Assembly (NCBI GenBank): GCA_012837935.1
Contig: DUQG01000007.1
Span: 1 to 64,000 of the forward strand
Reading direction: 5' to 3'
DNA length: 64,000 bases
Source: Bacteroidales bacterium
GTDB taxonomy: Bacteria; Bacteroidota; Bacteroidia; Bacteroidales; Paludibacteraceae
Part shown: positions 1 through 64,000 of the stretch, one piece after another
Layout: each line of letters begins with the position of its first letter
Position numbering within the stretch: the stretch's first letter is position 1
Notes under the pieces: model-generated
Seen by the model: the letters and a program-made list of their open reading frames with translations, nothing else
Databases searched by the model: none
What the model was told of the DNA's origin: nothing
Made by a program: the position numbers and the translations under genes

Positions 1-60
1 GTTGTCAAATTTTCAGTATAAAAAATCGAAATATACCTACGAAAAGAAAATATCACCAAA

Positions 61-102
61 AAAATAAAAGAGCAAGACTGAAATAGTTATCAATCTTGCT
101 CT
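61..102 (-). terminator. Rho-independent terminator, minus strand
   Basis: AGAGCAAGA (69-77) pairs perfectly with TCTTGCTCT (94-102). Read on the minus strand the stem is followed at once by a T-rich tract (TTTTATTTTTTT). It probably ends the transcript of the lipoprotein genes at 325-1142. Confidence 0.65.
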
Positions 103-244
103 AAAATTTGAATTTAACGAATATCCCCAAGAAATTTCCTAAGTTCCTGAATGTCTGAATTATTAGAACACAAATTGCACAAATCACACGGATTTACACA
201 AGTTTTTATTGTTTGGTTTAAGAGCTAAGTTTTTGAATATTACT

Positions 245-271
245 ATAAGCTCTCGCATTGCGAGGGCTTAT
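245..271. terminator. Hairpin, possible terminator
   Basis: ATAAGCTCTCGC (245-256) pairs with GCGAGGGCTTAT (260-271) across a three-base loop, with one G-T wobble. A T-rich tract follows on the plus strand. It sits just downstream of the minus-strand lipoprotein gene, so the direction of use is unclear. Confidence 0.45.
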
Positions 272-324
272 GTTTTTAAATTTGTTTTTTGCTAGCGATT
301 TTCTAAGTGTCTAATATTTTGCAA

Positions 325-819
325 TCAATCTAATTTAACAATATAGATTTTACCCTTCAAAGAAGAGTTGTAGTTAATGGTAAATCTTAAAAACTCATTG
401 GTATCTCTGTTGAAAATTAATGTATATTTTCCGTTAGACAAGGGACCCAACTTATATTCTAAGTCATAATTACAAATGCAATCACATATAGGGTTTGTTT
501 CACTTTCAATAATGCTGATTTTCTTCCCGTCAATAGATGATGTTGCTGTAATGGTGTCCGGACAGCAGTTGAATACGGCATTGACGTGTTTAATATGAAG
601 ATAGCCGTCAGCATCTGCTCTATACTCTATGTATTCATCACTTTTAAATCCTTTAACGGCAGCAAATCCATTTACGTTATTGGCTGTTTTTTCTTTGCAT
701 CCGAAATAAGAAAAGTCCTTTATCTGAATATTTTCATTCGAAAATTCTTTTTCACATCCCATACCACCTAATAAAAGAAATAGGAAAATTACAGTAAGTA
801 ATAACGTTTTGAGTTTCAT
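325..819 (-). CDS. Cysteine-rich putative lipoprotein
   Basis: 164 residues. The N-terminus (MKLKTLLLTVIFLFLLLGGMGC) is a hydrophobic signal followed by a cysteine at residue 22, so it is probably a lipoprotein, although the lipobox is loose. The rest carries several more cysteines, including a CC pair and a CDCIC cluster, suggesting disulphides in the envelope. I do not recognise the family. The next gene upstream on the same strand (824-1142) has a nearly identical signal peptide and ends 4 bases before this start, so the two are probably cotranscribed paralogous-leader lipoproteins. Function unknown. Confidence 0.7.
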   Translation of the reverse strand: MKLKTLLLTVIFLFLLLGGMGCEKEFSNENIQIKDFSYFGCKEKTANNVNGFAAVKGFKSDEYIEYRADADGYLHIKHVNAVFNCCPDTITATSSIDGKKISIIESETNPICDCICNYDLEYKLGPLSNGKYTLIFNRDTNEFLRFTINYNSSLKGKIYIVKLD

Positions 820-823
820 ACGA

Positions 824-1142
824 TTATTTTTTTATGATTTTATCCACATCAATTACAACTTCACAATCTGAATGCATCTGATAAGCTTCTTTTCCATACA
901 CAGTAACTACTGTATTCTCAAAAGGAGTAGCATCAATTTTGTTTTGTTGAATTAATAATTGGACTTCATCCTTGTCTGTTTTCAAGATATGCGTTCGTGG
1001 ACCACATTCCCCAGTTGTCATTGTTGGAGAAGATTCCAATAGACCAGTTAAAGTAATTTCATATCTTTCCTTCTCTTCATCGCCCCATTCCACCTATCAG
1101 TAGAAATAGGGTAAATACTGCAAGCAGAGTTTTAGTTTTCAT
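824..1142 (-). pseudogene. Small lipoprotein gene with frameshifted signal peptide
   Basis: An ATG at 1142 opens MKTKTLLAVFTLFLLIGGMG, almost the signal sequence of the neighbouring lipoprotein, then runs into CGA TGA. The body continues in another frame (from about 1093: GDEEKERYEITLTG... to the stop at 824). Restoring two bases before GC GAT GAA would give GGMG-C-DEEKE, a lipobox cysteine exactly like the neighbour's GGMG-C-EKE. So this looks like a lipoprotein of about 105 residues with a two-base deletion, or a sequencing error. The body has two cysteines and no recognised domain. A GTG at 1093 could still start an 89-residue cytoplasmic fragment. Confidence 0.7.
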
Positions 1143-1556
1143 AATAATCACTATACTATATTATATGATTTTAAAAAGTTCATCTATATATATGATGGTT
1201 TTTAACATCAAAACGCTGCATTACAAATGTTAAAGTTTTGTAAAATTAGATGTTAAAGATGCAAAATATTTTCTGTATCACTCGGATGAATCTAAAACTC
1301 TACAAATAGTAAGCAGTAGCCATCTGATTTGTGTTAAACTCAATCAAACAACAACTTAACGGTTGCGAATGGTGGTGTTCTGTATGTGCAACTACGCTAT
1401 TCGCAGATTAATGCCGATTGAAATGGCAATTTACTTTCAAGCTTGAAACTCGGAATATCAGAACAACCAAATGCCCAAATATCCGAACTTCATCTTTTTT
1501 ACTTCCTTTTAGGCAGAAATCATTAGTTTGTCTGTCTGAAATAGCGTTTGATATTT
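1143..1556. repeat. Intergenic stretch with palindromic element
   Basis: No gene seen. At about 1354-1415 lies an imperfect palindromic element: ACTTAAC (1354-1360), then TTGCGAATGG (1363-1372) facing CTATTCGCAG (1397-1406), then GCC/GGC short arms. It resembles the structured elements beside the GNAT and SRPBCC genes in this window and separates the accessory lipoprotein pair from housekeeping DNA. Confidence 0.4.
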
Positions 1557-3698
1557 CTATGCCAGCACAAAGTCCAATTGCTTTTTATCTAAATTAGCCT
1601 TAGCTACTTTAATAGTCAGCTCATCGCCGAGTTGATACTTTTTGTTATAGTGGCGACCAATCAAGCAATAATTCTTTTCATCCATAACGTAGTAATCATC
1701 GTCCAAATCGCGAATAGGAATCATACCTTCACACTTATTTTCGGTTAGTTCCACGTAAATACCCCATTCGGTAATTCCCGAAACCACTCCATCGAAAGTT
1801 TGTCCTATATGGTCTGCCATAAACTCAACCTGTTTGTATTTAATCGATGCACGTTCGGCATTAGTTGCCACTTGTTCCCGTGCAGAGCAATGCTCACAAA
1901 GCTCCTCCGTTTCGTTTTCATTTGCGCTTTTTCCGCCACTTAGGTACGAATCGAGTAGGCGGTGAGTCATCATATCCGGGTAGCGGCGAATGGGGGATGT
2001 GAAATGCGAATAATAATCAAATGCCAAACCGTAATGTCCGATGTTTTGAGTGGAATAAATCGCTTTTGCCATGGAACGAACGGCGAGTGTTTCGATTAAA
2101 TTTTGTTCTTTTTTGCCTTCTACTTCATCCAAAAGTTTATTAATAGATGACGAAATTTGTGTTTTCTTACCGCTTGATTTTAGATTGTAACCAAATTTTC
2201 GGATAAATGCTGCAAAATTCTCTAACTTTTCAGGGTCGGGTGTATCGTGAATACGGTAAACAAAAGTCTTTGCTTTCTGACCTCGTCCCGGCTTACCAAT
2301 ATGTGTAGCTACTGTTCGGTTGGCGAGCAGCATAAACTCTTCAATCAGTTTGTTGCTATCTTTTTGAACTCTGAAAAGTACGTTAATCGGTTTTCCTTTT
2401 TCATCGATTTCAAAAGACACTTCTTCACGGTCAAATGCAATAGCACCGCTTCTAAAACGTTTTTCACGCAGTTTTTTTGCAAGTTTATTCAGCATCAGCA
2501 TTTCATCTTTGAAATCGCCTTCACCGGTTTCAATAATCTCTTGTGCCTCTTCGTAGGTAAAGCGTCGATCGCTTCTTGTTACCGTCTTTACAATATCATA
2601 GTGACGCACTTCCGCAAATTCATCCATCTTAAAAACAACCGAATAGGTCAGTTTATCTTCGTTGGGACGAAGCGAGCAAATCCCGTTTGAAAGATGTTCG
2701 GGAAGCATTGGCACCGTTCTATCCACTAAATAAACCGATGTGGCGCGTTCTTTTCCTTCTTTGTCAATAATTGAACCCGGCCGAACATAGTGAGTTACAT
2801 CGGCGATATGGACACCCACTTCCCATAGTTCGTCATCTATTTTCTGAATTGAGAGTGCATCGTCAAAGTCTTTGGCATCATACGGGTCAATGGTAAATGT
2901 GGGCACATCTCGCATATCACGCCTTTTGGCAATCTCTTTCGGAGTAATTCCGGCATCAATTTTTTTTGCTTCGGCTTCCACATTTTCCGGATATTTATAC
3001 GGCAGTCCAAATTCAGCTAAAATAGCGTGCATTTCGGTGTCATTATCGCCTTTGTTGCCGAGAATATCCACTACTTCGCCAACGGGACTTTTCATGGTAT
3101 GTTTCCATTCGGTAATTTTCACAATGGCTTTTTGACCCGTTTTTCCACCTTTTAGCTTTTCTTTCGGAATAAGGATATCGCTGTTCAGTACCTTGCTGGA
3201 TACATTTAGGAATGCAAAATTTTCCGAAACTTCCAGTTCACCTACAAAGGTATCTTGTGCTCTTTCAAGAATTTCTACTACTTCGCCTTCCGGTTCACGT
3301 CCTTTTCTGCGAGCGTATAGAAATACTTGCACTTTGTCGTTAAGCATAGCTGTGGCGGTTTTCCGCTCTGGAATAAAGATCGGCTCACCGCCACCGTCTG
3401 GAATAACGTAAGATTTTACGCCTTCACGCACAAATTTTCCGGTAATAAATCCGCTTCGGGAATTCAGTTTGAACTTACCGCGTGAAATTTCAACTAAAAA
3501 CTCTTCGTCTTTTAGTTCATAAAGTAGCTCATTGACAAAAACTCGTTGCGACTCCTTGCAAACATCTATACGATTGCTTATTTGCTTATAATTATATGTT
3601 TTTTCCGGGTTTTCATTGAAAATTGCAGTGATTTCTCTTAGCAAGTCATTCTTGCGAAGTGATGTGCCGGCGTTTTTATTTTTTGTTTTCTTGCTCAT
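1557..3698 (-). CDS. rnr: Ribonuclease R (RNase II/VacB family)
   Basis: 713 residues, the usual length for Bacteroidetes RNase R. A 3'-to-5' processive exoribonuclease that degrades structured RNA. Order: N-terminal winged-helix-like region (about 15-70), cold-shock/OB domains (about 80-215), RNB catalytic domain with DPYDAKDFDDAL at 271-282 supplying the metal-binding aspartates D271, D277, D279 and D280, and a C-terminal S1 domain (about 630-713, GVVSGITEWGIYVEL). The N-terminus is lysine-rich. The start at 3698 is the first ATG of the domain-bearing frame. It is divergent from the lipid kinase gene, with promoters for both in the 229-base gap. Confidence 0.96.
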   Translation of the reverse strand: MSKKTKNKNAGTSLRKNDLLREITAIFNENPEKTYNYKQISNRIDVCKESQRVFVNELLYELKDEEFLVEISRGKFKLNSRSGFITGKFVREGVKSYVIPDGGGEPIFIPERKTATAMLNDKVQVFLYARRKGREPEGEVVEILERAQDTFVGELEVSENFAFLNVSSKVLNSDILIPKEKLKGGKTGQKAIVKITEWKHTMKSPVGEVVDILGNKGDNDTEMHAILAEFGLPYKYPENVEAEAKKIDAGITPKEIAKRRDMRDVPTFTIDPYDAKDFDDALSIQKIDDELWEVGVHIADVTHYVRPGSIIDKEGKERATSVYLVDRTVPMLPEHLSNGICSLRPNEDKLTYSVVFKMDEFAEVRHYDIVKTVTRSDRRFTYEEAQEIIETGEGDFKDEMLMLNKLAKKLREKRFRSGAIAFDREEVSFEIDEKGKPINVLFRVQKDSNKLIEEFMLLANRTVATHIGKPGRGQKAKTFVYRIHDTPDPEKLENFAAFIRKFGYNLKSSGKKTQISSSINKLLDEVEGKKEQNLIETLAVRSMAKAIYSTQNIGHYGLAFDYYSHFTSPIRRYPDMMTHRLLDSYLSGGKSANENETEELCEHCSAREQVATNAERASIKYKQVEFMADHIGQTFDGVVSGITEWGIYVELTENKCEGMIPIRDLDDDYYVMDEKNYCLIGRHYNKKYQLGDELTIKVAKANLDKKQLDFVLA

Positions 3699-3793
3699 AT
3701 ATAAATTTTATAAAATTCTTGTTTGTAATATGTGATTATGATTATTTGTGTTTTTCTAACAGCAGCTAAGGATTTGATTGTAATTGTTTTTTT

Positions 3794-3813
3794 AACAGAC
3801 AAGAATGTCTGTT
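3794..3813. other. Hairpin in rnr leader
   Basis: AACAGACA (3794-3801) pairs perfectly with TGTCTGTT (3806-3813) around an AGAA tetraloop. It lies inside the long 5' leader expected for rnr. No T-run follows on either strand, so it is not a terminator; it may affect rnr mRNA stability or translation. Confidence 0.4.
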
Positions 3814-3830
3814 CCCCTAATAGCATTCTA

Positions 3831-3838
3831 CAAATATA
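3831..3838 (-). promoter_or_regulatory. Candidate -7 element for rnr
   Basis: Minus strand reads TATATTTG, matching the Bacteroidetes TAnnTTTG -7 element. No well-spaced -33 TTG is seen. It would give a leader of about 125 bases before rnr. Confidence 0.35.
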
Positions 3839-3899
3839 CAACATTGAATCCACAAACTATGTTTCTTAAAATAATTTTTCTTTTTTAGTAAAAAATATG

Positions 3900-3907
3900 T
3901 ACTTTCG
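3900..3907 (+). promoter_or_regulatory. Candidate -7 element for lipid kinase gene
   Basis: TACTTTCG, one mismatch from TAnnTTTG, 21 bases before the ATG at 3928. Confidence 0.35.
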
Positions 3908-3927
3908 TGTTTCAATTCAATGTTTAA

Positions 3928-4821
3928 ATGAAGAAAAACATAGCATTTGTAGTTAATCCTATTTCCGGCACTACACGTAGAAAAAATGTGGCTGAAATCA
4001 TCCGTAAAAATCTTGATTTCTCTCAGTTTAATGCGTGTGAGATAGTTATCACAGAGCAGAAAGGACACGGACACGAGCTGACTTTGCAGTTTGTAGAGCA
4101 GCAGTTTGATGTCGTGGTGGCTGTGGGTGGTGACGGCACGGTAAATGAAGTAGCTAGTGCGTTGATTAATTCCGATACGACACTTGGTCTTATTTCCACC
4201 GGTTCGGGAAATGGCTTGGCACGTCATCTAAAAATTCCGCAAAACATTAAGCAAGCCGTTGAGCATCTAAATTTTTCGGAACCCATAAATATGGATTATG
4301 GCTTAGTCAATGGTGATAAAGCATTTTTTTGTACTTGCGGTTTCGGTTTTGATGCGTATGTGAGTGAGCTTTTTTCTAAAAGTACAAAGCGTGGTCTGAT
4401 GGGCTACATTGAGAAGATGGTAACCGGATATTTCAACTATGCAACGCAACCTTACCAGCTAAAAGGAAAAGATATTGACTTACAGGGAAATGCCTTTGTG
4501 ATTACTTTTGCTAATGCCTCACAATGGGGCTACAATGCGTATATTGCACCGAATGCAAGCATTCAGGACGGTGTAATGGATATTTCTATTATTACCAATA
4601 TGCCAATCATTGCAATTCCTACCATCGCTTTTCAACTTTTTGCAAAAACCATTAAAAAAGACCAATTGCTTATAACTACTCTAAAAGCCAATGAGATAAC
4701 GCTTTATCGGGATGAGCCTGGACTTTTCCACTTAGATGGTGACCCACATGAACTTGGCAAGGAAATCCACATCAAGATAGTTCCTAATGGTTTGAAAGTG
4801 ATGGTGAAAAAACGTTTTTAG
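3928..4821 (+). CDS. Diacylglycerol kinase family lipid kinase (YegS/BmrU type)
   Basis: 297 residues, typical of the family. It phosphorylates diacylglycerol or a related lipid with ATP, at the inner face of the membrane. Visible signatures: NPISG at 10-14, the nucleotide-binding GGDGTVNEV at 67-75, and STGSGNGLARHL at about 90-101, which is the family's GTGNDFAR-type motif. The C-terminal half (about 150-297) is the beta-sandwich lobe with DGVMDISIITN and LDGDPHE. The gene meets the DUF4831 gene tail to tail with only 6 bases between stops. Confidence 0.9.
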   Translation: MKKNIAFVVNPISGTTRRKNVAEIIRKNLDFSQFNACEIVITEQKGHGHELTLQFVEQQFDVVVAVGGDGTVNEVASALINSDTTLGLISTGSGNGLARHLKIPQNIKQAVEHLNFSEPINMDYGLVNGDKAFFCTCGFGFDAYVSELFSKSTKRGLMGYIEKMVTGYFNYATQPYQLKGKDIDLQGNAFVITFANASQWGYNAYIAPNASIQDGVMDISIITNMPIIAIPTIAFQLFAKTIKKDQLLITTLKANEITLYRDEPGLFHLDGDPHELGKEIHIKIVPNGLKVMVKKRF

Positions 4822-4827
4822 GAAAAA

Positions 4828-5877
4828 CTATTTTTTAGGAAGTTGTTCTATAGATAAAAGTCTTCCGGTCTCGGGGCTAACATAGGCTTTACTGTTTCTG
4901 TCCATCGTATCAAACGGGATTGGAACTAAAACACCCAATTGCGGCAATGTCAGTGTGTCTTCAAATAAGATTTTGTCGCCATCGTCAAATTTCACATTAG
5001 CTGATACCGGCAAAATGGTAAAGACTTCCACTTCGTCTTTTTTCAGTTTTTTCGGTTTCTCGGGTGCTTCCGTTTTAATAGGCTTGTAGCTTATGTTCAG
5101 GTAGTAAGGTTCACCGCTTAAATCGTCGGCAGCGACTACACCTTGTAGGGATGAAAATCGAAATGCAACTTTATCGCTTACAGCTGAAGTTGGCGTGTAA
5201 ATCACAGTTTGCGTTACTGTTTCTACGGTGGTTGTTCCTGTAAAAAGCTCGGTCAATTGTTTTTCTTGAGCTTCCATTTCAGCCATTACCGCTTTCAGCG
5301 AAGCACCGTCTGTGGGCATATTATCCATATCACCAGAAAGTAAATCTATTCTGTTGTCGCGGATACGATAGATTTGTTTCGCAGCACCTTCCGCCATTTT
5401 TACAGTAGAACCGGCAAGCATATATTCTTCGCTTAACGGAAGCAATTTTTGGTTTATCCTTTTGCTTGCTTGATTTTCCGTGAGTGTCTTTTTACTCTCT
5501 TTTATAATTTTAGTCGGAGCCACATTGATTCCGCAAAGCATTCCCTCATCGTTTACAGTAATGTATGTAGCTAATGATTTTTTGTTTGGTGTAATTTGAT
5601 ACGTTCTTTCCGGATCTCGCACAGTACGTGGCTCGATGGAAATATCTTTTAGTCGGTAAAACTTTTTGTCTGCTGTAATTACATCAGAAGTAGCCAAAAA
5701 ACGCTCTGAATATTGATAAAAAATTCCTGGCTTTTCGGTTACAAGTTCCACAGTTACATTTATCACAAACTCAGTTTTAGGCAATGAATAAAAAAGTACA
5801 GATTCTCCCTCTGTAATAGTTTGTGCTTGTGTCAAGCAAGGGATTATTATAGCTAAAATAAAAAATAATCGTTTCAT
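4828..5877 (-). CDS. DUF4831 family exported protein
   Basis: 349 residues from the ATG at 5877; an upstream in-frame ATG at 5907 is less likely because 5877 opens a clean signal peptide (MKRLFFILAIIIPCLTQAQ). The mature part matches the pattern of the Bacteroidetes-specific DUF4831 family: an N-terminal ITEGESVLFYSLPKTEF segment, a long beta-rich middle with TPNKKSL and GINVAP, and a C-terminal PIPFDTM...DPETGRLLSIE-like end. Function unknown, probably periplasmic. It starts 41 bases after topA ends on the same strand, so the two are probably cotranscribed. Confidence 0.75.
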   Translation of the reverse strand: MKRLFFILAIIIPCLTQAQTITEGESVLFYSLPKTEFVINVTVELVTEKPGIFYQYSERFLATSDVITADKKFYRLKDISIEPRTVRDPERTYQITPNKKSLATYITVNDEGMLCGINVAPTKIIKESKKTLTENQASKRINQKLLPLSEEYMLAGSTVKMAEGAAKQIYRIRDNRIDLLSGDMDNMPTDGASLKAVMAEMEAQEKQLTELFTGTTTVETVTQTVIYTPTSAVSDKVAFRFSSLQGVVAADDLSGEPYYLNISYKPIKTEAPEKPKKLKKDEVEVFTILPVSANVKFDDGDKILFEDTLTLPQLGVLVPIPFDTMDRNSKAYVSPETGRLLSIEQLPKK

Positions 5878-5918
5878 AGGCTTTTTCTTTGTTTGTAGAA
5901 AATACAAATATACAAATT

Positions 5919-8261
5919 TTATGCCTTCTTTTTGCCTTTTGTGTAGGTCTTTTTCTTTTTACCCATTGAATCTGCTTGTGAAGCAATGAGTTCACGGCAT
6001 TGTTCTTCCGTCAAAGTTGCGGCATCCGTATTTTTCGGAATTTTATAGTTGTTCTTTTCAAAAGCAATGTAAGGTCCGTATCTTCCGTTAAGCACTTGAA
6101 TTTCACCTTTATCGCCGAATACATTAATCACTTTATTCTTGTCGGATTCTCGTTTTTCCTCAATGATTTCAATGGCTCTTTCAGCTGAAATTTCCAATGG
6201 ATCTTCCGTTTTCGGGATGGAATAGAATTTACCGTCGTGGCGGATGTATGGGCCAAAGCGGCCTACAGCCACAGTCATTGTTTTGTCTTCAAACTCACCC
6301 AAATTACGCGGCAATTTGAATAGTTCCAATGCATCTTCAAGCGTTATACTTTCGATGGATTGATTTTTACGAAGTGAAGCAAATACAGGTTTTTCTTCCT
6401 CTTCCGGTGTGCCAATCTGTGCTATGGGTCCATAACGACCAATTTTAACGGATAACTGTCTGCCGGATTTTGGGTCAATACCAAGCACGCGTTCACCCAC
6501 TTGACGTTCCGAGTTTTTCAGTGTGTCTTCCACCACAGGATGGAATTTTTTATAAAAATCATCAATCAGTTTATTCCATTTCAACTCACCTTCCGCTATG
6601 CTGTCAAACTCTTTTTCAATATTGGCTGTGAAATTATAGTCCATAATGTTAGGGAAAAATTCTACCAAGAAGTCATTTACCACCAGACCAATGTCTTCCG
6701 GAAATAATTTAGCTTTTTCAGCACCGTAGTTTTCTATTTTTTGCGATTCGGTTATTTTCTTGTCTTTTAGTCTTAGCTCAGAATATTTTCGTTTTTCAGC
6801 CGGACGATCGCCTTTTTCCACGTATTTTCTGTTTTGAATGGTAGAAATAGTAGGTGCGTAAGTGGATGGACGTCCGATGCCGAGTTCTTCCAGTTTGCGA
6901 ACAAGGCTTGCTTCGGTGTAGCGTGGCGGACGCTGTGTAAAACGCTCTTGAGCCAGAATTTCATTAGCAGTCAGCGATTCACCTTTTTTCATTGTTGGCA
7001 GCAAGCCACTGGTTTCGGTGTCCTGCTCATCGTCGGTAGATTCTAGGTAAACTTTCAAGAAACCATCAAAAATAATAACTTCACCGGAAGCAACAAATTG
7101 ATGTTTACTTCCTGAAATATTGATATAAATATTGGTTTTTTCCAGTTCGGCATCTGCCATTTGTGAGGCGATGGTACGTTTCCAAATCAGCTCGTATAAG
7201 CGCTTTTCTTGTGCTGTGCCTTCTACGCTGTGCGCATTCATATAGGTCGGGCGAATAGCTTCGTGAGCTTCTTGAGCACCTTTACTTTTGGTGCTGAATT
7301 TTCTGATTTTTACGTATTTTTCGCCGGCTATCTGGATGATTTCGCTTTTCGCTGTATTAATTGCTAAATTCGACAGATTTACAGAGTCGGTACGCATATA
7401 GGTTATTTTTCCCGATTCATACAGACGCTGTGCTACCATCATGGTTTGTGCAACGGAAAAACCGAGTTTGCGAGCGGCTTCTTGTTGCAATGTAGAGGTG
7501 GTGAATGGCGGTGCAGGCGATTTTTTTGCCGGTTTTTTCTCGATATTGTCCACCGAAAATTCTGCATCTTTGCACGATTCCAAAAAGGCATTCGCTTCTT
7601 CTTTTGTTGCAAAACGTTGCGAAAGTTCAGCTTTTAGTTCTACCGGATTGCCGTTTGTATCTTTCGATGTGAAAATTGCAGAAACTTTGTAAGAACTTTC
7701 TGCAACGAAATTGTTGATTTCGCGCTCACGTTCTACAATTAATCGTACTGCAACAGATTGTACACGTCCTGCAGAGAGAGCCGGGCGAACTTTTCGCCAA
7801 AGAATAGGCGAAATTTCAAAACCTACAATTCGGTCAAGCACACGACGAGCTTGCTGTGCATCTACCAAATCAAGATTAATATCACGTGGATTTTCAATAG
7901 CACGCAGGATGGCATCTTTGGTTATTTCATGAAAAACAATCCTTTTCGTGTTGTCTTTTTTCAGTTTTAATTCCTCAGCAAGGTGCCAAGCAATAGCTTC
8001 CCCTTCGCGGTCCTCATCGGATGCTAACCATATAACGTCAGCTGCTTTTACAGCTTTTTTAAGGTCAGCCACAATTTTCTTCTTGTCGGGTGAAACTATA
8101 TACTGCGGTTCATAGTTATTTTCAAAGTCTATCCCAAGTCCTTTATCGGATAAGTCGCGGATATGTCCCATACTGGACATAACTTCAAAATCTTTTCCAA
8201 GAAACTTCTCAATGGTTTTGGCTTTGGCAGGTGACTCGACAATTACTAAATTTTTTGACAT
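5919..8261 (-). CDS. topA: DNA topoisomerase I (type IA)
   Basis: 780 residues from the ATG at 8261 (MSKNLVIVESPAKAKTIEKF, the canonical type IA start; an upstream in-frame ATG at 8321 would add 20 unrelated residues). It relaxes negative supercoils by cutting one strand through a tyrosine. Toprim domain about 1-120 with SDEDREGEA (81-89), catalytic tyrosine Y288 in KITYMRTDS. The C-terminus lacks four-cysteine zinc fingers and instead has three repeats of the form (G)RxGPxI (about residues 625-760) and a basic tail KKKKTYTKGKKKA, as known in this phylum. Confidence 0.96.
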   Translation of the reverse strand: MSKNLVIVESPAKAKTIEKFLGKDFEVMSSMGHIRDLSDKGLGIDFENNYEPQYIVSPDKKKIVADLKKAVKAADVIWLASDEDREGEAIAWHLAEELKLKKDNTKRIVFHEITKDAILRAIENPRDINLDLVDAQQARRVLDRIVGFEISPILWRKVRPALSAGRVQSVAVRLIVEREREINNFVAESSYKVSAIFTSKDTNGNPVELKAELSQRFATKEEANAFLESCKDAEFSVDNIEKKPAKKSPAPPFTTSTLQQEAARKLGFSVAQTMMVAQRLYESGKITYMRTDSVNLSNLAINTAKSEIIQIAGEKYVKIRKFSTKSKGAQEAHEAIRPTYMNAHSVEGTAQEKRLYELIWKRTIASQMADAELEKTNIYINISGSKHQFVASGEVIIFDGFLKVYLESTDDEQDTETSGLLPTMKKGESLTANEILAQERFTQRPPRYTEASLVRKLEELGIGRPSTYAPTISTIQNRKYVEKGDRPAEKRKYSELRLKDKKITESQKIENYGAEKAKLFPEDIGLVVNDFLVEFFPNIMDYNFTANIEKEFDSIAEGELKWNKLIDDFYKKFHPVVEDTLKNSERQVGERVLGIDPKSGRQLSVKIGRYGPIAQIGTPEEEEKPVFASLRKNQSIESITLEDALELFKLPRNLGEFEDKTMTVAVGRFGPYIRHDGKFYSIPKTEDPLEISAERAIEIIEEKRESDKNKVINVFGDKGEIQVLNGRYGPYIAFEKNNYKIPKNTDAATLTEEQCRELIASQADSMGKKKKTYTKGKKKA

Positions 8262-8517
8262 AATACGGATTGGTTTTTGAAATTGGGTGCAAAATAACAA
8301 AAACAAATAGGTATCAACCAAATTTTCAGCTAATTATTTTTGATTTTTAGGAAATTCAACTGATTTTTGGCTGCATTTTCAGAATCTATACGCAAATTTC
8401 CCTTAGAGTATTATCTGAAAACAAAATTTATTTTACTCAAAATTTAACAAGGTAAAATAATTGTATATAGGGAAGTCATCTTGACTTTTCATAATAACAC
8501 AAAATACTCATATTATT

Positions 8518-8567
8518 AACTACGAATGACACGAACTTTATTCGTGTCATTTGCAAAATTCGTAGTT
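8518..8567. repeat. Nested palindromic intergenic repeat, copy 1
   Basis: Outer arms AACTACGAAT (8518-8527) and ATTCGTAGTT (8558-8567) enclose an 11-base perfect hairpin (8525-8535 with 8541-8551, AATGACACGAA). A second copy with identical 10-base outer arms lies at 59083-59154. Confidence 0.7.
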
Positions 8568-8673
8568 TTATTAAAAATAAAAACGAGTTTTTATCTGTTA
8601 AATTGGATTTTTTAGGTAAAAAACAATAAGTCAAGATAAGTTCAGGGATTTTAATTGTAAGAATGGAAAATGG

Positions 8674-8748
8674 TTTAAAAAAAGAAAGGTAGCCCTACGT
8701 GACTACCAATTCCTTTATCTTTAAATTCTTAAACCATGAAAAAATCTC
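8674..8748 (-). ncRNA. Candidate small RNA of about 70 bases
   Basis: On the minus strand a full consensus promoter (TTTG at 8784-8781, 20 bases, TACATTTG at 8760-8753) is followed about 70 bases later by an intrinsic terminator: GGTAGTC (8707-8701) pairs with GGCTACC (8694-8688, one G-T wobble) and then TTTCTTTTTTT. No protein gene lies between. The RNA would carry ATTTTTTCATGGTTTAAG, which is complementary to the translation starts of AAACC-ATGAAAAAA type common in this phylum, so antisense action on start sites is possible. I do not recognise it as a named RNA family. Confidence 0.5.
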
Positions 8749-8752
8749 ACTG

Positions 8753-8788
8753 CAAATGTAATTCATCCGAGTTGATATTCCAAATGTA
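8753..8788 (-). promoter_or_regulatory. Consensus promoter for candidate sRNA
   Basis: Minus strand TTTG (8784-8781), 20-base spacer, TACATTTG (8760-8753). This is the textbook Bacteroidetes TTTG-N19..21-TAnnTTTG arrangement. The same octamer TACATTTG occurs at both positions. Confidence 0.6.
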
Positions 8789-8965
8789 ATTGTTGAAATA
8801 TAGAATAATTAATAAAAATTAACCGTAGGTTTTGTGTATGGAAGTTAAAGTTTTTATGTTAAGGTTCTCGTTATCAGCGCTTTGTGTGTTGTGTGTCTAT
8901 TCCCGTATGGATTGAGTTTAGTTGAAAAAACTTAGTTTTTGTTTTATTATGCTACATATATTCAG

Positions 8966-8973
8966 TATATTTG
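8966..8973 (+). promoter_or_regulatory. -7 element for the 9005 lipoprotein gene
   Basis: TATATTTG, a perfect TAnnTTTG. It lies downstream of the alternative in-frame ATG at 8939, which supports the start at 9005. Confidence 0.55.
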
Positions 8974-9004
8974 TCGAATAAAAATAAAATATTGCAAAAC
9001 TAGT

Positions 9005-9535
9005 ATGAGAAAATTGTTTGCATTAATTGCTTGCGTCCTTGTTTTTTCTTCTTGTGATTTCATCACGAATAAATACAACCAGTATTTTAAGGAAGAACCG
9101 CCACAACCTATTGACACGATTATAATTGATGAAGATGTGGATGTGATGGCTCTTACATTAGAGGCTTTACGAAAAAAACGCATTCCAAGCGGTTACCAAA
9201 TAGTGGGTGATGTGCAATCGGATGTACTGACTTATCTTGGCTTTATGGTTGATGATGTAAAACAATATATTTTTAAAAATGCTAATGGCGAGAAGATTGT
9301 TTTTAGTGATAATGACACGAATTTTGCATTGAAAATAAAATCTAAGAAATCACCCAGAAAAAATGGTGGTTTTGAGGCAAATCCACGTTATGTGAACAAA
9401 GAATTTCGTGTAGTTTGGCGAAAACTAATTTTGACACGCGATCCACAAAATGAGATTGAATTTTATAACCACGAAATTGAGCAAATTATTTTCTTACAAG
9501 AGCAAACTCAATTTCTTATAAAGGAATTTGAATAA
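9005..9535 (+). CDS. Small lipoprotein of unknown function
   Basis: 176 residues. MRKLFALIACVLVFSSC gives a lipobox with cysteine 17. The start at 9005 is chosen over 8939 because the signal peptide begins here and a promoter (-7 at 8966-8973) lies between them. The body is charged, has no repeats or known motif, and ends with a helical segment rich in glutamine and glutamate (EIEQIIFLQEQTQFLIKEFE). I do not recognise the family. It converges on prfB, sharing the terminator at 9558-9588. Confidence 0.75.
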   Translation: MRKLFALIACVLVFSSCDFITNKYNQYFKEEPPQPIDTIIIDEDVDVMALTLEALRKKRIPSGYQIVGDVQSDVLTYLGFMVDDVKQYIFKNANGEKIVFSDNDTNFALKIKSKKSPRKNGGFEANPRYVNKEFRVVWRKLILTRDPQNEIEFYNHEIEQIIFLQEQTQFLIKEFE

Positions 9536-9557
9536 AGAGATTTATTGAAAAAACAAA

Positions 9558-9588
9558 AAACGCAAATGAAAAAAATTCATTTGCGTTT
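9558..9588. terminator. Bidirectional terminator
   Basis: AAACGCAAATGAA (9558-9570) pairs perfectly with TTCATTTGCGTTT (9576-9588) over a loop of five A. A/T-rich flanks on both sides let it serve the plus-strand lipoprotein gene and the minus-strand prfB. Confidence 0.8.
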
Positions 9589-9614
9589 ATAATTTTAAAA
9601 ACTTCTGCTTTATT

Positions 9615-10728
9615 CTACTCTTCCCTACCAAATTCCATCAAATATGCTTTGATAAAATCATCGATATTTCCGTCCATTACGCTGTTTACATCGGATGTTT
9701 GGTAGTTGGTGCGGTGGTCTTTTACCCGGCGGTCGTCAAAGACGTAACTGCGGATTTGCGAACCCCATTCTATTTTTTTCTTTCCCGCTTCCACTTTGGC
9801 TTGTGCTTCACGGCGTTTTTCAAGTTCTATCTCGTAGAGTTGGGAACGAAGCAATCGAAGTGCATTTTCACGGTTTCCCGTCTGCGAACGGCTTTCGGTG
9901 TTCTCGATTACAATTTCTTTCTCTTCGCCGTTGCGGTCGTCTATATATTTATAATGTAGGCGAACGCCTGTTTCTACTTTATTCACGTTTTGTCCGCCAG
10001 CACCACTTGAACGGAATGTATCCCAGCTTAGATTGGCGGGATTTACCTCAATGGAAATCGTGTCGTCCACCAGCGGACTTACGAATACGGATGCAAAGGA
10101 AGTCATGCGTTTCCCTTGTGCGTTAAATGGCGAAACCCGTACCAAGCGATGTACGCCGTTTTCACTTTTTAAGTAGCCGTAAGCCATTTCGGCTTCGGTT
10201 TGAAGTGTAACGGTTTTAATGCCTGCTTCATCGCCTGATTGATAGTTGGTGACTTCACTTTTGTAACCTTGACGCTCACAGTAGCGCTGATACATGCGGA
10301 AAAGCATATCTGCCCAATCTTGCGCTTCGGTTCCTCCGGCTCCGGCTACAATTTTTATCACAGCGCCGAGTTGGTCTTCCTCGTTGGCGAGCATATTTCG
10401 CATTTCAATTTCTTCCAAAAGCTGCATTACATGGTTGTAAGCCTTATCTACTTCCTCCTCAGTAATAGCTTCTTCCTTGAAAAAAACGTAAGCTAATTGC
10501 AGTTCATCGGCAGCTGCTTTTACCGAGTTATAGCCTTCTACCCAGCGTTTCAGTTCTTTTACTTTTTTCATTTGCACTTCGGCGGCTTTCGGGTCGTCCC
10601 AAAATCCGGGAACTTGCGTGCGAAGTTCTTCTTCTTCAATTTGGATCAGCTTGGCATCAATGTCAAAGATACCTCCTCAACGCAGCCTCGCGCTCCAACA
10701 CATCTTTAAGTTGGTCTGTTGTAATCAT
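9615..10728 (-). CDS. prfB: Peptide chain release factor 2, programmed +1 frameshift
   Basis: The gene is in two overlapping frames. An ATG at 10728 opens 21 codons ending ...ALRRYL followed by TGA (10665-10663). The site is AGG AGG TAT CTT TGA C: a Shine-Dalgarno-like AGGAGG, slippery CTT and UGA-C, the classic RF2 autoregulatory frameshift. After +1 shifting, reading continues DIDAKLIQIE... to 9615, giving 370 residues, the normal RF2 length. The SPF stop-codon recognition tripeptide (RVSPFNAQGKR) and the GGQ peptidyl-hydrolysis motif (SSGAGGQNVNK) are intact. RF2 reads UGA and UAA, so low RF2 favours the shift. proC lies 83 bases upstream on the same strand. Confidence 0.96.
10663..10679 (-). 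promoter_or_regulatory. prfB programmed frameshift site
   Basis: Minus strand: AGGAGG, then TAT, then CTT TGA C. The internal Shine-Dalgarno-like hexamer sits a few bases before the slippery CTT and in-frame UGA (10665-10663), as in other bacterial prfB genes. Confidence 0.95.
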
Positions 10729-10811
10729 TTTTTCGGTAGTTGGAAGACGGAAGATGGTAGATGGAAGTTGCTTTCTCTCATCTACTATCTTTCGACTCCC
10801 GTATTTCAAAT

Positions 10812-11600
10812 TTAAATTTTACTTTTCTTTAATCCTTTTATCACCGCATTGGTAAATCCGTGAGCTTCCATTTCGTTTAATCCTTGAATGGTAATGCCAC
10901 CGGGTGTAGTTACTTTGTCGATTTCTGCTTCGGGGTGCGATTGGTTTTCTTCCAAAAGCTTTACGGCACCTTTCAGCGTTTGCATTACTACTTCTTTTGC
11001 TGTTTCGGGATAAATTCCCATTTCTACGCCGCCTTCCATTGCTGCACGAATATAGCGGAAAGCGTAAGCAATACCGCAAGAGGAAAGGGACATATAAGCA
11101 TTTAGCAGTTTTTCATTTTCCACATAAAATACTTTTCCAAGTTCACCGAAAATGGATGAGATGTTTTCTATTTGCTCTTTATCGGCATTAATGGATGTGA
11201 TTGTGGAAACGCTTTCTTGTATTTCAATGGCTGTGTTCGGGATAATTCTGAAAATAACGGCCTCCCAGTCAAACAGATTTTGCAAATTAAAAAAATCAAC
11301 TCCGGCTGCAATCGAAACAAGAATTTGCTGTTTATAATCAATCTTTTCTGCGATTTCATCGGCGATTTTTTCGACAAGCCAAGGTTTTACAGCCAAAATA
11401 ATAATATCTGCATTTTTTATCGCCTCTTTGTTGGAATGGGTCAAAGTCCACTCTCCCGAAAGGCTTCTAAAAGATTGCAAAGTGTTCTCAGAAATATCAC
11501 TTATACAAATGTTTTTCGGGGAAATAAGTTGTCCTTTCAGCAGTCCGCGAGCGATAGCGCCGCCCATATTTCCTGCTCCTATAATAGCAATTTTTTTCAT
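10812..11600 (-). CDS. proC: Pyrroline-5-carboxylate reductase
   Basis: 262 residues, normal length. It reduces 1-pyrroline-5-carboxylate to proline with NAD(P)H in the cytoplasm. N-terminal Rossmann motif IGAGNMG at 7-13 and the C-terminal signature TTPGGITIQGLNEME. Its start overlaps the stop of the upstream SPFH-tail gene by one base (TAATG), so translation is probably coupled. prfB follows on the same strand. Confidence 0.93.
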   Translation of the reverse strand: MKKIAIIGAGNMGGAIARGLLKGQLISPKNICISDISENTLQSFRSLSGEWTLTHSNKEAIKNADIIILAVKPWLVEKIADEIAEKIDYKQQILVSIAAGVDFFNLQNLFDWEAVIFRIIPNTAIEIQESVSTITSINADKEQIENISSIFGELGKVFYVENEKLLNAYMSLSSCGIAYAFRYIRAAMEGGVEMGIYPETAKEVVMQTLKGAVKLLEENQSHPEAEIDKVTTPGGITIQGLNEMEAHGFTNAVIKGLKKSKI

Positions 11601-12016
11601 TATTCGGCTCCTTTCTTTTTTGGTTGTGAGAAACGGTCTGCTTCCAAAATTGGCAGATTAGCTTCGGTAGGCACATAAATCGTTTCTGCATTTCCGTCGT
11701 TTAAGCTTTGAATCCATAGGTAGCGCAAGTAGTTTTCATTTTCATTCAAACTTTCGCCAATGATTTTGTTGGCTCTTGCTACACCTTTGGCGCGCTCTAC
11801 TTCTGCTTCCGCTTCAAAAACGGCTGCTTCTTTCTTGGCTTTTGCTTCCTGAATGCGAATTTGGCGATTTTGCTCGGCACGGCTAAGTTCCGCCTTTCCG
11901 GTCATCTCTTGTTGCCAAACTTTGTAAATAGGTACACCAAATAGTAAAATCGCTGCTACAAGTACAATTCCGCCGATACTCAACAGAATGTGTGAAAATT
12001 TTAATCGGTTATTCAT
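11600..12016 (-). CDS. Small membrane protein with SPFH-tail-like coiled coil
   Basis: 138 residues. One transmembrane segment (about 10-30, LLSIGGIVLVAAILLFGVPI), then a charged alanine/glutamate/arginine-rich helix (about 40-90: KAELSRAEQNRQIRIQEAKAKKEAA...), then a short C-terminal stretch with YLRYLWIQSL and a basic end. The helix resembles the end of stomatin/prohibitin (SPFH) proteins, but the SPFH domain itself is missing. This short form is found in several Bacteroidales; its function is unknown. Its stop overlaps the proC start. Confidence 0.7.
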   Translation of the reverse strand: MNNRLKFSHILLSIGGIVLVAAILLFGVPIYKVWQQEMTGKAELSRAEQNRQIRIQEAKAKKEAAVFEAEAEVERAKGVARANKIIGESLNENENYLRYLWIQSLNDGNAETIYVPTEANLPILEADRFSQPKKKGAE

Positions 12017-12449
12017 TTTAAAATTAGAAATTAGATAGTTAGACTTTTAGATATCAGATGTTTAGATTTTAGAAACTCTTAGGTTGTCCAAGATATGTAT
12101 TAATTAGTGAGCTACATTATTTTCAGTAAAAGTTGAATGGATTTTTTCTTTAACATTAAGATGTTAAGATTTAATTAAGGACATCATTAAGAGCGCCTTA
12201 ATGTTTCTTAACCTCTTAAAAATCTTAATGGTTTTCTTTGTTTTAAAAAAATTAGTATTGTTAAGCAAAATATCCAACACACATTTAAGATGATTTACAA
12301 ATGTGTGGTTATCATTTTTTATTGTCTATTATTTTCAAAATCTTTGTCTCGTAACTCGAAACTAAATATCAAAATGTTAGCATTAAATTAACTTTAATTC
12401 CCCACTTTTTAATGTTCGGTTTGTCGAGATCCGATAGTCGCCAAATAGA
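12017..12449. repeat. A+T-rich intergenic repeats
   Basis: No gene. At 12020-12080 there are short TTAGA/TAGACTTTTAGA-type repeats like those at 15672-15800. At 12150-12235 lie repeated CATTAAGA/CTTAATG arms, and ACACATTT/AAATGTGT form a hairpin at about 12282-12305. No promoter is evident. Confidence 0.5.
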
Positions 12450-14759
12450 TTATACGGACGCTACACCAAGCAGATTGCAAAAACCAATGCTGACCTCTGA
12501 ATAAGGTTGTGTGAATTTTCCCGAAGATTCAGGAATCGTCATTAATCTACTATGTCCATCGCTAAGTGTGCCATACGCCATTTTGAAAGAAGCAATTTCT
12601 CTTAAATTCAGATGTTTGATAAGTGGAATATTGTTAAGAATAATACCATTCGTAATTAATTCTGTAAATAGTGTAGCGTAAGTGTCGGCAATATATTCAC
12701 GACCATTCATCATTGAAAATTCATATCGATTGTATGCAGTGGCGTCTTTCCCTTGCAAAAACTTTAACATCGGATAAGGTACATCGCCAAAGATTTTTCC
12801 GGCTTCTACCATATATCGCCATTCGCCAAGTAGAAACTGTCCGCGTTGCATAAAAGTTCCACTTAGCTTTCCATATTTCCCCTTTTCATCGGCGAATTTG
12901 AACTCTCCGCCTTCAACGGTTGCGTAGATAATCGGTTTACTTGATTTGATATAAAGACGCTGAAAATGCTCGTCGATAACACGTTCACCAAATGAAAATC
13001 GGGTAGTAAGCGAGAAATTTCGATCTTGTAAACTGGTGATTTCTTCGCCATTCCTTACAAATGGTAACAATTCATTCGGCAAATAAGTTGTGTTTCTGAA
13101 AATCCATTTTGACTCAATGTCGGGTGTCCAATCATTGTACAAAAATGCGGTAAACTCACGTCTTTCGCTTGTTCAGTTTCTTTTTTTGAATGAAAATATG
13201 GAAGAAACAATGTTTTCATCGCCTGTTGCCAATGGGTCTTCTCGCCAAAGGAAATTGTTGTAATCGTAGTCAATTCTTCGGAAATCATCCAAATATTTTG
13301 CACCCAAAATGATGCGTGTGTTTTCAATTGGTAATCGCAATTGAGCCTCTGTACTATATTTTATCTTTTGGCTTCCAAATCCATAGCCCACATGTCCTCC
13401 CAGCATAAAGTTTTTCCAAAGATATTGGTTGGTGCGAATAGGCAAAGTGAGTCGAAGACCTTCTTGCTTGGTCAGGCGTGCCACATCTACTATTTGTCCG
13501 ATGTCAAACATCCAAGCACGCATATAGCCAGTAAGTGCTGCATCGGCTATATAACTTGCCACTTTGTAAAGAGGGGTTTGTTGCATTTGCGCCATTTTGT
13601 TTTCCAATTCTTCTTGTGAGAAAGCGGAATTTGCAAATGAATCTGTACGAATAATCAACTCGCCATCCTGCGAGTAATCGGCACTTCTGTTAATCATCAG
13701 TTGCGGCGATTTTTTATTAGCCTCTTTCAGTAACTCGTAAGTCATATCCCAAGCCGAACTTTCACGTTTTGGTAGCCAAAAACCTTCTTTTGATAGAAAA
13801 GATTGTTGTAAACGTAGGTTGTGAATAAAGTTCAGATTGGCTTGACGTGGCAGTTCTGCATCCATATAAGTTAGCGCGTAAGTTGCCGAATCAATCCTCA
13901 TTTCGCCGTTGAAAGCGAGGTTTTTTGTGTTTTTGCTTCTGAAATGCAGTAGGTATTCCTTACCTAAGTCGGTTTGCACGCTATCCACCAAATAGTAGCG
14001 GTAGAAAGTTTTACCTACATTTGCTAGTGGACTAATCATATTTTTCCCAAGGATGGGAATCGCATTGTTGTAAAAATTAATATCCGCACTTAGTCCGCTT
14101 AGCAGAGTTGAAATGGTTTTTTCAGCCGTTTCCGATGTGTTGAATGTGTTTTTACTTAGCTGAGTTTTACTTTTGTCGCTTAGATTGTAAGTGGATTCTT
14201 CCATATAGAGTGGCACTAAAAGCGTTGAATCAATTTCACTGATATTCCCGACTTTGAATTGCTGGAAAATCCGATTATTTTCCCAGCGAGAATCTTTTTT
14301 ACTCAAAAAAACAAGGTTTTGTTCATTGCTTTTTAAGTTCGCTCGCACATTGTTTTTTCGCCTGTTATCGCGTACTTTTTTCATTAAATCGTTGGCGGGA
14401 TTGGCACCGGGTGTTACAAAAACTTCGCCAAGCATATTGTCTTTTTCCGTCAAAAGTACTTCTATTCCAAGACTTTCGCCGGGTGTTACTTTTATCTCCT
14501 CTTTCTTAAATCCAATCAGCGAAAACACCAAAACTTTTTCCTGTCCTTTGCCTCGGATTAGAAAATAACCTTCTTCGTTGGTTTGCGTGTGGATGTTTGT
14601 GCCTTTGAAATAGACGCTAACCGACTCCAACGGTGCGCGGTCGGTTTTGTTAAAAACTTGCCCTACCACAACCGTCTCTTGGGCGATTATTTGCACAGCA
14701 GGAAGTGTCCATGCAAAAATAAGTACTAAGAAATAAAAAATTCTTTTTTGGGTTTTCAT
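12450..14759 (-). pseudogene. DUF5686 / carboxypeptidase-like domain protein, interrupted by in-frame stop
   Basis: One reading frame of 770 codons broken by a single TGA at 13175-13173. The first part (528 residues) has a signal peptide, a CarboxypepD_reg-like domain (about 27-110: VGQVFNKTDRAPLESVSVYF) and most of a DUF5686 region. After the stop the same frame continues TSERREFTAFLYNDWTPDIESKW... to 12450, matching the expected rest of an outer-membrane beta-barrel-like DUF5686 protein (family length near 800). A run of seven A lies just before the stop, but no other frame restores the protein. It starts 9 bases after xerD. So this is either a nonsense mutation, a base-calling error or a readthrough case. 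Confidence 0.8.
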
Positions 14760-14768
14760 ACTGTTTTT

Positions 14769-15671
14769 TTATTGCTTTTTTTGCCACTGGTTGGCAGGGT
14801 GATACATTAAAATAGTTTCTCTTAAATATTGCACATCTATATGCGTATAAATTTCTGTTGTTGTGATAGATTCGTGTCCCAGCAATTGCTGAATGGCACG
14901 CAAGTTGGCTCCGTTTTCAAGCAAATGCGTTGCAAAAGAGTGCCTGAACGTATGCGGACTGACATTTTTTTTAATTCCGGCAATGGTAGTCAAATCCTTC
15001 ACAACGGTAAAAATCATGGCGCGAGTCAGTTTTCGTCCATATCTATTCAAAAACAGAAAATCTTCATTTCCTTTTTTAATATCCAATCGGTTTCTGTCCA
15101 ATCGCCAATATCCGATTTGCTTGATTGATTCTTCGGACAGAGGAACTAATCGTTGCTTGCTGCCTTTTCCCTCAATCAACATGTAGCCTTCATCAAAATA
15201 GATATTTGAAATCTTCAAATTAATAAGTTCTGAGACGCGCAATCCTGAGCCGTAAAGCACTTCAATGATGGCTCTGTTTCGCTGTCCTTCCGGTTTGGAA
15301 AGGTCGATAGCCGATATAATTTGCTCGATTTCATCGAGAGAAAGTACCTCCGGCAATCGCAGACCAATTTTTGGTGCTTCCAGCAGTTCTGTTGGGTCTT
15401 GTGTGATTTTATCTTTGTAAATCAGAAATCTATAAAACGATTTTATCCCCGAAATAAGTCGTGCTTGCGAGCGCTCATTTATTCCCATTTCCCCGATTTC
15501 AACGAGGAAATCCCGTAAATGTTCCAGCTTGGCTTCTTCCGGTTTTATACCTGCATCATTCAAATACGAAATCAATTTCTGAATATCTCGCTCGTAACTA
15601 TCCACCGTGTTCATGGAAAGCGATTTTTCCATTTTCAGGTAAATGTGATATTCTTGAAGAATTGAAAGCAT
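14769..15671 (-). CDS. xerD: Tyrosine site-specific recombinase XerD/XerA type
   Basis: 300 residues, the XerC/D length. It resolves chromosome dimers at dif at the septum. The N-terminal SAM-like core-binding domain is about 1-95 and the catalytic domain about 105-300. The full catalytic set is visible: R145 (GSGLRVSEL), K172, H240 and R243 (SPHTFRHSFATHL), H266 (LLGHESI) and nucleophile Y275 (EIYTHI), with the same spacing as E. coli XerD. It is the first gene of a probable operon with the broken DUF5686 gene. Confidence 0.93.
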   Translation of the reverse strand: MLSILQEYHIYLKMEKSLSMNTVDSYERDIQKLISYLNDAGIKPEEAKLEHLRDFLVEIGEMGINERSQARLISGIKSFYRFLIYKDKITQDPTELLEAPKIGLRLPEVLSLDEIEQIISAIDLSKPEGQRNRAIIEVLYGSGLRVSELINLKISNIYFDEGYMLIEGKGSKQRLVPLSEESIKQIGYWRLDRNRLDIKKGNEDFLFLNRYGRKLTRAMIFTVVKDLTTIAGIKKNVSPHTFRHSFATHLLENGANLRAIQQLLGHESITTTEIYTHIDVQYLRETILMYHPANQWQKKQ

Positions 15672-15866
15672 TTTTTTTAGACTATAAGACTTTAGATTAC
15701 AGACTGTTAGACTTTAAATCTCGATACTATTCGGGAAGACTATCAGACTTTTCTAATTGTCTAACAATCTAATAGCGCAGCGGTCTAACAGTCTAACTAC
15801 TAATTTCTACCTTTATTTCTGCAAAAGTATAAAAAAATATTTACCTTTGTTCGCAAATACTTAATA
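15672..15866. repeat. Intergenic TAGACT-type short repeats
   Basis: Multiple copies of short motifs such as TTAGACTTT, CTGTTAGAC and GTCTAACAGTCTAAC. They are similar to those at 12020-12080. Divergent promoters for xerD and the nuclease must lie here but no clean TAnnTTTG is assigned (TACCTTTG at 15842-15849 is a candidate for the nuclease gene). Confidence 0.45.
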
Positions 15867-16640
15867 ATGATGAAACAAAGACTCGTTTTATTCCTTCTTT
15901 TACTTGGTTTTAGCTACCAAACTTATGCTTTTGATGCCGTTGGGCACAGAATTATTTCTGAAATAGCCTATGATAATCTGAAATGCGGCACTCGCAAAAA
16001 AGTGGATAAACTGCTTGGTAAGCGCGGTATTATTTATACTTCCGTTTGGGCTGATAACGTGCGAAGCGATAGTGCTTATGCATATAGCTACAATTGGCAT
16101 TTTCAAAACCTGAAAGATGGAATGACCAAAACGGAACTTCAATATTTGCTTGACAATCCAAAGTCAGAAGGTGAATACTTGTTTTTTGCCTTGGATAGTC
16201 TGACTCAATGTCTCAAAAAGGATAAAAATAATCCGGAAGCATTAAAATTTATCGTCCACTTTGTAGCCGACCTATTTCAACCGATGCACCTGGGACGGCT
16301 ATCTGACCTTGGTGGGAATAGGGTAATTATCTCTTGGTTCGGGCGCGATATACGTTTACATCAACTTTGGGACACGCAAATGCTCGAAGGACAAAAGTTC
16401 TCTTATTCGGAATACAGCCGATATATTCAAGATAAATTTGCAAAGCAAAAGAAAGCGCTTAAAAAACAGCCGTTACTTGATGCTATTTGGGAAACTTACC
16501 TGCTGCGTAATAAAATATATGCATACGACTACACCAATCTAAGAGCATATAGTTATATGTATGAGTTCAATGACGATATGGACGGTCAACTTATTTGTGC
16601 CGGATTGCAATTAGCTAATCTGTTGAATGAGATATTTTGA
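15867..16640 (+). CDS. S1/P1 family zinc nuclease
   Basis: 257 residues with a signal peptide ending AYA-F (about residue 21). Secreted or periplasmic single-strand-specific nuclease/3'-nucleotidase with three zinc ions. Ligands known from P1 nuclease can be placed: H27 (VGH), D63 (WAD), H78 (NWH), H131 and D135 (HFVAD), H141 (PMH), H165 and D169 (LHQLWD). The mature N-terminal residue is F22 where the family usually has tryptophan; that ligand acts through its backbone, so activity may be kept. ATG at 15870 is an equally possible start. Confidence 0.88.
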   Translation: MMKQRLVLFLLLLGFSYQTYAFDAVGHRIISEIAYDNLKCGTRKKVDKLLGKRGIIYTSVWADNVRSDSAYAYSYNWHFQNLKDGMTKTELQYLLDNPKSEGEYLFFALDSLTQCLKKDKNNPEALKFIVHFVADLFQPMHLGRLSDLGGNRVIISWFGRDIRLHQLWDTQMLEGQKFSYSEYSRYIQDKFAKQKKALKKQPLLDAIWETYLLRNKIYAYDYTNLRAYSYMYEFNDDMDGQLICAGLQLANLLNEIF

Positions 16641-16740
16641 GTTCCGAGTTATAAAGTTGAAAGTTTGTAAAGTAGGTTGATAAATGACAATGGATAATTG
16701 ATAATGAAAAACTTATCATTTTCAACTAATCAATTATTAA

Positions 16741-17421
16741 TTAAATCTCTTTGATCTTAAATGGATTGTAGGAAATATCATCGTCATACACATCTTCGTT
16801 TTCTTTCTTTTTCACCCACTTCACTATTCGGTTTGTAAGTGGAAGAACAAGGATTTCATAGCCTGTTTTCATTGCTGTTTGTGTAAGCATAAGAATTAGC
16901 AAATCGTCATTCGGGATAACGGCGTAAAACGCAATGCTGAAAAACACTAGCGAGTCAGCACCTTCGCCAACCAGCGTAGAAAGTACTGCACGTAAAGAGA
17001 AATTACGTCCTTTTTGTAAAATCTTCATTCGGCTCATCACATAGGCATTCAGAAATGACCCGATTAAAAAGGCTATGAAACTAGCAATGGTAATTCGAGT
17101 TGTATTGCCCAAAATCAGAGAAAATGCATCTTGATGGGTAAAGTTTTCTGACCCCGGCACGATAATGCTTAATCGAAAAACAGCAATAGCCAAAAAGTTC
17201 ATTAAAAAGCCGTACCAGATTATCAGGCGAGCCTTTCGGTAGCCCCACACTTCGGCTATGATGTCATTTACAATATACGAAATCGGGAAAATCAGCAAAC
17301 CGGCTGTGGCTTCGATAGTACCGATTTGGATTAACTTTTGCTCAACGATGTTGGCAACAATCAGGCAGGTAGTAAATAAAAGCCCACTCACTAAGTAGGC
17401 AACAGAAACTTGTTTCTTCAT
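16741..17421 (-). CDS. Queuosine precursor transporter (QPTR/YhhQ, VUT family)
   Basis: 226 residues from the ATG at 17421 (MKKQVSVAYLVSGLLFTTCL). An in-frame ATG at 17466 would run through the riboswitch aptamer at 17426-17460 and is rejected. Six or so hydrophobic segments. Family signatures include SNIVEQKLI-like ANIVEQKLI (about 23-31), the IVNDIIAEVWGYRKAR motif (about 51-66) and EGADSLVFFSIAFY. It imports preQ0/preQ1 or queuine-type bases across the inner membrane for tRNA queuosine. A queA gene lies at 41.2 kb. Confidence 0.9.
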   Translation of the reverse strand: MKKQVSVAYLVSGLLFTTCLIVANIVEQKLIQIGTIEATAGLLIFPISYIVNDIIAEVWGYRKARLIIWYGFLMNFLAIAVFRLSIIVPGSENFTHQDAFSLILGNTTRITIASFIAFLIGSFLNAYVMSRMKILQKGRNFSLRAVLSTLVGEGADSLVFFSIAFYAVIPNDDLLILMLTQTAMKTGYEILVLPLTNRIVKWVKKKENEDVYDDDISYNPFKIKEI

Positions 17422-17425
17422 TTTT

Positions 17426-17460
17426 CTTGTTTTTTTAGCGTGGTGTTCAAGCACACGCGG
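17426..17460 (-). promoter_or_regulatory. preQ1-I type riboswitch
   Basis: Minus strand: P1 stem GCGTG (17458-17454) with CACGC (17442-17438), loop TGCTTGAACAC, then the A-rich tail TAAAAAAACAAG. Loop CTTG (17451-17448) can pair with tail CAAG (17429-17426), making the H-type pseudoknot of preQ1-I aptamers; the ACACC before the closing stem strand and the AAAAAAC tail match that class. It ends five bases before the ATG of a queuosine-precursor transporter, so it probably blocks translation start when preQ1 binds. Confidence 0.8.
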
Positions 17461-17466
17461 TCTCAA

Positions 17467-17862
17467 ATTAATGATTTATTTTGTTGTCTTTTCTAATCAG
17501 AACCAAAGATAAATATTAACAATAAAATATAGCTTATTGTTTTTATGTTTTTGTTTTTTTAAGATATTAATTTTAACGCGTTTTGATTAATTGTCAAAAA
17601 TGAATACAGAAAAAATTGTGAAAGTTTATACAATGGATATAAATACAACAATAACTGTGCTATAAAATTTGAAAACACTTAATATAATATTGTATAGAAT
17701 TTTGTATTAAAAAAACCGTTCGTAATTACCATTTGACTAAAATTGTTGCAAACGATAGCAGATTTTTTAAAATAAATTACATTTTAACTTTAAAATTTCA
17801 CCAAACCCTTTGGATTATAACTATTTTGTGTATCTTTGTAGGCAAAATCTTAATTTTTATTA
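17467..17862. other. A+T-rich intergenic region
   Basis: About 400 bases with no gene. It contains the ridA promoter near its right end and the upstream region of the riboswitch on its left. Otherwise nothing recognisable. Confidence 0.6.
17809..17838 (+). promoter_or_regulatory. Promoter of ridA
   Basis: TTTG (17809-17812), 18-base spacer, TATCTTTG (17831-17838), a full TAnnTTTG -7 element. The ATG follows at 17863. Confidence 0.6.
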
Positions 17863-18243
17863 ATGAAAAAAATAATCACAAGCCCGGATGCCCCTGCAGC
17901 TATAGGACCATATAGCCAGGCAGTGGAAGCTAATAACACACTTTATATCTCTGGTCAATTGCCTATAAACCCTTCTGTAGGCAAGATAGAGTCCAATAAT
18001 ATAACCGAACAAACGGAGCAAGTTTTTAAGAACATTGCAGCCATTCTTTCTGCCGCAGGCTATACCTTTGCCAACGTGGTAAAATCTACTGTATTCTTAA
18101 CCGATATAGCTCACTTTGCTGACATGAACGAAGTGTATAAAAAATACTATGTTTCTGAATGTCCGGCACGCTCTGCTTTTGCCGTGAAGGATCTTCCTAT
18201 GGGCGCATTAGTGGAAATAGAAACGATAGCAGTGAAGAAATAG
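17863..18243 (+). CDS. ridA: RidA family reactive intermediate deaminase
   Basis: 126 residues, normal for the family. RidA hydrolyses reactive enamine/imine intermediates made by PLP enzymes such as threonine dehydratase, protecting cytoplasmic enzymes. Family features: SPDAPAAIGPYSQAV at 7-21, SGQLP, and the key arginine R103 in ECPARSAFAVKDLP. Well-formed promoter upstream; the IPT/NHL lipoprotein gene begins 90 bases downstream on the same strand, but is probably a separate unit. Confidence 0.94.
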   Translation: MKKIITSPDAPAAIGPYSQAVEANNTLYISGQLPINPSVGKIESNNITEQTEQVFKNIAAILSAAGYTFANVVKSTVFLTDIAHFADMNEVYKKYYVSECPARSAFAVKDLPMGALVEIETIAVKK

Positions 18244-18333
18244 TCATTTCGAGTTTCATACATCAAACATCATACATCATACATATTTAATATTAACTAA
18301 TCATACAACTTAATTTAAAATTTAAAAAAAATC

Positions 18334-19869
18334 ATGAAAGCAACTTTTTTTGAAAAAAAGAGCAGGTTTTTTGTAAAGAAGAGATTTAGCTGGCTTTATG
18401 CTGTGCTTATGCTCTTCCTGTTTATGGGATTCTCTGCTTGTGGTCCTGAAGAGGTGGACGGTCTAAAGATTGCACCCTCAGAGAATGCAGACCGTGCTGA
18501 AGTAAAATCTATGGAGCCGATGGAAGGTGGTATCGCAACACCTATCATTATCGTAGGCGATTATTTCGGTACGGATACTACCAAGCTGCATGTAAAATTT
18601 ATCAACGAGGAAGATCCTACCGATGTTACGAGAGCGAACATTATCGGGGTAAATGGCAAGATGATCTATTTCAACACGCCAAAATTAACCTACAAAGACA
18701 ACCTAAAAGTGGTAGTTAGCGTAGAGGACAAAAACGGTAAGAAAAAAGACATTGAGGTAGGTACATTTAAGTACAAAACTGAAATGACTGTAACTACCGT
18801 AGCAGGTATTCCGTTTGCTTCGCAAGGTGCTGCTTATACTAGTGGCGGTACGCTTACTGCTGCTACATTTGGCTGTCCGATGTTTATTTGTGTGGATGCA
18901 GATAAAAACGTGATTATTGTGGAGCGTGCATTTGCAAAAGGTGGTGGCAACCATATTGACGTGGGTTTGCAACCGCGTATTGACAATAATGGTACCTTGC
19001 AAGGATTCGGTGGTATTACTTCGCTTTTAAATGAAAAAACAAATGAGGTGAGGGTTCTTAAAACTTCAGACGTTGTAAATGCTCCGACAGTAAGCCCGAA
19101 TGGTAAAACGGTTTATGTGCCTTTGGACGTGAAGTTTGGTTATTTTAGTATGGCTGTGGAAGATGGTTATAGTGTAAAAACAAGAGCGTTTGCGCAGCCC
19201 GCTTCACCATATAATAATGTGGATAACTGGAAGTTCTCTTTTGTAACTGACCCAACAGACAGTTCCAAGTATGCGCCCGTATATACAGTAATGTATAACC
19301 GTGAGCTTATAAGAATAGACCCTTTGACAAATGCTTCAGAAATGCTGGCACAAGATATAGGTACAAACCAAAGTTCGGATACTTATCTTGCGTTTAATCC
19401 GAAAGAAGATAATGTTTTGTATATGAGTGTAACTAATAATCACTCTATTTATCGTATTGATTTGAAATTGGACAGTATTTTTGCTGAACCATTTGCAGGT
19501 ATTGCTATAGTAAAACCAGAAGGTCTAAGAGCTCCTTACAGTGGCGCACACGATGGTTCGTATGCAGGTGGTGTGTTGCGTGATGCTCGTTTTGCTTTCC
19601 CAAGACAAATTACTTTCGATGACGAAGGTGTGATGTATATTGCAGACTCTTGGAATCACTGTATTCGTTCTATCCATGTGGGAAGCAGTCCTCACGGCGG
19701 ACTTACTGTTGACCGTGTAGTAGGTACGCAAGGTAATCCGGGACATGCGGACGGTGGACCGGAAATCAGTCAGTTAAACTGGCCTATGGGAATTGCAAAA
19801 GCATTTGACGGTACAATTTATATTGCCGACACTCGAAATTATGCAATCAGAAAATTAGTTGTACAATAA
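18334..19869 (+). CDS. IPT/TIG and NHL-repeat lipoprotein of the Sus-like locus
   Basis: 511 residues. A long basic N-terminus then a hydrophobic stretch ending FSAC at cysteine 36 marks a surface or periplasmic lipoprotein. An IPT/TIG immunoglobulin-like domain (about 57-147, SMEPMEGGIATPIIIVGDYFG) is followed by an NHL-type beta-propeller (about 150-511), clearest in the last repeats FPRQITFDDEGVMYIADSWN and WPMGIAKAFDGTIYIADTRN. Such proteins precede SusC/SusD in many Bacteroidetes glycan loci and are thought to bind glycan at the cell surface. It lies 14 bases before susC and is probably cotranscribed with it. Confidence 0.85.
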   Translation: MKATFFEKKSRFFVKKRFSWLYAVLMLFLFMGFSACGPEEVDGLKIAPSENADRAEVKSMEPMEGGIATPIIIVGDYFGTDTTKLHVKFINEEDPTDVTRANIIGVNGKMIYFNTPKLTYKDNLKVVVSVEDKNGKKKDIEVGTFKYKTEMTVTTVAGIPFASQGAAYTSGGTLTAATFGCPMFICVDADKNVIIVERAFAKGGGNHIDVGLQPRIDNNGTLQGFGGITSLLNEKTNEVRVLKTSDVVNAPTVSPNGKTVYVPLDVKFGYFSMAVEDGYSVKTRAFAQPASPYNNVDNWKFSFVTDPTDSSKYAPVYTVMYNRELIRIDPLTNASEMLAQDIGTNQSSDTYLAFNPKEDNVLYMSVTNNHSIYRIDLKLDSIFAEPFAGIAIVKPEGLRAPYSGAHDGSYAGGVLRDARFAFPRQITFDDEGVMYIADSWNHCIRSIHVGSSPHGGLTVDRVVGTQGNPGHADGGPEISQLNWPMGIAKAFDGTIYIADTRNYAIRKLVVQ

Positions 19870-19883
19870 AAAATAAATATAAC

Positions 19884-22800
19884 ATGAAGAAAATATATTT
19901 AATGCTATTTAGTCTATTGCTTACTACGGCTCTGTTTGCACAAAACAGACATGTATCGGGTGTGGTAATAGATGAGTTGGGTGAACCCATTATTGGTGCG
20001 AGTGTGGTTATTAAAAACCAACCGGGAGTTGGGGTAGCAACCAATATAGATGGTGAATTTAAAATAACCGCAGGTAATGGTGCTTTTTTGGTTATCTCTT
20101 ATGTAGGATATCAAAAACAAGAGTATCAAGTACTTAAAGACGAAACGAATTTACGTATTCAGTTAAAACCGGATGACCAACTGCTTGAAACAGTAACTGT
20201 TATCGGTAACTTGTCTCAGTCAAAAGTTTCTTTGGCGGGTTCTATCAGTTCCATTGATGCGAAAGACTTACAAGTTCCGGCTACTTCCATCAATAATATG
20301 CTTGGAGGTCGTGTAGCGGGTATTGTTTCTTTCCAAGATAGTGGTGAACCGGGTAAAAACATTTCTCAGTTCTGGGTTCGTGGTATCGGTACTTTTGGTG
20401 CCAATGCCGGAGCTTTGGTATTGATTGACGGTTTGGAAGGTTCATTGGATCAGATTGACCCGGCTGACGTTGAGTCATTCTCTGTATTGAAAGACGCTTC
20501 TGCTACTGCAGTATATGGTAACCGTGGTGCGAACGGGGTGGTACTTGTTACTACCAAACGTGGTCAAGAAGGTAAATTGACTATTACTGCACGTGCCAAT
20601 TTGACACTTTCTCAATTAAAACGTATGCCGGAGTACCTTGGTGCAGCAGACTATGCACGCTTAGCCAACGAAGCTAGCATCCAATCAGGTAACCCGATTC
20701 TTTATAACGATCACGCTTTATTGTTGATTGAAAATAGACTTGACCCGGATATGTATCCGGATGTAAATTGGCAGAAAGAAATATTGAGACCGACCTCATT
20801 CCAGCAAACTTACTTTTTGAATGCATCAGGTGGTGGTTCTATTGCTCGTTATTATATCAGTACCGGTTATTCAAACGAGAGTGCTGCTTATAGACAAGAC
20901 CCTGACAGTAAATTTAGAAACGGTGTAGGTTATCAAAAATTTACCTACCGCTCTAATATTGATGTGAATTTGACGAAAACCACCAATCTATATCTTGGTT
21001 TGGACGGTTATATTGAAAGTAGAACTTCTCCAGGATTTACAAGTACAGACCACTTGTGGTTCTTGACCCGTACGTTGACACCGCTACGATTCCCCACAAA
21101 ATACTCTACAGGGCAATTCCCTACATCCGGTGTGGCAAATACGATGTCGCCTTACACTATGCTAAACGAAACAGGGTTCTCGTCTAATAACGATAGCCGT
21201 AACATGGTAACTTTGGCAGTAAGTCAGGATTTGGGTATGATTACAAAAGGTTTGAAAGCTCGTTTCCAAGTAGCTTCTGAATATAAAACTTGGCTAAGAG
21301 AAGGACGTAGAGTAGTTCCTGAAATGTTTACCGCTATGGGACGTTCAGCTACAGGTGAACTTCAGTTGGCTAAAACGGTATTTAGAGAAGATGTGAGATA
21401 TTCTCGCAGTAGCGATATGATGAGAAAATACTATATGGAATCGAACTTAAGTTGGAGTCGTGATTTTGGAATCCATAATTTTGGTGCACTGCTTTATCAT
21501 TACTTACAAGATGAGGTGAGAACTCAAACAGCTATTGACAATACCGGTATTGGTAATATCCCTTTCCGTTCACAAGGTCTTTCAGCTCGTTTGACTTACG
21601 GTCTTCAAAACAGATACTTTGTTGACCTGAACTTCGGTTACACCGGTTCTGAAAACTTTAAAGTAGGCGAACAGTACGGTTTCTTCCCATCTATTGCTTT
21701 AGGCTGGGTGGTTTCAGATTATAACTGGATAAAAGATAATATTACTTGGTTAAGCTTCTTGAAGTTGAGAGGTTCTTACGGTACAGCCGGTAATGCAAGT
21801 ATTTCTAATACTCGTTTCCCATACCAAACAAAAGTGAACAGCAATGCAAGTTCTACTTGGGGACACGTAGGAGGTGGTATCAATATCACACAGCTCGGTG
21901 CAGACAATCTTCGTTGGGAGGTTTCTCTAAAACAAAATGCCGGTATTGACATTAACTTCTTTAGAGACCGCTTGAAAATCACTGCTGATGTATTCCGTGA
22001 CATCCGTGATAATATTTTCCAACAAAAGTTGAATATTCCTAGTGTAGCAGGTTATATTACCGTTCCTTACGGAAACGTGGGTAGTATGAAATCTTACGGT
22101 ACTGACGGAAACTTCTCATACTCTCAACCAATCAATAAAGATATGGACTTTACAATAAGAGGTAACTATACCTTTGCTACCAACTTTGTAGAACACTATG
22201 ACGAGGCACAGCAACCTTATCCATATTTGAACAGAACCGGTTATCCTTGGGGAGTTCAGCGCGGTTATATTGCTATGGGGCTTTTTGAAAGTGAAGAAGA
22301 TATTGCAACAAGTCCATCACAATCACATTTTGGAACTTACCGTGTAGGTGATATTAAGTATAAAGACGTGAACGGCGACGGACGTATTAATGAACAAGAT
22401 AAGGTACCATTGGCACATGGAAGTGTTCCACCACGCTTTATGTACGGTTTCGGAGGTGAATTCCGCTACAAGCACTTTACAGTAGGCGTGATGTTCCGTG
22501 GAACAGGTGCAGCCGAGTATTTCCGTGCAGGTACAGGATTTGACGAAGGATGGATACCGTTCTACAATGGAAGCGAAGGTAACGTGTTAAGTATTTTCAA
22601 AGACAAATCGATTTATTGGTCACCTGAAAATCCTGATCCGAACGCAATGTTCCCTCGTTTATCTTACGGAAACAACGCAAACAACTCTCAACTTTCTTCT
22701 TTCTGGAAAGCGGACGGTGCTTATATTCGTTTCCAAGAATTGAACTTAGCTTACAATCTGGTTGATTTAGCATTCTTTAAACCTCTTGGCATCAGCTCTA

Positions 22801-22937
22801 TCAACGTTCAGTTTGTAGCCAATAACTTATTTACAATTGACAAAGTGAAGTACTTTGATCCGGAGCAAGCACGTTTCAATGGAGGTGCCTATCCAATTCC
22901 GGCAAGATATTCGCTACAATTCTATGTTAACTTCTAA
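19884..22937 (+). CDS. SusC-like TonB-dependent outer-membrane transporter
   Basis: 1017 residues. Signal peptide (1-19), CarboxypepD_reg-like domain (about 22-107: HVSGVVIDELGEPIIGASV), TonB plug (about 115-225, with the SusC signature DASATAVYGNRGANGVVLVT), then a 22-stranded barrel ending YSLQFYVNF with terminal phenylalanine. It imports oligosaccharides across the outer membrane using TonB energy, together with the SusD-like lipoprotein encoded 17 bases downstream. No STN domain, so no sign of an anti-sigma signalling input. Confidence 0.96.
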   Translation: MKKIYLMLFSLLLTTALFAQNRHVSGVVIDELGEPIIGASVVIKNQPGVGVATNIDGEFKITAGNGAFLVISYVGYQKQEYQVLKDETNLRIQLKPDDQLLETVTVIGNLSQSKVSLAGSISSIDAKDLQVPATSINNMLGGRVAGIVSFQDSGEPGKNISQFWVRGIGTFGANAGALVLIDGLEGSLDQIDPADVESFSVLKDASATAVYGNRGANGVVLVTTKRGQEGKLTITARANLTLSQLKRMPEYLGAADYARLANEASIQSGNPILYNDHALLLIENRLDPDMYPDVNWQKEILRPTSFQQTYFLNASGGGSIARYYISTGYSNESAAYRQDPDSKFRNGVGYQKFTYRSNIDVNLTKTTNLYLGLDGYIESRTSPGFTSTDHLWFLTRTLTPLRFPTKYSTGQFPTSGVANTMSPYTMLNETGFSSNNDSRNMVTLAVSQDLGMITKGLKARFQVASEYKTWLREGRRVVPEMFTAMGRSATGELQLAKTVFREDVRYSRSSDMMRKYYMESNLSWSRDFGIHNFGALLYHYLQDEVRTQTAIDNTGIGNIPFRSQGLSARLTYGLQNRYFVDLNFGYTGSENFKVGEQYGFFPSIALGWVVSDYNWIKDNITWLSFLKLRGSYGTAGNASISNTRFPYQTKVNSNASSTWGHVGGGINITQLGADNLRWEVSLKQNAGIDINFFRDRLKITADVFRDIRDNIFQQKLNIPSVAGYITVPYGNVGSMKSYGTDGNFSYSQPINKDMDFTIRGNYTFATNFVEHYDEAQQPYPYLNRTGYPWGVQRGYIAMGLFESEEDIATSPSQSHFGTYRVGDIKYKDVNGDGRINEQDKVPLAHGSVPPRFMYGFGGEFRYKHFTVGVMFRGTGAAEYFRAGTGFDEGWIPFYNGSEGNVLSIFKDKSIYWSPENPDPNAMFPRLSYGNNANNSQLSSFWKADGAYIRFQELNLAYNLVDLAFFKPLGISSINVQFVANNLFTIDKVKYFDPEQARFNGGAYPIPARYSLQFYVNF

Positions 22938-22954
22938 TTTCAGAAAATATACAG

Positions 22955-24994
22955 ATGAAAAAAATAAAATATATAGTAATTGTTGTGCTATCCGCTGTAA
23001 TGTCACTATCGTTTCAGTCTTGTAACTTCTTGAATGTAGATCATTACTTCTTGGATACAATGAACGAGGATAGCATTTTTGCCAGCAAACTGAATGCTGA
23101 GAAATATTTGTTTAATGTACCTACTATGTTCCCGGATCAGGGAGCTATCTGGGGAGGTAGTTTTACTCCGGGACAATTGGCATCCGATGAGATGACAGCT
23201 AACTGGAGAACCGATGAATTTCCCGGTATTAAATTTACCATCGGGCAAATTAACTCAAGAAACTTAGCTACTTTTAATATCTGGGGAAATATGTATAAAA
23301 TTATTGCCAGATGTAACTATATGATAGCTAATATTGAGAGTGTACCTGATATGAATTTACTTGAAAGACAAGAATACCTGGGCTATGTACACTTTATTCG
23401 CGGATGGGCATACTATCACTTGCTACAAAACTGGGGACCTCTTTATATTGTATATGACGAGATATTTACCTCTACTGCTACACTGGAAGATTTTAACCGA
23501 GAGCGTGCCACTTACCATGAGTCAGTTGATTACATTGTGAGTGAATTTGAAAAAGCGGCAAAAGCTATTCCTAGAGATGTAAAAACCAACGAAATTGGTC
23601 GTCCTACCAAAGGAGCAGCTATAGCACTGATTGCTCGCCTAAGACTACAACAAGCCAGTCCTACGTTTAACGGTGGTGAGGCGGGTAAATATTTTGAGCC
23701 TTGGAAACGTAAATCAGATGGTAAGCACTATGTAAGTCAAACCCGTAACGATAGTTTGTATGCTTTAGCAGCATTTGCGGCAAAACAGGTTATTGATATG
23801 GGAATTTATGAGTTGAATACTGTTGAGTTGACAAACGAAGATATAGCTAATACTGCTATGTTAAAGCTTGACTCGGCTGTAGCAGTAGATTGGCCCGGAA
23901 CTTTCCCGAATGGTCCTCATGGTATCAACGCTTACAAATCATACAAAGAGATGTTTGACGGAGAGCTGGTAGTGCGTAATATCAAGGAATTTATTTGGGT
24001 TCAGCCGGAATCAGGCAATGTTGTCGATTATACTCGTCACTCATTCCCTGTAAATATCGAAGGATGGGGTGGAATGTCTATTCCTCAACGAGTAGTGGAT
24101 CAGTTCTATATGGCAAATGGTGATGCGTATGATGCAAATCAAGGTGTATCCGGAGAAAATACCGAATTTTCTCAAAGACCTTACAACTATTGGGGCTATA
24201 CGCTTCCGAGAGACGTGCATAAAATATATGTAGGTCGCGAACCTCGATTCTATGCAAATATTGGTTTTTCCGGAAGACTTTGGACAAACTATAGTTCTAC
24301 CGCTGAAGCCTCATCTCAAAAAGGTTCAAATCTTCAAGTAAGATATGAAACACCTAATGATATCGGTCGTAAACCTAAAGAGGGTTCTCCAACGAATCAA
24401 GATGACTTTACAAGTACCGGATATGTACCTGTAAAATATATCAACCAGTCCGATGCTTGGAATCAAGGACAAAGAGAAGCAAAACCATTCCCAATTATTC
24501 GCTATGCAGAGATTCTATTAGGATATGCCGAAGCTTTGAATGAGTTAGAAGGAAAATCCATTACTATTACCGGATTTGATGCAATTACCGGACTTGAAAA
24601 AACTGCGACCTTTACACGTGATGTAGCTGAAATAGCAAAAGCGTTTAATCAAATTCGTTTCCGTGTAGGTCTTCCCGGACTTAAAACTGTTCCGGCTCGT
24701 GACGAGATGTTTAAGTTATTGCAAAAAGAGTGTCAAATTGAGTTCCTTAATGAAAACAGAAGATATTTTGACACTCGTCGTTGGGGTATTTATGCCAATG
24801 ATCAGGTAAGAAGCAATTGGCAAGGTATGAATATGCTATCAACCAAGAAAGGTGAGTTCTATACTATCCAGTTTGCCAATACGCAAAATCTTCGAGATAG
24901 AAATATAGAACCAAAAATGCTTTGGTTGCCTCTTCCTCACGATGAACTTTTGAAAATGGGAAAAGTAGTTCAAAACTATGGATGGGATAGATAA
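22955..24994 (+). CDS. SusD/RagB-like surface glycan-binding lipoprotein
   Basis: 679 residues, on the long side for SusD-like proteins. Lipoprotein signal ending FQSC at cysteine 23. The N-terminal TPR-like SusD half is recognisable (RGWAYYHLLQNWGPLYIV at about 150-167) and the C-terminal RagB part holds PIIRYAEILLGYAEALNE and ECQIEFLNENRRYFDTRRWG. It caps the SusC barrel and binds the incoming oligosaccharide on the cell surface. Directly downstream of susC, in the same operon. Confidence 0.95.
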   Translation: MKKIKYIVIVVLSAVMSLSFQSCNFLNVDHYFLDTMNEDSIFASKLNAEKYLFNVPTMFPDQGAIWGGSFTPGQLASDEMTANWRTDEFPGIKFTIGQINSRNLATFNIWGNMYKIIARCNYMIANIESVPDMNLLERQEYLGYVHFIRGWAYYHLLQNWGPLYIVYDEIFTSTATLEDFNRERATYHESVDYIVSEFEKAAKAIPRDVKTNEIGRPTKGAAIALIARLRLQQASPTFNGGEAGKYFEPWKRKSDGKHYVSQTRNDSLYALAAFAAKQVIDMGIYELNTVELTNEDIANTAMLKLDSAVAVDWPGTFPNGPHGINAYKSYKEMFDGELVVRNIKEFIWVQPESGNVVDYTRHSFPVNIEGWGGMSIPQRVVDQFYMANGDAYDANQGVSGENTEFSQRPYNYWGYTLPRDVHKIYVGREPRFYANIGFSGRLWTNYSSTAEASSQKGSNLQVRYETPNDIGRKPKEGSPTNQDDFTSTGYVPVKYINQSDAWNQGQREAKPFPIIRYAEILLGYAEALNELEGKSITITGFDAITGLEKTATFTRDVAEIAKAFNQIRFRVGLPGLKTVPARDEMFKLLQKECQIEFLNENRRYFDTRRWGIYANDQVRSNWQGMNMLSTKKGEFYTIQFANTQNLRDRNIEPKMLWLPLPHDELLKMGKVVQNYGWDR

Positions 24995-25019
24995 TAACAA
25001 AATAAAATATATGACAGAC

Positions 25020-26126
25020 ATGAAAAGAAATAAAATATATGTATTGGCAATCTTGTTATTGTCCTTGGGCTTTGCAGGGTGTGAGAAATTTGACTTTGGA
25101 GCAGAACAATATAAAAATGTGGTTTATTTGCTTAGCGACGTTGACGAATTTAATATGTACAATCGTGCAATTGCCGACTTAAATAATGATGTGGACACGC
25201 TGTTTATCACTATAGGGTTAAGCGGAAGTGTCGGTGCGCCTAATGATATTCCTGTAGAGATAACCCCCTATTTTGTGGCAGGGAGAGTGGATTCGGTAAT
25301 CTATGAAGGATTGGATAAAGAAAGGCTTTTCTATAAGTTCAATAAATCCAGATATGACATTGATTATACCAAATGGGCTAATTTCTTACCGGAAGCTAAC
25401 TACGCTTTCTTACCGGAAAATATAGTAGAAGGCAGCACACCGGGAACTACGAAACTAAAAGCCACCATCAAAAAAGGTGACTCTAAAGTTTCTATACCTG
25501 TGCTTGTAAATAACCTGCATACTTTGTCGCCGGATTCACTTTACTTCTTGGATTATAAAATTACGAATACCGGTGGAGTAGAAATGAATACAGACAAAGA
25601 AGATGCATTAATTCCTATTTATTGGAAAAACGACTGGACAAACTCTAGAAATCCGCTTAGCTATGATATGCTCGGGGAACAACATAACTGGAGAAGAGGA
25701 ACTCAAGTTCCTTCTCCCGGTTCGTCACGTGTGATTACCGGTTCTCCGATACTTTATCCGATAGGTAAAAATGAAATCAGAATGGCAGCCGGTATCGAAA
25801 GTATTGATGCAGGTGATGGAAAAACCAAGCGTCAGATGATTGATGCGAATAGTATTGTGTTAATTGTAAATGATGACAATACGATAGATTTCAGACCCTA
25901 CAAAGATATTCAAGTAGAGAAAGTTGAGTCGGATGATATTTTCTACGATGAGAATCACACCAATCGTTTCTTCCTTGAAACAATCAAGACTAGTGCCGGA
26001 ATTCCGAAACATTTCAAAACATTTACTTTGCACTATAGATACAGGAACTATAAAACTGCTAACCTGTTTTATACATATTGTAAAGTAATTTTGCGTTACG
26101 AAGTGTCAGATCCGAATGCAGAATAA
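25020..26126 (+). CDS. DUF4361-type lipoprotein of the Sus-like operon
   Basis: 368 residues from the ATG at 25020, which opens a clean lipoprotein signal (MKRNKIYVLAILLLSLGFAGC, cysteine 21). ATGs at 25011 and 24978 are also in frame; the latter overlaps susD. The body has an N-terminal beta-sandwich of the DUF1735 kind (DTLFITIGLSGSVGAPNDIPVEI) and a C-terminal DUF4361-like lectin or beta-barrel domain. Such proteins follow SusC/SusD as accessory glycan-binding lipoproteins. Last gene of this operon; a hairpin at 26142-26189 follows. Confidence 0.75.
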   Translation: MKRNKIYVLAILLLSLGFAGCEKFDFGAEQYKNVVYLLSDVDEFNMYNRAIADLNNDVDTLFITIGLSGSVGAPNDIPVEITPYFVAGRVDSVIYEGLDKERLFYKFNKSRYDIDYTKWANFLPEANYAFLPENIVEGSTPGTTKLKATIKKGDSKVSIPVLVNNLHTLSPDSLYFLDYKITNTGGVEMNTDKEDALIPIYWKNDWTNSRNPLSYDMLGEQHNWRRGTQVPSPGSSRVITGSPILYPIGKNEIRMAAGIESIDAGDGKTKRQMIDANSIVLIVNDDNTIDFRPYKDIQVEKVESDDIFYDENHTNRFFLETIKTSAGIPKHFKTFTLHYRYRNYKTANLFYTYCKVILRYEVSDPNAE

Positions 26127-26141
26127 GAGAGTAGTAAAATT

Positions 26142-26189
26142 GTAGAGACGGAGTAACTTGTTCGCTATTGGTGGGTGCTCCGTCCCTAC
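26142..26189. repeat. Inverted repeat after the Sus-like operon
   Basis: GTAGAGACGGAG (26142-26153) faces CTCCGTCCCTAC (26178-26189), 11 of 12 paired, with a 24-base loop. No T-run follows, so it looks like a palindromic intergenic repeat that may slow or stabilise the susCD transcript end. Confidence 0.55.
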
Positions 26190-26235
26190 TACAAACTGTA
26201 AAAATTATAAATATTATTAATTCCATGTTTATGAT

Positions 26236-26267
26236 GTTTACAGTATGGATGTTTTTTTGTAAATTTG
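26236..26267 (+). promoter_or_regulatory. Promoter of the 804-residue protein gene
   Basis: TTTA-like -33, 19-base spacing, TAAATTTG (26260-26267). It implies separate transcription from the susCD operon. ATG at 26313. Confidence 0.5.
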
Positions 26268-26312
26268 TCTTTTAATTATATAAACTATTATTAAACTTAA
26301 AATTTTTTTATT

Positions 26313-28727
26313 ATGAAGAAAAAATTACTATTAATCGTAGCGGTTGTTTTTGGTCTGACTGCTATGTATGCACAGAAGCCTGTGGACATTTCAAAGAAAT
26401 ATTTGAAAAACTACACACAGCCTTATGAGTATGTGAACAAGATTTCGCCGGAAGGTGATACAATTGTTGATCAAAATGCTGAAGATGCATTTCGTCCACT
26501 TAATGAGACTGGTGCAGCTGCATATGCTGCATCTGCTACTGTAGGTGGTGAGTCTTTCCAACTGTATCGTTTTGCTAAAATAGGTACTCCTTGGAAAACA
26601 GAAGGTGCTACTACTCAAGATGACGGTGGTCAAACCGGTTGGCACGTTGACTTAAACAAAGGTAAAGCGGCTACTATTAGAGGTGCTATGACTTTGACAG
26701 TGGGATGGGACGGATTTGCTCCTGCTATTGACAACGCTAAAGTTTTCCAAACAGTAACACTTCCTGCCGGAAAGTATTCCTTTAATGCGCATTATGGACA
26801 AGACGTGGGTGGTGGAAAATACTCGTTCTTGGTAGCTAATTTAGGTGAAACTATTCCTGATACAACTGATGTAGCTAATGCTTTGGCACATAAACGTATA
26901 TTAATAAGTACTACTAATACTCCTATTACTATTGAATTTGAATTGACAGAAGAGTCAGTAGTGAGTTTAGGAGTTGTTGCAAGTTTCCCTGATGCAAGTA
27001 GAGCTTGTTTGGCGCTTGGTGATTTAAGATTAGGTGGTTTCGTTGACGGAACTAACTATACTGAGCTTAAAAAATTGGTAGCTGCAGCTAATCGTATGCA
27101 AGAAGCAAGCTATCCGCTTGGAGTTACCGGTGGTAAATACTCACCTGAAAAATGGGAAGCTTTCGTAATTGCACGTGCAGAGGCTGATACCATTGTACGT
27201 CATGAGAATACGGCAGATCCTTTAGAAGAGGGTTTTGTTGATAATCATACACAAGCAGAAGTAGATGCTGCTTTAGCTGCTCTTCAAACAGCTATTGACG
27301 AACTAAATGCTTCATTTATTATTCCATTTAAAGTAAGTACCGAAGGTGATGAGAGATACTACTTGATTCATGACCGCCATAACACTAGACACTATATGAT
27401 GGTGGCGGAAGCTGAATATGCCGGTGAGTATAAATGGCGTCTAGAATATACAAGTGGAGAGGTTGATAAAGAAGACCCAAAAAATCAGTTTAAGTTTGTA
27501 AAAAATCCGGATGGAGAAGGTTACTTTATTGTTTCTCGTGACTTGAATGTTCCTATGTCAGTAGGTACAGAAGTAGCTAACTTCTTGATGTTTGACACTG
27601 ATACACCGGGAGAGCCTTTCAATATTAAAGCTGCTGTAGGTGGGTACCAAGATTATTATCGTCTATATCGTGTAAGCAATAAGGCAGAACTTAACTCGTT
27701 TGGTAACTTTGCAAACGGTTATATAGGTTTCTGGACAACTACAGGAGAAGATGCTGGTAGTGATTTCTGTTTTGAAAGAGTATATAAAGAGGGTGAAATC
27801 AATATGTCTGCTCTTCTGAATGAGTATAACAAAGTATTTGGTGTTACTTCAGAGCAATTCCCTATTGGAACAGGTGCGGGAGAATTCCCACAAGACAAAT
27901 GGGATGCGTTTGTTGCGGAAAGAGCTGCTGCTAAAGCGATACTTGATACGGAAGATACACCGGAAGCACCGAAAGAGCAAGCAATTGTAGATGCACAGGT
28001 AGAAGCCTTACAAATTGCTTTTGCTAACTTAGTAGCTTCCATGAATCCACCTATGGTATTTAGTACAGATGCAGAAGAGGTTTGGTACTTCTTACACGAT
28101 AAGCGTGCAGATAAATTCTTCTGGAGATACGACATATTTGAAGGTGCTGTGAAGATTGTAAAAGAAGCAGAAGCTGTTTTGACAGGCGAAGAAGGTGAAG
28201 ATTATCAGTTTAAGTTTGTAAAACCGGCAGATGCTGTTGGAAATGAGTTCTTTATCTATGCTAAAGCTGCACCGGAATTCCCACTAACTTATATTGTAGA
28301 ATCTGATAAAACTATTATCTTCGCAGGATTTGATGAAGATGCAGATACTGTTCGTTTCGTAGCTGGTAAAACACCGGCATATGATGCTGAGTACTTTACG
28401 CTTGCAGTTTCAGGTAAACCAAGATTGCAATTGAACAGCCACCGTGGATTCGAAATCGTTTCAACATACTATCCGGGTAATGCTGATGATGCCGGTAACG
28501 ACTGGAGATTTATCCGCGCAGATGGATCAAGTGTGAAAAATGCTACTGTTGAAGATTTAGGTATTATCGTACGTAATCGTAAAGTTCTTTCTACTGATGC
28601 CAATGCTGTAATCAGTGTGTTTAACTTAAGCGGTCAAAAACTGAATGCTGCACTTGAACTTGTGCCGGGAGTGTACATTGTTACCGTGAAAGGCAAAGCA
28701 GGCGCTGCTAAGGTTATTGTTCGATAG
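26313..28727 (+). CDS. Modular T9SS-secreted protein with DUF5013-like, FIVAR-like and ricin-like domains
   Basis: 804 residues. Signal peptide (1-20, ending MYAQ). A beta-sandwich carbohydrate-binding-like domain (about 85-240; GWDGFAPAIDNAKVFQTVTL and ACLALGDLRLGG) resembles the DUF5013 type. Two FIVAR-like helical modules (about 245-340 and 495-575, with AALAALQTAIDELNAS and ALQIAFANLVASM) alternate with two ricin-like lectin modules (about 345-490 and 580-725: DERYYLIHDRHNTRHYMM, EVWYFLHDKRADKFFWR). The end (about 735-804, ISVFNLSGQKLNAALELVPGVYIVTVKGKAGAAKVIV) is a type A T9SS sorting domain. No catalytic domain is seen; probably a cell-surface glycan binder. Confidence 0.7.
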   Translation: MKKKLLLIVAVVFGLTAMYAQKPVDISKKYLKNYTQPYEYVNKISPEGDTIVDQNAEDAFRPLNETGAAAYAASATVGGESFQLYRFAKIGTPWKTEGATTQDDGGQTGWHVDLNKGKAATIRGAMTLTVGWDGFAPAIDNAKVFQTVTLPAGKYSFNAHYGQDVGGGKYSFLVANLGETIPDTTDVANALAHKRILISTTNTPITIEFELTEESVVSLGVVASFPDASRACLALGDLRLGGFVDGTNYTELKKLVAAANRMQEASYPLGVTGGKYSPEKWEAFVIARAEADTIVRHENTADPLEEGFVDNHTQAEVDAALAALQTAIDELNASFIIPFKVSTEGDERYYLIHDRHNTRHYMMVAEAEYAGEYKWRLEYTSGEVDKEDPKNQFKFVKNPDGEGYFIVSRDLNVPMSVGTEVANFLMFDTDTPGEPFNIKAAVGGYQDYYRLYRVSNKAELNSFGNFANGYIGFWTTTGEDAGSDFCFERVYKEGEINMSALLNEYNKVFGVTSEQFPIGTGAGEFPQDKWDAFVAERAAAKAILDTEDTPEAPKEQAIVDAQVEALQIAFANLVASMNPPMVFSTDAEEVWYFLHDKRADKFFWRYDIFEGAVKIVKEAEAVLTGEEGEDYQFKFVKPADAVGNEFFIYAKAAPEFPLTYIVESDKTIIFAGFDEDADTVRFVAGKTPAYDAEYFTLAVSGKPRLQLNSHRGFEIVSTYYPGNADDAGNDWRFIRADGSSVKNATVEDLGIIVRNRKVLSTDANAVISVFNLSGQKLNAALELVPGVYIVTVKGKAGAAKVIVR

Positions 28728-28752
28728 AATAATTTAGATAGTTGATAAAAAA

Positions 28753-28780
28753 GAGCATCCGAAAGGGTGCTCTTTTTTTG
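28753..28780 (+). terminator. Terminator of the 804-residue protein gene
   Basis: GAGCATCC, GAAA loop, GGGTGCTC (28753-28772), then a run of T. The same hairpin sequence recurs at 35621-35646. Confidence 0.9.
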
Positions 28781-29294
28781 TACATTAGTCGGGTACTACG
28801 TACCTTAACAACAAGTTGCATAGGAGCGTATCCTTTGTAGTTGTCGTGGATTGCAAGAATATAAGGACATTGCCGTTTCTCCCGATATCTATCGAGGACG
28901 GCATTGTCCGTAATTTATTATACACAATGCGGTTGCAAAAACCGCATTGTGCCTTGTGATCCTATAATTTTTGCCCGTAGGGCATCTATATCAATAGAAT
29001 GAAATTTATCAGTCAATTATTTTCCCGTAGGGAATATATCCCCTACGGGGAATATTGGTATTCTTGGATGCGTTTCTATTGATATTAATTTTCTACGGAA
29101 AATTAAATAAAAGACAATCAGCTAATCACTTTAATCTAAAATTCATTGTGGTATGTTACTACAATATATTTGAAACTATGCAAGCTAAAGGGGAACTCCG
29201 ACTTTTATTCGGACAACAATTGGCAGTTTCTTTAGTTGTTTAATAATGAAGAAGGTAAAAGAAAAAGATTTTAATAGTTTAACAGAAAAAGGCA
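28781..29294. repeat. Cluster of palindromic repeats
   Basis: No gene supported. At least three hairpins: 28865-28909 (GGACATTGCCG facing CGGCATTGTCC, enclosing a CCCGATA/TATCGAG palindrome), 28923-28951 (CACAATGCGGTT with AACCGCATTGTG, perfect), and a nested element at 28970-29097 with arms ATATCAATAGAA (28988-28999) and TTCTATTGATAT (29074-29085) around CCCGTAGGG/CCCTACGGG (29024-29049). A 62-codon plus-strand frame at 29055 crosses the repeats and is not credible. Confidence 0.65.
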
Positions 29295-29323
29295 TTGAAT
29301 TTTAAAATATTATTGTATATTTG
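29295..29323 (+). promoter_or_regulatory. Promoter of the 2076-residue protein gene
   Basis: TTG (29295-29297), 18-base spacer, TATATTTG (29316-29323). It lies inside the 5' extension of the reading frame, which shows that the ATG at 29364, not an earlier one, is the start. Confidence 0.6.
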
Positions 29324-29363
29324 TCAAATCATTATTAATTTTTTTTATTTAAATTTAATTATC

Positions 29364-32300
29364 ATGAGAAAAACCAACAAATTATGGCTAAGCCTATTTT
29401 TAATACTTGGGTTTAGCTTGCAAATGATGGCACAGACGCATGGTACTGCTGCCAAACCGTTGGTATCAACTGCTGAAAACCCAATATATTATTATATTGA
29501 ATCGGCAGGTGGTGCTTATGCGGGAAATGTAATACTGCCAGGTGATGCAGTAGGAGAAAAATTAAAGCACGATGCTTTAACTGAAGACAACAAGGAGAGT
29601 GCCAAGTGGCAAATTGTTCTTGAAGATGGTGTGCCAAAGCTTAAAAATGCCCAAACCGGCAAATATATGAGTGCAAGCCACACGTATGCTGACACAGGGG
29701 AACGTTTTGATGTGAGAATTTACACAGATCAAAACTATTATAGAATTTACAATTTTGGATTTACCCCTACAATTGCCTATAATAATAATCTGTTAGATAG
29801 GCAAGGAACACTAATTCCTGAAATGCAATGGTACTTTGTAGTTGAACCGGGAAGTGTAGCGAATTATAACGATGGAAAAGGTAATTACTACACTTTATAT
29901 GGTAGAAACGAACATACCGGAAGAAAATTAAACTCCATTACTTTTAAAGTTAACGATCAGCTTTTGAAAACTGTAAATATAGGTCAAACTTATTCAGGAG
30001 GAGCTTGTTATTTTGACAAAACAGCTGAAGTTGTTGAAGTAAAACCCGGCGATGCTTTATCGATAAGCTTTAACTGGACCGGAGCTTGGATGCATAACTT
30101 TGCATATGTGGATTGGGATAAGAGCATAAGTTTTGAAAATGAAGAGCGCTTAGGACATAATTCACTTGGACAAGATGGTGAAATGCAAAAACCAATTGTC
30201 TATACAGTTCCTACAGAACAAGCTCTTGGTGAATATAGATTAAGAGCAATGGTGGATTGGGATGGTGCCGGTTATAGTACGCCTAATCATGTGAACGGAA
30301 AGGATTTCTATGGTGGGGGCTCAGTAACAGATTTTACTCTACGTGTAACTAATACACCAAAACCACTTCCGCCTACACTACCGTTTGGTGCTAATACTGT
30401 TATAGTTAAAGGGGATGTTATTACCTTAACTCCTCCAGAGGGAGCTACGGTAAAATATACTACGGACGATACAGACCCGGCTACTTCTGCTACAGCTATA
30501 GAAGGAGCTACTATAACTGTATCTGACAATATGAAGCTAAGAGCTATTGCCGTAAAAGACGATGTTAATAGTGAAGAATTAGTAAGAGAGCTTAAAATCA
30601 TTGACATAACTTTAGGTAATGAGTATTATGTTGTATTCCAACGTTACGATGGAACATTAGCTTTGGAAGATATGGGAGACGGAGTTCCTATGACTACTCA
30701 GACTTTGGAGCTCGGAAAAGCAGAGCAACGCTGGATAGTTTCAAAAGGCGCTTCCGGAGCTCTTTATAAGTTAACTTCTCTTGCCGGAAATATTGTTTAC
30801 TGGGGAGGAGGTAAATTTACCGTATCAGCAACTCCTGCAGAGGATGCTGAAGTGGATCTACGCTTTTTAGTAACGACTAGTGAAGATGGATACACCGGCT
30901 ATGAAATTCAGCGTAAAGCTTCTACCAATATGGCTATGAACCCTATTGGTGGCTCGAAAGTAGGTAAAGAAATCGGTGAATGGTATCTCCGCGATGGTGG
31001 AAACGTGGTTAGATTTTTGTCCACAAAAGGATTGTTGCTTACAGAGATAGAAAAAGCACAAGCATTGCATGATAACGTACCGGTAGGTAATGAATTCGGT
31101 CAATATCCGGCTAATGCGAAAACTGACTTGCAAACAGCTATTGATGCTGCACAAGTAGAATATGACAAGCCTACCTCAGACGGAGATTTAGAGGCTATTA
31201 CTGCTATACAATCAGCAGTGAATACCTTTAAAACTACAATTAATGTAGATAAAAACACCTTAATCGGTGCTGACAGAAAATACAAATGGTACACTATCCG
31301 CAGTACCTCTACTCATGGGTATGTGAAAGATAAGGTAATTTCATCTACAGGTAGAGAGGAAGGTAACAAATTCACTTTCGAAAGCAAGTCAGATCCGGTA
31401 GAGGATGCACAGCTATTCCGTTTTGAGTTGGATGGTGATAAAGTGAAGTTGATTAATAAAGCAAACGGTAAATATATGGCTAAAAATGGAGCCATAGCTG
31501 CTGAAGGTGCTTTATTTGACTTGAATGTCTTAACTGACGGGTATTCATTTAATATCCAACCGGAAGGTGTTGACGCAATTCACGCTCAGCAACACAATGC
31601 TTTGATTGTAAACTGGCCGGGTGTTGCAGGTTCAGCATCAGCATGGGTATTTGACTTTGCATTTGAAGAAATAATTGGGCTTGGTAAACCTATAGTATCT
31701 ACAGCAGAAAAGCCTGTATATTATTATATTGAATCGGCATCTGATGGTTCTGTAGTCTTAAAAGCCGGAGAACGAAACTACTATTTAGGACATCTGGTTT
31801 ATGCACCGAGTGGCGACGATAATGTGCAGCTTAAACACGACATAATGGACATGATTCCAAGTGTTGATAATGCTCTTTGGCAATTGGTTTCTGTGGATGG
31901 AGTAACAAAACTTCAAAATAAAGGAACAGGTCTATTTATGGATGAAGCAAGATTTGGAAGAGTAACTACCACTTCAAGCTTTACTGCGGTACCACTCAAT
32001 GAACCTGCAACTCAATATGCCTTAAAAAACTCCAATCAAAAAAGTCCGGCTGTTGCATGGTACACAGAAGCAAGAGGTTTTTATTTAGACAGATGGGGTT
32101 CTTCAGCTCCTAACAGTCAAGTGGCATGGTTCTTCTTTGTAGAGCCCGAAAGTAAGGCAAATTATGATGAACTTTTAGTGGCTGCTGTTCAGGCAGATTT
32201 GTTGGCTAAGATAGAAAGCACGCAAGCAATTTTGGATAAGACATCTGAGGGTGAAGCTCCCGGACAGTTTACAACTGCTTCTCGTGAAGCTTTACAGGCT

Positions 32301-35300
32301 GTGATAGATGCAGCACAACTAGTTCATGACGATGAAGCTGCTACTATGTATCAATATAATAAAGAAATAGGAAAACTGAACGAGGCATCAAACGTTTATT
32401 TGCAAAGTGGTGTAAAACCAGTAATAAGCAATGATGAAACAACAAAATGGTATTTCATACAAGGCACACGTCCTGCAAATACCTATTTGACCAGTACAGG
32501 TGAAGGTGCAGCTATTTTAAGCAAAACCGTTATTCCGGATGATACTCAATTGTGGAAATTTGTTGAGAATACAAACGGTACAGCCAATGGCTTGGCTATA
32601 GTTAACAAAGCAACCGGTGAATATCTGGATGCAAATGCAACTAATGCTGTTAATTCGGTAGCTACTATGCCGGAAAATAATCTGCAACTGAAAATGAGCG
32701 ATATTTTCACGAATAAAGTGGCTCGTTTCTGGATTGAACATGCTGAAGGCTCGACACCGGCGTTCAGACTTCACGCAGGACAGACAAGTGTACTTAACTG
32801 GACAGGAAATGCTTATGACAATAGTAGTTGGCTGATTATGGAATATACTGCAGCATTAAAAGACTTCTTGCTTGCATCACTAAATAAAGCTAATGCTGTA
32901 CTTGGCACTGTTTCGGAAGGTGTTGTTTATACGGATGAGAATAAAGCAGACTTTACATTAAAAGTAGAGGCAGCACAAGTTGTATATGACAATCCGGAGG
33001 CAACAGATGCGGAACTGATTAGTGCAAAAGCTACATTGGATGAAGCATTTACTGTATATAAAGAAACCGCAGTAGTTAATCCTGAGTTGCTGGTATCAGA
33101 AAAAGCACGAAACCATAGATGGTACTGGATACGTAGTACTTCTACCCATGCTTATGCAGCAGATAAAGTAATTTCTGCAGGAACAAGAGCAATTGGTGAA
33201 AGATTTACTTTTGAAGCGAAAGCAGAAAAACCGAAAGATGAGCAATTATTTAGAATTGAGCTTACCGAAGACAAGACGAAGATTAAAAACTTGATAAATA
33301 AAGCCGGTGATACCTATATGGCGGCAAACGGTACAATTTCTGAAACAGAAGTGGCAGATAATGACTTTACACTTGAGTTGCTGAGTGATGGTGTTTCATT
33401 GAGGATTAAACCAACTTCATTAAATGAGCTCCATGCTCAAGAAGCCAATACTCATATTGTAAACTGGGCGGGTGATGCAGGTTCAGCTTCAGCTTGGAGT
33501 TTTGACTTCGCATTTGAAGAAATAGTTGGGCTTGCTAGACCTATAGTATCTACAGAAGAAAAGCCTGTATATTATTATATTGAATCGGCATCTGATGGTT
33601 CCGTAGTCTTAAAAGCCGGAGAACCAAACAACTATTTAGGACATCTGATTTATGCACCAAGTGGCGATGATAACGTACAGCTTAAACACGACTTGATGGA
33701 AACCATTCTTGATGCTTCAATAAGTGTTGATAATGCTCTTTGGCAATTGGTTTCTGTGGATGGAGTAACAAAACTTCAAAATAAAGGAACAGGTCTATTT
33801 ATGGACGAAGCAAGATTTGGAAGAGTAACCACCACTTCAAGCTTTATTCCTGTACCACTTAATGACCCCGTAACCCAATATGCTTTAAGAAACTCCAATC
33901 AAAAAAGTCCGGCTGTTGCATGGTACACAGAGGCAAGAGGTAACTATTTAGACAGATGGGGTTCTTCAGCTCCTAACAGTCAAGTGGCATGGTTCTTCTT
34001 TATAGAGCCCGGAAGTAAGGCAAATTATGATGAACTTTTAGTAGGTGCTATTCAGGCAGATTTGTTGGCAAAGATAGAAAGCACGCAAGCAATCTTAGAC
34101 ATGACATCTGAAGGTAATGTTCCCGGACAGTTTACAACTGCTTCTCGTGAAGTTTTACAAGCTGTAATAGATGTAGCACAAATAGTTTATGATGATGCTG
34201 AAGCTACTATAGATCAATACAATGAAGAAATAGAAAAATTAAAAGAGGCTTCAAACGCTTATCTACAAAGTGGTGTAAAACCAGTAATAAGCAATGATGA
34301 AACTACAAAATGGTATTTCATACAAGGTACTCGTCCTGCAAACACCTACTTGACCAGTACAGGTGAAGGTGCAGCTATTTTAAGCAAAACTATTATTCCG
34401 GATGATACTCAATTGTGGAAATTTGTTGAGAATACAAGCGGCACTGCTAATGGCTTGGCTATGGTTAACAAAGCTACCGGTGAATATCTGGATGCAAATA
34501 CAGCATACGATCAGGCAGTTAATTCGGTTGCTACTATGCCGGAGAATAATCTTCAATTGAAGATGAGCGATATTTTCACGAATAAAGTGGCTCGTTTCTG
34601 GATTGAACATGCTGAAGGCTCAACACCTGCTTTCAGACTTCACGCAGGAAATACAGCTGTACTTAACTGGACAGGTGGTGCTTATGATAACAGTAGTTGG
34701 CTGATTCTTGATTATAGTGTAGCATTGAAAGATTTCTTACTTGAGTCACTAAATAAAGCTAATGCTGTACTAGGCACGATTTCGGAAGGTATTGTTTATA
34801 CGGATGAGAATAAAGCAGACTTTACGTTGGAAGTAGAGGCAGCACAAGCTGTATATGATAATTCGGCAGCGACAGATGAAGAACTGATTAGTGCAAAAGC
34901 TGCATTGGATGAAGCATTTGCTGCATATAAAGAAACTGCGGTAGTTAATCCTGAGTTGTTAGTATCAACTGATCCAAGCGTTCTTAGATGGTACTGGATA
35001 CGTAGTACTTCTACTCATGCTTATGCAACAGATAAAGTAATTTCTGCAGGCACAAGAGCTGTTGGTGAAAGATTTACTTTTGAAGCGAAAACAGAAGAGC
35101 CGACAGATGAACAACTATTTAGAGTTGAACTTACAGAAGACAAGACGAAGATTAAAAACTTGATAAATAAAGCAGGTGATACCTATATGGCGGCAAACGG
35201 TACAATTTCTGAAACAGAAATTGCTGACAATGACTTTACACTTGAGTTGTTGAGTGATGGTGTTTCATTGAGGATTAAACCGGCAACTGCAAATGATATC

Positions 35301-35594
35301 CATGCTCAAGAAGCCAATACCCATATTGTAAACTGGAAAGGCGATGCAGGTTCGGCTTCAGCTTGGAGTTTTGACTTCGCACTTGAAACAACTAAAGTAA
35401 TAGATTCAACAAAAGAGTTGTTTGATAACAGCTATGTAATCAGATTGAATAATGGTATTATCACTGTTGATGGTGTAACCGAGTTTGAAGTTTACAGCAT
35501 TACAGGACAGAGAGTGAACGAAAAAGCAACATTAACAAGTGGTATTTACATTGTAAAAGTAAAAGAATTCACTCAAAAAATTATTGTAAAATAG
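29364..35594 (+). CDS. Giant modular repeat protein, T9SS cargo with tandem 617-residue units
   Basis: 2076 residues. Signal peptide ends MMAQ (about residue 23). N-terminal ricin-like module (KPLVSTAENPIYYYIESAGG), GEVED-like domain (about 165-325, GAWMHNFAYVDWDKS), chitobiase C-terminal-type domain (about 330-410, VKYTTDDTDPATSATAIEGA), then repeats. Nucleotides 31689-33539 and 33540-35390 are near-identical units of exactly 1851 bases (617 codons), each with ricin-like, FIVAR-like, ricin-like, FIVAR-like and ricin-like parts; half a unit precedes them. The end (FEVYSITGQRVNEKATLTSGIYIVKVK) is a T9SS type A sorting domain. No catalytic domain is visible. A cell-surface multivalent lectin or scaffold is my inference. 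Confidence 0.75.
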   Translation: MRKTNKLWLSLFLILGFSLQMMAQTHGTAAKPLVSTAENPIYYYIESAGGAYAGNVILPGDAVGEKLKHDALTEDNKESAKWQIVLEDGVPKLKNAQTGKYMSASHTYADTGERFDVRIYTDQNYYRIYNFGFTPTIAYNNNLLDRQGTLIPEMQWYFVVEPGSVANYNDGKGNYYTLYGRNEHTGRKLNSITFKVNDQLLKTVNIGQTYSGGACYFDKTAEVVEVKPGDALSISFNWTGAWMHNFAYVDWDKSISFENEERLGHNSLGQDGEMQKPIVYTVPTEQALGEYRLRAMVDWDGAGYSTPNHVNGKDFYGGGSVTDFTLRVTNTPKPLPPTLPFGANTVIVKGDVITLTPPEGATVKYTTDDTDPATSATAIEGATITVSDNMKLRAIAVKDDVNSEELVRELKIIDITLGNEYYVVFQRYDGTLALEDMGDGVPMTTQTLELGKAEQRWIVSKGASGALYKLTSLAGNIVYWGGGKFTVSATPAEDAEVDLRFLVTTSEDGYTGYEIQRKASTNMAMNPIGGSKVGKEIGEWYLRDGGNVVRFLSTKGLLLTEIEKAQALHDNVPVGNEFGQYPANAKTDLQTAIDAAQVEYDKPTSDGDLEAITAIQSAVNTFKTTINVDKNTLIGADRKYKWYTIRSTSTHGYVKDKVISSTGREEGNKFTFESKSDPVEDAQLFRFELDGDKVKLINKANGKYMAKNGAIAAEGALFDLNVLTDGYSFNIQPEGVDAIHAQQHNALIVNWPGVAGSASAWVFDFAFEEIIGLGKPIVSTAEKPVYYYIESASDGSVVLKAGERNYYLGHLVYAPSGDDNVQLKHDIMDMIPSVDNALWQLVSVDGVTKLQNKGTGLFMDEARFGRVTTTSSFTAVPLNEPATQYALKNSNQKSPAVAWYTEARGFYLDRWGSSAPNSQVAWFFFVEPESKANYDELLVAAVQADLLAKIESTQAILDKTSEGEAPGQFTTASREALQAVIDAAQLVHDDEAATMYQYNKEIGKLNEASNVYLQSGVKPVISNDETTKWYFIQGTRPANTYLTSTGEGAAILSKTVIPDDTQLWKFVENTNGTANGLAIVNKATGEYLDANATNAVNSVATMPENNLQLKMSDIFTNKVARFWIEHAEGSTPAFRLHAGQTSVLNWTGNAYDNSSWLIMEYTAALKDFLLASLNKANAVLGTVSEGVVYTDENKADFTLKVEAAQVVYDNPEATDAELISAKATLDEAFTVYKETAVVNPELLVSEKARNHRWYWIRSTSTHAYAADKVISAGTRAIGERFTFEAKAEKPKDEQLFRIELTEDKTKIKNLINKAGDTYMAANGTISETEVADNDFTLELLSDGVSLRIKPTSLNELHAQEANTHIVNWAGDAGSASAWSFDFAFEEIVGLARPIVSTEEKPVYYYIESASDGSVVLKAGEPNNYLGHLIYAPSGDDNVQLKHDLMETILDASISVDNALWQLVSVDGVTKLQNKGTGLFMDEARFGRVTTTSSFIPVPLNDPVTQYALRNSNQKSPAVAWYTEARGNYLDRWGSSAPNSQVAWFFFIEPGSKANYDELLVGAIQADLLAKIESTQAILDMTSEGNVPGQFTTASREVLQAVIDVAQIVYDDAEATIDQYNEEIEKLKEASNAYLQSGVKPVISNDETTKWYFIQGTRPANTYLTSTGEGAAILSKTIIPDDTQLWKFVENTSGTANGLAMVNKATGEYLDANTAYDQAVNSVATMPENNLQLKMSDIFTNKVARFWIEHAEGSTPAFRLHAGNTAVLNWTGGAYDNSSWLILDYSVALKDFLLESLNKANAVLGTISEGIVYTDENKADFTLEVEAAQAVYDNSAATDEELISAKAALDEAFAAYKETAVVNPELLVSTDPSVLRWYWIRSTSTHAYATDKVISAGTRAVGERFTFEAKTEEPTDEQLFRVELTEDKTKIKNLINKAGDTYMAANGTISETEIADNDFTLELLSDGVSLRIKPATANDIHAQEANTHIVNWKGDAGSASAWSFDFALETTKVIDSTKELFDNSYVIRLNNGIITVDGVTEFEVYSITGQRVNEKATLTSGIYIVKVKEFTQKIIVK
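31689..35390 (+). repeat. Two tandem 1851-base coding repeats
   Basis: The motif CCTATAGTATCTACAG starts at 31689 and again at 33540, exactly 1851 bases apart. The two units are highly similar throughout and in frame (617 codons). Many stretches differ by only scattered synonymous changes, for example the region around 32400-32500 against 34265-34360. Confidence 0.85.
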
Positions 35595-35620
35595 TTTAGA
35601 GATAGAATAGAGGTTAAAAA

Positions 35621-35646
35621 GAGCATCCGAAAGGGTGCTCTTTTTT
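35621..35646 (+). terminator. Terminator of the 2076-residue protein gene
   Basis: GAGCATCC, GAAA, GGGTGCTC (35621-35640) and six T. Stem and loop are identical to the terminator at 28753-28772. A second imperfect palindrome (GAGGGACTGGCT facing AGCCAGCCTCTC) follows at about 35660-35686. Confidence 0.9.
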
Positions 35647-35736
35647 GTTGCCTTATCGAGGGACTGGCTCAAAGCCAGCCTCTCGGTAGCTAAACCCGAT
35701 GTGTTTCTATTAGTTAAGGAATTAATTCACTGAAAA

Positions 35737-35767
35737 TTGGATAATTAAACGAAAAAGTGTATTTTTG
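35737..35767 (+). promoter_or_regulatory. Promoter of the GH95 gene
   Basis: TTG (35737-35739), 20-base spacer, TATTTTTG (35760-35767). ATG at 35814. Confidence 0.6.
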
Positions 35768-35813
35768 TAATTCTATATTTCTGAATAATCTAACAATTTA
35801 ATTATTTATTTCT

Positions 35814-38800
35814 ATGAAAAAATTATTTCTCTCCTTATGCGGAGCAGTCTTGCTTATGTTTGGACAATCGAGTGTCTCCGCTCAAACTATGCCGACAATT
35901 AGTACGGACGGCTCGGAAGTTTGGTACTACATTCAGTTTAAAAACGGGAAAGGCGTTATCCAGGATATGGGTGACGGCGCTAATGTGAGAACCAAAAATG
36001 CAGCAAAAGACAAAGCTGAACAACTTTGGAAAATAACAGGAAGTGAGGATGCGTATGTTTTCACTAACAAGTTGGGAAGAAAGCTGTATGTGAGTGGTAT
36101 GCTAAAATCCAGCTCCACATCGAGTTCTACATTCAAATTTGTTAAGTCAACGAATGCCACTTACGCACCGGCATGGATGCTACAACGAGTAGGCAGTAAC
36201 GGCTACTTAAACCAGTGGGGTGGAGCCGGAGTTGAAAAGGAAATTGGTGAGTGGACCGATCCGGCTGACCCCAATCAACCATTGGAGTTTGTTTTACCGG
36301 CGGATATGGGTTTCAAACCTGAAAAGCCAACAGAAGCAACTATTACCGGGACAACTACTGCACCGGAATCTAAGTTGTCGCTATGGTACACAAAACCGGC
36401 TACTGTTTGGATGACGCATGCATTGCCAATCGGGAACGGACAATTTGGTGGAATGGTGTTTGGTGGTGTTAAACAAGAAGAAGTACAGTTTAATGATAAG
36501 ACTTTGTGGAATGGCGATAAAACAAATTACGGGGCTTATCAAAACTTCGGAAGTGTATTTATCAATTCATTGGGAGTAACAGCTGTAGAAAATTATCGTC
36601 GCTCTTTGGATATTGAAAATGCTATCGCGAGTGTGGAATACGATGCTGATGGTGTACATTATACAAGAGAATACCTATCCTCTTATCCGGACAGTGCTAT
36701 AGTTATTAATTACACAGCTTCAGAAGCTGAAAAAATTAATATCGAAGTTTACCTTTGGGGTGCACATGACGAAAAACCAATCGTTGAGGGGAACACCATT
36801 ACTATTGCAGGAAAACTAAGATTGCTGAATTATTACGCTAACTTGACTGTAAAAAATAATGGAGGAACTGTTGAGATTATTAATGGTGTGTTGACTGTGA
36901 AAAATGCTAACTCTGCAATGATTGTACTTCGTGGAAAGACCAACTATTCACCCACAAGCACTACATACACATTTGATGTAGCGGCAGTTAAACCACAAAC
37001 TGACAAAATTGTAAATGATGCAATAGCGAAAGATTTTGCAACAATCAAAGCAGCTCATATTGCAGATTACAAATCTTTGTTTGACCGTGTGAAATTTGAA
37101 TTGGCAGGAACTGCTAACACTATGCCAACAGACGAGTTGATTACTGATTACAACAGAGCCTATGCTAATTTATTTTTGGAACAACTCTATTTCAATTATG
37201 GTCGATACTTATTAATCTCTTCAGCACGTGGAGTGGATAGCCCGGCTAACTTGCAAGGTATCTGGAACGACAAGAACTCACCACCTTGGAGCTCAGATAT
37301 TCACAGTAATATTAACGTGCAAATGAACTATTGGCCTGCAGAAAACACCAATCTTTCTGAATTGCACAATACGTTCTTAAACTACATCTACAACGAGTCG
37401 CAAATTCAGCCTCAGTGGAGACAAAACGCGAAAGATAGCGGTCAGACTAAAGGTTGGACGCTTTATACAGAGAATAACATCTTTGGATGGCACGGTGGAT
37501 TTATGCACAACTATGTGATTGCAAACGCTTGGTATGCTATGCATATGTGGCAGCACTATCGCTATACGTTGGATAGAGATTATCTGTTGAATACGGCTTA
37601 TCCGGTAATGAAAACTTGTGCCGACTTCTGGATGGAACGCTTAATTCAAGATAGAGGAAAAGCAAAAAGCACTCATATTTTGAAAAACTATGAGCCTGAT
37701 GGAACTTGGGTTTGTCCGGATGAGTATTCGCCTGAACATGGTCCGGGAAGAGAAGATGCTACAGCTCACTCACAGCAATTGGTTTGGGACTTGTTTAATA
37801 ATCTACTACAAGCAATGGATATTCTTGGCGACGATGTGGCACAAGATGCTGCCTTCAAAGCTGAGTTACAAGCTAAATTTGACAAATTAGATACGGGTTT
37901 GGGTATTGATGCTGACGGTCATCTTCGTGAATGGAAATATTCCGAAAAAACAGCCGGAGACTGGCGAGGACACCGACATATGTCGCATTTGATGGGATTA
38001 TATCCGGGTAACCAAATTTCTCCACTTATTGACCAAGAAATATTTGATGCAGCTGTAAAATCTATGGATGCGCGTGGTGATGCAAGTACAGGCTGGTCAA
38101 TGGGTTGGAAAATTAACCTGTGGGCTCGTGGACTGAACGGTAATCGCGCTCGTGTAATTTTAACTAAAGCACTTCGCCTTTCTACTTCTTTGGGTACAAA
38201 TGCCGGGGATGGCGGTATTTACCAAAACTTATTTGACTCGCATTCACCATTCCAAATTGATGGAAACTTTGGTGCAACAGCGGGTGTAGCAGAAATGCTG
38301 CTTCAAAGTCATATTGGAACTATTCAATTGCTACCGGCACTTCCCGATGTTTGGAAAGAAGGTTCTGTAAAAGGATTGAAAGCAATTGGTAACTTTGAAG
38401 TGGATATTAACTGGGAAAACGGTGTGATGACCGATGCCGTTATTACTTCTGTAGCAGGTCAGGAGTGTAAAATTAACTTCCCATACGCTAAGAATGCATC
38501 GATTATTAATCTATCTACCGGAACGAAAGTAGAAGTTACAGCGATAGATCTTAACACAGTCAGTTTCCCGACTATTGCAAATGTACAGTATAAAATTACT
38601 GCCGGACCAACTTGCGAAATGCCGGTTATTAGTCCTGAAAGTGGGAAATATACAGAAGACCAAACTATTACAATAACTTCCGGTACAGAGGGTGCTACTA
38701 TTTATTATACAACTGACGGTTCAACTCCAACAGCGGAATCGATTTTATATACGGAGCCTTTTGTTATCAGCAAAGCTATGGTAATTAAGGCGATTGCAAT

Positions 38801-39911
38801 GAAAGAAGGTTTTGCTGTAAGTAAAGTGGCAACAGCCGAGTATATGCTTGGAGATTATATGTTAAATATTTCTTTAAATACACAAGCTACACGTACAGAT
38901 CGAGCTGTGAATGCAGTGAAGTTTACAGGAGATGCGGGTGGCAAACTTGATGTTGCTACACCTAGAACACAACCACGTTATGTGTATAACAACCTTACTA
39001 ATAGTGCGATGGGATTTGCAAAGCCGGGTGAAACTCTTACACCTACTATCACTTATTTAGGAAGCTGGATGCACGGCTATGTGTTTGTGGACTATAAAAA
39101 TGACGGTGTTTTTGATACGGATTTGAATGAGGATGGTACACCAACAGAAAATTCAGACTTGGTTTCTTATTCTTATTATCAAGGTAAAAACAGTCAAGGA
39201 AATGACCCAGGCTCACAAAATCCGGGTGTAAATTCTCCTGCCTTCACTATTCCGGCGGACATAGTACCGGGAATTTATCGTATGCGTTATAAAGTGGACT
39301 GGGATAATGTTGACGCAGGTGGAAGTGTAAGTCAAAATAATCACATAGTAAATAATGGCGGAGGATTTGTGGATGTGTTGTTAAATATCCACGGTGAAAC
39401 TTCTCAAGTAAAAGTATTTAAGTCAAATGGTGATGTGTTGAAATCAGACAACACGACATTTGCTGATACAGAAGTTGCTTTTGGTTCAGAGATTGAATTG
39501 GTGCTGAGTCCCTCACAAGGATATGCTCAAAATGGAGTTATTGTAAAACACGGTTATTTGAAAAATTCTGAGTTTATTCGTGGCAATAGACAATGGCGTG
39601 TTGACACCATTCCGGCAAGTCAAATAATTGATAATAGAGTTACTATTCCTGCAGCTTATGTAGATGGTGATGTGGAAATAACTGTTAATTTTGAGGAAGT
39701 TTCGGGTGTGTATGATGTTGAATACGACTCAAACTTAACAATCAAAACTGACAAAAACTTGTTGAGTATTTCTACTCAAAAACCATCAGAAGTGAAGGTA
39801 ATTGATGTAGCCGGACGCACCATATTCCACGGAACTATTTCAGGAGTACGCATGTTCAATTTACAACCGGGAGTTTATCTTGTAAACAGAACAAAAGTTC
39901 TTGTACGATAA
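35814..39911 (+). CDS. GH95 family glycosidase (alpha-L-fucosidase type), T9SS cargo
   Basis: 1365 residues. Signal peptide ends VSAQ; a ricin-like module (about 28-165) precedes the GH95 catalytic region (about 187-940, opening [31 protein letters not shown]). Residues equivalent to the known GH95 catalytic set are present: N499 and N501 in [11 protein letters not shown]641 in [11 protein letters not shown]816 in QIDGNFG. A chitobiase C-terminal-type domain (about 940-1020), a GEVED domain (about 1030-1195) and a type A sorting domain (about 1300-1365) follow. It should remove alpha-1,2-linked L-fucose, though some GH95 enzymes prefer L-galactose. Secreted to the surface. Confidence 0.9.
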
Positions 39912-39933
39912 GAAATACTTTATATAAACAAAA

Positions 39934-39957
39934 AGCGGCTTTAAGCCGCTTTTTTTG
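39934..39957. terminator. Bidirectional terminator
   Basis: AGCGGCTT-T-AAGCCGCT (39934-39950) followed by T on the plus strand, with A before it giving T on the minus strand. It serves the convergent GH95 and Smr-domain genes. Confidence 0.9.
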
Positions 39958-39983
39958 TTTTAGTCGCATCGGTGCGATTAACA

Positions 39984-41042
39984 TTATTTTATCGTAACCA
40001 TAGTAGCACCAAAGCCGTACTCACGGAACGATGCATCTTGGAAATAGTAGTTTTTGTATTTGGATTTCAGTTCTTTTTCTATTTCACTACGCAATATTCC
40101 TTCGCCTTTGCCGTGGATAAAGACGATTTTCAGTCCTTTTTTCTTAGCGTTTTCGGCTAGCGTTTTTCTAAAAACATCCATTTGGTAATTCAGCATATCG
40201 GCATTGGACATTCCGACAGTGCTGTCAAGCAAGTTGTTGATATGTAAATCTACTTCTATAATCTCATTTTTTGCTTGCTTTTTTACCATCCGTGGACGTT
40301 TCTTTTCCGGTCGTTTATCGAACATAGCTTGTTTGATTTCTTCCGGTGAAATTTCGCTTAGACGTTTATAGTCCTGCTGTTCATTAAGGTCTATCAACAT
40401 GCATAAGTCATCAAAATAATCCGACTCTGTAAAGCTGTGTAGCTTGTAAAACTTTACGGTATTAATTTTTAGGTGGAAGTCAAGTGCATCTTGTTCAAAA
40501 TAAGCTTTTTCTTTCTTAAATGGAATGATTTGCACTCTCACTTGTTCCCAGTCGTTGAGATGAGATTTCTCTATATCAGCCAAAAACTCCTGCATATTAG
40601 GCTCTAAAATGCCATTGGCAATGCTTCTGCGACTGTCATTAGTGCCAATTACAAAGTTGTAGAATAAAAAATAGTTACTGTCGTTAACCAAGTAACATTC
40701 ATATCCTGTCGTTTCCATTCGTTTAATATCATGTGGGAAAAAAGCCAGTAAGGCTTTAAATGTTTCTCCTTCCGTTGTTTCAACAATAGGTGTGGGTTTT
40801 TGTATTTCCTCTTTCTTGGTTTCGGTAGTTGGAGTCTCTACTTTCGGTTTAGCCGAAAAATCTTTTAGCAGGAAATTGGTTTTTTCATTCACATCCGGTA
40901 TAACGACACATTCACGCGCCAACACGGGAATTTCAAAACCATCCTCATCTTCCACATAAACCAAACTTTGCTTACTATCAATGCGTGTAATTTTACCGCC
41001 ACCTACTTCGTTTAAAAATCGAACTTTATCTCCTATTTTCAT
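39984..41042 (-). CDS. DUF2027 and Smr domain protein
   Basis: 352 residues. N-terminal KOW/SH3-like start (MKIGDKVRFLNEVGGGKITRID), DUF2027 middle region (about 100-235) and a C-terminal Smr domain (about 268-352) with the DLHINNL start and the HGKGEGILR nuclease-type loop. Smr domains bind or nick nucleic acids, for example branched DNA or stalled-ribosome mRNA; the role of this Bacteroidetes arrangement is unknown. It is divergent from queA and interrupts the Sus-like locus. Confidence 0.85.
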   Translation of the reverse strand: MKIGDKVRFLNEVGGGKITRIDSKQSLVYVEDEDGFEIPVLARECVVIPDVNEKTNFLLKDFSAKPKVETPTTETKKEEIQKPTPIVETTEGETFKALLAFFPHDIKRMETTGYECYLVNDSNYFLFYNFVIGTNDSRRSIANGILEPNMQEFLADIEKSHLNDWEQVRVQIIPFKKEKAYFEQDALDFHLKINTVKFYKLHSFTESDYFDDLCMLIDLNEQQDYKRLSEISPEEIKQAMFDKRPEKKRPRMVKKQAKNEIIEVDLHINNLLDSTVGMSNADMLNYQMDVFRKTLAENAKKKGLKIVFIHGKGEGILRSEIEKELKSKYKNYYFQDASFREYGFGATMVTIK

Positions 41043-41131
41043 CTGTTTGTTTTTTTAGTTTAGAAGCTCGAAACACAAAAACACCAGCAAATTACTTTCA
41101 ACTTCGTGCTTCCGACTTCCGGCTTTTTTAG

Positions 41132-41139
41132 TATTTTTG
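41132..41139 (+). promoter_or_regulatory. -7 element of queA
   Basis: TATTTTTG, matching TAnnTTTG, 26 bases before the ATG at 41166. Confidence 0.45.
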
Positions 41140-41165
41140 TGCAAATTTACAAATTATCTATCTAA

Positions 41166-42389
41166 ATGACACCTTCTGACACAAAACATCTTACCTATAT
41201 AGAGAATTTTAGTTACAATTTACCCGATGAGCACATTGCAAAATATCCTTTAGATCAACGAGATAAATCGAAGTTATTAATATGGGATAAAGGCAAAATT
41301 ACCGAAAACCAATTTTCAAATATTTCAAATTTTTTATCCGAAAATTCACTTCTGGTTTGCAACAATACCCGTGTAATTCATGCTCGAATTGTCTTTTATA
41401 AAACTACAGGTGCACGGATTGAATTGTTTTGTCTGGAGCCGATAGAGCCGTCGGATTATGCACTGTCACTTTCTGCAAAGGGTGGCTGTGAGTGGAAGTG
41501 TATGGTAGGTAATCTTAAAAAATGGAAGCAAGGTGCTTTGGTACAAACGATAAATTTTTCGGATAAGGAAATCAAGTTCTCGGCAGAATTAATTGAAATA
41601 GTAGAAAATACCCATCGTATAAAATTTAGTTGGAATGATAAGAGTATCTCATTTTCTGAAATTTTAATGCAAATAGGTGAACTGCCTATTCCACCCTATT
41701 TGCATCGTAAAACAGAAGAGAAAGACAAACAAACTTATCAAACAGTCTACTCGAAAATAGAAGGTTCTGTGGCGGCACCAACTGCAGGCTTGCACTTTAC
41801 GCCGGAAGTTTTTCAGCAGTTAAAAGCAAAAAATATCCGTGTTGAAGAGTTGACGCTTCATGTGGGTGCCGGAACTTTTCAGCCGGTAAAATCGGAAACA
41901 GTGGAACAGCATACTATGCATTCCGAAACCTTTGTGGTGCATATTGATAGTTTGAAGGCGATTCTCAAAAATCTTGGAAATATTGTTGCAGTAGGAACTA
42001 CATCGGTTCGCACTTTAGAAAGCCTGTACTATATTGGTAGAAAACCTCTACAAGAAAATCAAGTTTTTTTCAAAGTAAATCAATGGGAACCTTACGAGGA
42101 GGCAGAAACAGAAATTTCAGTTGCTCAGTCGCTACAAAACATCATTGATTTTTTAGAAAAAACCAATCAAACCGAGCTACACGGGGAAACACAGATTTTA
42201 ATTAAACCCGGTTTTCAATTCCGCTTGGTAAACCGAATGATAACCAATTTTCATCAACCTCAAAGCACGCTTTTGCTACTTGTATCTGCCTTTGTGGATG
42301 GAAAGTGGAAGGAAATTTACGACTATGCACTTGCCAACAATTTTCGTTTCTTAAGCTATGGTGACAGTTCTTTGCTTGTAAAAGCGTAA
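41166..42389 (+). CDS. queA: S-adenosylmethionine:tRNA ribosyltransferase-isomerase
   Basis: 407 residues, longer than the roughly 350 of E. coli QueA but usual for the Bacteroidetes form. It transfers and rearranges the ribosyl part of SAM onto preQ1 in tRNA, making epoxyqueuosine. Family features: SYNLPDEHIAKYPLDQRDKSKLL near the N-terminus, CNNTRVIHARI, SVAAPTAGLHFT at about 203-214, HVGAGTFQPV and TNFHQPQSTLLLLVSAF near the end. It belongs to the pathway served by the transporter at 16741-17421. Confidence 0.93.
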   Translation: MTPSDTKHLTYIENFSYNLPDEHIAKYPLDQRDKSKLLIWDKGKITENQFSNISNFLSENSLLVCNNTRVIHARIVFYKTTGARIELFCLEPIEPSDYALSLSAKGGCEWKCMVGNLKKWKQGALVQTINFSDKEIKFSAELIEIVENTHRIKFSWNDKSISFSEILMQIGELPIPPYLHRKTEEKDKQTYQTVYSKIEGSVAAPTAGLHFTPEVFQQLKAKNIRVEELTLHVGAGTFQPVKSETVEQHTMHSETFVVHIDSLKAILKNLGNIVAVGTTSVRTLESLYYIGRKPLQENQVFFKVNQWEPYEEAETEISVAQSLQNIIDFLEKTNQTELHGETQILIKPGFQFRLVNRMITNFHQPQSTLLLLVSAFVDGKWKEIYDYALANNFRFLSYGDSSLLVKA

Positions 42390-42448
42390 TGTTGTGAGAA
42401 TTAGATAGATTGTTCTTTTGAAAATTTTCTATTCAAAAAATATTCACT

Positions 42449-42456
42449 TAACTTTG
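42449..42456 (+). promoter_or_regulatory. -7 element of the GH2 gene
   Basis: TAACTTTG, matching TAnnTTTG, 33 bases before the ATG at 42489. Confidence 0.45.
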
Positions 42457-42464
42457 CCGAATAA

Positions 42465-47987
<5,523 letters not shown>

Positions 47988-48055
47988 TTGTTGTAGAATG
48001 TTCGAAAATATTCAAGAGCACCCTATTTAGATTTCATTAATTCTCAGTTTTTTCT

Positions 48056-48063
48056 TATTTTTG
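48056..48063 (+). promoter_or_regulatory. -7 element of guaA
   Basis: TATTTTTG, matching TAnnTTTG, 27 bases before the ATG at 48090. Confidence 0.45.
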
Positions 48064-48089
48064 TAGAACATTTTTAAGCTCGGATTTCA

Positions 48090-49607
48090 ATGGAAAAGAT
48101 AATTATTCTCGATTTTGGTTCACAAACTACACAGCTTATTGGTCGCCGTTTGCGCGAGTTAAATGAGTATTGTGAAATATTACCTTACAATAAGTTCCCG
48201 GAAGATACCACTGATGTAAAAGGGGTAATCCTTTCTGGAAGTCCTTATTCTGTCTATGACCCGGCTGCGTTCAAAATTGATTTGAGTGGAATTCGTAAGA
48301 AATTTCCGCTACTTGGTATCTGTTATGGTGCACAATACTTGGCTTACAGTTCCGGTGGAAAAGTAGAATCAGCTGACAGCAGAGAGTACGGACGTGCTAT
48401 TCTTAGCGATATAAAAATCGGCGATGAACTTTTCAAAGGTGTGCACGTAGGGTCGCAATTATGGATGTCACACGGTGATTCCATTACTCAATTACCGGAA
48501 GGTTTTACAAAAATAGCTAGTACGAAAGATGTTGAAATTGCAGCGTTTCGTGTAGAAGGTGAAAAAACTTGGGGAGTTCAGTTTCATCCTGAGGTATTCC
48601 ATACATCAGAAGGTGTAATACTTTTGGAAAACTTCCTAAACATTTGTGGTTCTACCAAAACTTGGTCGCCTGCATCATTTATTGAAAGTACGGTAGCTGA
48701 ATTGAAAGAAACTATTGGAAACGATAAGGTCGTTCTTGGACTTTCCGGTGGAGTTGATTCTTCTGTTACTGCTGTATTGCTTCACAAAGCGATAGGCAAA
48801 AACCTTACTTGTATCTTTGTGGATCATGGTTTGCTTCGCAAAAACGAGTTTGAAGAGGTGTTGAGTGATTATGAACATCTTGGGTTGAACGTAATCGGTG
48901 TGGATGCTAAAGATTATTTCTATAAAAAACTGGCGGGAGTAACAGACCCGGAACAAAAACGAAAAATCATCGGTGCCGGATTTATTGATGTATTTGATGC
49001 TGAAGCTCAAAAAATAAAAGATGTGAAATGGCTGGCACAAGGTACTATTTATCCGGATGTAATCGAGTCGATTTCTATTACAGGTACGGTTATTAAATCG
49101 CATCACAACGTGGGTGGATTACCGGAAAAAATGAATTTGAAACTTTGTGAGCCGCTTCGTTTGCTTTTCAAAGATGAGGTTCGCAGAGTGGGTTATGAGC
49201 TAGGAATGATGAGTCATTTGCTGAAACGTCATCCGTTCCCTGGACCGGGCTTAGCCGTTCGTATCTTAGGAGAAATTACACCGGAAAAAGTACAGACTCT
49301 ACAAGAAGCAGATGCTATTTTTATCAATGCATTGAGAGAGTGGAATCTCTATGATAAAGTCTGGCAAGCGGGTGTGATTCTACTTCCCGTACAAACAGTA
49401 GGTGTAATGGGCGATGAAAGAACGTATAAAAATGCAGTGGCACTTCGTTCGGTAACTTCTACCGATGCCATGACGGCTGACTGGGCTCAGTTGCCTTATG
49501 ATTTTTTGGCAAAAGTATCCAACGATATTATTAATAAAGTCGAAGGTGTTAATCGAGTAGTCTATGACATTAGTTCTAAACCACCTGCCACAATCGAGTG
49601 GGAATAA
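48090..49607 (+). CDS. guaA: GMP synthase (glutamine-hydrolysing)
   Basis: 505 residues, typical. It converts XMP to GMP with ATP and glutamine. The class I glutamine amidotransferase domain (1-190) has C78 in GICYGAQ and H166/E168 in VQFHPEVF. The ATP pyrophosphatase domain has the PP-loop SGGVDSS at 219-225. The C-terminal dimerisation domain ends [14 protein letters not shown] as usual. A terminator hairpin follows at 49656-49682. Confidence 0.97.
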
Positions 49608-49655
49608 GTGTAGATTGCCACGTAAATAAATGTTTTAATTCAAAAATAATAAAAT

Positions 49656-49687
49656 GAAGTTGGTGCTAAAATCGCCAACTTCGTTTT
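49656..49687 (+). terminator. Terminator of guaA
   Basis: GAAGTTGGTG (49656-49665) pairs with CGCCAACTTC (49673-49682, one wobble), followed by GTTTTGCTT. Confidence 0.65.
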
Positions 49688-49715
49688 GCTTAATGGAAAA
49701 GCTGTTTTTACCAAA

Positions 49716-50486
49716 ATGATTGATACCCATTCACATATATACTCAGAAGAATTTGACGAAGATCGTGCAGAAATGCTGCAACGTGCTAAAGATGCGGGTG
49801 TTTTATCCATTATTCTGCCAAGCATAGATTCCGATTCTTTTCAGCGAATGATAGATTTGGAAATATCCAATCCCGACTATTGCTTTGTGGCTATAGGTCT
49901 GCACCCAACTAGTGTAAAAGAGGATTATCTGCAAGAGTTGGAACTAGTAGAAAGTGAACTAAAAAGAAGAAAATACATTGCCATTGGTGAGATAGGAATT
50001 GACCTTTATTGGGATAAAACATTTTACAAAGAACAACTTCACGCTTTCCAAACGCAGGTCGAGTGGTCGCTTGAATGCAATTTGCCAATTATTGTGCACA
50101 TTCGGGATTCTCACAAAGAAACCATTGAAGCACTTACGCCTTATAAAGATAAAGGTTTGAAGGGTGTTTTTCACTGTTTTACCGGGACAAAAAAAGAGGC
50201 GGATGAGATTATGGCATTAGGCGATTTTAAGCTTGGAATTGGTGGAGTAGTAACCTTCAAAAATTCCGGATTGGCTGAAAATTTGAAAGAGATCCCACTT
50301 GAAAAACTAGTGTTAGAAACGGATGCACCTTATTTGGCACCTACGCCTTATCGTGGCAAGCGGAATGAGCCTGCTTATACGGCTTTGGTTAGAGATAAAT
50401 TGGCAGAAATATATGCAAAAACACCTGAAGAAATCGATTTGATTACCACAAAATCAGCAAAAGAACTGTTTTTTTCGGTAGATTAA
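49716..50486 (+). CDS. tatD: TatD family deoxyribonuclease
   Basis: 256 residues from the ATG at 49716 (MIDTHSHIYSEEFDEDRAEML); an in-frame start at 49686 would overlap the guaA terminator. Metal-dependent hydrolase with 3'-5' DNase activity in this family. Metal-site motifs are present: DTHSH near the start, GEIGIDLYWD (about 90-99), IVHIRDSH (about 127-134), GVFHCFTG (about 149-156) and LVLETDAPYLAP (about 200-211). Confidence 0.93.
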   Translation: MIDTHSHIYSEEFDEDRAEMLQRAKDAGVLSIILPSIDSDSFQRMIDLEISNPDYCFVAIGLHPTSVKEDYLQELELVESELKRRKYIAIGEIGIDLYWDKTFYKEQLHAFQTQVEWSLECNLPIIVHIRDSHKETIEALTPYKDKGLKGVFHCFTGTKKEADEIMALGDFKLGIGGVVTFKNSGLAENLKEIPLEKLVLETDAPYLAPTPYRGKRNEPAYTALVRDKLAEIYAKTPEEIDLITTKSAKELFFSVD

Positions 50487-50497
50487 AAGATTTTTTC

Positions 50498-50505
50498 TAT
50501 CTTTG
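50498..50505 (+). promoter_or_regulatory. -7 element of tRNA-Ser
   Basis: TATCTTTG, matching TAnnTTTG, 37 bases before the tRNA. Confidence 0.5.
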
Positions 50506-50541
50506 TAACCCCAAACAAAATTTGGACAAAATATACACCTT

Positions 50542-50629
50542 GGAGAGGTGCTCGAGTGGTTGAAGAGGCACGCCTGGAAAGCGTGTATACCCCTAAAGGG
50601 TATCGCGGGTTCGAATCCCGCTCTCTCCG
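50542..50629 (+). tRNA. tRNA-Ser(GGA)
   Basis: 88 bases. Acceptor stem GGAGAGG (50542-50548) with TCTCTCC (50622-50628), discriminator G at 50629, CCA not encoded. Anticodon GGA at 50576-50578 within the loop CTGGAAA. The long variable arm (TACCCCTAAAGGGTA) and the GGTTCGAATCC T-arm are typical of class II serine tRNA. It reads UCC and UCU codons. Confidence 0.96.
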
Positions 50630-50637
50630 CAAAGTGA

Positions 50638-50683
50638 AATAAAAGAGTCGAACAAAATTTTCTTTGTTCGACTCTTTTATTGT
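50638..50683. terminator. Strong hairpin terminator after tRNA-Ser
   Basis: A perfect 19-base stem (50638-50656 with 50663-50681) with a six-base loop; the 3' arm is T-rich. Probably terminates the tRNA transcript. Confidence 0.85.
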
Positions 50684-50711
50684 TTGAAAACAGTTAATCG
50701 ACTAAAATTCA

Positions 50712-50746
50712 AAATAAAGAGCGGATTCTGATAAAGAATCCGCTCT
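50712..50746 (-). terminator. Terminator of the korA-korB operon
   Basis: AGAGCGGATTCT (50718-50729) pairs perfectly with AGAATCCGCTCT (50735-50746); on the minus strand TTTATTTTG follows. A 15-base direct repeat AATTAACTAATCAAC occurs twice at about 50750-50780. Confidence 0.8.
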
Positions 50747-50785
50747 CACTAATTAACTAATCAACCAATTAACTAATCAACTACA

Positions 50786-51802
50786 CTATATTTCCCACTG
50801 CTCTAAGTTATCTACCAAATCATCAAAGCATTTGATTTTTGATTTGGCTTTCACTTCTTCTATTTGCTTGTCAAGAGCATCGTTGTAGGTTTCAGCTCGA
50901 ACTGCACGGATAACACCCAGTGCAATCGGCAAATCCGGACCTTGCATCATAGCCAATTCCCAGTGCAGTGTTGGGTTTGGATCTTCAGCATTGTGAACAA
51001 GGATATCTGCTTCTGTAATTCCGTTTTCACCGATAGTAACGGCTTTCAAACGTCCATTTTCCAAAATCAATCCTTTATCGCGATTTACGCCGTAAATCAT
51101 TGGTTTACCGTGTTCCAAGAATACAGTTCTATCTGGACGAGTATTTCTTTCTGCCAAATATCCGTGTGCGCCGTCATTAAAAATCACACAGTTTACCAAG
51201 CATTCAACTACCGATGTGCCTTTGTGTTTGGCAGCTTCAAGCATTACTTGCTGTGCATTTTTCAAGTCCACATCCAACAATCTTCCAAAGAAAGTACCGC
51301 GAGCACCCATTGTCAGCTCTGCAGGACGGAACGGTTCTTCAATCGTACCGTAAGGAGATGAATTGGTTACTTTACCTTTAAGCGTTGTTGGTGAGTATTG
51401 CCCTTTTGTAAGTCCGTAAATTTGGTTGTTGAAAAGCAATACATTGATATCAATATTACGTCTTACGCTGTGGATAAAATGGTTTCCACCAATTGCTAAA
51501 CAGTCGCCGTCGCCGGTGATTTGCCATACGGTTAAATCGGGATTAGCTGCTTTTACGCCGGTGGCAATAGCCGCTCCACGTCCGTGAATGGTGTGAAAAC
51601 CGTAAGTTTTCATATAATAAGGTAAGCGAGACGAACAGCCGATACCGGAAATTACTGCTGTTTTGTGCGGTGGTACGCCTAAATCAGCCATCACTTTTTG
51701 CAAGCTGTTCACAATAGCGTAATCCCCACAACCGGGACACCAACGTACTTGCTGGTCACTTTTGAAATCTTTTGCAGTATATGTCAATATTTTTGTTTCC
51801 AT
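50786..51802 (-). CDS. korB: 2-oxoacid:ferredoxin oxidoreductase, beta (TPP) subunit
   Basis: 338 residues. The thiamine-diphosphate subunit of 2-oxoglutarate:ferredoxin oxidoreductase, which makes succinyl-CoA and reduced ferredoxin or runs in reverse. WCPGCGDYAIV with C22 and C25 near the start; TPP-binding motif GDGDCLAIGGNHFIHSVRRN at about 98-117. It begins 3 bases after korA ends, so the two form an operon. Substrate preference (2-oxoglutarate against another 2-oxoacid) is inferred from family, not proven. Confidence 0.93.
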   Translation of the reverse strand: METKILTYTAKDFKSDQQVRWCPGCGDYAIVNSLQKVMADLGVPPHKTAVISGIGCSSRLPYYMKTYGFHTIHGRGAAIATGVKAANPDLTVWQITGDGDCLAIGGNHFIHSVRRNIDINVLLFNNQIYGLTKGQYSPTTLKGKVTNSSPYGTIEEPFRPAELTMGARGTFFGRLLDVDLKNAQQVMLEAAKHKGTSVVECLVNCVIFNDGAHGYLAERNTRPDRTVFLEHGKPMIYGVNRDKGLILENGRLKAVTIGENGITEADILVHNAEDPNPTLHWELAMMQGPDLPIALGVIRAVRAETYNDALDKQIEEVKAKSKIKCFDDLVDNLEQWEI

Positions 51803-51805
51803 GTC

Positions 51806-53656
51806 TTATTTCTTCAAAATTAGTTCAAACTGTTCTTCTAACTCAATAGCCGTAAATGGCTGCCCTTGTACCTTGTTGTATTGCATAATGTTCAGTCCGG
51901 GTATTTTTGAACGCAGGTAAGCTGCAAACTGTCCTGAATTTAATTCGCAAACAACAATATTCTTAAACTTTCTTAACACTTCTTCCGTGTTTTTGGGTAG
52001 CGGATTGATGTAGTTAAAATGCGCCAAAGCTACATTTTTACTTTTTTCGTTGATGGATGAAACAGCGTCCATCAGGTGTCCGCGTGTACTTCCCCATCCT
52101 ACAACGAGCAAGTCAGCATCTTCATTTCCGATAATTTCCAATTCAGGAATAGAATATTTTACGTTTTGCACTTTTTCAGCACGAGTATCTACCATCTTTT
52201 GGTGATTTACTGCAGCGGTAGAGATGCTTCCTTTTACATAATCTTTCTCCAAACCACCGTTGCGGTACTCAAATCCTTCCGTTCCGGGGATTGCCCAATA
52301 GCGAACTTTTGTCTCTTCGTTACGCGATACGGCATTGTAGTTTTTATAATCGGCAGGAACGTAATTCGGTTTAATTTCAGGCATGTCAGCCAATTTCGGT
52401 AGTTTCCAAAGTGATGTTCCATTAGCGATAAACGAATCGGTTAGCAAAATTACAGGTGTCATATTTTCCAATGCAATTTTTGCAGCCATATACGAATAAT
52501 GGAAACAGTCGTCCGGTGTGCTTGCAGCCATAACTACCGCGGGACTTTCGCCGTTTCTTCCGTAAAGTGCTTGCAGTAGGTCGGTTTGCTCAGTTTTGGT
52601 AGGCATTCCGGTAGAAGGACCGCCACGCATCACGTCAATAACCACCAACGGCAGTTCCGACATTACAGCCAATCCGATTGCTTCAGATTTCAATGCCAAT
52701 CCGGGTCCTGAAGTGCTTGTAGCTGCCAAGCATCCTGCAAATGATGCTCCGATAGCTGTAGCAATTCCGGCAATTTCGTCTTCACACTGCATTACTTTCA
52801 CACCCAAATCACGACGGCGTGCCAAAACCTGCATAATATCCGATGCAGGCGTAATAGGATAACTGCCAAGGAAAAGTTCTAAACCTGCTTTTTCAGCAGC
52901 AGCAATCAGACCGAAAGCCGTAGTTGTATTTCCGGAAATACTGGTGTATTTACCCGGTTTTGTATCACTTGAACGCTCAATCGTATAAGTCGGGATAGAC
53001 AAATGTAGGTTGTTGCCGTAGTTGTAGCCGTCGTTCATTACCTTGATATTGGCTTCAAGAACGGATGGTTTTTTCTTAAATTTATTTTCCAAAAAATGCT
53101 CTGCTTTATCCATCGGACGATTGAAAAGCCAACAAACCAACCCGAAAGCGAACATATTTTTGCTACGCAAAATACTTTTTCCGTCCAATCCAAAGCCTTC
53201 CAAACTCTTTTGAGTCAAGGTGGTCAGTTGGGTTGGGATTAAGTTAATTGTTTCGGAAACGCCTAATTCTACGAAAGGATTGTCGGTAGTAAATCCGGCT
53301 TTTGTCAAGTCATTTTCAAGAAAGCTGTCTTCATCATAAATAATCACACCGCCTTTTTTCACTTTGTGGATATTTGTTTTCAGTGCAGCGGGGTTCATCG
53401 CCACAAACACATCGGCTAAATCACCGGGTGTGTACACTTTGCTCGAACCGATATGAACCTGAAAGCCGGAAACACCACCCAATGTGCCTTGGGGTGCACG
53501 AATTTCAGCCGGATAGTCCGGGAACGTCGAAATTTCATTGCCGATTACGGCAGAAACGTTTGAGAACAATGTTCCTGTAAGTTGCATCCCGTCACCCGAG
53601 TCGCCCGCAAACAGAACCACTACATTGTCCACTTCTTTTACTTTGATTTTTTCCAT
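51806..53656 (-). CDS. korA: 2-oxoacid:ferredoxin oxidoreductase, fused gamma-alpha subunit
   Basis: 616 residues. The gamma domain is N-terminal (about 1-195, VVLFAGDSGDGMQLTGTLFSNV) and the alpha pyrimidine-binding domain follows (about 225-616, AAEKAGLELFLGSYPITPASDIMQ; STSGPGLALKSEAIGLAVMSELPLVVID). This fusion is the normal form in Bacteroidetes. It partners KorB, encoded just downstream. No separate ferredoxin-like (KorD) gene is adjacent. Confidence 0.93.
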   Translation of the reverse strand: MEKIKVKEVDNVVVLFAGDSGDGMQLTGTLFSNVSAVIGNEISTFPDYPAEIRAPQGTLGGVSGFQVHIGSSKVYTPGDLADVFVAMNPAALKTNIHKVKKGGVIIYDEDSFLENDLTKAGFTTDNPFVELGVSETINLIPTQLTTLTQKSLEGFGLDGKSILRSKNMFAFGLVCWLFNRPMDKAEHFLENKFKKKPSVLEANIKVMNDGYNYGNNLHLSIPTYTIERSSDTKPGKYTSISGNTTTAFGLIAAAEKAGLELFLGSYPITPASDIMQVLARRRDLGVKVMQCEDEIAGIATAIGASFAGCLAATSTSGPGLALKSEAIGLAVMSELPLVVIDVMRGGPSTGMPTKTEQTDLLQALYGRNGESPAVVMAASTPDDCFHYSYMAAKIALENMTPVILLTDSFIANGTSLWKLPKLADMPEIKPNYVPADYKNYNAVSRNEETKVRYWAIPGTEGFEYRNGGLEKDYVKGSISTAAVNHQKMVDTRAEKVQNVKYSIPELEIIGNEDADLLVVGWGSTRGHLMDAVSSINEKSKNVALAHFNYINPLPKNTEEVLRKFKNIVVCELNSGQFAAYLRSKIPGLNIMQYNKVQGQPFTAIELEEQFELILKK

Positions 53657-53681
53657 ATTGTATATGTTATTTATAAACCAA

Positions 53682-53792
53682 TTAAGAATTCAGCTTTCTA
53701 CTTTTTCTAAAACGGAAAAGCCAAGCTACACCTAATATTAAATGTCCGAAAATCCCCACATAGATTATCCATACAGCAAAAGAGTAGTGCAT
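53682..53792 (-). CDS. Possible 36-residue membrane peptide
   Basis: ATG at 53792, stop at 53682: MHYSFAVWIIYVGIFGHLIL followed by GVAWLFRFRKSRKLNS. One hydrophobic helix and a basic tail, a plausible small membrane protein or the remnant of a larger one (the frame is open for about 20 codons upstream without a start). It lies 25 bases upstream of korA on the same strand. Confidence 0.35.
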   Translation of the reverse strand: MHYSFAVWIIYVGIFGHLILGVAWLFRFRKSRKLNS

Positions 53793-53860
53793 TATCAGTT
53801 TACGCAGGAAGGGCTTTTTACCACTAAACTTCTTACGAAATACTGAACTTTAAATATACT

Positions 53861-53915
53861 ACTTAACTTTCCTACGAAGCACGAAACCCCTGCTTGCGTA
53901 TAGCTGATGTTAGGC
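53861..53915 (-). repeat. attC-like hairpin downstream of the GNAT gene
   Basis: On the minus strand it begins GCCTAAC (fits RYYYAAC) and ends GTTAAGT (fits GTTRRRY), 55 bases. The arms ACGcAAGCA and TGCTTCGT pair with one extrahelical C, as in integron attC sites. It starts 12 bases after the GNAT stop codon. Confidence 0.4.
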
Positions 53916-54725
53916 TTTCGTTTTTCATTATTTCAATTTATCTATTACTTTATCAAATCGACTATCCATACAAACACTTATATCAGTGGTCATAAACTTT
54001 CCGTCTAAAAACAGGCTGAAAATTGTTGCAGGACTTGGTGCATTTTGTGCTTCTACCATTGACTTGAGTTTTATTACTTGCAAAGGTAAATTTCTCTTCT
54101 TCGCGGTTTCAACCAGCGATTCTTTAGCGTGAAATTCAGCAAAAGGACACCTGTTTGAATAATAAACTACAATGCCTTTTTTATTGGGGCATTCGCCACT
54201 TTTAACGGATTCGTTGAATTTTGGATTAGGACTGTCATCATTGAATTTCAATGCCAATAAACTAAACCCACTTGAAATTCTTTCTATTTCTTCAAAGCCC
54301 TGTTTCAACAGCCATTTGGTATCACTCATAAAGTGAAACTTTTTTGTTCCGACCACTGTAACAAGTCCATATTTACCTTGCTTCTTTGCGTCCTCAATTG
54401 CAGATTTCAGAAGTGCTTTTCCATAGCCTTTACTCTTGTATTGACCGGATACCCAAAAGCAATTAATGTTTAGATAATTAAATGCTGTAATTGGAATCCA
54501 CGCATTTTCGGCAGGTCCGTATTCAATAAAGACCTTCGCTCTTTCGTTAATCCGTCTAAAAACATAGCCATTATTGAATTCCTTTCTTAGCCAATCTTTT
54601 TTAGCTTCATAACTATCTGCACATTTCTTATCTGAAATAGCACAACAAATATGCTCTGAAGAAATGTTTTCAATATTCAATTCAATGAGTTTTTCCATTT
54701 GCCTGTTTTTTAAATGAAGCCTAAC
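53909..54725 (-). mobile_element. Possible GNAT gene cassette
   Basis: The GNAT gene is bounded by 9-base inverted repeats GTTAGGCTT (53909-53917) and AAGCCTAAC (54717-54725). Both ends sit in attC-like hairpins that share AAGCA/TGCTT arms. The layout (GTTRRRY just before the gene, RYYYAAC just after) is that of an integron gene cassette. No integron integrase is present in the window, so the mechanism is only inferred. Confidence 0.4.
53928..54698 (-). CDS. GNAT family N-acetyltransferase with C-terminal thioredoxin-like region
   Basis: 256 residues. N-terminal acetyltransferase fold (about 1-150) with the acetyl-CoA loop region GQYKSKGYGKALLKSAIEDAKKQGK (split: QYKSKGYGKALLKSA at about 89-103). 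The C-terminal part (about 168-256: IVVYYSNRCPFAEFHAKESL, VETAKKRNLPLQVI) matches the YoaP-like domain found after GNAT domains in small-molecule or unknown-substrate enzymes. Substrate unknown. It appears inserted between korA and asnS as a cassette. Confidence 0.8.
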   Translation of the reverse strand: MEKLIELNIENISSEHICCAISDKKCADSYEAKKDWLRKEFNNGYVFRRINERAKVFIEYGPAENAWIPITAFNYLNINCFWVSGQYKSKGYGKALLKSAIEDAKKQGKYGLVTVVGTKKFHFMSDTKWLLKQGFEEIERISSGFSLLALKFNDDSPNPKFNESVKSGECPNKKGIVVYYSNRCPFAEFHAKESLVETAKKRNLPLQVIKLKSMVEAQNAPSPATIFSLFLDGKFMTTDISVCMDSRFDKVIDKLK

Positions 54726-54799
54726 TTAAGCATTGCACCAATAATTAACAGAAAACTGCTTATAATTGAGATAATGTTTAAAGGCTTTAAATTGTTCAT
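54710..54799 (-). pseudogene. Truncated membrane-protein remnant
   Basis: A 29-codon frame from the ATG at 54799: MNNLKPLNIISIISSFLLII and then GAMLKLGFI, stop at 54710. It reads like the N-terminal helix of a membrane protein cut off at the attC-like boundary (GTTAGGC is its last codons). Probably a gene end left by cassette insertion. Confidence 0.35.
54719..54785 (-). repeat. Degenerate attC-like element upstream of the GNAT gene
   Basis: Minus strand: GCCTTTAAAC... ending GTTAGGC, with TAAGCA facing TGCTTA. It shares the AAGCA/TGCTT core with the element at 53861-53915. Confidence 0.3.
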
Positions 54800-54835
54800 G
54801 CTGAAAATGTTAAAATACTGAATGCTGAACTAATT

Positions 54836-54857
54836 CCCCCTTTAGGGGGTTAGGGGG
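54836..54857. repeat. CCCCCTTTAGGGGG palindromic repeat
   Basis: CCCCCTTTAGGGGG followed by TTAGGGGG, just after the asnS stop. The same repeat family is at 62226-62246 and 62330-62351. Confidence 0.7.
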
Positions 54858-54860
54858 CTG

Positions 54861-56258
54861 CTAAAAATCCGCATTATTCGGCGTTCTCGGGAATGGTATC
54901 ACGTCACGGATATTAGCCATTCCGGTTACAAACAGCAGCAGACGCTCAAATCCAAGTCCGAAACCCGAGTGCGGCGCTGTTCCAAAGCGGCGAGTATCCA
55001 AGTACCACCAAATATCTTTTTCAGGAACGCCCATTGCAGCCGAGCGTGCTTTTAGTTTTTCGTAATCTTCTTCACGCTGCGAACCGCCGATGATTTCTCC
55101 GATTTTCGGGAAAAGCACGTCCATAGCACGTACGGTTTTGCCGTCTTCGTTTAACTTCATATAGAACGCTTTGATTTCTTGCGGATAATCGGTCAGGATT
55201 ACCGGTTTTTTGAAATGTTGTTCTACCAAGTAGCGTTCGTGCTCTGACTGCAAATCAACCCCCCAACCTACACGGTACTCAAATTTATGTCCGTTAGCCA
55301 CGGCTTCTTCAAGAATTTTAATTCCTTCGGTGTAAGTCAGGCGTTTGAAGTCATTTTCTACCACAAATTTCAGACGCTCAATCAAACCTTTGTCGTACAT
55401 ATCGTTCAGGAATTTCAGGTCATCTTCGCAATTGTCCAATGCCCATTGTACGCAATATTTGATAAAGTCTTCCGCCAATTGCATATTATCTTCAATTTCG
55501 TAGAAAGCCACTTCCGGCTCAATCATCCAAAATTCCGACAAGTGACGCGGTGTGTTCGAGTTTTCGGCACGGAAAGTTGGTCCAAAGGTGTAAATTGCAC
55601 CCAAAGCCATTGCTGCCAACTCGCCTTCAAGCTGCCCTGAAACGGTCAGGTTAGCGTGTCTTCCAAAGAAATCTTCCGTGAAATCTACTTCGCCTTGTTC
55701 GTTTTTCTTCACATTTGCAAGGTCAAGCGTAGTAACTTGAAACATCTGTCCTGCACCTTCGGCATCGGATGCGGTGATAATCGGCGTGTGGAAATAGAAA
55801 AATCCGCGGTCGTGGAAAAACTTGTGAATAGCAATTGCCATATGGTGGCGAATGCGAAACACAGCACCAAACGTGTTGGTACGTGGACGAAGGTGAGCTA
55901 TTTCACGAAGGAATTCAAGCGTGTGACCTTTTTTTTGAAGTGGATAAGTTTCAGGGTCTGCACCTCCGTAAATCAGCACATCTTCCGCCTGCACTTCTAC
56001 GGTTTGCCCTTTTCCTTGCGATTCAACCAATTTTCCGGTTACGCTGATACAAGCACCCGTTGTGATTGGTTTCAATTTCTCTTCATCAAACTTACTCAAA
56101 TCAATCACGATTTGAATGTTATGTATTGTTGAGCCGTCATTTAACGCAACAAAGCTCACATTTTTATTACCGCGGCGGGTACGCACCCAACCTTTAATAT
56201 TCACATCTGTACCAAACGCTGTACTTTTCAGCGCATCAACAATTTTTGTTCTTTGCAT
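54861..56258 (-). CDS. asnS: Asparaginyl-tRNA synthetase
   Basis: 465 residues, normal. Class II synthetase charging tRNA-Asn. N-terminal OB-fold anticodon-binding domain (about 15-105, [25 protein letters not shown]), catalytic core with motif 2 ([26 protein letters not shown] at about 228-253) and motif 3 ([15 protein letters not shown] near 435-450), end [15 protein letters not shown] typical of AsnRS. A -7 element (TAAATTTG on the minus strand, 56392-56385) lies about 130 bases upstream. Confidence 0.96.
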
Positions 56259-56679
56259 AAAAAATAGAATGCCCCTGACCTGTCAACCGACTTAGATTTT
56301 GAGCATTGGTTAGTTAAATTAGTAAAAAACGATAAGTTGGTTCGGCTATTTTCCCTATAAAACCAACACATTAATATAATCCTGCAAATTTACAATAATT
56401 AATTTACAAAATTAAATAATCAAGGAATAAAAAAACACCTGCAATGACACAGATGTTAAATTGTAAAGTTTTTTATTTCTTTTGGCTGTCCACGATAGTT
56501 ATCGGGACAAAAGTCCCCACTGAAAAGGAACTGAGCAGTGGGGTTGTTCGGCTTCCAGCCGAACATTAATAAAAAAAAAGTAGCTGCCAACTTTAAGTTA
56601 GCAGCTACTTATAATTCTAATCAACCAATCAGCTAATTAACCCTGCCTGCGGCAGGCAGGCAATCAACTATTTAACCAA
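56259..56679. repeat. Intergenic region with several palindromes
   Basis: No gene seen. It contains the asnS promoter candidate (56385-56392), a GATAGTTATCGGGAC palindrome near 56494, CCCCACTG (56515-56522) facing CAGTGGGG (56536-56543), GTTCGGCT facing AGCCGAAC at about 56547-56565, the terminator at 56572-56610 and the palindrome CCTGCCTGC/GCAGGCAGG at 56642-56660. Confidence 0.6.
56572..56610 (-). terminator. Terminator of the gldJ-like gene
   Basis: AAGTAGCTGCCAACTT (56578-56593) pairs with AAGTTAGCAGCTACTT (56595-56610, one mismatch); the minus strand continues with a run of nine T. Confidence 0.85.
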
Positions 56680-58272
56680 TTACTTCTTCTTACTACTTGT
56701 TTTCTTTTTCACAGGTTGGTTGTCAATACTTCCCAACATAGTCATTGCACAGCGAAAACCGATGTCGTTGGCTGATTTATCTTGGTCAAGATAGCGACGA
56801 GTTGCCGGATTAATCCAATAAGCACGGTCTTTCCATGAACCACCTTTATACACACGAGTTTTGTTGGTGATTTTTGGTGCAAGCACATCGGTCGGGTCGA
56901 GCTGACGGCTGTTTCTCAATGCGGACATTCCTTCCGGGTCGGTGTGCAGTTGGAAATCCGTGGTAAGTTGACCGGAACCGTCGCCGTAATTTCGCATATC
57001 ATCTTCCGGTAGTACAACTCTTGCAATTCGTCCCAACGAATCCACTTTCAGTTGATAGCCGCCGTTAATATCTTGCGATTCGGCAAGGTAAGTATAGCCT
57101 TGACTTCCGCGGTACGGATTGTAATCGGAAACTTCTTGATGCGAAGTGGAACGATATACGTCAAGCACCCACTCGTTCACATTTCCCGCCATATTATACA
57201 GTCCAAAATCATTCGGCGGATACGCATTTCCGGGCGCTGTGGTTGTATATTTGTCGTTTAGGTCGCCGGCTGTTCCCATCATATCGCCGCGTCCGCGCAC
57301 AAAGTTGGCTTGCAAGCGACCCTGATTTTTCCCTTTTTCGGTATTTCGCAAACGATTTCCTGTCCACGGATACATTCTGCCTTCGGCTACCATACCGGAT
57401 TTATCGGCTTTCAGACCGTAAGCGGCAAATTCCCACTCTGCCTCTGTAGGCAGTCGGAAGTTTGGAAACATCAATCCGTCACCCATTTGTGCTTTGCGGA
57501 TATTGCCGAAAGGTCCTTTCAGCGGTTTCGGTCCGGGAGCAGGATTGTAAGAACGTTGTAGCAGATATTTTTCCGTATTGAAAACAAAATTTTGAGCAAT
57601 GCTGTCGTGGTTGATTACACGCTGAATATACGAAAAATCGGGTGCCGCGATTACACCGGCTTTCACCAAAACCAATTCGTTCATTCGGTCGGTGCGCCAT
57701 TGGCAATAATCCATCGCCTGTTCCCACGTTACGCCTACTACAGGATAGTGATTAAACGCCGGATGCGAGTAATATCTGTCGTAATACGGCTCGTTGTAGG
57801 TCAGCGGGTCGGTCGATTTGTCCACGTTTGGCATGGCATTTTGCACCAATTGCGGTGCTACATCGCCAAATACCACATCCATCCAATGCGTGTATTCTCG
57901 CCACATCAGGTTGCTCACTTCGTATTGGTCCATATAAAACGGTCCCACGGTTACTCGCCGTGAAAGGTTATTTCGCTGAGCAGTAACCATATCCGTTTTT
58001 TCACCCATCATAAATGTACCGCCTTCAATCACAACCATTCCCGCGGGAATTTGTGGTTTAAAATTTTCCTGAGCGGCAAATCCCGATGATGCATAGCCGT
58101 TTCCGCCTGAAAAATTCTCGTTTTGGTACGTCCAGCCGGTAGCGGTGGAAATCGTAGAGCCTTTGGGCGGCGGTGCTTGCTTGTCTTTACTTTGAGTTCT
58201 CGGTGCGCAAGATGCGACAATCGCCATTATCAGTACAAAGCTGAAAAGCTTTATTTTAGCATTGATATTCAT
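56680..58272 (-). CDS. gldJ: GldJ-like gliding/T9SS lipoprotein with SUMF1 (FGE-sulfatase) fold
   Basis: 530 residues. Lipoprotein signal with cysteine 22 (MAIVASC). The rest (about 75-520) is a formylglycine-generating-enzyme-like fold: IPAGMVVIEGGTFMMGE, VTWEQAMDYCQWRTD, FRLPTEAEWEFAAYG, NMAGNVNEWVLDVYR and VYKGGSWKDRAYWINPATRRYLDQDKSANDIGFRCAM. The STATGW start and the last segment fit GldJ better than GldK, but I cannot exclude GldK/PorK-type paralogues. GldJ supports the gliding/type IX secretion machinery at the outer membrane, consistent with the four T9SS cargo genes here. It is not expected to be an enzyme. Confidence 0.8.
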   Translation of the reverse strand: MNINAKIKLFSFVLIMAIVASCAPRTQSKDKQAPPPKGSTISTATGWTYQNENFSGGNGYASSGFAAQENFKPQIPAGMVVIEGGTFMMGEKTDMVTAQRNNLSRRVTVGPFYMDQYEVSNLMWREYTHWMDVVFGDVAPQLVQNAMPNVDKSTDPLTYNEPYYDRYYSHPAFNHYPVVGVTWEQAMDYCQWRTDRMNELVLVKAGVIAAPDFSYIQRVINHDSIAQNFVFNTEKYLLQRSYNPAPGPKPLKGPFGNIRKAQMGDGLMFPNFRLPTEAEWEFAAYGLKADKSGMVAEGRMYPWTGNRLRNTEKGKNQGRLQANFVRGRGDMMGTAGDLNDKYTTTAPGNAYPPNDFGLYNMAGNVNEWVLDVYRSTSHQEVSDYNPYRGSQGYTYLAESQDINGGYQLKVDSLGRIARVVLPEDDMRNYGDGSGQLTTDFQLHTDPEGMSALRNSRQLDPTDVLAPKITNKTRVYKGGSWKDRAYWINPATRRYLDQDKSANDIGFRCAMTMLGSIDNQPVKKKTSSKKK

Positions 58273-58354
58273 GAATATATAGTATTGAGTATTAAGTTTT
58301 GAGTTCTGAGTTGTGATTAGTACAACAAATAATTTTCATTTTTGAATAAAACGG

Positions 58355-58472
58355 ACAGAGGCTATATGCAGTAAGGGATTGCGGACTTCTTTTCTGTCCG
58401 CCGACACAAAATTTTTATGCGGGGTAGAATGCTTGAGTTACCAATGAAACTCTTATTGCATATAGCCTGTGT
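58355..58472. repeat. 118-base inverted-repeat element next to the SRPBCC gene
   Basis: Arms of 21 bases: ACAGAGGCTATATGCAGTAA+G (58355-58375) and its inverse (58452-58472), 19 of 21 matching. Inside is the hairpin GCGGAC (58381-58386) with GTCCGC (58396-58401). One arm overlaps the SRPBCC stop codon. Confidence 0.7.
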
Positions 58473-58975
58473 TACCTGCTGGCATTTTCAATCTTATTTC
58501 TCAATTCGCTTTGATATGTTTCCATAAATTTGCCTAAGTCCATAAAAGTATATCCAACTACTCGTATTAGCGGATTTTTATATGTTATTAGTTCTGTTGC
58601 TGTAAAACGAGTTTTCCCATTTTCAATAGGTTCAAATTCGGCAAACCATTCTCCTTGAAAGAAGTTACTATTCATTTCAAAAGAATAAAACGTGAAAGGT
58701 CTTTTCTCCTTCGTCTTAAATCGAATGGTATTTCCTTGCGAAATTTCTTCCCAAATTTCAAAGTCTCCGTTCGTTTCAACAATTCGCAAATCTTCTATTG
58801 ACGTTCTGTATTTCCAATCCTTGTTATTGGTTACAGTGTTGTAAACTGTTTCAACCGATGCATTATAAACGGTTTGTTTTGTTACTATTCGTTTTTTGGG
58901 AAGCAACAGTCCTAAAATTAAAATTGTCAGTAAGACAACCACTATTCCCAATACTATATAAAGCATAGTTTTCAT
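58472..58975 (-). CDS. Membrane-anchored SRPBCC family protein
   Basis: 167 residues. One N-terminal transmembrane helix (about 4-27, LYIVLGIVVVLLTILILGLLL) and then a START/polyketide-cyclase-like SRPBCC domain (about 33-160: VYNASVETVYNTVTNNKDWKYR, FEIWEEIS, GEWFAEFEPIENGKTRFTATE, GYTFMDLGKFMETYQSELRNKIE). Such domains bind hydrophobic ligands; substrate unknown. It looks accessory: it sits alone between structured repeats, and its 3' end runs into the inverted-repeat element. Confidence 0.8.
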   Translation of the reverse strand: MKTMLYIVLGIVVVLLTILILGLLLPKKRIVTKQTVYNASVETVYNTVTNNKDWKYRTSIEDLRIVETNGDFEIWEEISQGNTIRFKTKEKRPFTFYSFEMNSNFFQGEWFAEFEPIENGKTRFTATELITYKNPLIRVVGYTFMDLGKFMETYQSELRNKIENASR

Positions 58976-59082
58976 TTTGTCAACTTCATTACAATTTACA
59001 TTGTATTGGCTATTTATTGTTTAATTGCATTTTATTTTCAGGTTATTTATTGTTTTCGCTTTACAGTCGTCCGCTTGTAGTT

Positions 59083-59154
59083 AACTACGAATTTAACTAT
59101 CCCGATAGATATCGGGAACGAATTTTATTCGTGCAATTCGTGTTATTCGTAGTT
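59083..59154. repeat. Nested palindromic intergenic repeat, copy 2
   Basis: Outer arms AACTACGAAT (59083-59092) and ATTCGTAGTT (59145-59154) are identical to copy 1 at 8518-8567. Inside, an extra perfect palindrome CCCGATAGATATCGGG (59101-59116) appears to have been inserted, followed by ACGAAT/ATTCGTG arms. Confidence 0.7.
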
Positions 59155-59272
59155 ATATTAAATATGTGTAGTAAAATTATAAAATATAACTTAAAATCGA
59201 GCAAAAACGTATATTTAAATCTATTTTTTTTAATAATTATCAAAAACGAGCCGAAAAAATGGTTTAATTTCT

Positions 59273-59280
59273 TACTTTTG
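59273..59280 (+). promoter_or_regulatory. -7 element of folP-cdaA
   Basis: TACTTTTG, matching TAnnTTTG; no clear -33 element. Confidence 0.45.
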
Positions 59281-59332
59281 TAGAATAATCAAAATTATAA
59301 CGACAAACACCCCGATATATTTCATTGGCACT

Positions 59333-60184
59333 ATGGATTTTGTACCTTTTCAACTTAACATTAACGGTAAATTGCTTGATTTGTCCACGCCGCAAGTGAT
59401 GGCGATAGTGAATGCTACACCCAATTCTTTTTATGCTAAAAGCCGTGTAAATACCGACGACGCGATATTGGATGCGGTAAATCGTGCTTTGACCGATGGT
59501 GCTACTATTATTGATTTAGGCGCATATTCTACCCACCCGAAAGCCGATGCAATAAGTAATACAGAGGAAATTGAACGTTTGGAAAATCCCTTGAAACTTA
59601 TTCGCGAAAACTTCCCCGATGTGATTATTTCGTTGGATACTTTTAGGGCAGATGTGGCTCGTTGGGCTGTGGAAAAATTCGATGTAAATATTATCAACGA
59701 TGTGAGCGGTGGAACGTTGGATGATGCTATGTTTGAGACAGTTGCCGATCTGCAGGTGCCTTATATTTTGATGCATATGCGCGGCACCCATCAGACGATG
59801 CAGCAACTGACCGACTACGATAATATGATGGCTGAAATAATGGAGTTTTTTGAAAAAAGAATTAATCAATTGGTTCGGTTGGGTGTGAAAGATATTATCA
59901 TTGACCCGGGTTTCGGTTTTGCAAAAACCACGGAGCAAAACTACGAGCTGCTCGCAAAAATGGGCTATTTCAAAGAGTTTGGTTTTCCGATTTTGTACGG
60001 AATTTCCCGTAAATCGATGATATATAATCTGCTGGGAACTTCGCCGGAGGAAGCACTGAATGGAACTACGGCGTTGAATATTTTGGGATTGGTAAATGGT
60101 GCGGATATTCTGCGTGTGCACGATGCACGCGAGGCTGTGGAAGCCGTGAAAATTTATGAACTTTATAAGTCTTTTCAAGATTAA
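59333..60184 (+). CDS. folP: Dihydropteroate synthase
   Basis: 283 residues, normal. It condenses dihydropterin pyrophosphate with p-aminobenzoate in folate synthesis and is the sulphonamide target. TIM-barrel motifs: VMAIVNATPNSFYAKSR (about 23-39), DLGAYSTHPKADAIS (about 62-76), INDVSGG, DPGFGFAKTTEQNYELL and the C-terminal RVHD. The second loop reads STHP-K where most enzymes have STRP-G, an unusual change next to the substrate pocket. cdaA follows after 18 bases and is probably cotranscribed. Confidence 0.94.
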   Translation: MDFVPFQLNINGKLLDLSTPQVMAIVNATPNSFYAKSRVNTDDAILDAVNRALTDGATIIDLGAYSTHPKADAISNTEEIERLENPLKLIRENFPDVIISLDTFRADVARWAVEKFDVNIINDVSGGTLDDAMFETVADLQVPYILMHMRGTHQTMQQLTDYDNMMAEIMEFFEKRINQLVRLGVKDIIIDPGFGFAKTTEQNYELLAKMGYFKEFGFPILYGISRKSMIYNLLGTSPEEALNGTTALNILGLVNGADILRVHDAREAVEAVKIYELYKSFQD

Positions 60185-60202
60185 CAATTAATACAAAAAA
60201 CG

Positions 60203-60994
60203 ATGCTTTTTAATATTGGATTAAAAGACATAGTCGATATTATCCTGACGGCTCTTTTGCTGTTTGGTGCCTATAAGTTGCTCAGAAAATCAGGCGCATC
60301 GGCGGTTTTCGTGGGTGTACTTACCTTTGTAATCGTCTGGTTTGTTGTTTCTCAAGTTTTGAGAATGGAGTTGCTGGGCGGAATTTTGGATGGAGTAATC
60401 AGCGTGGGTGCTTTTGCTTTAATCGTTTTATTCCAAACAGAAATAAAGCGGTTTTTCTTGCGTATCGGCTCAAGTAAAAATTGGGGCGTACTGAATTATC
60501 TGAAACGTTTTCTGATGAAAAATAATGAAACGGAAAGTGCACAACCGGATTACGATATTATTCAAATTGTGCTTGCTTGTCGAAGTATGGCAAGAACTGC
60601 AACGGGCGGGCTTATCGTGTTGACAAGAGAAAATAATTTGGAGTTTTTTGTTCAAACGGGCGAGATTGTAGATTCTCGAATTAGCTCTCGTTTGATTGAA
60701 AATATTTTCTTTAAAAACAGTCCATTGCACGATGGCGCACTGATTATTTCCAATCGCCGCTTACGTGCAGCAGCTTGTATTCTACCCGTTTCCAATAATC
60801 AAAACATCCCGAAACGTCTGGGACTGCGACACCGTGCCGCTTTGGGTGTAACGGAGCAGTCCGACGCCATTGCAATAATTATTTCTGAAGAGACAGGACA
60901 AATTTCTTGGGCAGTGAACGGTAAACTTACCATCAATGCGAAGCCTGAGGAGTTGGAGCATTTCCTTTCGGAAGAGATGAAAGAACAAAAATAA
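60203..60994 (+). CDS. cdaA: Diadenylate cyclase (c-di-AMP synthase)
   Basis: 263 residues. Three transmembrane helices (about 5-25, 32-52, 57-77) then a DAC domain (about 95-245). Catalytic motifs: DGA at 177-179 (LHDGALIISNRR) and RHR at 209-211 (GLRHRAALG). It makes c-di-AMP from two ATP at the inner membrane, controlling potassium and osmotic balance and the envelope. The folP-cdaA pairing is common in this phylum. The PNGase-like gene follows after 12 bases, so it may be in the same transcript. Confidence 0.95.
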   Translation: MLFNIGLKDIVDIILTALLLFGAYKLLRKSGASAVFVGVLTFVIVWFVVSQVLRMELLGGILDGVISVGAFALIVLFQTEIKRFFLRIGSSKNWGVLNYLKRFLMKNNETESAQPDYDIIQIVLACRSMARTATGGLIVLTRENNLEFFVQTGEIVDSRISSRLIENIFFKNSPLHDGALIISNRRLRAAACILPVSNNQNIPKRLGLRHRAALGVTEQSDAIAIIISEETGQISWAVNGKLTINAKPEELEHFLSEEMKEQK

Positions 60995-61006
60995 TTTTCT
61001 ACCACT

Positions 61007-62233
61007 ATGCATTCAAAGTACTTTTCGCTAATTGTGATTTTTTCACTGTTTTTTGTGTTTCAAACAGAAGCGCAACAAAATTTGAACATTCAGGTTTTTG
61101 AAAATCAGAACATTCGTTTTAATCCGGGTGAAGTGCCTGATGGATTTAATGAAATTGACGGCGTAATTCAGCTTGTAAATGGCCGTATTGCCATTAAAAA
61201 AATATCCGTTCCGAAATTTAAGCGTAACACTGCTGTAACTGTAAAAATTACGCTCACATCCAATGGCGATCCTTGGGATAAATCGGGTTCGTGCTTTGTT
61301 ATTCCGAAATCATCGGGCATCAATATGTTGCACATTGCCAAAGACGAACGTAAATACCCGGCGGTTGATAGCACGAAATACGAGAAATTTGTAGGGATTG
61401 TGGCGGACGAAGATTATTTGCCAACTGTTGAGCTGATGCGCTTTATGACGCCTTTTGGTGTAGGACATTTCAGTGAAAGCAATGACAGCGTTTCTCGAAA
61501 AAGAATGCCTGTTTACATTGACGGTTGGGCTGAAAATGTATCTTGGTCGCAGGACATTAGCGATTTGATGCCGCTTTTGGAAGGCGAAGTTTATGTAGGT
61601 GTTTATGTGGATACCTGGACAGATAAAGGGTATAACGTAAGTATGGAATTGGATTTCAAAGAGAGTAAAATTCGTCAGGACAAAATGCCGAAAAGACACA
61701 TCGAGCCACTTGTTAACACGAATTACTATATTGGTCAGTCAATTCCCGATATTTTTGCTCGAAAAGATTTGGTTATTCCATTTTCCATTCCTAAAAATGC
61801 TAAAAATGTACGTCTGAAATATATTACAACCGGACACGGCGGACATTCGGGCGGTGATGAATTTGTGCAAAAAGTGAATATTCTTTCGGTGGACAGAGAA
61901 GAAGTTTTCCGATTTACGCCTTGGAGAAACGATTGTGCGGCTTTCCGTCGCTTTAGTCCAACATCCGGCGTTTGGTTGCAACCGCGGACGGTAGCTTATA
62001 TTTCTTGCGAAGGACGTGCCGAAAAGGAAATTGAAGAGCCGCTGGCATCATCCGACTTGTCGCGTTCCAATTGGTGTCCGGGTACTGACGTAGTTCCTGA
62101 AACCATCGCACTTCCCAATATCAAAGCCGGAAATCATACGTTGACCATTTCTATCCCCGAAGCGCAACCTGCTGAAGGAAATAAGCTAAATCACTGGCTG
62201 GTGTCGGCGTATTTGGTGTGGGAAACCCCCTAA
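61007..62233 (+). CDS. PNGase F-like peptide N-glycosidase
   Basis: 408 residues. Signal peptide about 1-22 (FQTEAQ). Two beta-sandwich domains like the PNGase F N- and C-terminal domains. Recognisable segments: [20 protein letters not shown] (about 84-103, the acidic residue region of the active site), [20 protein letters not shown] (about 265-284), [18 protein letters not shown] and [16 protein letters not shown]. Such enzymes remove N-glycans from glycoproteins outside the cytoplasm. The stop codon lies inside a palindromic repeat (62226-62246), so the last two residues (TP) come from the repeat. No T9SS sorting domain. Confidence 0.85.
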
Positions 62234-62246
62234 ATCCCTCAGGGGG
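62226..62246. repeat. CCCCC...GGGGG palindromic repeat providing a stop codon
   Basis: CCCCCTAAATCCCTCAGGGGG forms a hairpin, followed by ACTTTTT, so it may also terminate transcription. The TAA inside it ends the PNGase-like gene. Same family as 54836-54857 and 62330-62351. Confidence 0.7.
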
Positions 62247-62308
62247 ACTTTTTCCTTGATTTAGACAAGAAATAAGAAACAGATATAATATTTAATAGAC
62301 TTCAAATA

Positions 62309-63619
62309 ATGAAATTCTCTCAAAATACACCCCCTTTAGGGGGCGGGGGGCTAAACATCCTTCTTATCGGTTCGGGTGGTCGTGAGCACGCTTTGGCTTG
62401 GAAAATAGCTCAAAGTCCGAAACTTTCTAAGCTTTTCATTGCACCCGGAAATGCAGGAACATCAGCAGTTGGAACGAATCTTAGCATCAATGTGTCTGAT
62501 TTTCAAGCCGTAAAAAATGCGGTTTTGGGAAACGAGGTTAATATGGTTGTTATAGGACCGGAAGATCCGCTGGTAAATGGGATTGTTGACTTTTTTGAAA
62601 AAGATGATGAACTGAGAAATGTACCTGTAATTGGTCCCAACAAAGAGGCGGCTCAGTTGGAGGGTAGCAAGGATTTTTCCAAAAAATTTATGGTAAAACA
62701 CGGCATCCCAACGGCTCGCTATCTCAGTGTTTCAGGAGAAAATATTCCGGAAGGAGTTGATTTCTTGAAAAAACTAAATGCACCTTATGTACTAAAAGCC
62801 GATGGTTTGGCAGCGGGGAAAGGGGTTCTGATAATTAACGACTTTGATGAAGCTGTAACGGAGCTGAACAATATGCTTGGCGGAAAATTTGGCAAAGCGG
62901 GCAGTACGGTGGTTATTGAAGAGTTTTTGTCGGGAATTGAGTGTTCGGTTTTTGTGATAACGGACGGAAAAAATTACCAAATACTGCCGGAAGCGAAGGA
63001 TTACAAACGCATTGGAGAAGGTGATACAGGCTTGAATACAGGCGGAATGGGAGCTGTTTCGCCGGTTAGTTTTGCCGACGAGGCTTTTATGAAAAAAGTG
63101 GAAGAGCGAATTATCAAGCCTACCGTAGAAGGGCTTCAAAAAGAGGGGATTACTTACAAAGGTTTTATCTTTTTTGGTCTGATAAAAGTGGAAGGAGAGC
63201 CTTTTGTAATTGAGTATAACGCTCGTATGGGCGACCCGGAAACAGAAGTAGTAATGTTGCGGTTAAAGTCTGATTTGGTAGAACTTTTGGAAGGTGTGGC
63301 GGAAGGTAATTTGAATGAAAAAATTGTAGAGTTTGACGAGCGTTCGGCTGTTACGGTGATGCTTGTTTCTGGTGGATATCCGGGTGATTACGAAAAAGGG
63401 AAAGTGATTGCGGGACTCGACAAAATGACTGACAGTATCGTATTTCACGCAGGAACAAAAGCAGAAAATAATGAAATTTTGACCAATGGCGGACGTGTAA
63501 TCGCGGTAAGCAGTTATGGGAAAAATAAGGATGAAGCATTGTCTGTTTCCTATAAAAATGCAGAGTTGATTGACTTTGAAGGAAAATATTTCAGGAGAGA
63601 TATTGGGTTTGATTTATGA
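62309..63619 (+). CDS. purD: Phosphoribosylamine-glycine ligase with repeat-derived N-terminus
   Basis: 436 residues. GAR synthetase of purine biosynthesis: joins glycine to phosphoribosylamine with ATP. The normal start [19 protein letters not shown] is seen, but with L (CTA) in place of the initiator M at residue 15; the preceding ATG at 62309 adds [14 protein letters not shown], encoded by the palindromic CCCCTTTAGGGGG repeat. ATP-grasp features are intact: [52 protein letters not shown]. So a repeat has rebuilt the start of an essential gene. Confidence 0.95.
62330..62351. repeat. Palindromic repeat inside the purD 5' end
   Basis: CCCCCTTTAGGGGGCGGGGG followed by GC. It is translated as PPLGGGG in the PurD N-terminus. 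Confidence 0.8.
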
Positions 63620-63631
63620 AGGTGCGAATTG

Positions 63632-63663
63632 ACGCGAATTTTTGCAAATTACGCGAATTTTTG
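63632..63663. repeat. Tandem 13-base direct repeat
   Basis: ACGCGAATTTTTG at 63632-63644 and again at 63651-63663, a 19-base period. It resembles the ACACGAATT-type repeats at 8518 and 59083. It lies between purD and the response regulator gene. Confidence 0.65.
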
Positions 63664-63759
63664 GCTAAAAAGTAAAATAAGACTTTATATAAAACCTCAT
63701 TTTTTATTAATAAGGAAAAATAATAGGGGGAATAGAAAAATAAATAGGACAATATAACT

Positions 63760-64000
63760 ATGGCAAAAATACTTGTAATTGATGATGAACGAAGCATTCG
63801 GAATACGATGAAGGATATTCTGGAATTTGAAAAGCATCGAGTGGTGCTTGCCGAAAATGGGCGAGTAGGGCTGGATACGGCTATTCATGATGAATTTGAT
63901 TTGATTTTTTCGGATATTAAAATGCCTGAAATGGATGGCATGGAACTGCTGGATGAACTTCAAGAAAAAGGTGTGGAAGCACCTGTCGTGATGATTTCGG
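63760..64000 (+). CDS. Response regulator, N-terminal receiver domain (cut by window end)
   Basis: ATG at 63760 opens MAKILVIDDERSIRNTMKDI and 60 more residues before the window ends. The receiver-domain residues are present: DDE near the start, phosphoacceptor aspartate D53 in LIFSDIKMPEMDG (numbering from the ATG). The start resembles NtrC-type sigma-54 activators common in this phylum, but the output domain is outside the window, so the class is unknown. Confidence 0.85.
   Translation, partial: MAKILVIDDERSIRNTMKDILEFEKHRVVLAENGRVGLDTAIHDEFDLIFSDIKMPEMDGMELLDELQEKGVEAPVVMIS

Follow-up and report, generated by a model that had tools for sequence, protein, structure and literature searches.

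A probable FopS-derived small RNA gene with an altered seed upstream of topA in a member of the Paludibacteraceae

The window (the whole stretch of 64,000 nucleotides analyzed here, from a Bacteroidales genome of the family Paludibacteraceae) very probably contains on its minus strand, between positions 8674 and 8750, a small RNA (sRNA) gene with a promoter and a terminator. In sequence this copy is FopS-derived, a label preferred to certified membership in Rfam RF04319 because the copy falls under the gathering score of the family while its topA-linked orthologs pass it. FopS is a family of paralogous sRNAs (RF04319; Ruttiger et al. 2025, PMC11697453), labeled Bacteroidetes in Rfam and mentioned also in PMC12119571. 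As that first paper describes it, B. thetaiotaomicron has 14 FopS sRNAs, which bind susC-like mRNAs close to the start codon and stop translation, an effect counteracted by the RRM protein RbpB (PMC11697453). A new RNA class is ruled out by the Rfam match; the FopS kind itself is known, and what is new here is the copy with a changed seed, the family-wide presence in Paludibacteraceae and the presence without an RRM_1 domain.

We consider it likely that the locus is a free-standing sRNA gene of FopS descent, with a transcript of about 74 nt whose pairing with start regions would block initiation on several mRNAs. RNA polymerase would start 3′ of the TAnnTTTG promoter and halt at the hairpin and T run. 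Beginning with GUGAGAUUUUUUCAUGGUU, the 5′ part of the RNA would pair with the start regions of several mRNAs (those with AUGAAAAA-like starts), and this pairing would block initiation, as demonstrated for FopS-10 of B. thetaiotaomicron (PMC11697453). Since the seed is altered in its 3′ half, the RNA would probably have a target set different from that of the genome's two canonical FopS copies. The elements of the locus are the following.

8753..8784, minus strand: promoter, with TTTG at -33 and TACATTTG at -7 (from the sequence and from the TAnnTTTG of family copies).
8674..8750, minus strand: FopS-derived sRNA, matching RF04319 over model positions 1-71 with 38.5 bits (likely ends, placed by the model and by the T run).
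8713..8744, minus strand: 5′ seed, altered relative to the family past CATGGT (from alignments).
8688..8707, minus strand: terminator hairpin GGTAGTC-ACGTAG-GGCTACC (from the terminator scan), with a stem that covaries in relatives.
8677..8687, minus strand: T-rich terminator tail TTTCTTTTTTT (from the sequence and the terminator scan).
5919..8261, minus strand: topA, DNA topoisomerase I (Pfam PF01131, PF01751), the next downstream gene on the same strand, outside the sRNA and used as a syntenic anchor.

On the minus strand, TTTG (8784-8781) is followed after 20 nucleotides by TACATTTG (8760-8753), and this TTTG-N20-TACATTTG arrangement fits what we take to be the canonical sigma-ABfr promoter consensus. 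Between promoter and T run, the predicted transcript of about 74 nt would have its 5′ end near 8750 and its 3′ end in the T run near 8677. The hairpin (8707-8688) forms seven pairs directly 5′ of TTTCTTTTTTT, so that the copy ends, like FopS, in a Rho-independent terminator hairpin. Promoter, stem-loop and T run had been read from this strand beforehand, and the sequence and the terminator scan bear them out. The stem-loop had been placed 70 bases past the promoter, which suits the T run (about 66-76 bases past it) but not the onset of the hairpin (about 46 bases). The same sequence-only reading saw no protein gene at the locus, and no open reading frame (ORF) of at least 40 aa overlaps the sRNA; on the opposite strand, a 17-codon ORF begins at the ATG of the complement.

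The stretch 8670-8750 folds with z = -4.16 (0/200 shuffles as good) and the stretch 8678-8750 with z = -2.42 (4/200 shuffles as good). In part, the stronger fold of the longer stretch arises because the seed pairs with bases immediately 3′ of the T run, a pairing that would be absent from a properly terminated sRNA. The first 15 bases form a small 5′ hairpin in the predicted fold. The altered seed is partly complementary to bases at or just past the T run (window 8670-8736, minus strand), and an RNA that reads through at this locus would mask its own seed. Between sRNA and topA, there is an inverted repeat (window 8523-8567) with the core CACGAACTTTATTCGTG, which occurs a single time in the window and nowhere else among the loci fetched.

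The RF04319 model matches the copy across its full length with 38.5 bits (E = 1.8e-4 for the 291 bases searched; E = 4.2e-4 in the search of the whole genome). The gathering score of the model is 56 bits, above the 38.5 bits of this copy, and an E-value threshold was used instead to detect it; the default Rfam scan of the window returned a tRNA alone and not the FopS copy. It had been claimed that the element is of a class that gene callers would not report: the class is covered by RF04319, but this one copy does lie under the cut-off and is passed over by the default scan. The genome holds two copies above the cut-off, at C11:79449-79521 (78.4 bits) and C63:1014-1086 (60.7 bits), and the window copy is the third, in keeping with the multicopy habit of FopS. 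A weak fourth place is found on C36 (27.6 bits, E 0.055).

The copy resembles FopS in its length (about 70 nt), its canonical Bacteroidota promoter (the sigma-ABfr class is the one named for FopS; PMC11697453), its terminator hairpin, the several copies per genome and a 5′ seed with UUUUUCAUGGU, whose complement looks like a translation start. It differs from FopS in scoring under the cut-off and in its seed past CAUGGU: the window copy begins with GUGAGAUUUUUU and the Rfam consensus with GUGUUUUU, and at the place of the conserved single-stranded 5′ seed R1/R1′ of the family UUUUUUCAUGGU is retained while the later part is altered. It also lies in Paludibacteraceae, whereas the statement in the FopS paper, that the family is highly conserved, is made for Bacteroidaceae (PMC11697453). 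The R1 seed is common to GibS and FopS, and GibS carries a second seed, R2 (PMC11697453). The GibS model (RF04182) is longer, with 142 positions, and has no match in the window stretch up to E 10. BTnc231 (RF04180) gives the second-best match to the copy (25.8 bits, E 0.0018), with a similar 5′ UUUUUUUCAU and a similar hairpin, but its gathering score is 80.4 and the 3′ part of its 154-position model is mostly deleted in the alignment with the window copy.

Family anatomy was examined in 97 copies (96 of the 97 matches from a search of 61 genomes, leaving out G051:C3:215372-215442 with 36.2 bits, plus the weak place on C36). The motif TAnnTTTG lies 5′ of 88 of the 97 copies, compared with 488 of 19,400 length-matched random stretches. 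Its distance to model position 1 is the same four bases in 79/97 copies and two bases in the window copy. A simple search recovers a hairpin with a T-rich tail in 89/97 copies, with 42 different 5′ arms. In an alignment of 40 of the 97 copies, chosen by hand and with copies under 47 bits excluded except the window copy, the seven stem positions are paired in 98.6% of cells; six of the seven pairs change on both sides, and 0/500 shuffles score as high. An exact 27-base seed TTTTTCATRGTATTAGATTTAAGGTTA is present in 61/97 copies, or in 66/97 if the T run is free to vary. Two forms are common: in GTG-TTTTTCATGG the hairpin loop resembles TCGTGA, and in GTGA-TTTTTTCATAG it is, for example, AAGCG. 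Among the matches listed, the CATAG form is found in named contigs of, for example, Bacteroides, Phocaeicola and Paludibacter, and the CATGG form with six T (six being required by the query) in Muribaculaceae and Dysgonomonas. The window copy resembles the GTGA-TTTTTTCATAG form in its hairpin and its start, and the GTG-TTTTTCATGG form in its CATGG.

The two best BLASTN relatives, on G005:C231 (80%, E 1.1e-11) and G001:C29 (80%, E 2.7e-10), belong to the same genus and both pass the FopS cut-off (58.8 and 59.7 bits). Promoter-like and terminator-like consensus matches are common in the stretch (five terminator-like sites on the two strands of 8000-9600, against a shuffle mean of 0.6, the sRNA hairpin being one of the five), and both elements might have come together by chance in AT-rich intergenic DNA. 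Given the FopS E-values and those of the two BLASTN relatives, we regard such a coincidence as extremely improbable: the family match is full-length, and the topA-linked orthologs keep 80% identity.

Both orthologous sRNAs are followed on their own strand by copA (HMA P-type ATPase) and topA; the window copy is separated from the topA start by about 410 bases, on the same strand and with no intervening copA. A copA gene is found in 6/8 genomes of the genus and has no match at E <= 1e-100 in the window genome and in G007, which suggests that it was lost in the window lineage. The FopS copy is not beside topA in G002, G003, G004 and G006 (all draft genomes but G002), and no topA was located in G007. 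The position of the element relative to topA, the lack of TAnnTTTG on the minus strand of 8262-8680 and the place of both orthologs 5′ of copA and topA would suit a leader or attenuator of topA. That reading is nevertheless very unlikely: the topA linkage holds in just two of the six other genomes of the genus with a located topA, 72 other loci examined have no topA, prfB or lipoprotein match, and the 5′ part fits the family seed. At two loci, each from a different genome of the genus (L319:19449-19521, on G000:C11, and L029:674-746, on G007:C102), the gap between the end of a canonical FopS copy and the start of a co-directional membrane protein gene is 9-11 bases; the protein at L319 has a nucleoside-recognition domain (Gate, PF07670), and a double role of these canonical copies as leaders is possible.

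The free-standing sRNA gene that we favor differs from its family mainly in the seed. Relative to the 39 other selected rows of the alignment (several of the omitted copies under 47 bits also have altered seeds), the window copy departs from the majority in 8 of the 29 seed columns, and every other row in at most three. Five of the eight are substitutions at columns invariant in the 39 others and two are insertion columns; the last is the CATAG/CATGG column, in which each of the two letters is frequent among rows. Despite the altered seed, the copy retains an intact promoter, an intact T run and all seven stem pairs. Compared with both orthologs, the copy keeps all 14 stem letters; its changes are four in the loop and, in the 5′ part, six substitutions and three inserted bases. 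Selection on the seed of this copy is lost or altered, in a pattern that does not tell decay from retargeting.

In a decaying copy, the promoter and terminator would persist with the seed free of selection and the role lost. Its genome has three FopS matches at E <= 0.001, and the window copy scores lowest among them; it has changed five seed bases that are otherwise invariant in the alignment, and the copA that comes next after the orthologous FopS in two relatives has no match in its genome at E <= 1e-100. The intact stem, T run and promoter argue against decay, as does the distribution of the changes, which fall in the 5′ part and loop and spare the stem; we hold decay to be rather unlikely. 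That selection instead altered the seed for pairing with new mRNAs is, in our view, a doubtful proposition. With the promoter and terminator constrained and the seed rewritten, the copy might then, with a similarly low probability, address start codons other than those addressed by the canonical paralogs in its genome. The confinement of the changes to the 5′ part and loop, with the promoter core and stem kept, points in that direction, and so does the start-region preference that the altered seed retains (below, 0/40 shuffles as good), but no near-perfect new target is seen among six places in the genome within three mismatches of CTTAAACCATGAAAAAATC.

For the favored sRNA gene, pairing energies were computed for 233 ORFs, each 200 aa or longer, drawn from the window and from 20 further stretches (464 of 2799 kb), taking the most upstream ATG as the start, so that some starts are wrong, and with energies that leave accessibility aside. 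For the window seed, the median at starts is 1.2 kcal/mol lower than at mid-gene (start minus mid-gene, -1.2 kcal/mol), a difference reached by 0/40 shuffled seeds, and 45/233 starts lie at or below -14 kcal/mol (shuffle mean 16.6). The C63 seed likewise prefers start regions over mid-gene among the 233 starts (0/40 shuffles as good); for the C11 seed, start and mid-gene medians are equal and 3/40 shuffles did as well. The test favors the canonical C11 copy no more than the window copy. The proposal of a trans-acting antisense regulator is likely on the strength of the FopS relatives and of this start preference, which the suggested target prediction brought out, but the ground first given for it fails: AAACC-ATGAAAAAA had been taken as the typical start context, and in the 233 genes ACCATGAAA occurs in none, CCATG in two and ATGAAAAA in 25. 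The conservation in relatives on which the sequence-only reading had staked its case beforehand extends to promoter and terminator, but only partly to the antisense segment.

The targets of the window copy are uncertain, because the normally near-constant targeting segment is the part that is altered. The six CTTAAACCATGAAAAAATC-like places of the window genome (reversed control, one) are the gene itself, another FopS copy, a sulfatase gene start and three that are not clear gene starts. The sulfatase start, with three mismatches to the complement of the window seed, is no better than a weak candidate target. The SusC model has 21 matches in the genome (seven above the cut-off), and among 20 such loci whose starts were read by eye only L120 shows AACCATGAAAAAAACTC. 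The best start-codon match to the complement of the window seed lies in another genome, at G003:C254:7548-7571 (L312), in a DUF5077/DUF3472 gene (96% over 24 bases). This gene has no match in the window genome at E <= 1e-10, and retargeting to it is set aside as a chance match. The variant seed TTTTTCATRGTTTAAG is found at eight places in 6/61 genomes (reversed control, three places); by eye, L308, L310, L313 and L314 are sRNA-like, and L309 and L312 are gene starts. These are too few for a claim of a recurring subfamily seed.

The 61 genomes are the window genome and 60 relatives, with a FopS match accepted at E <= 0.001. The search of Bacteroidales genomes proposed for the block gives FopS matches in 44/61 (38/61 above the cut-off), namely in 36 of the 37 genomes of the family Paludibacteraceae and in 8 of the 24 other Bacteroidales. 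In a draw across the phylum, with stricter filters that lose weak matches, FopS occurs in 4/296 genomes (the window genome included), three of them above the cut-off; two of these genomes belong to the same order and carry 6 and 11 matches. In the literature searched, no description of FopS in Paludibacteraceae was found among the matches listed. Clusters of three co-directional copies, every copy having a TAnnTTTG-like promoter of its own, occur at G007:C102:6412-7314 and G008:C1:2632332-2632998, and the same arrangement recurs at G025:C1:231216-232458 and L176:5852-6637. Sequences resembling the canonical C11 copy occur in five phage records (e.g., MT836368.1, PQ571285.1) and in 18 plasmid records (Prevotella, Parabacteroides, Phocaeicola, Bacteroides), many at about half coverage and none under an annotated feature; four of the five phage records and some of the plasmid records bear no annotation whatever.

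The window genome has one RRM_1 gene (C11:57636-57845). RRM_1 (PF00076) is a domain model that detects any such protein and not RbpB itself; read in this sense, it has no match in 17 of the 44 FopS-positive genomes (G010, G012, G014-G016, G021, G022, G024-G028, G031, G035, G046, G051, G057). Within Paludibacteraceae, this is the case for 14/36, 12 of which are given as at least 94% complete. Across the 61 genomes, 27 have both, 17 FopS only, 12 RRM_1 only and 5 neither, which shows no association of the two (Fisher p = 0.57).

In 37 genomes, near-complements of the canonical seed are found at 55 places, 49 inside FopS matches and 6 outside. With so few near-perfect mRNA complements of a near-constant seed, the question is what holds it constant. 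The FopS-positive genomes without RRM_1 make a role of FopS without RbpB directly testable, and the window copy, as a natural seed variant, would be useful for tests both of seed constancy and of FopS action without RbpB.
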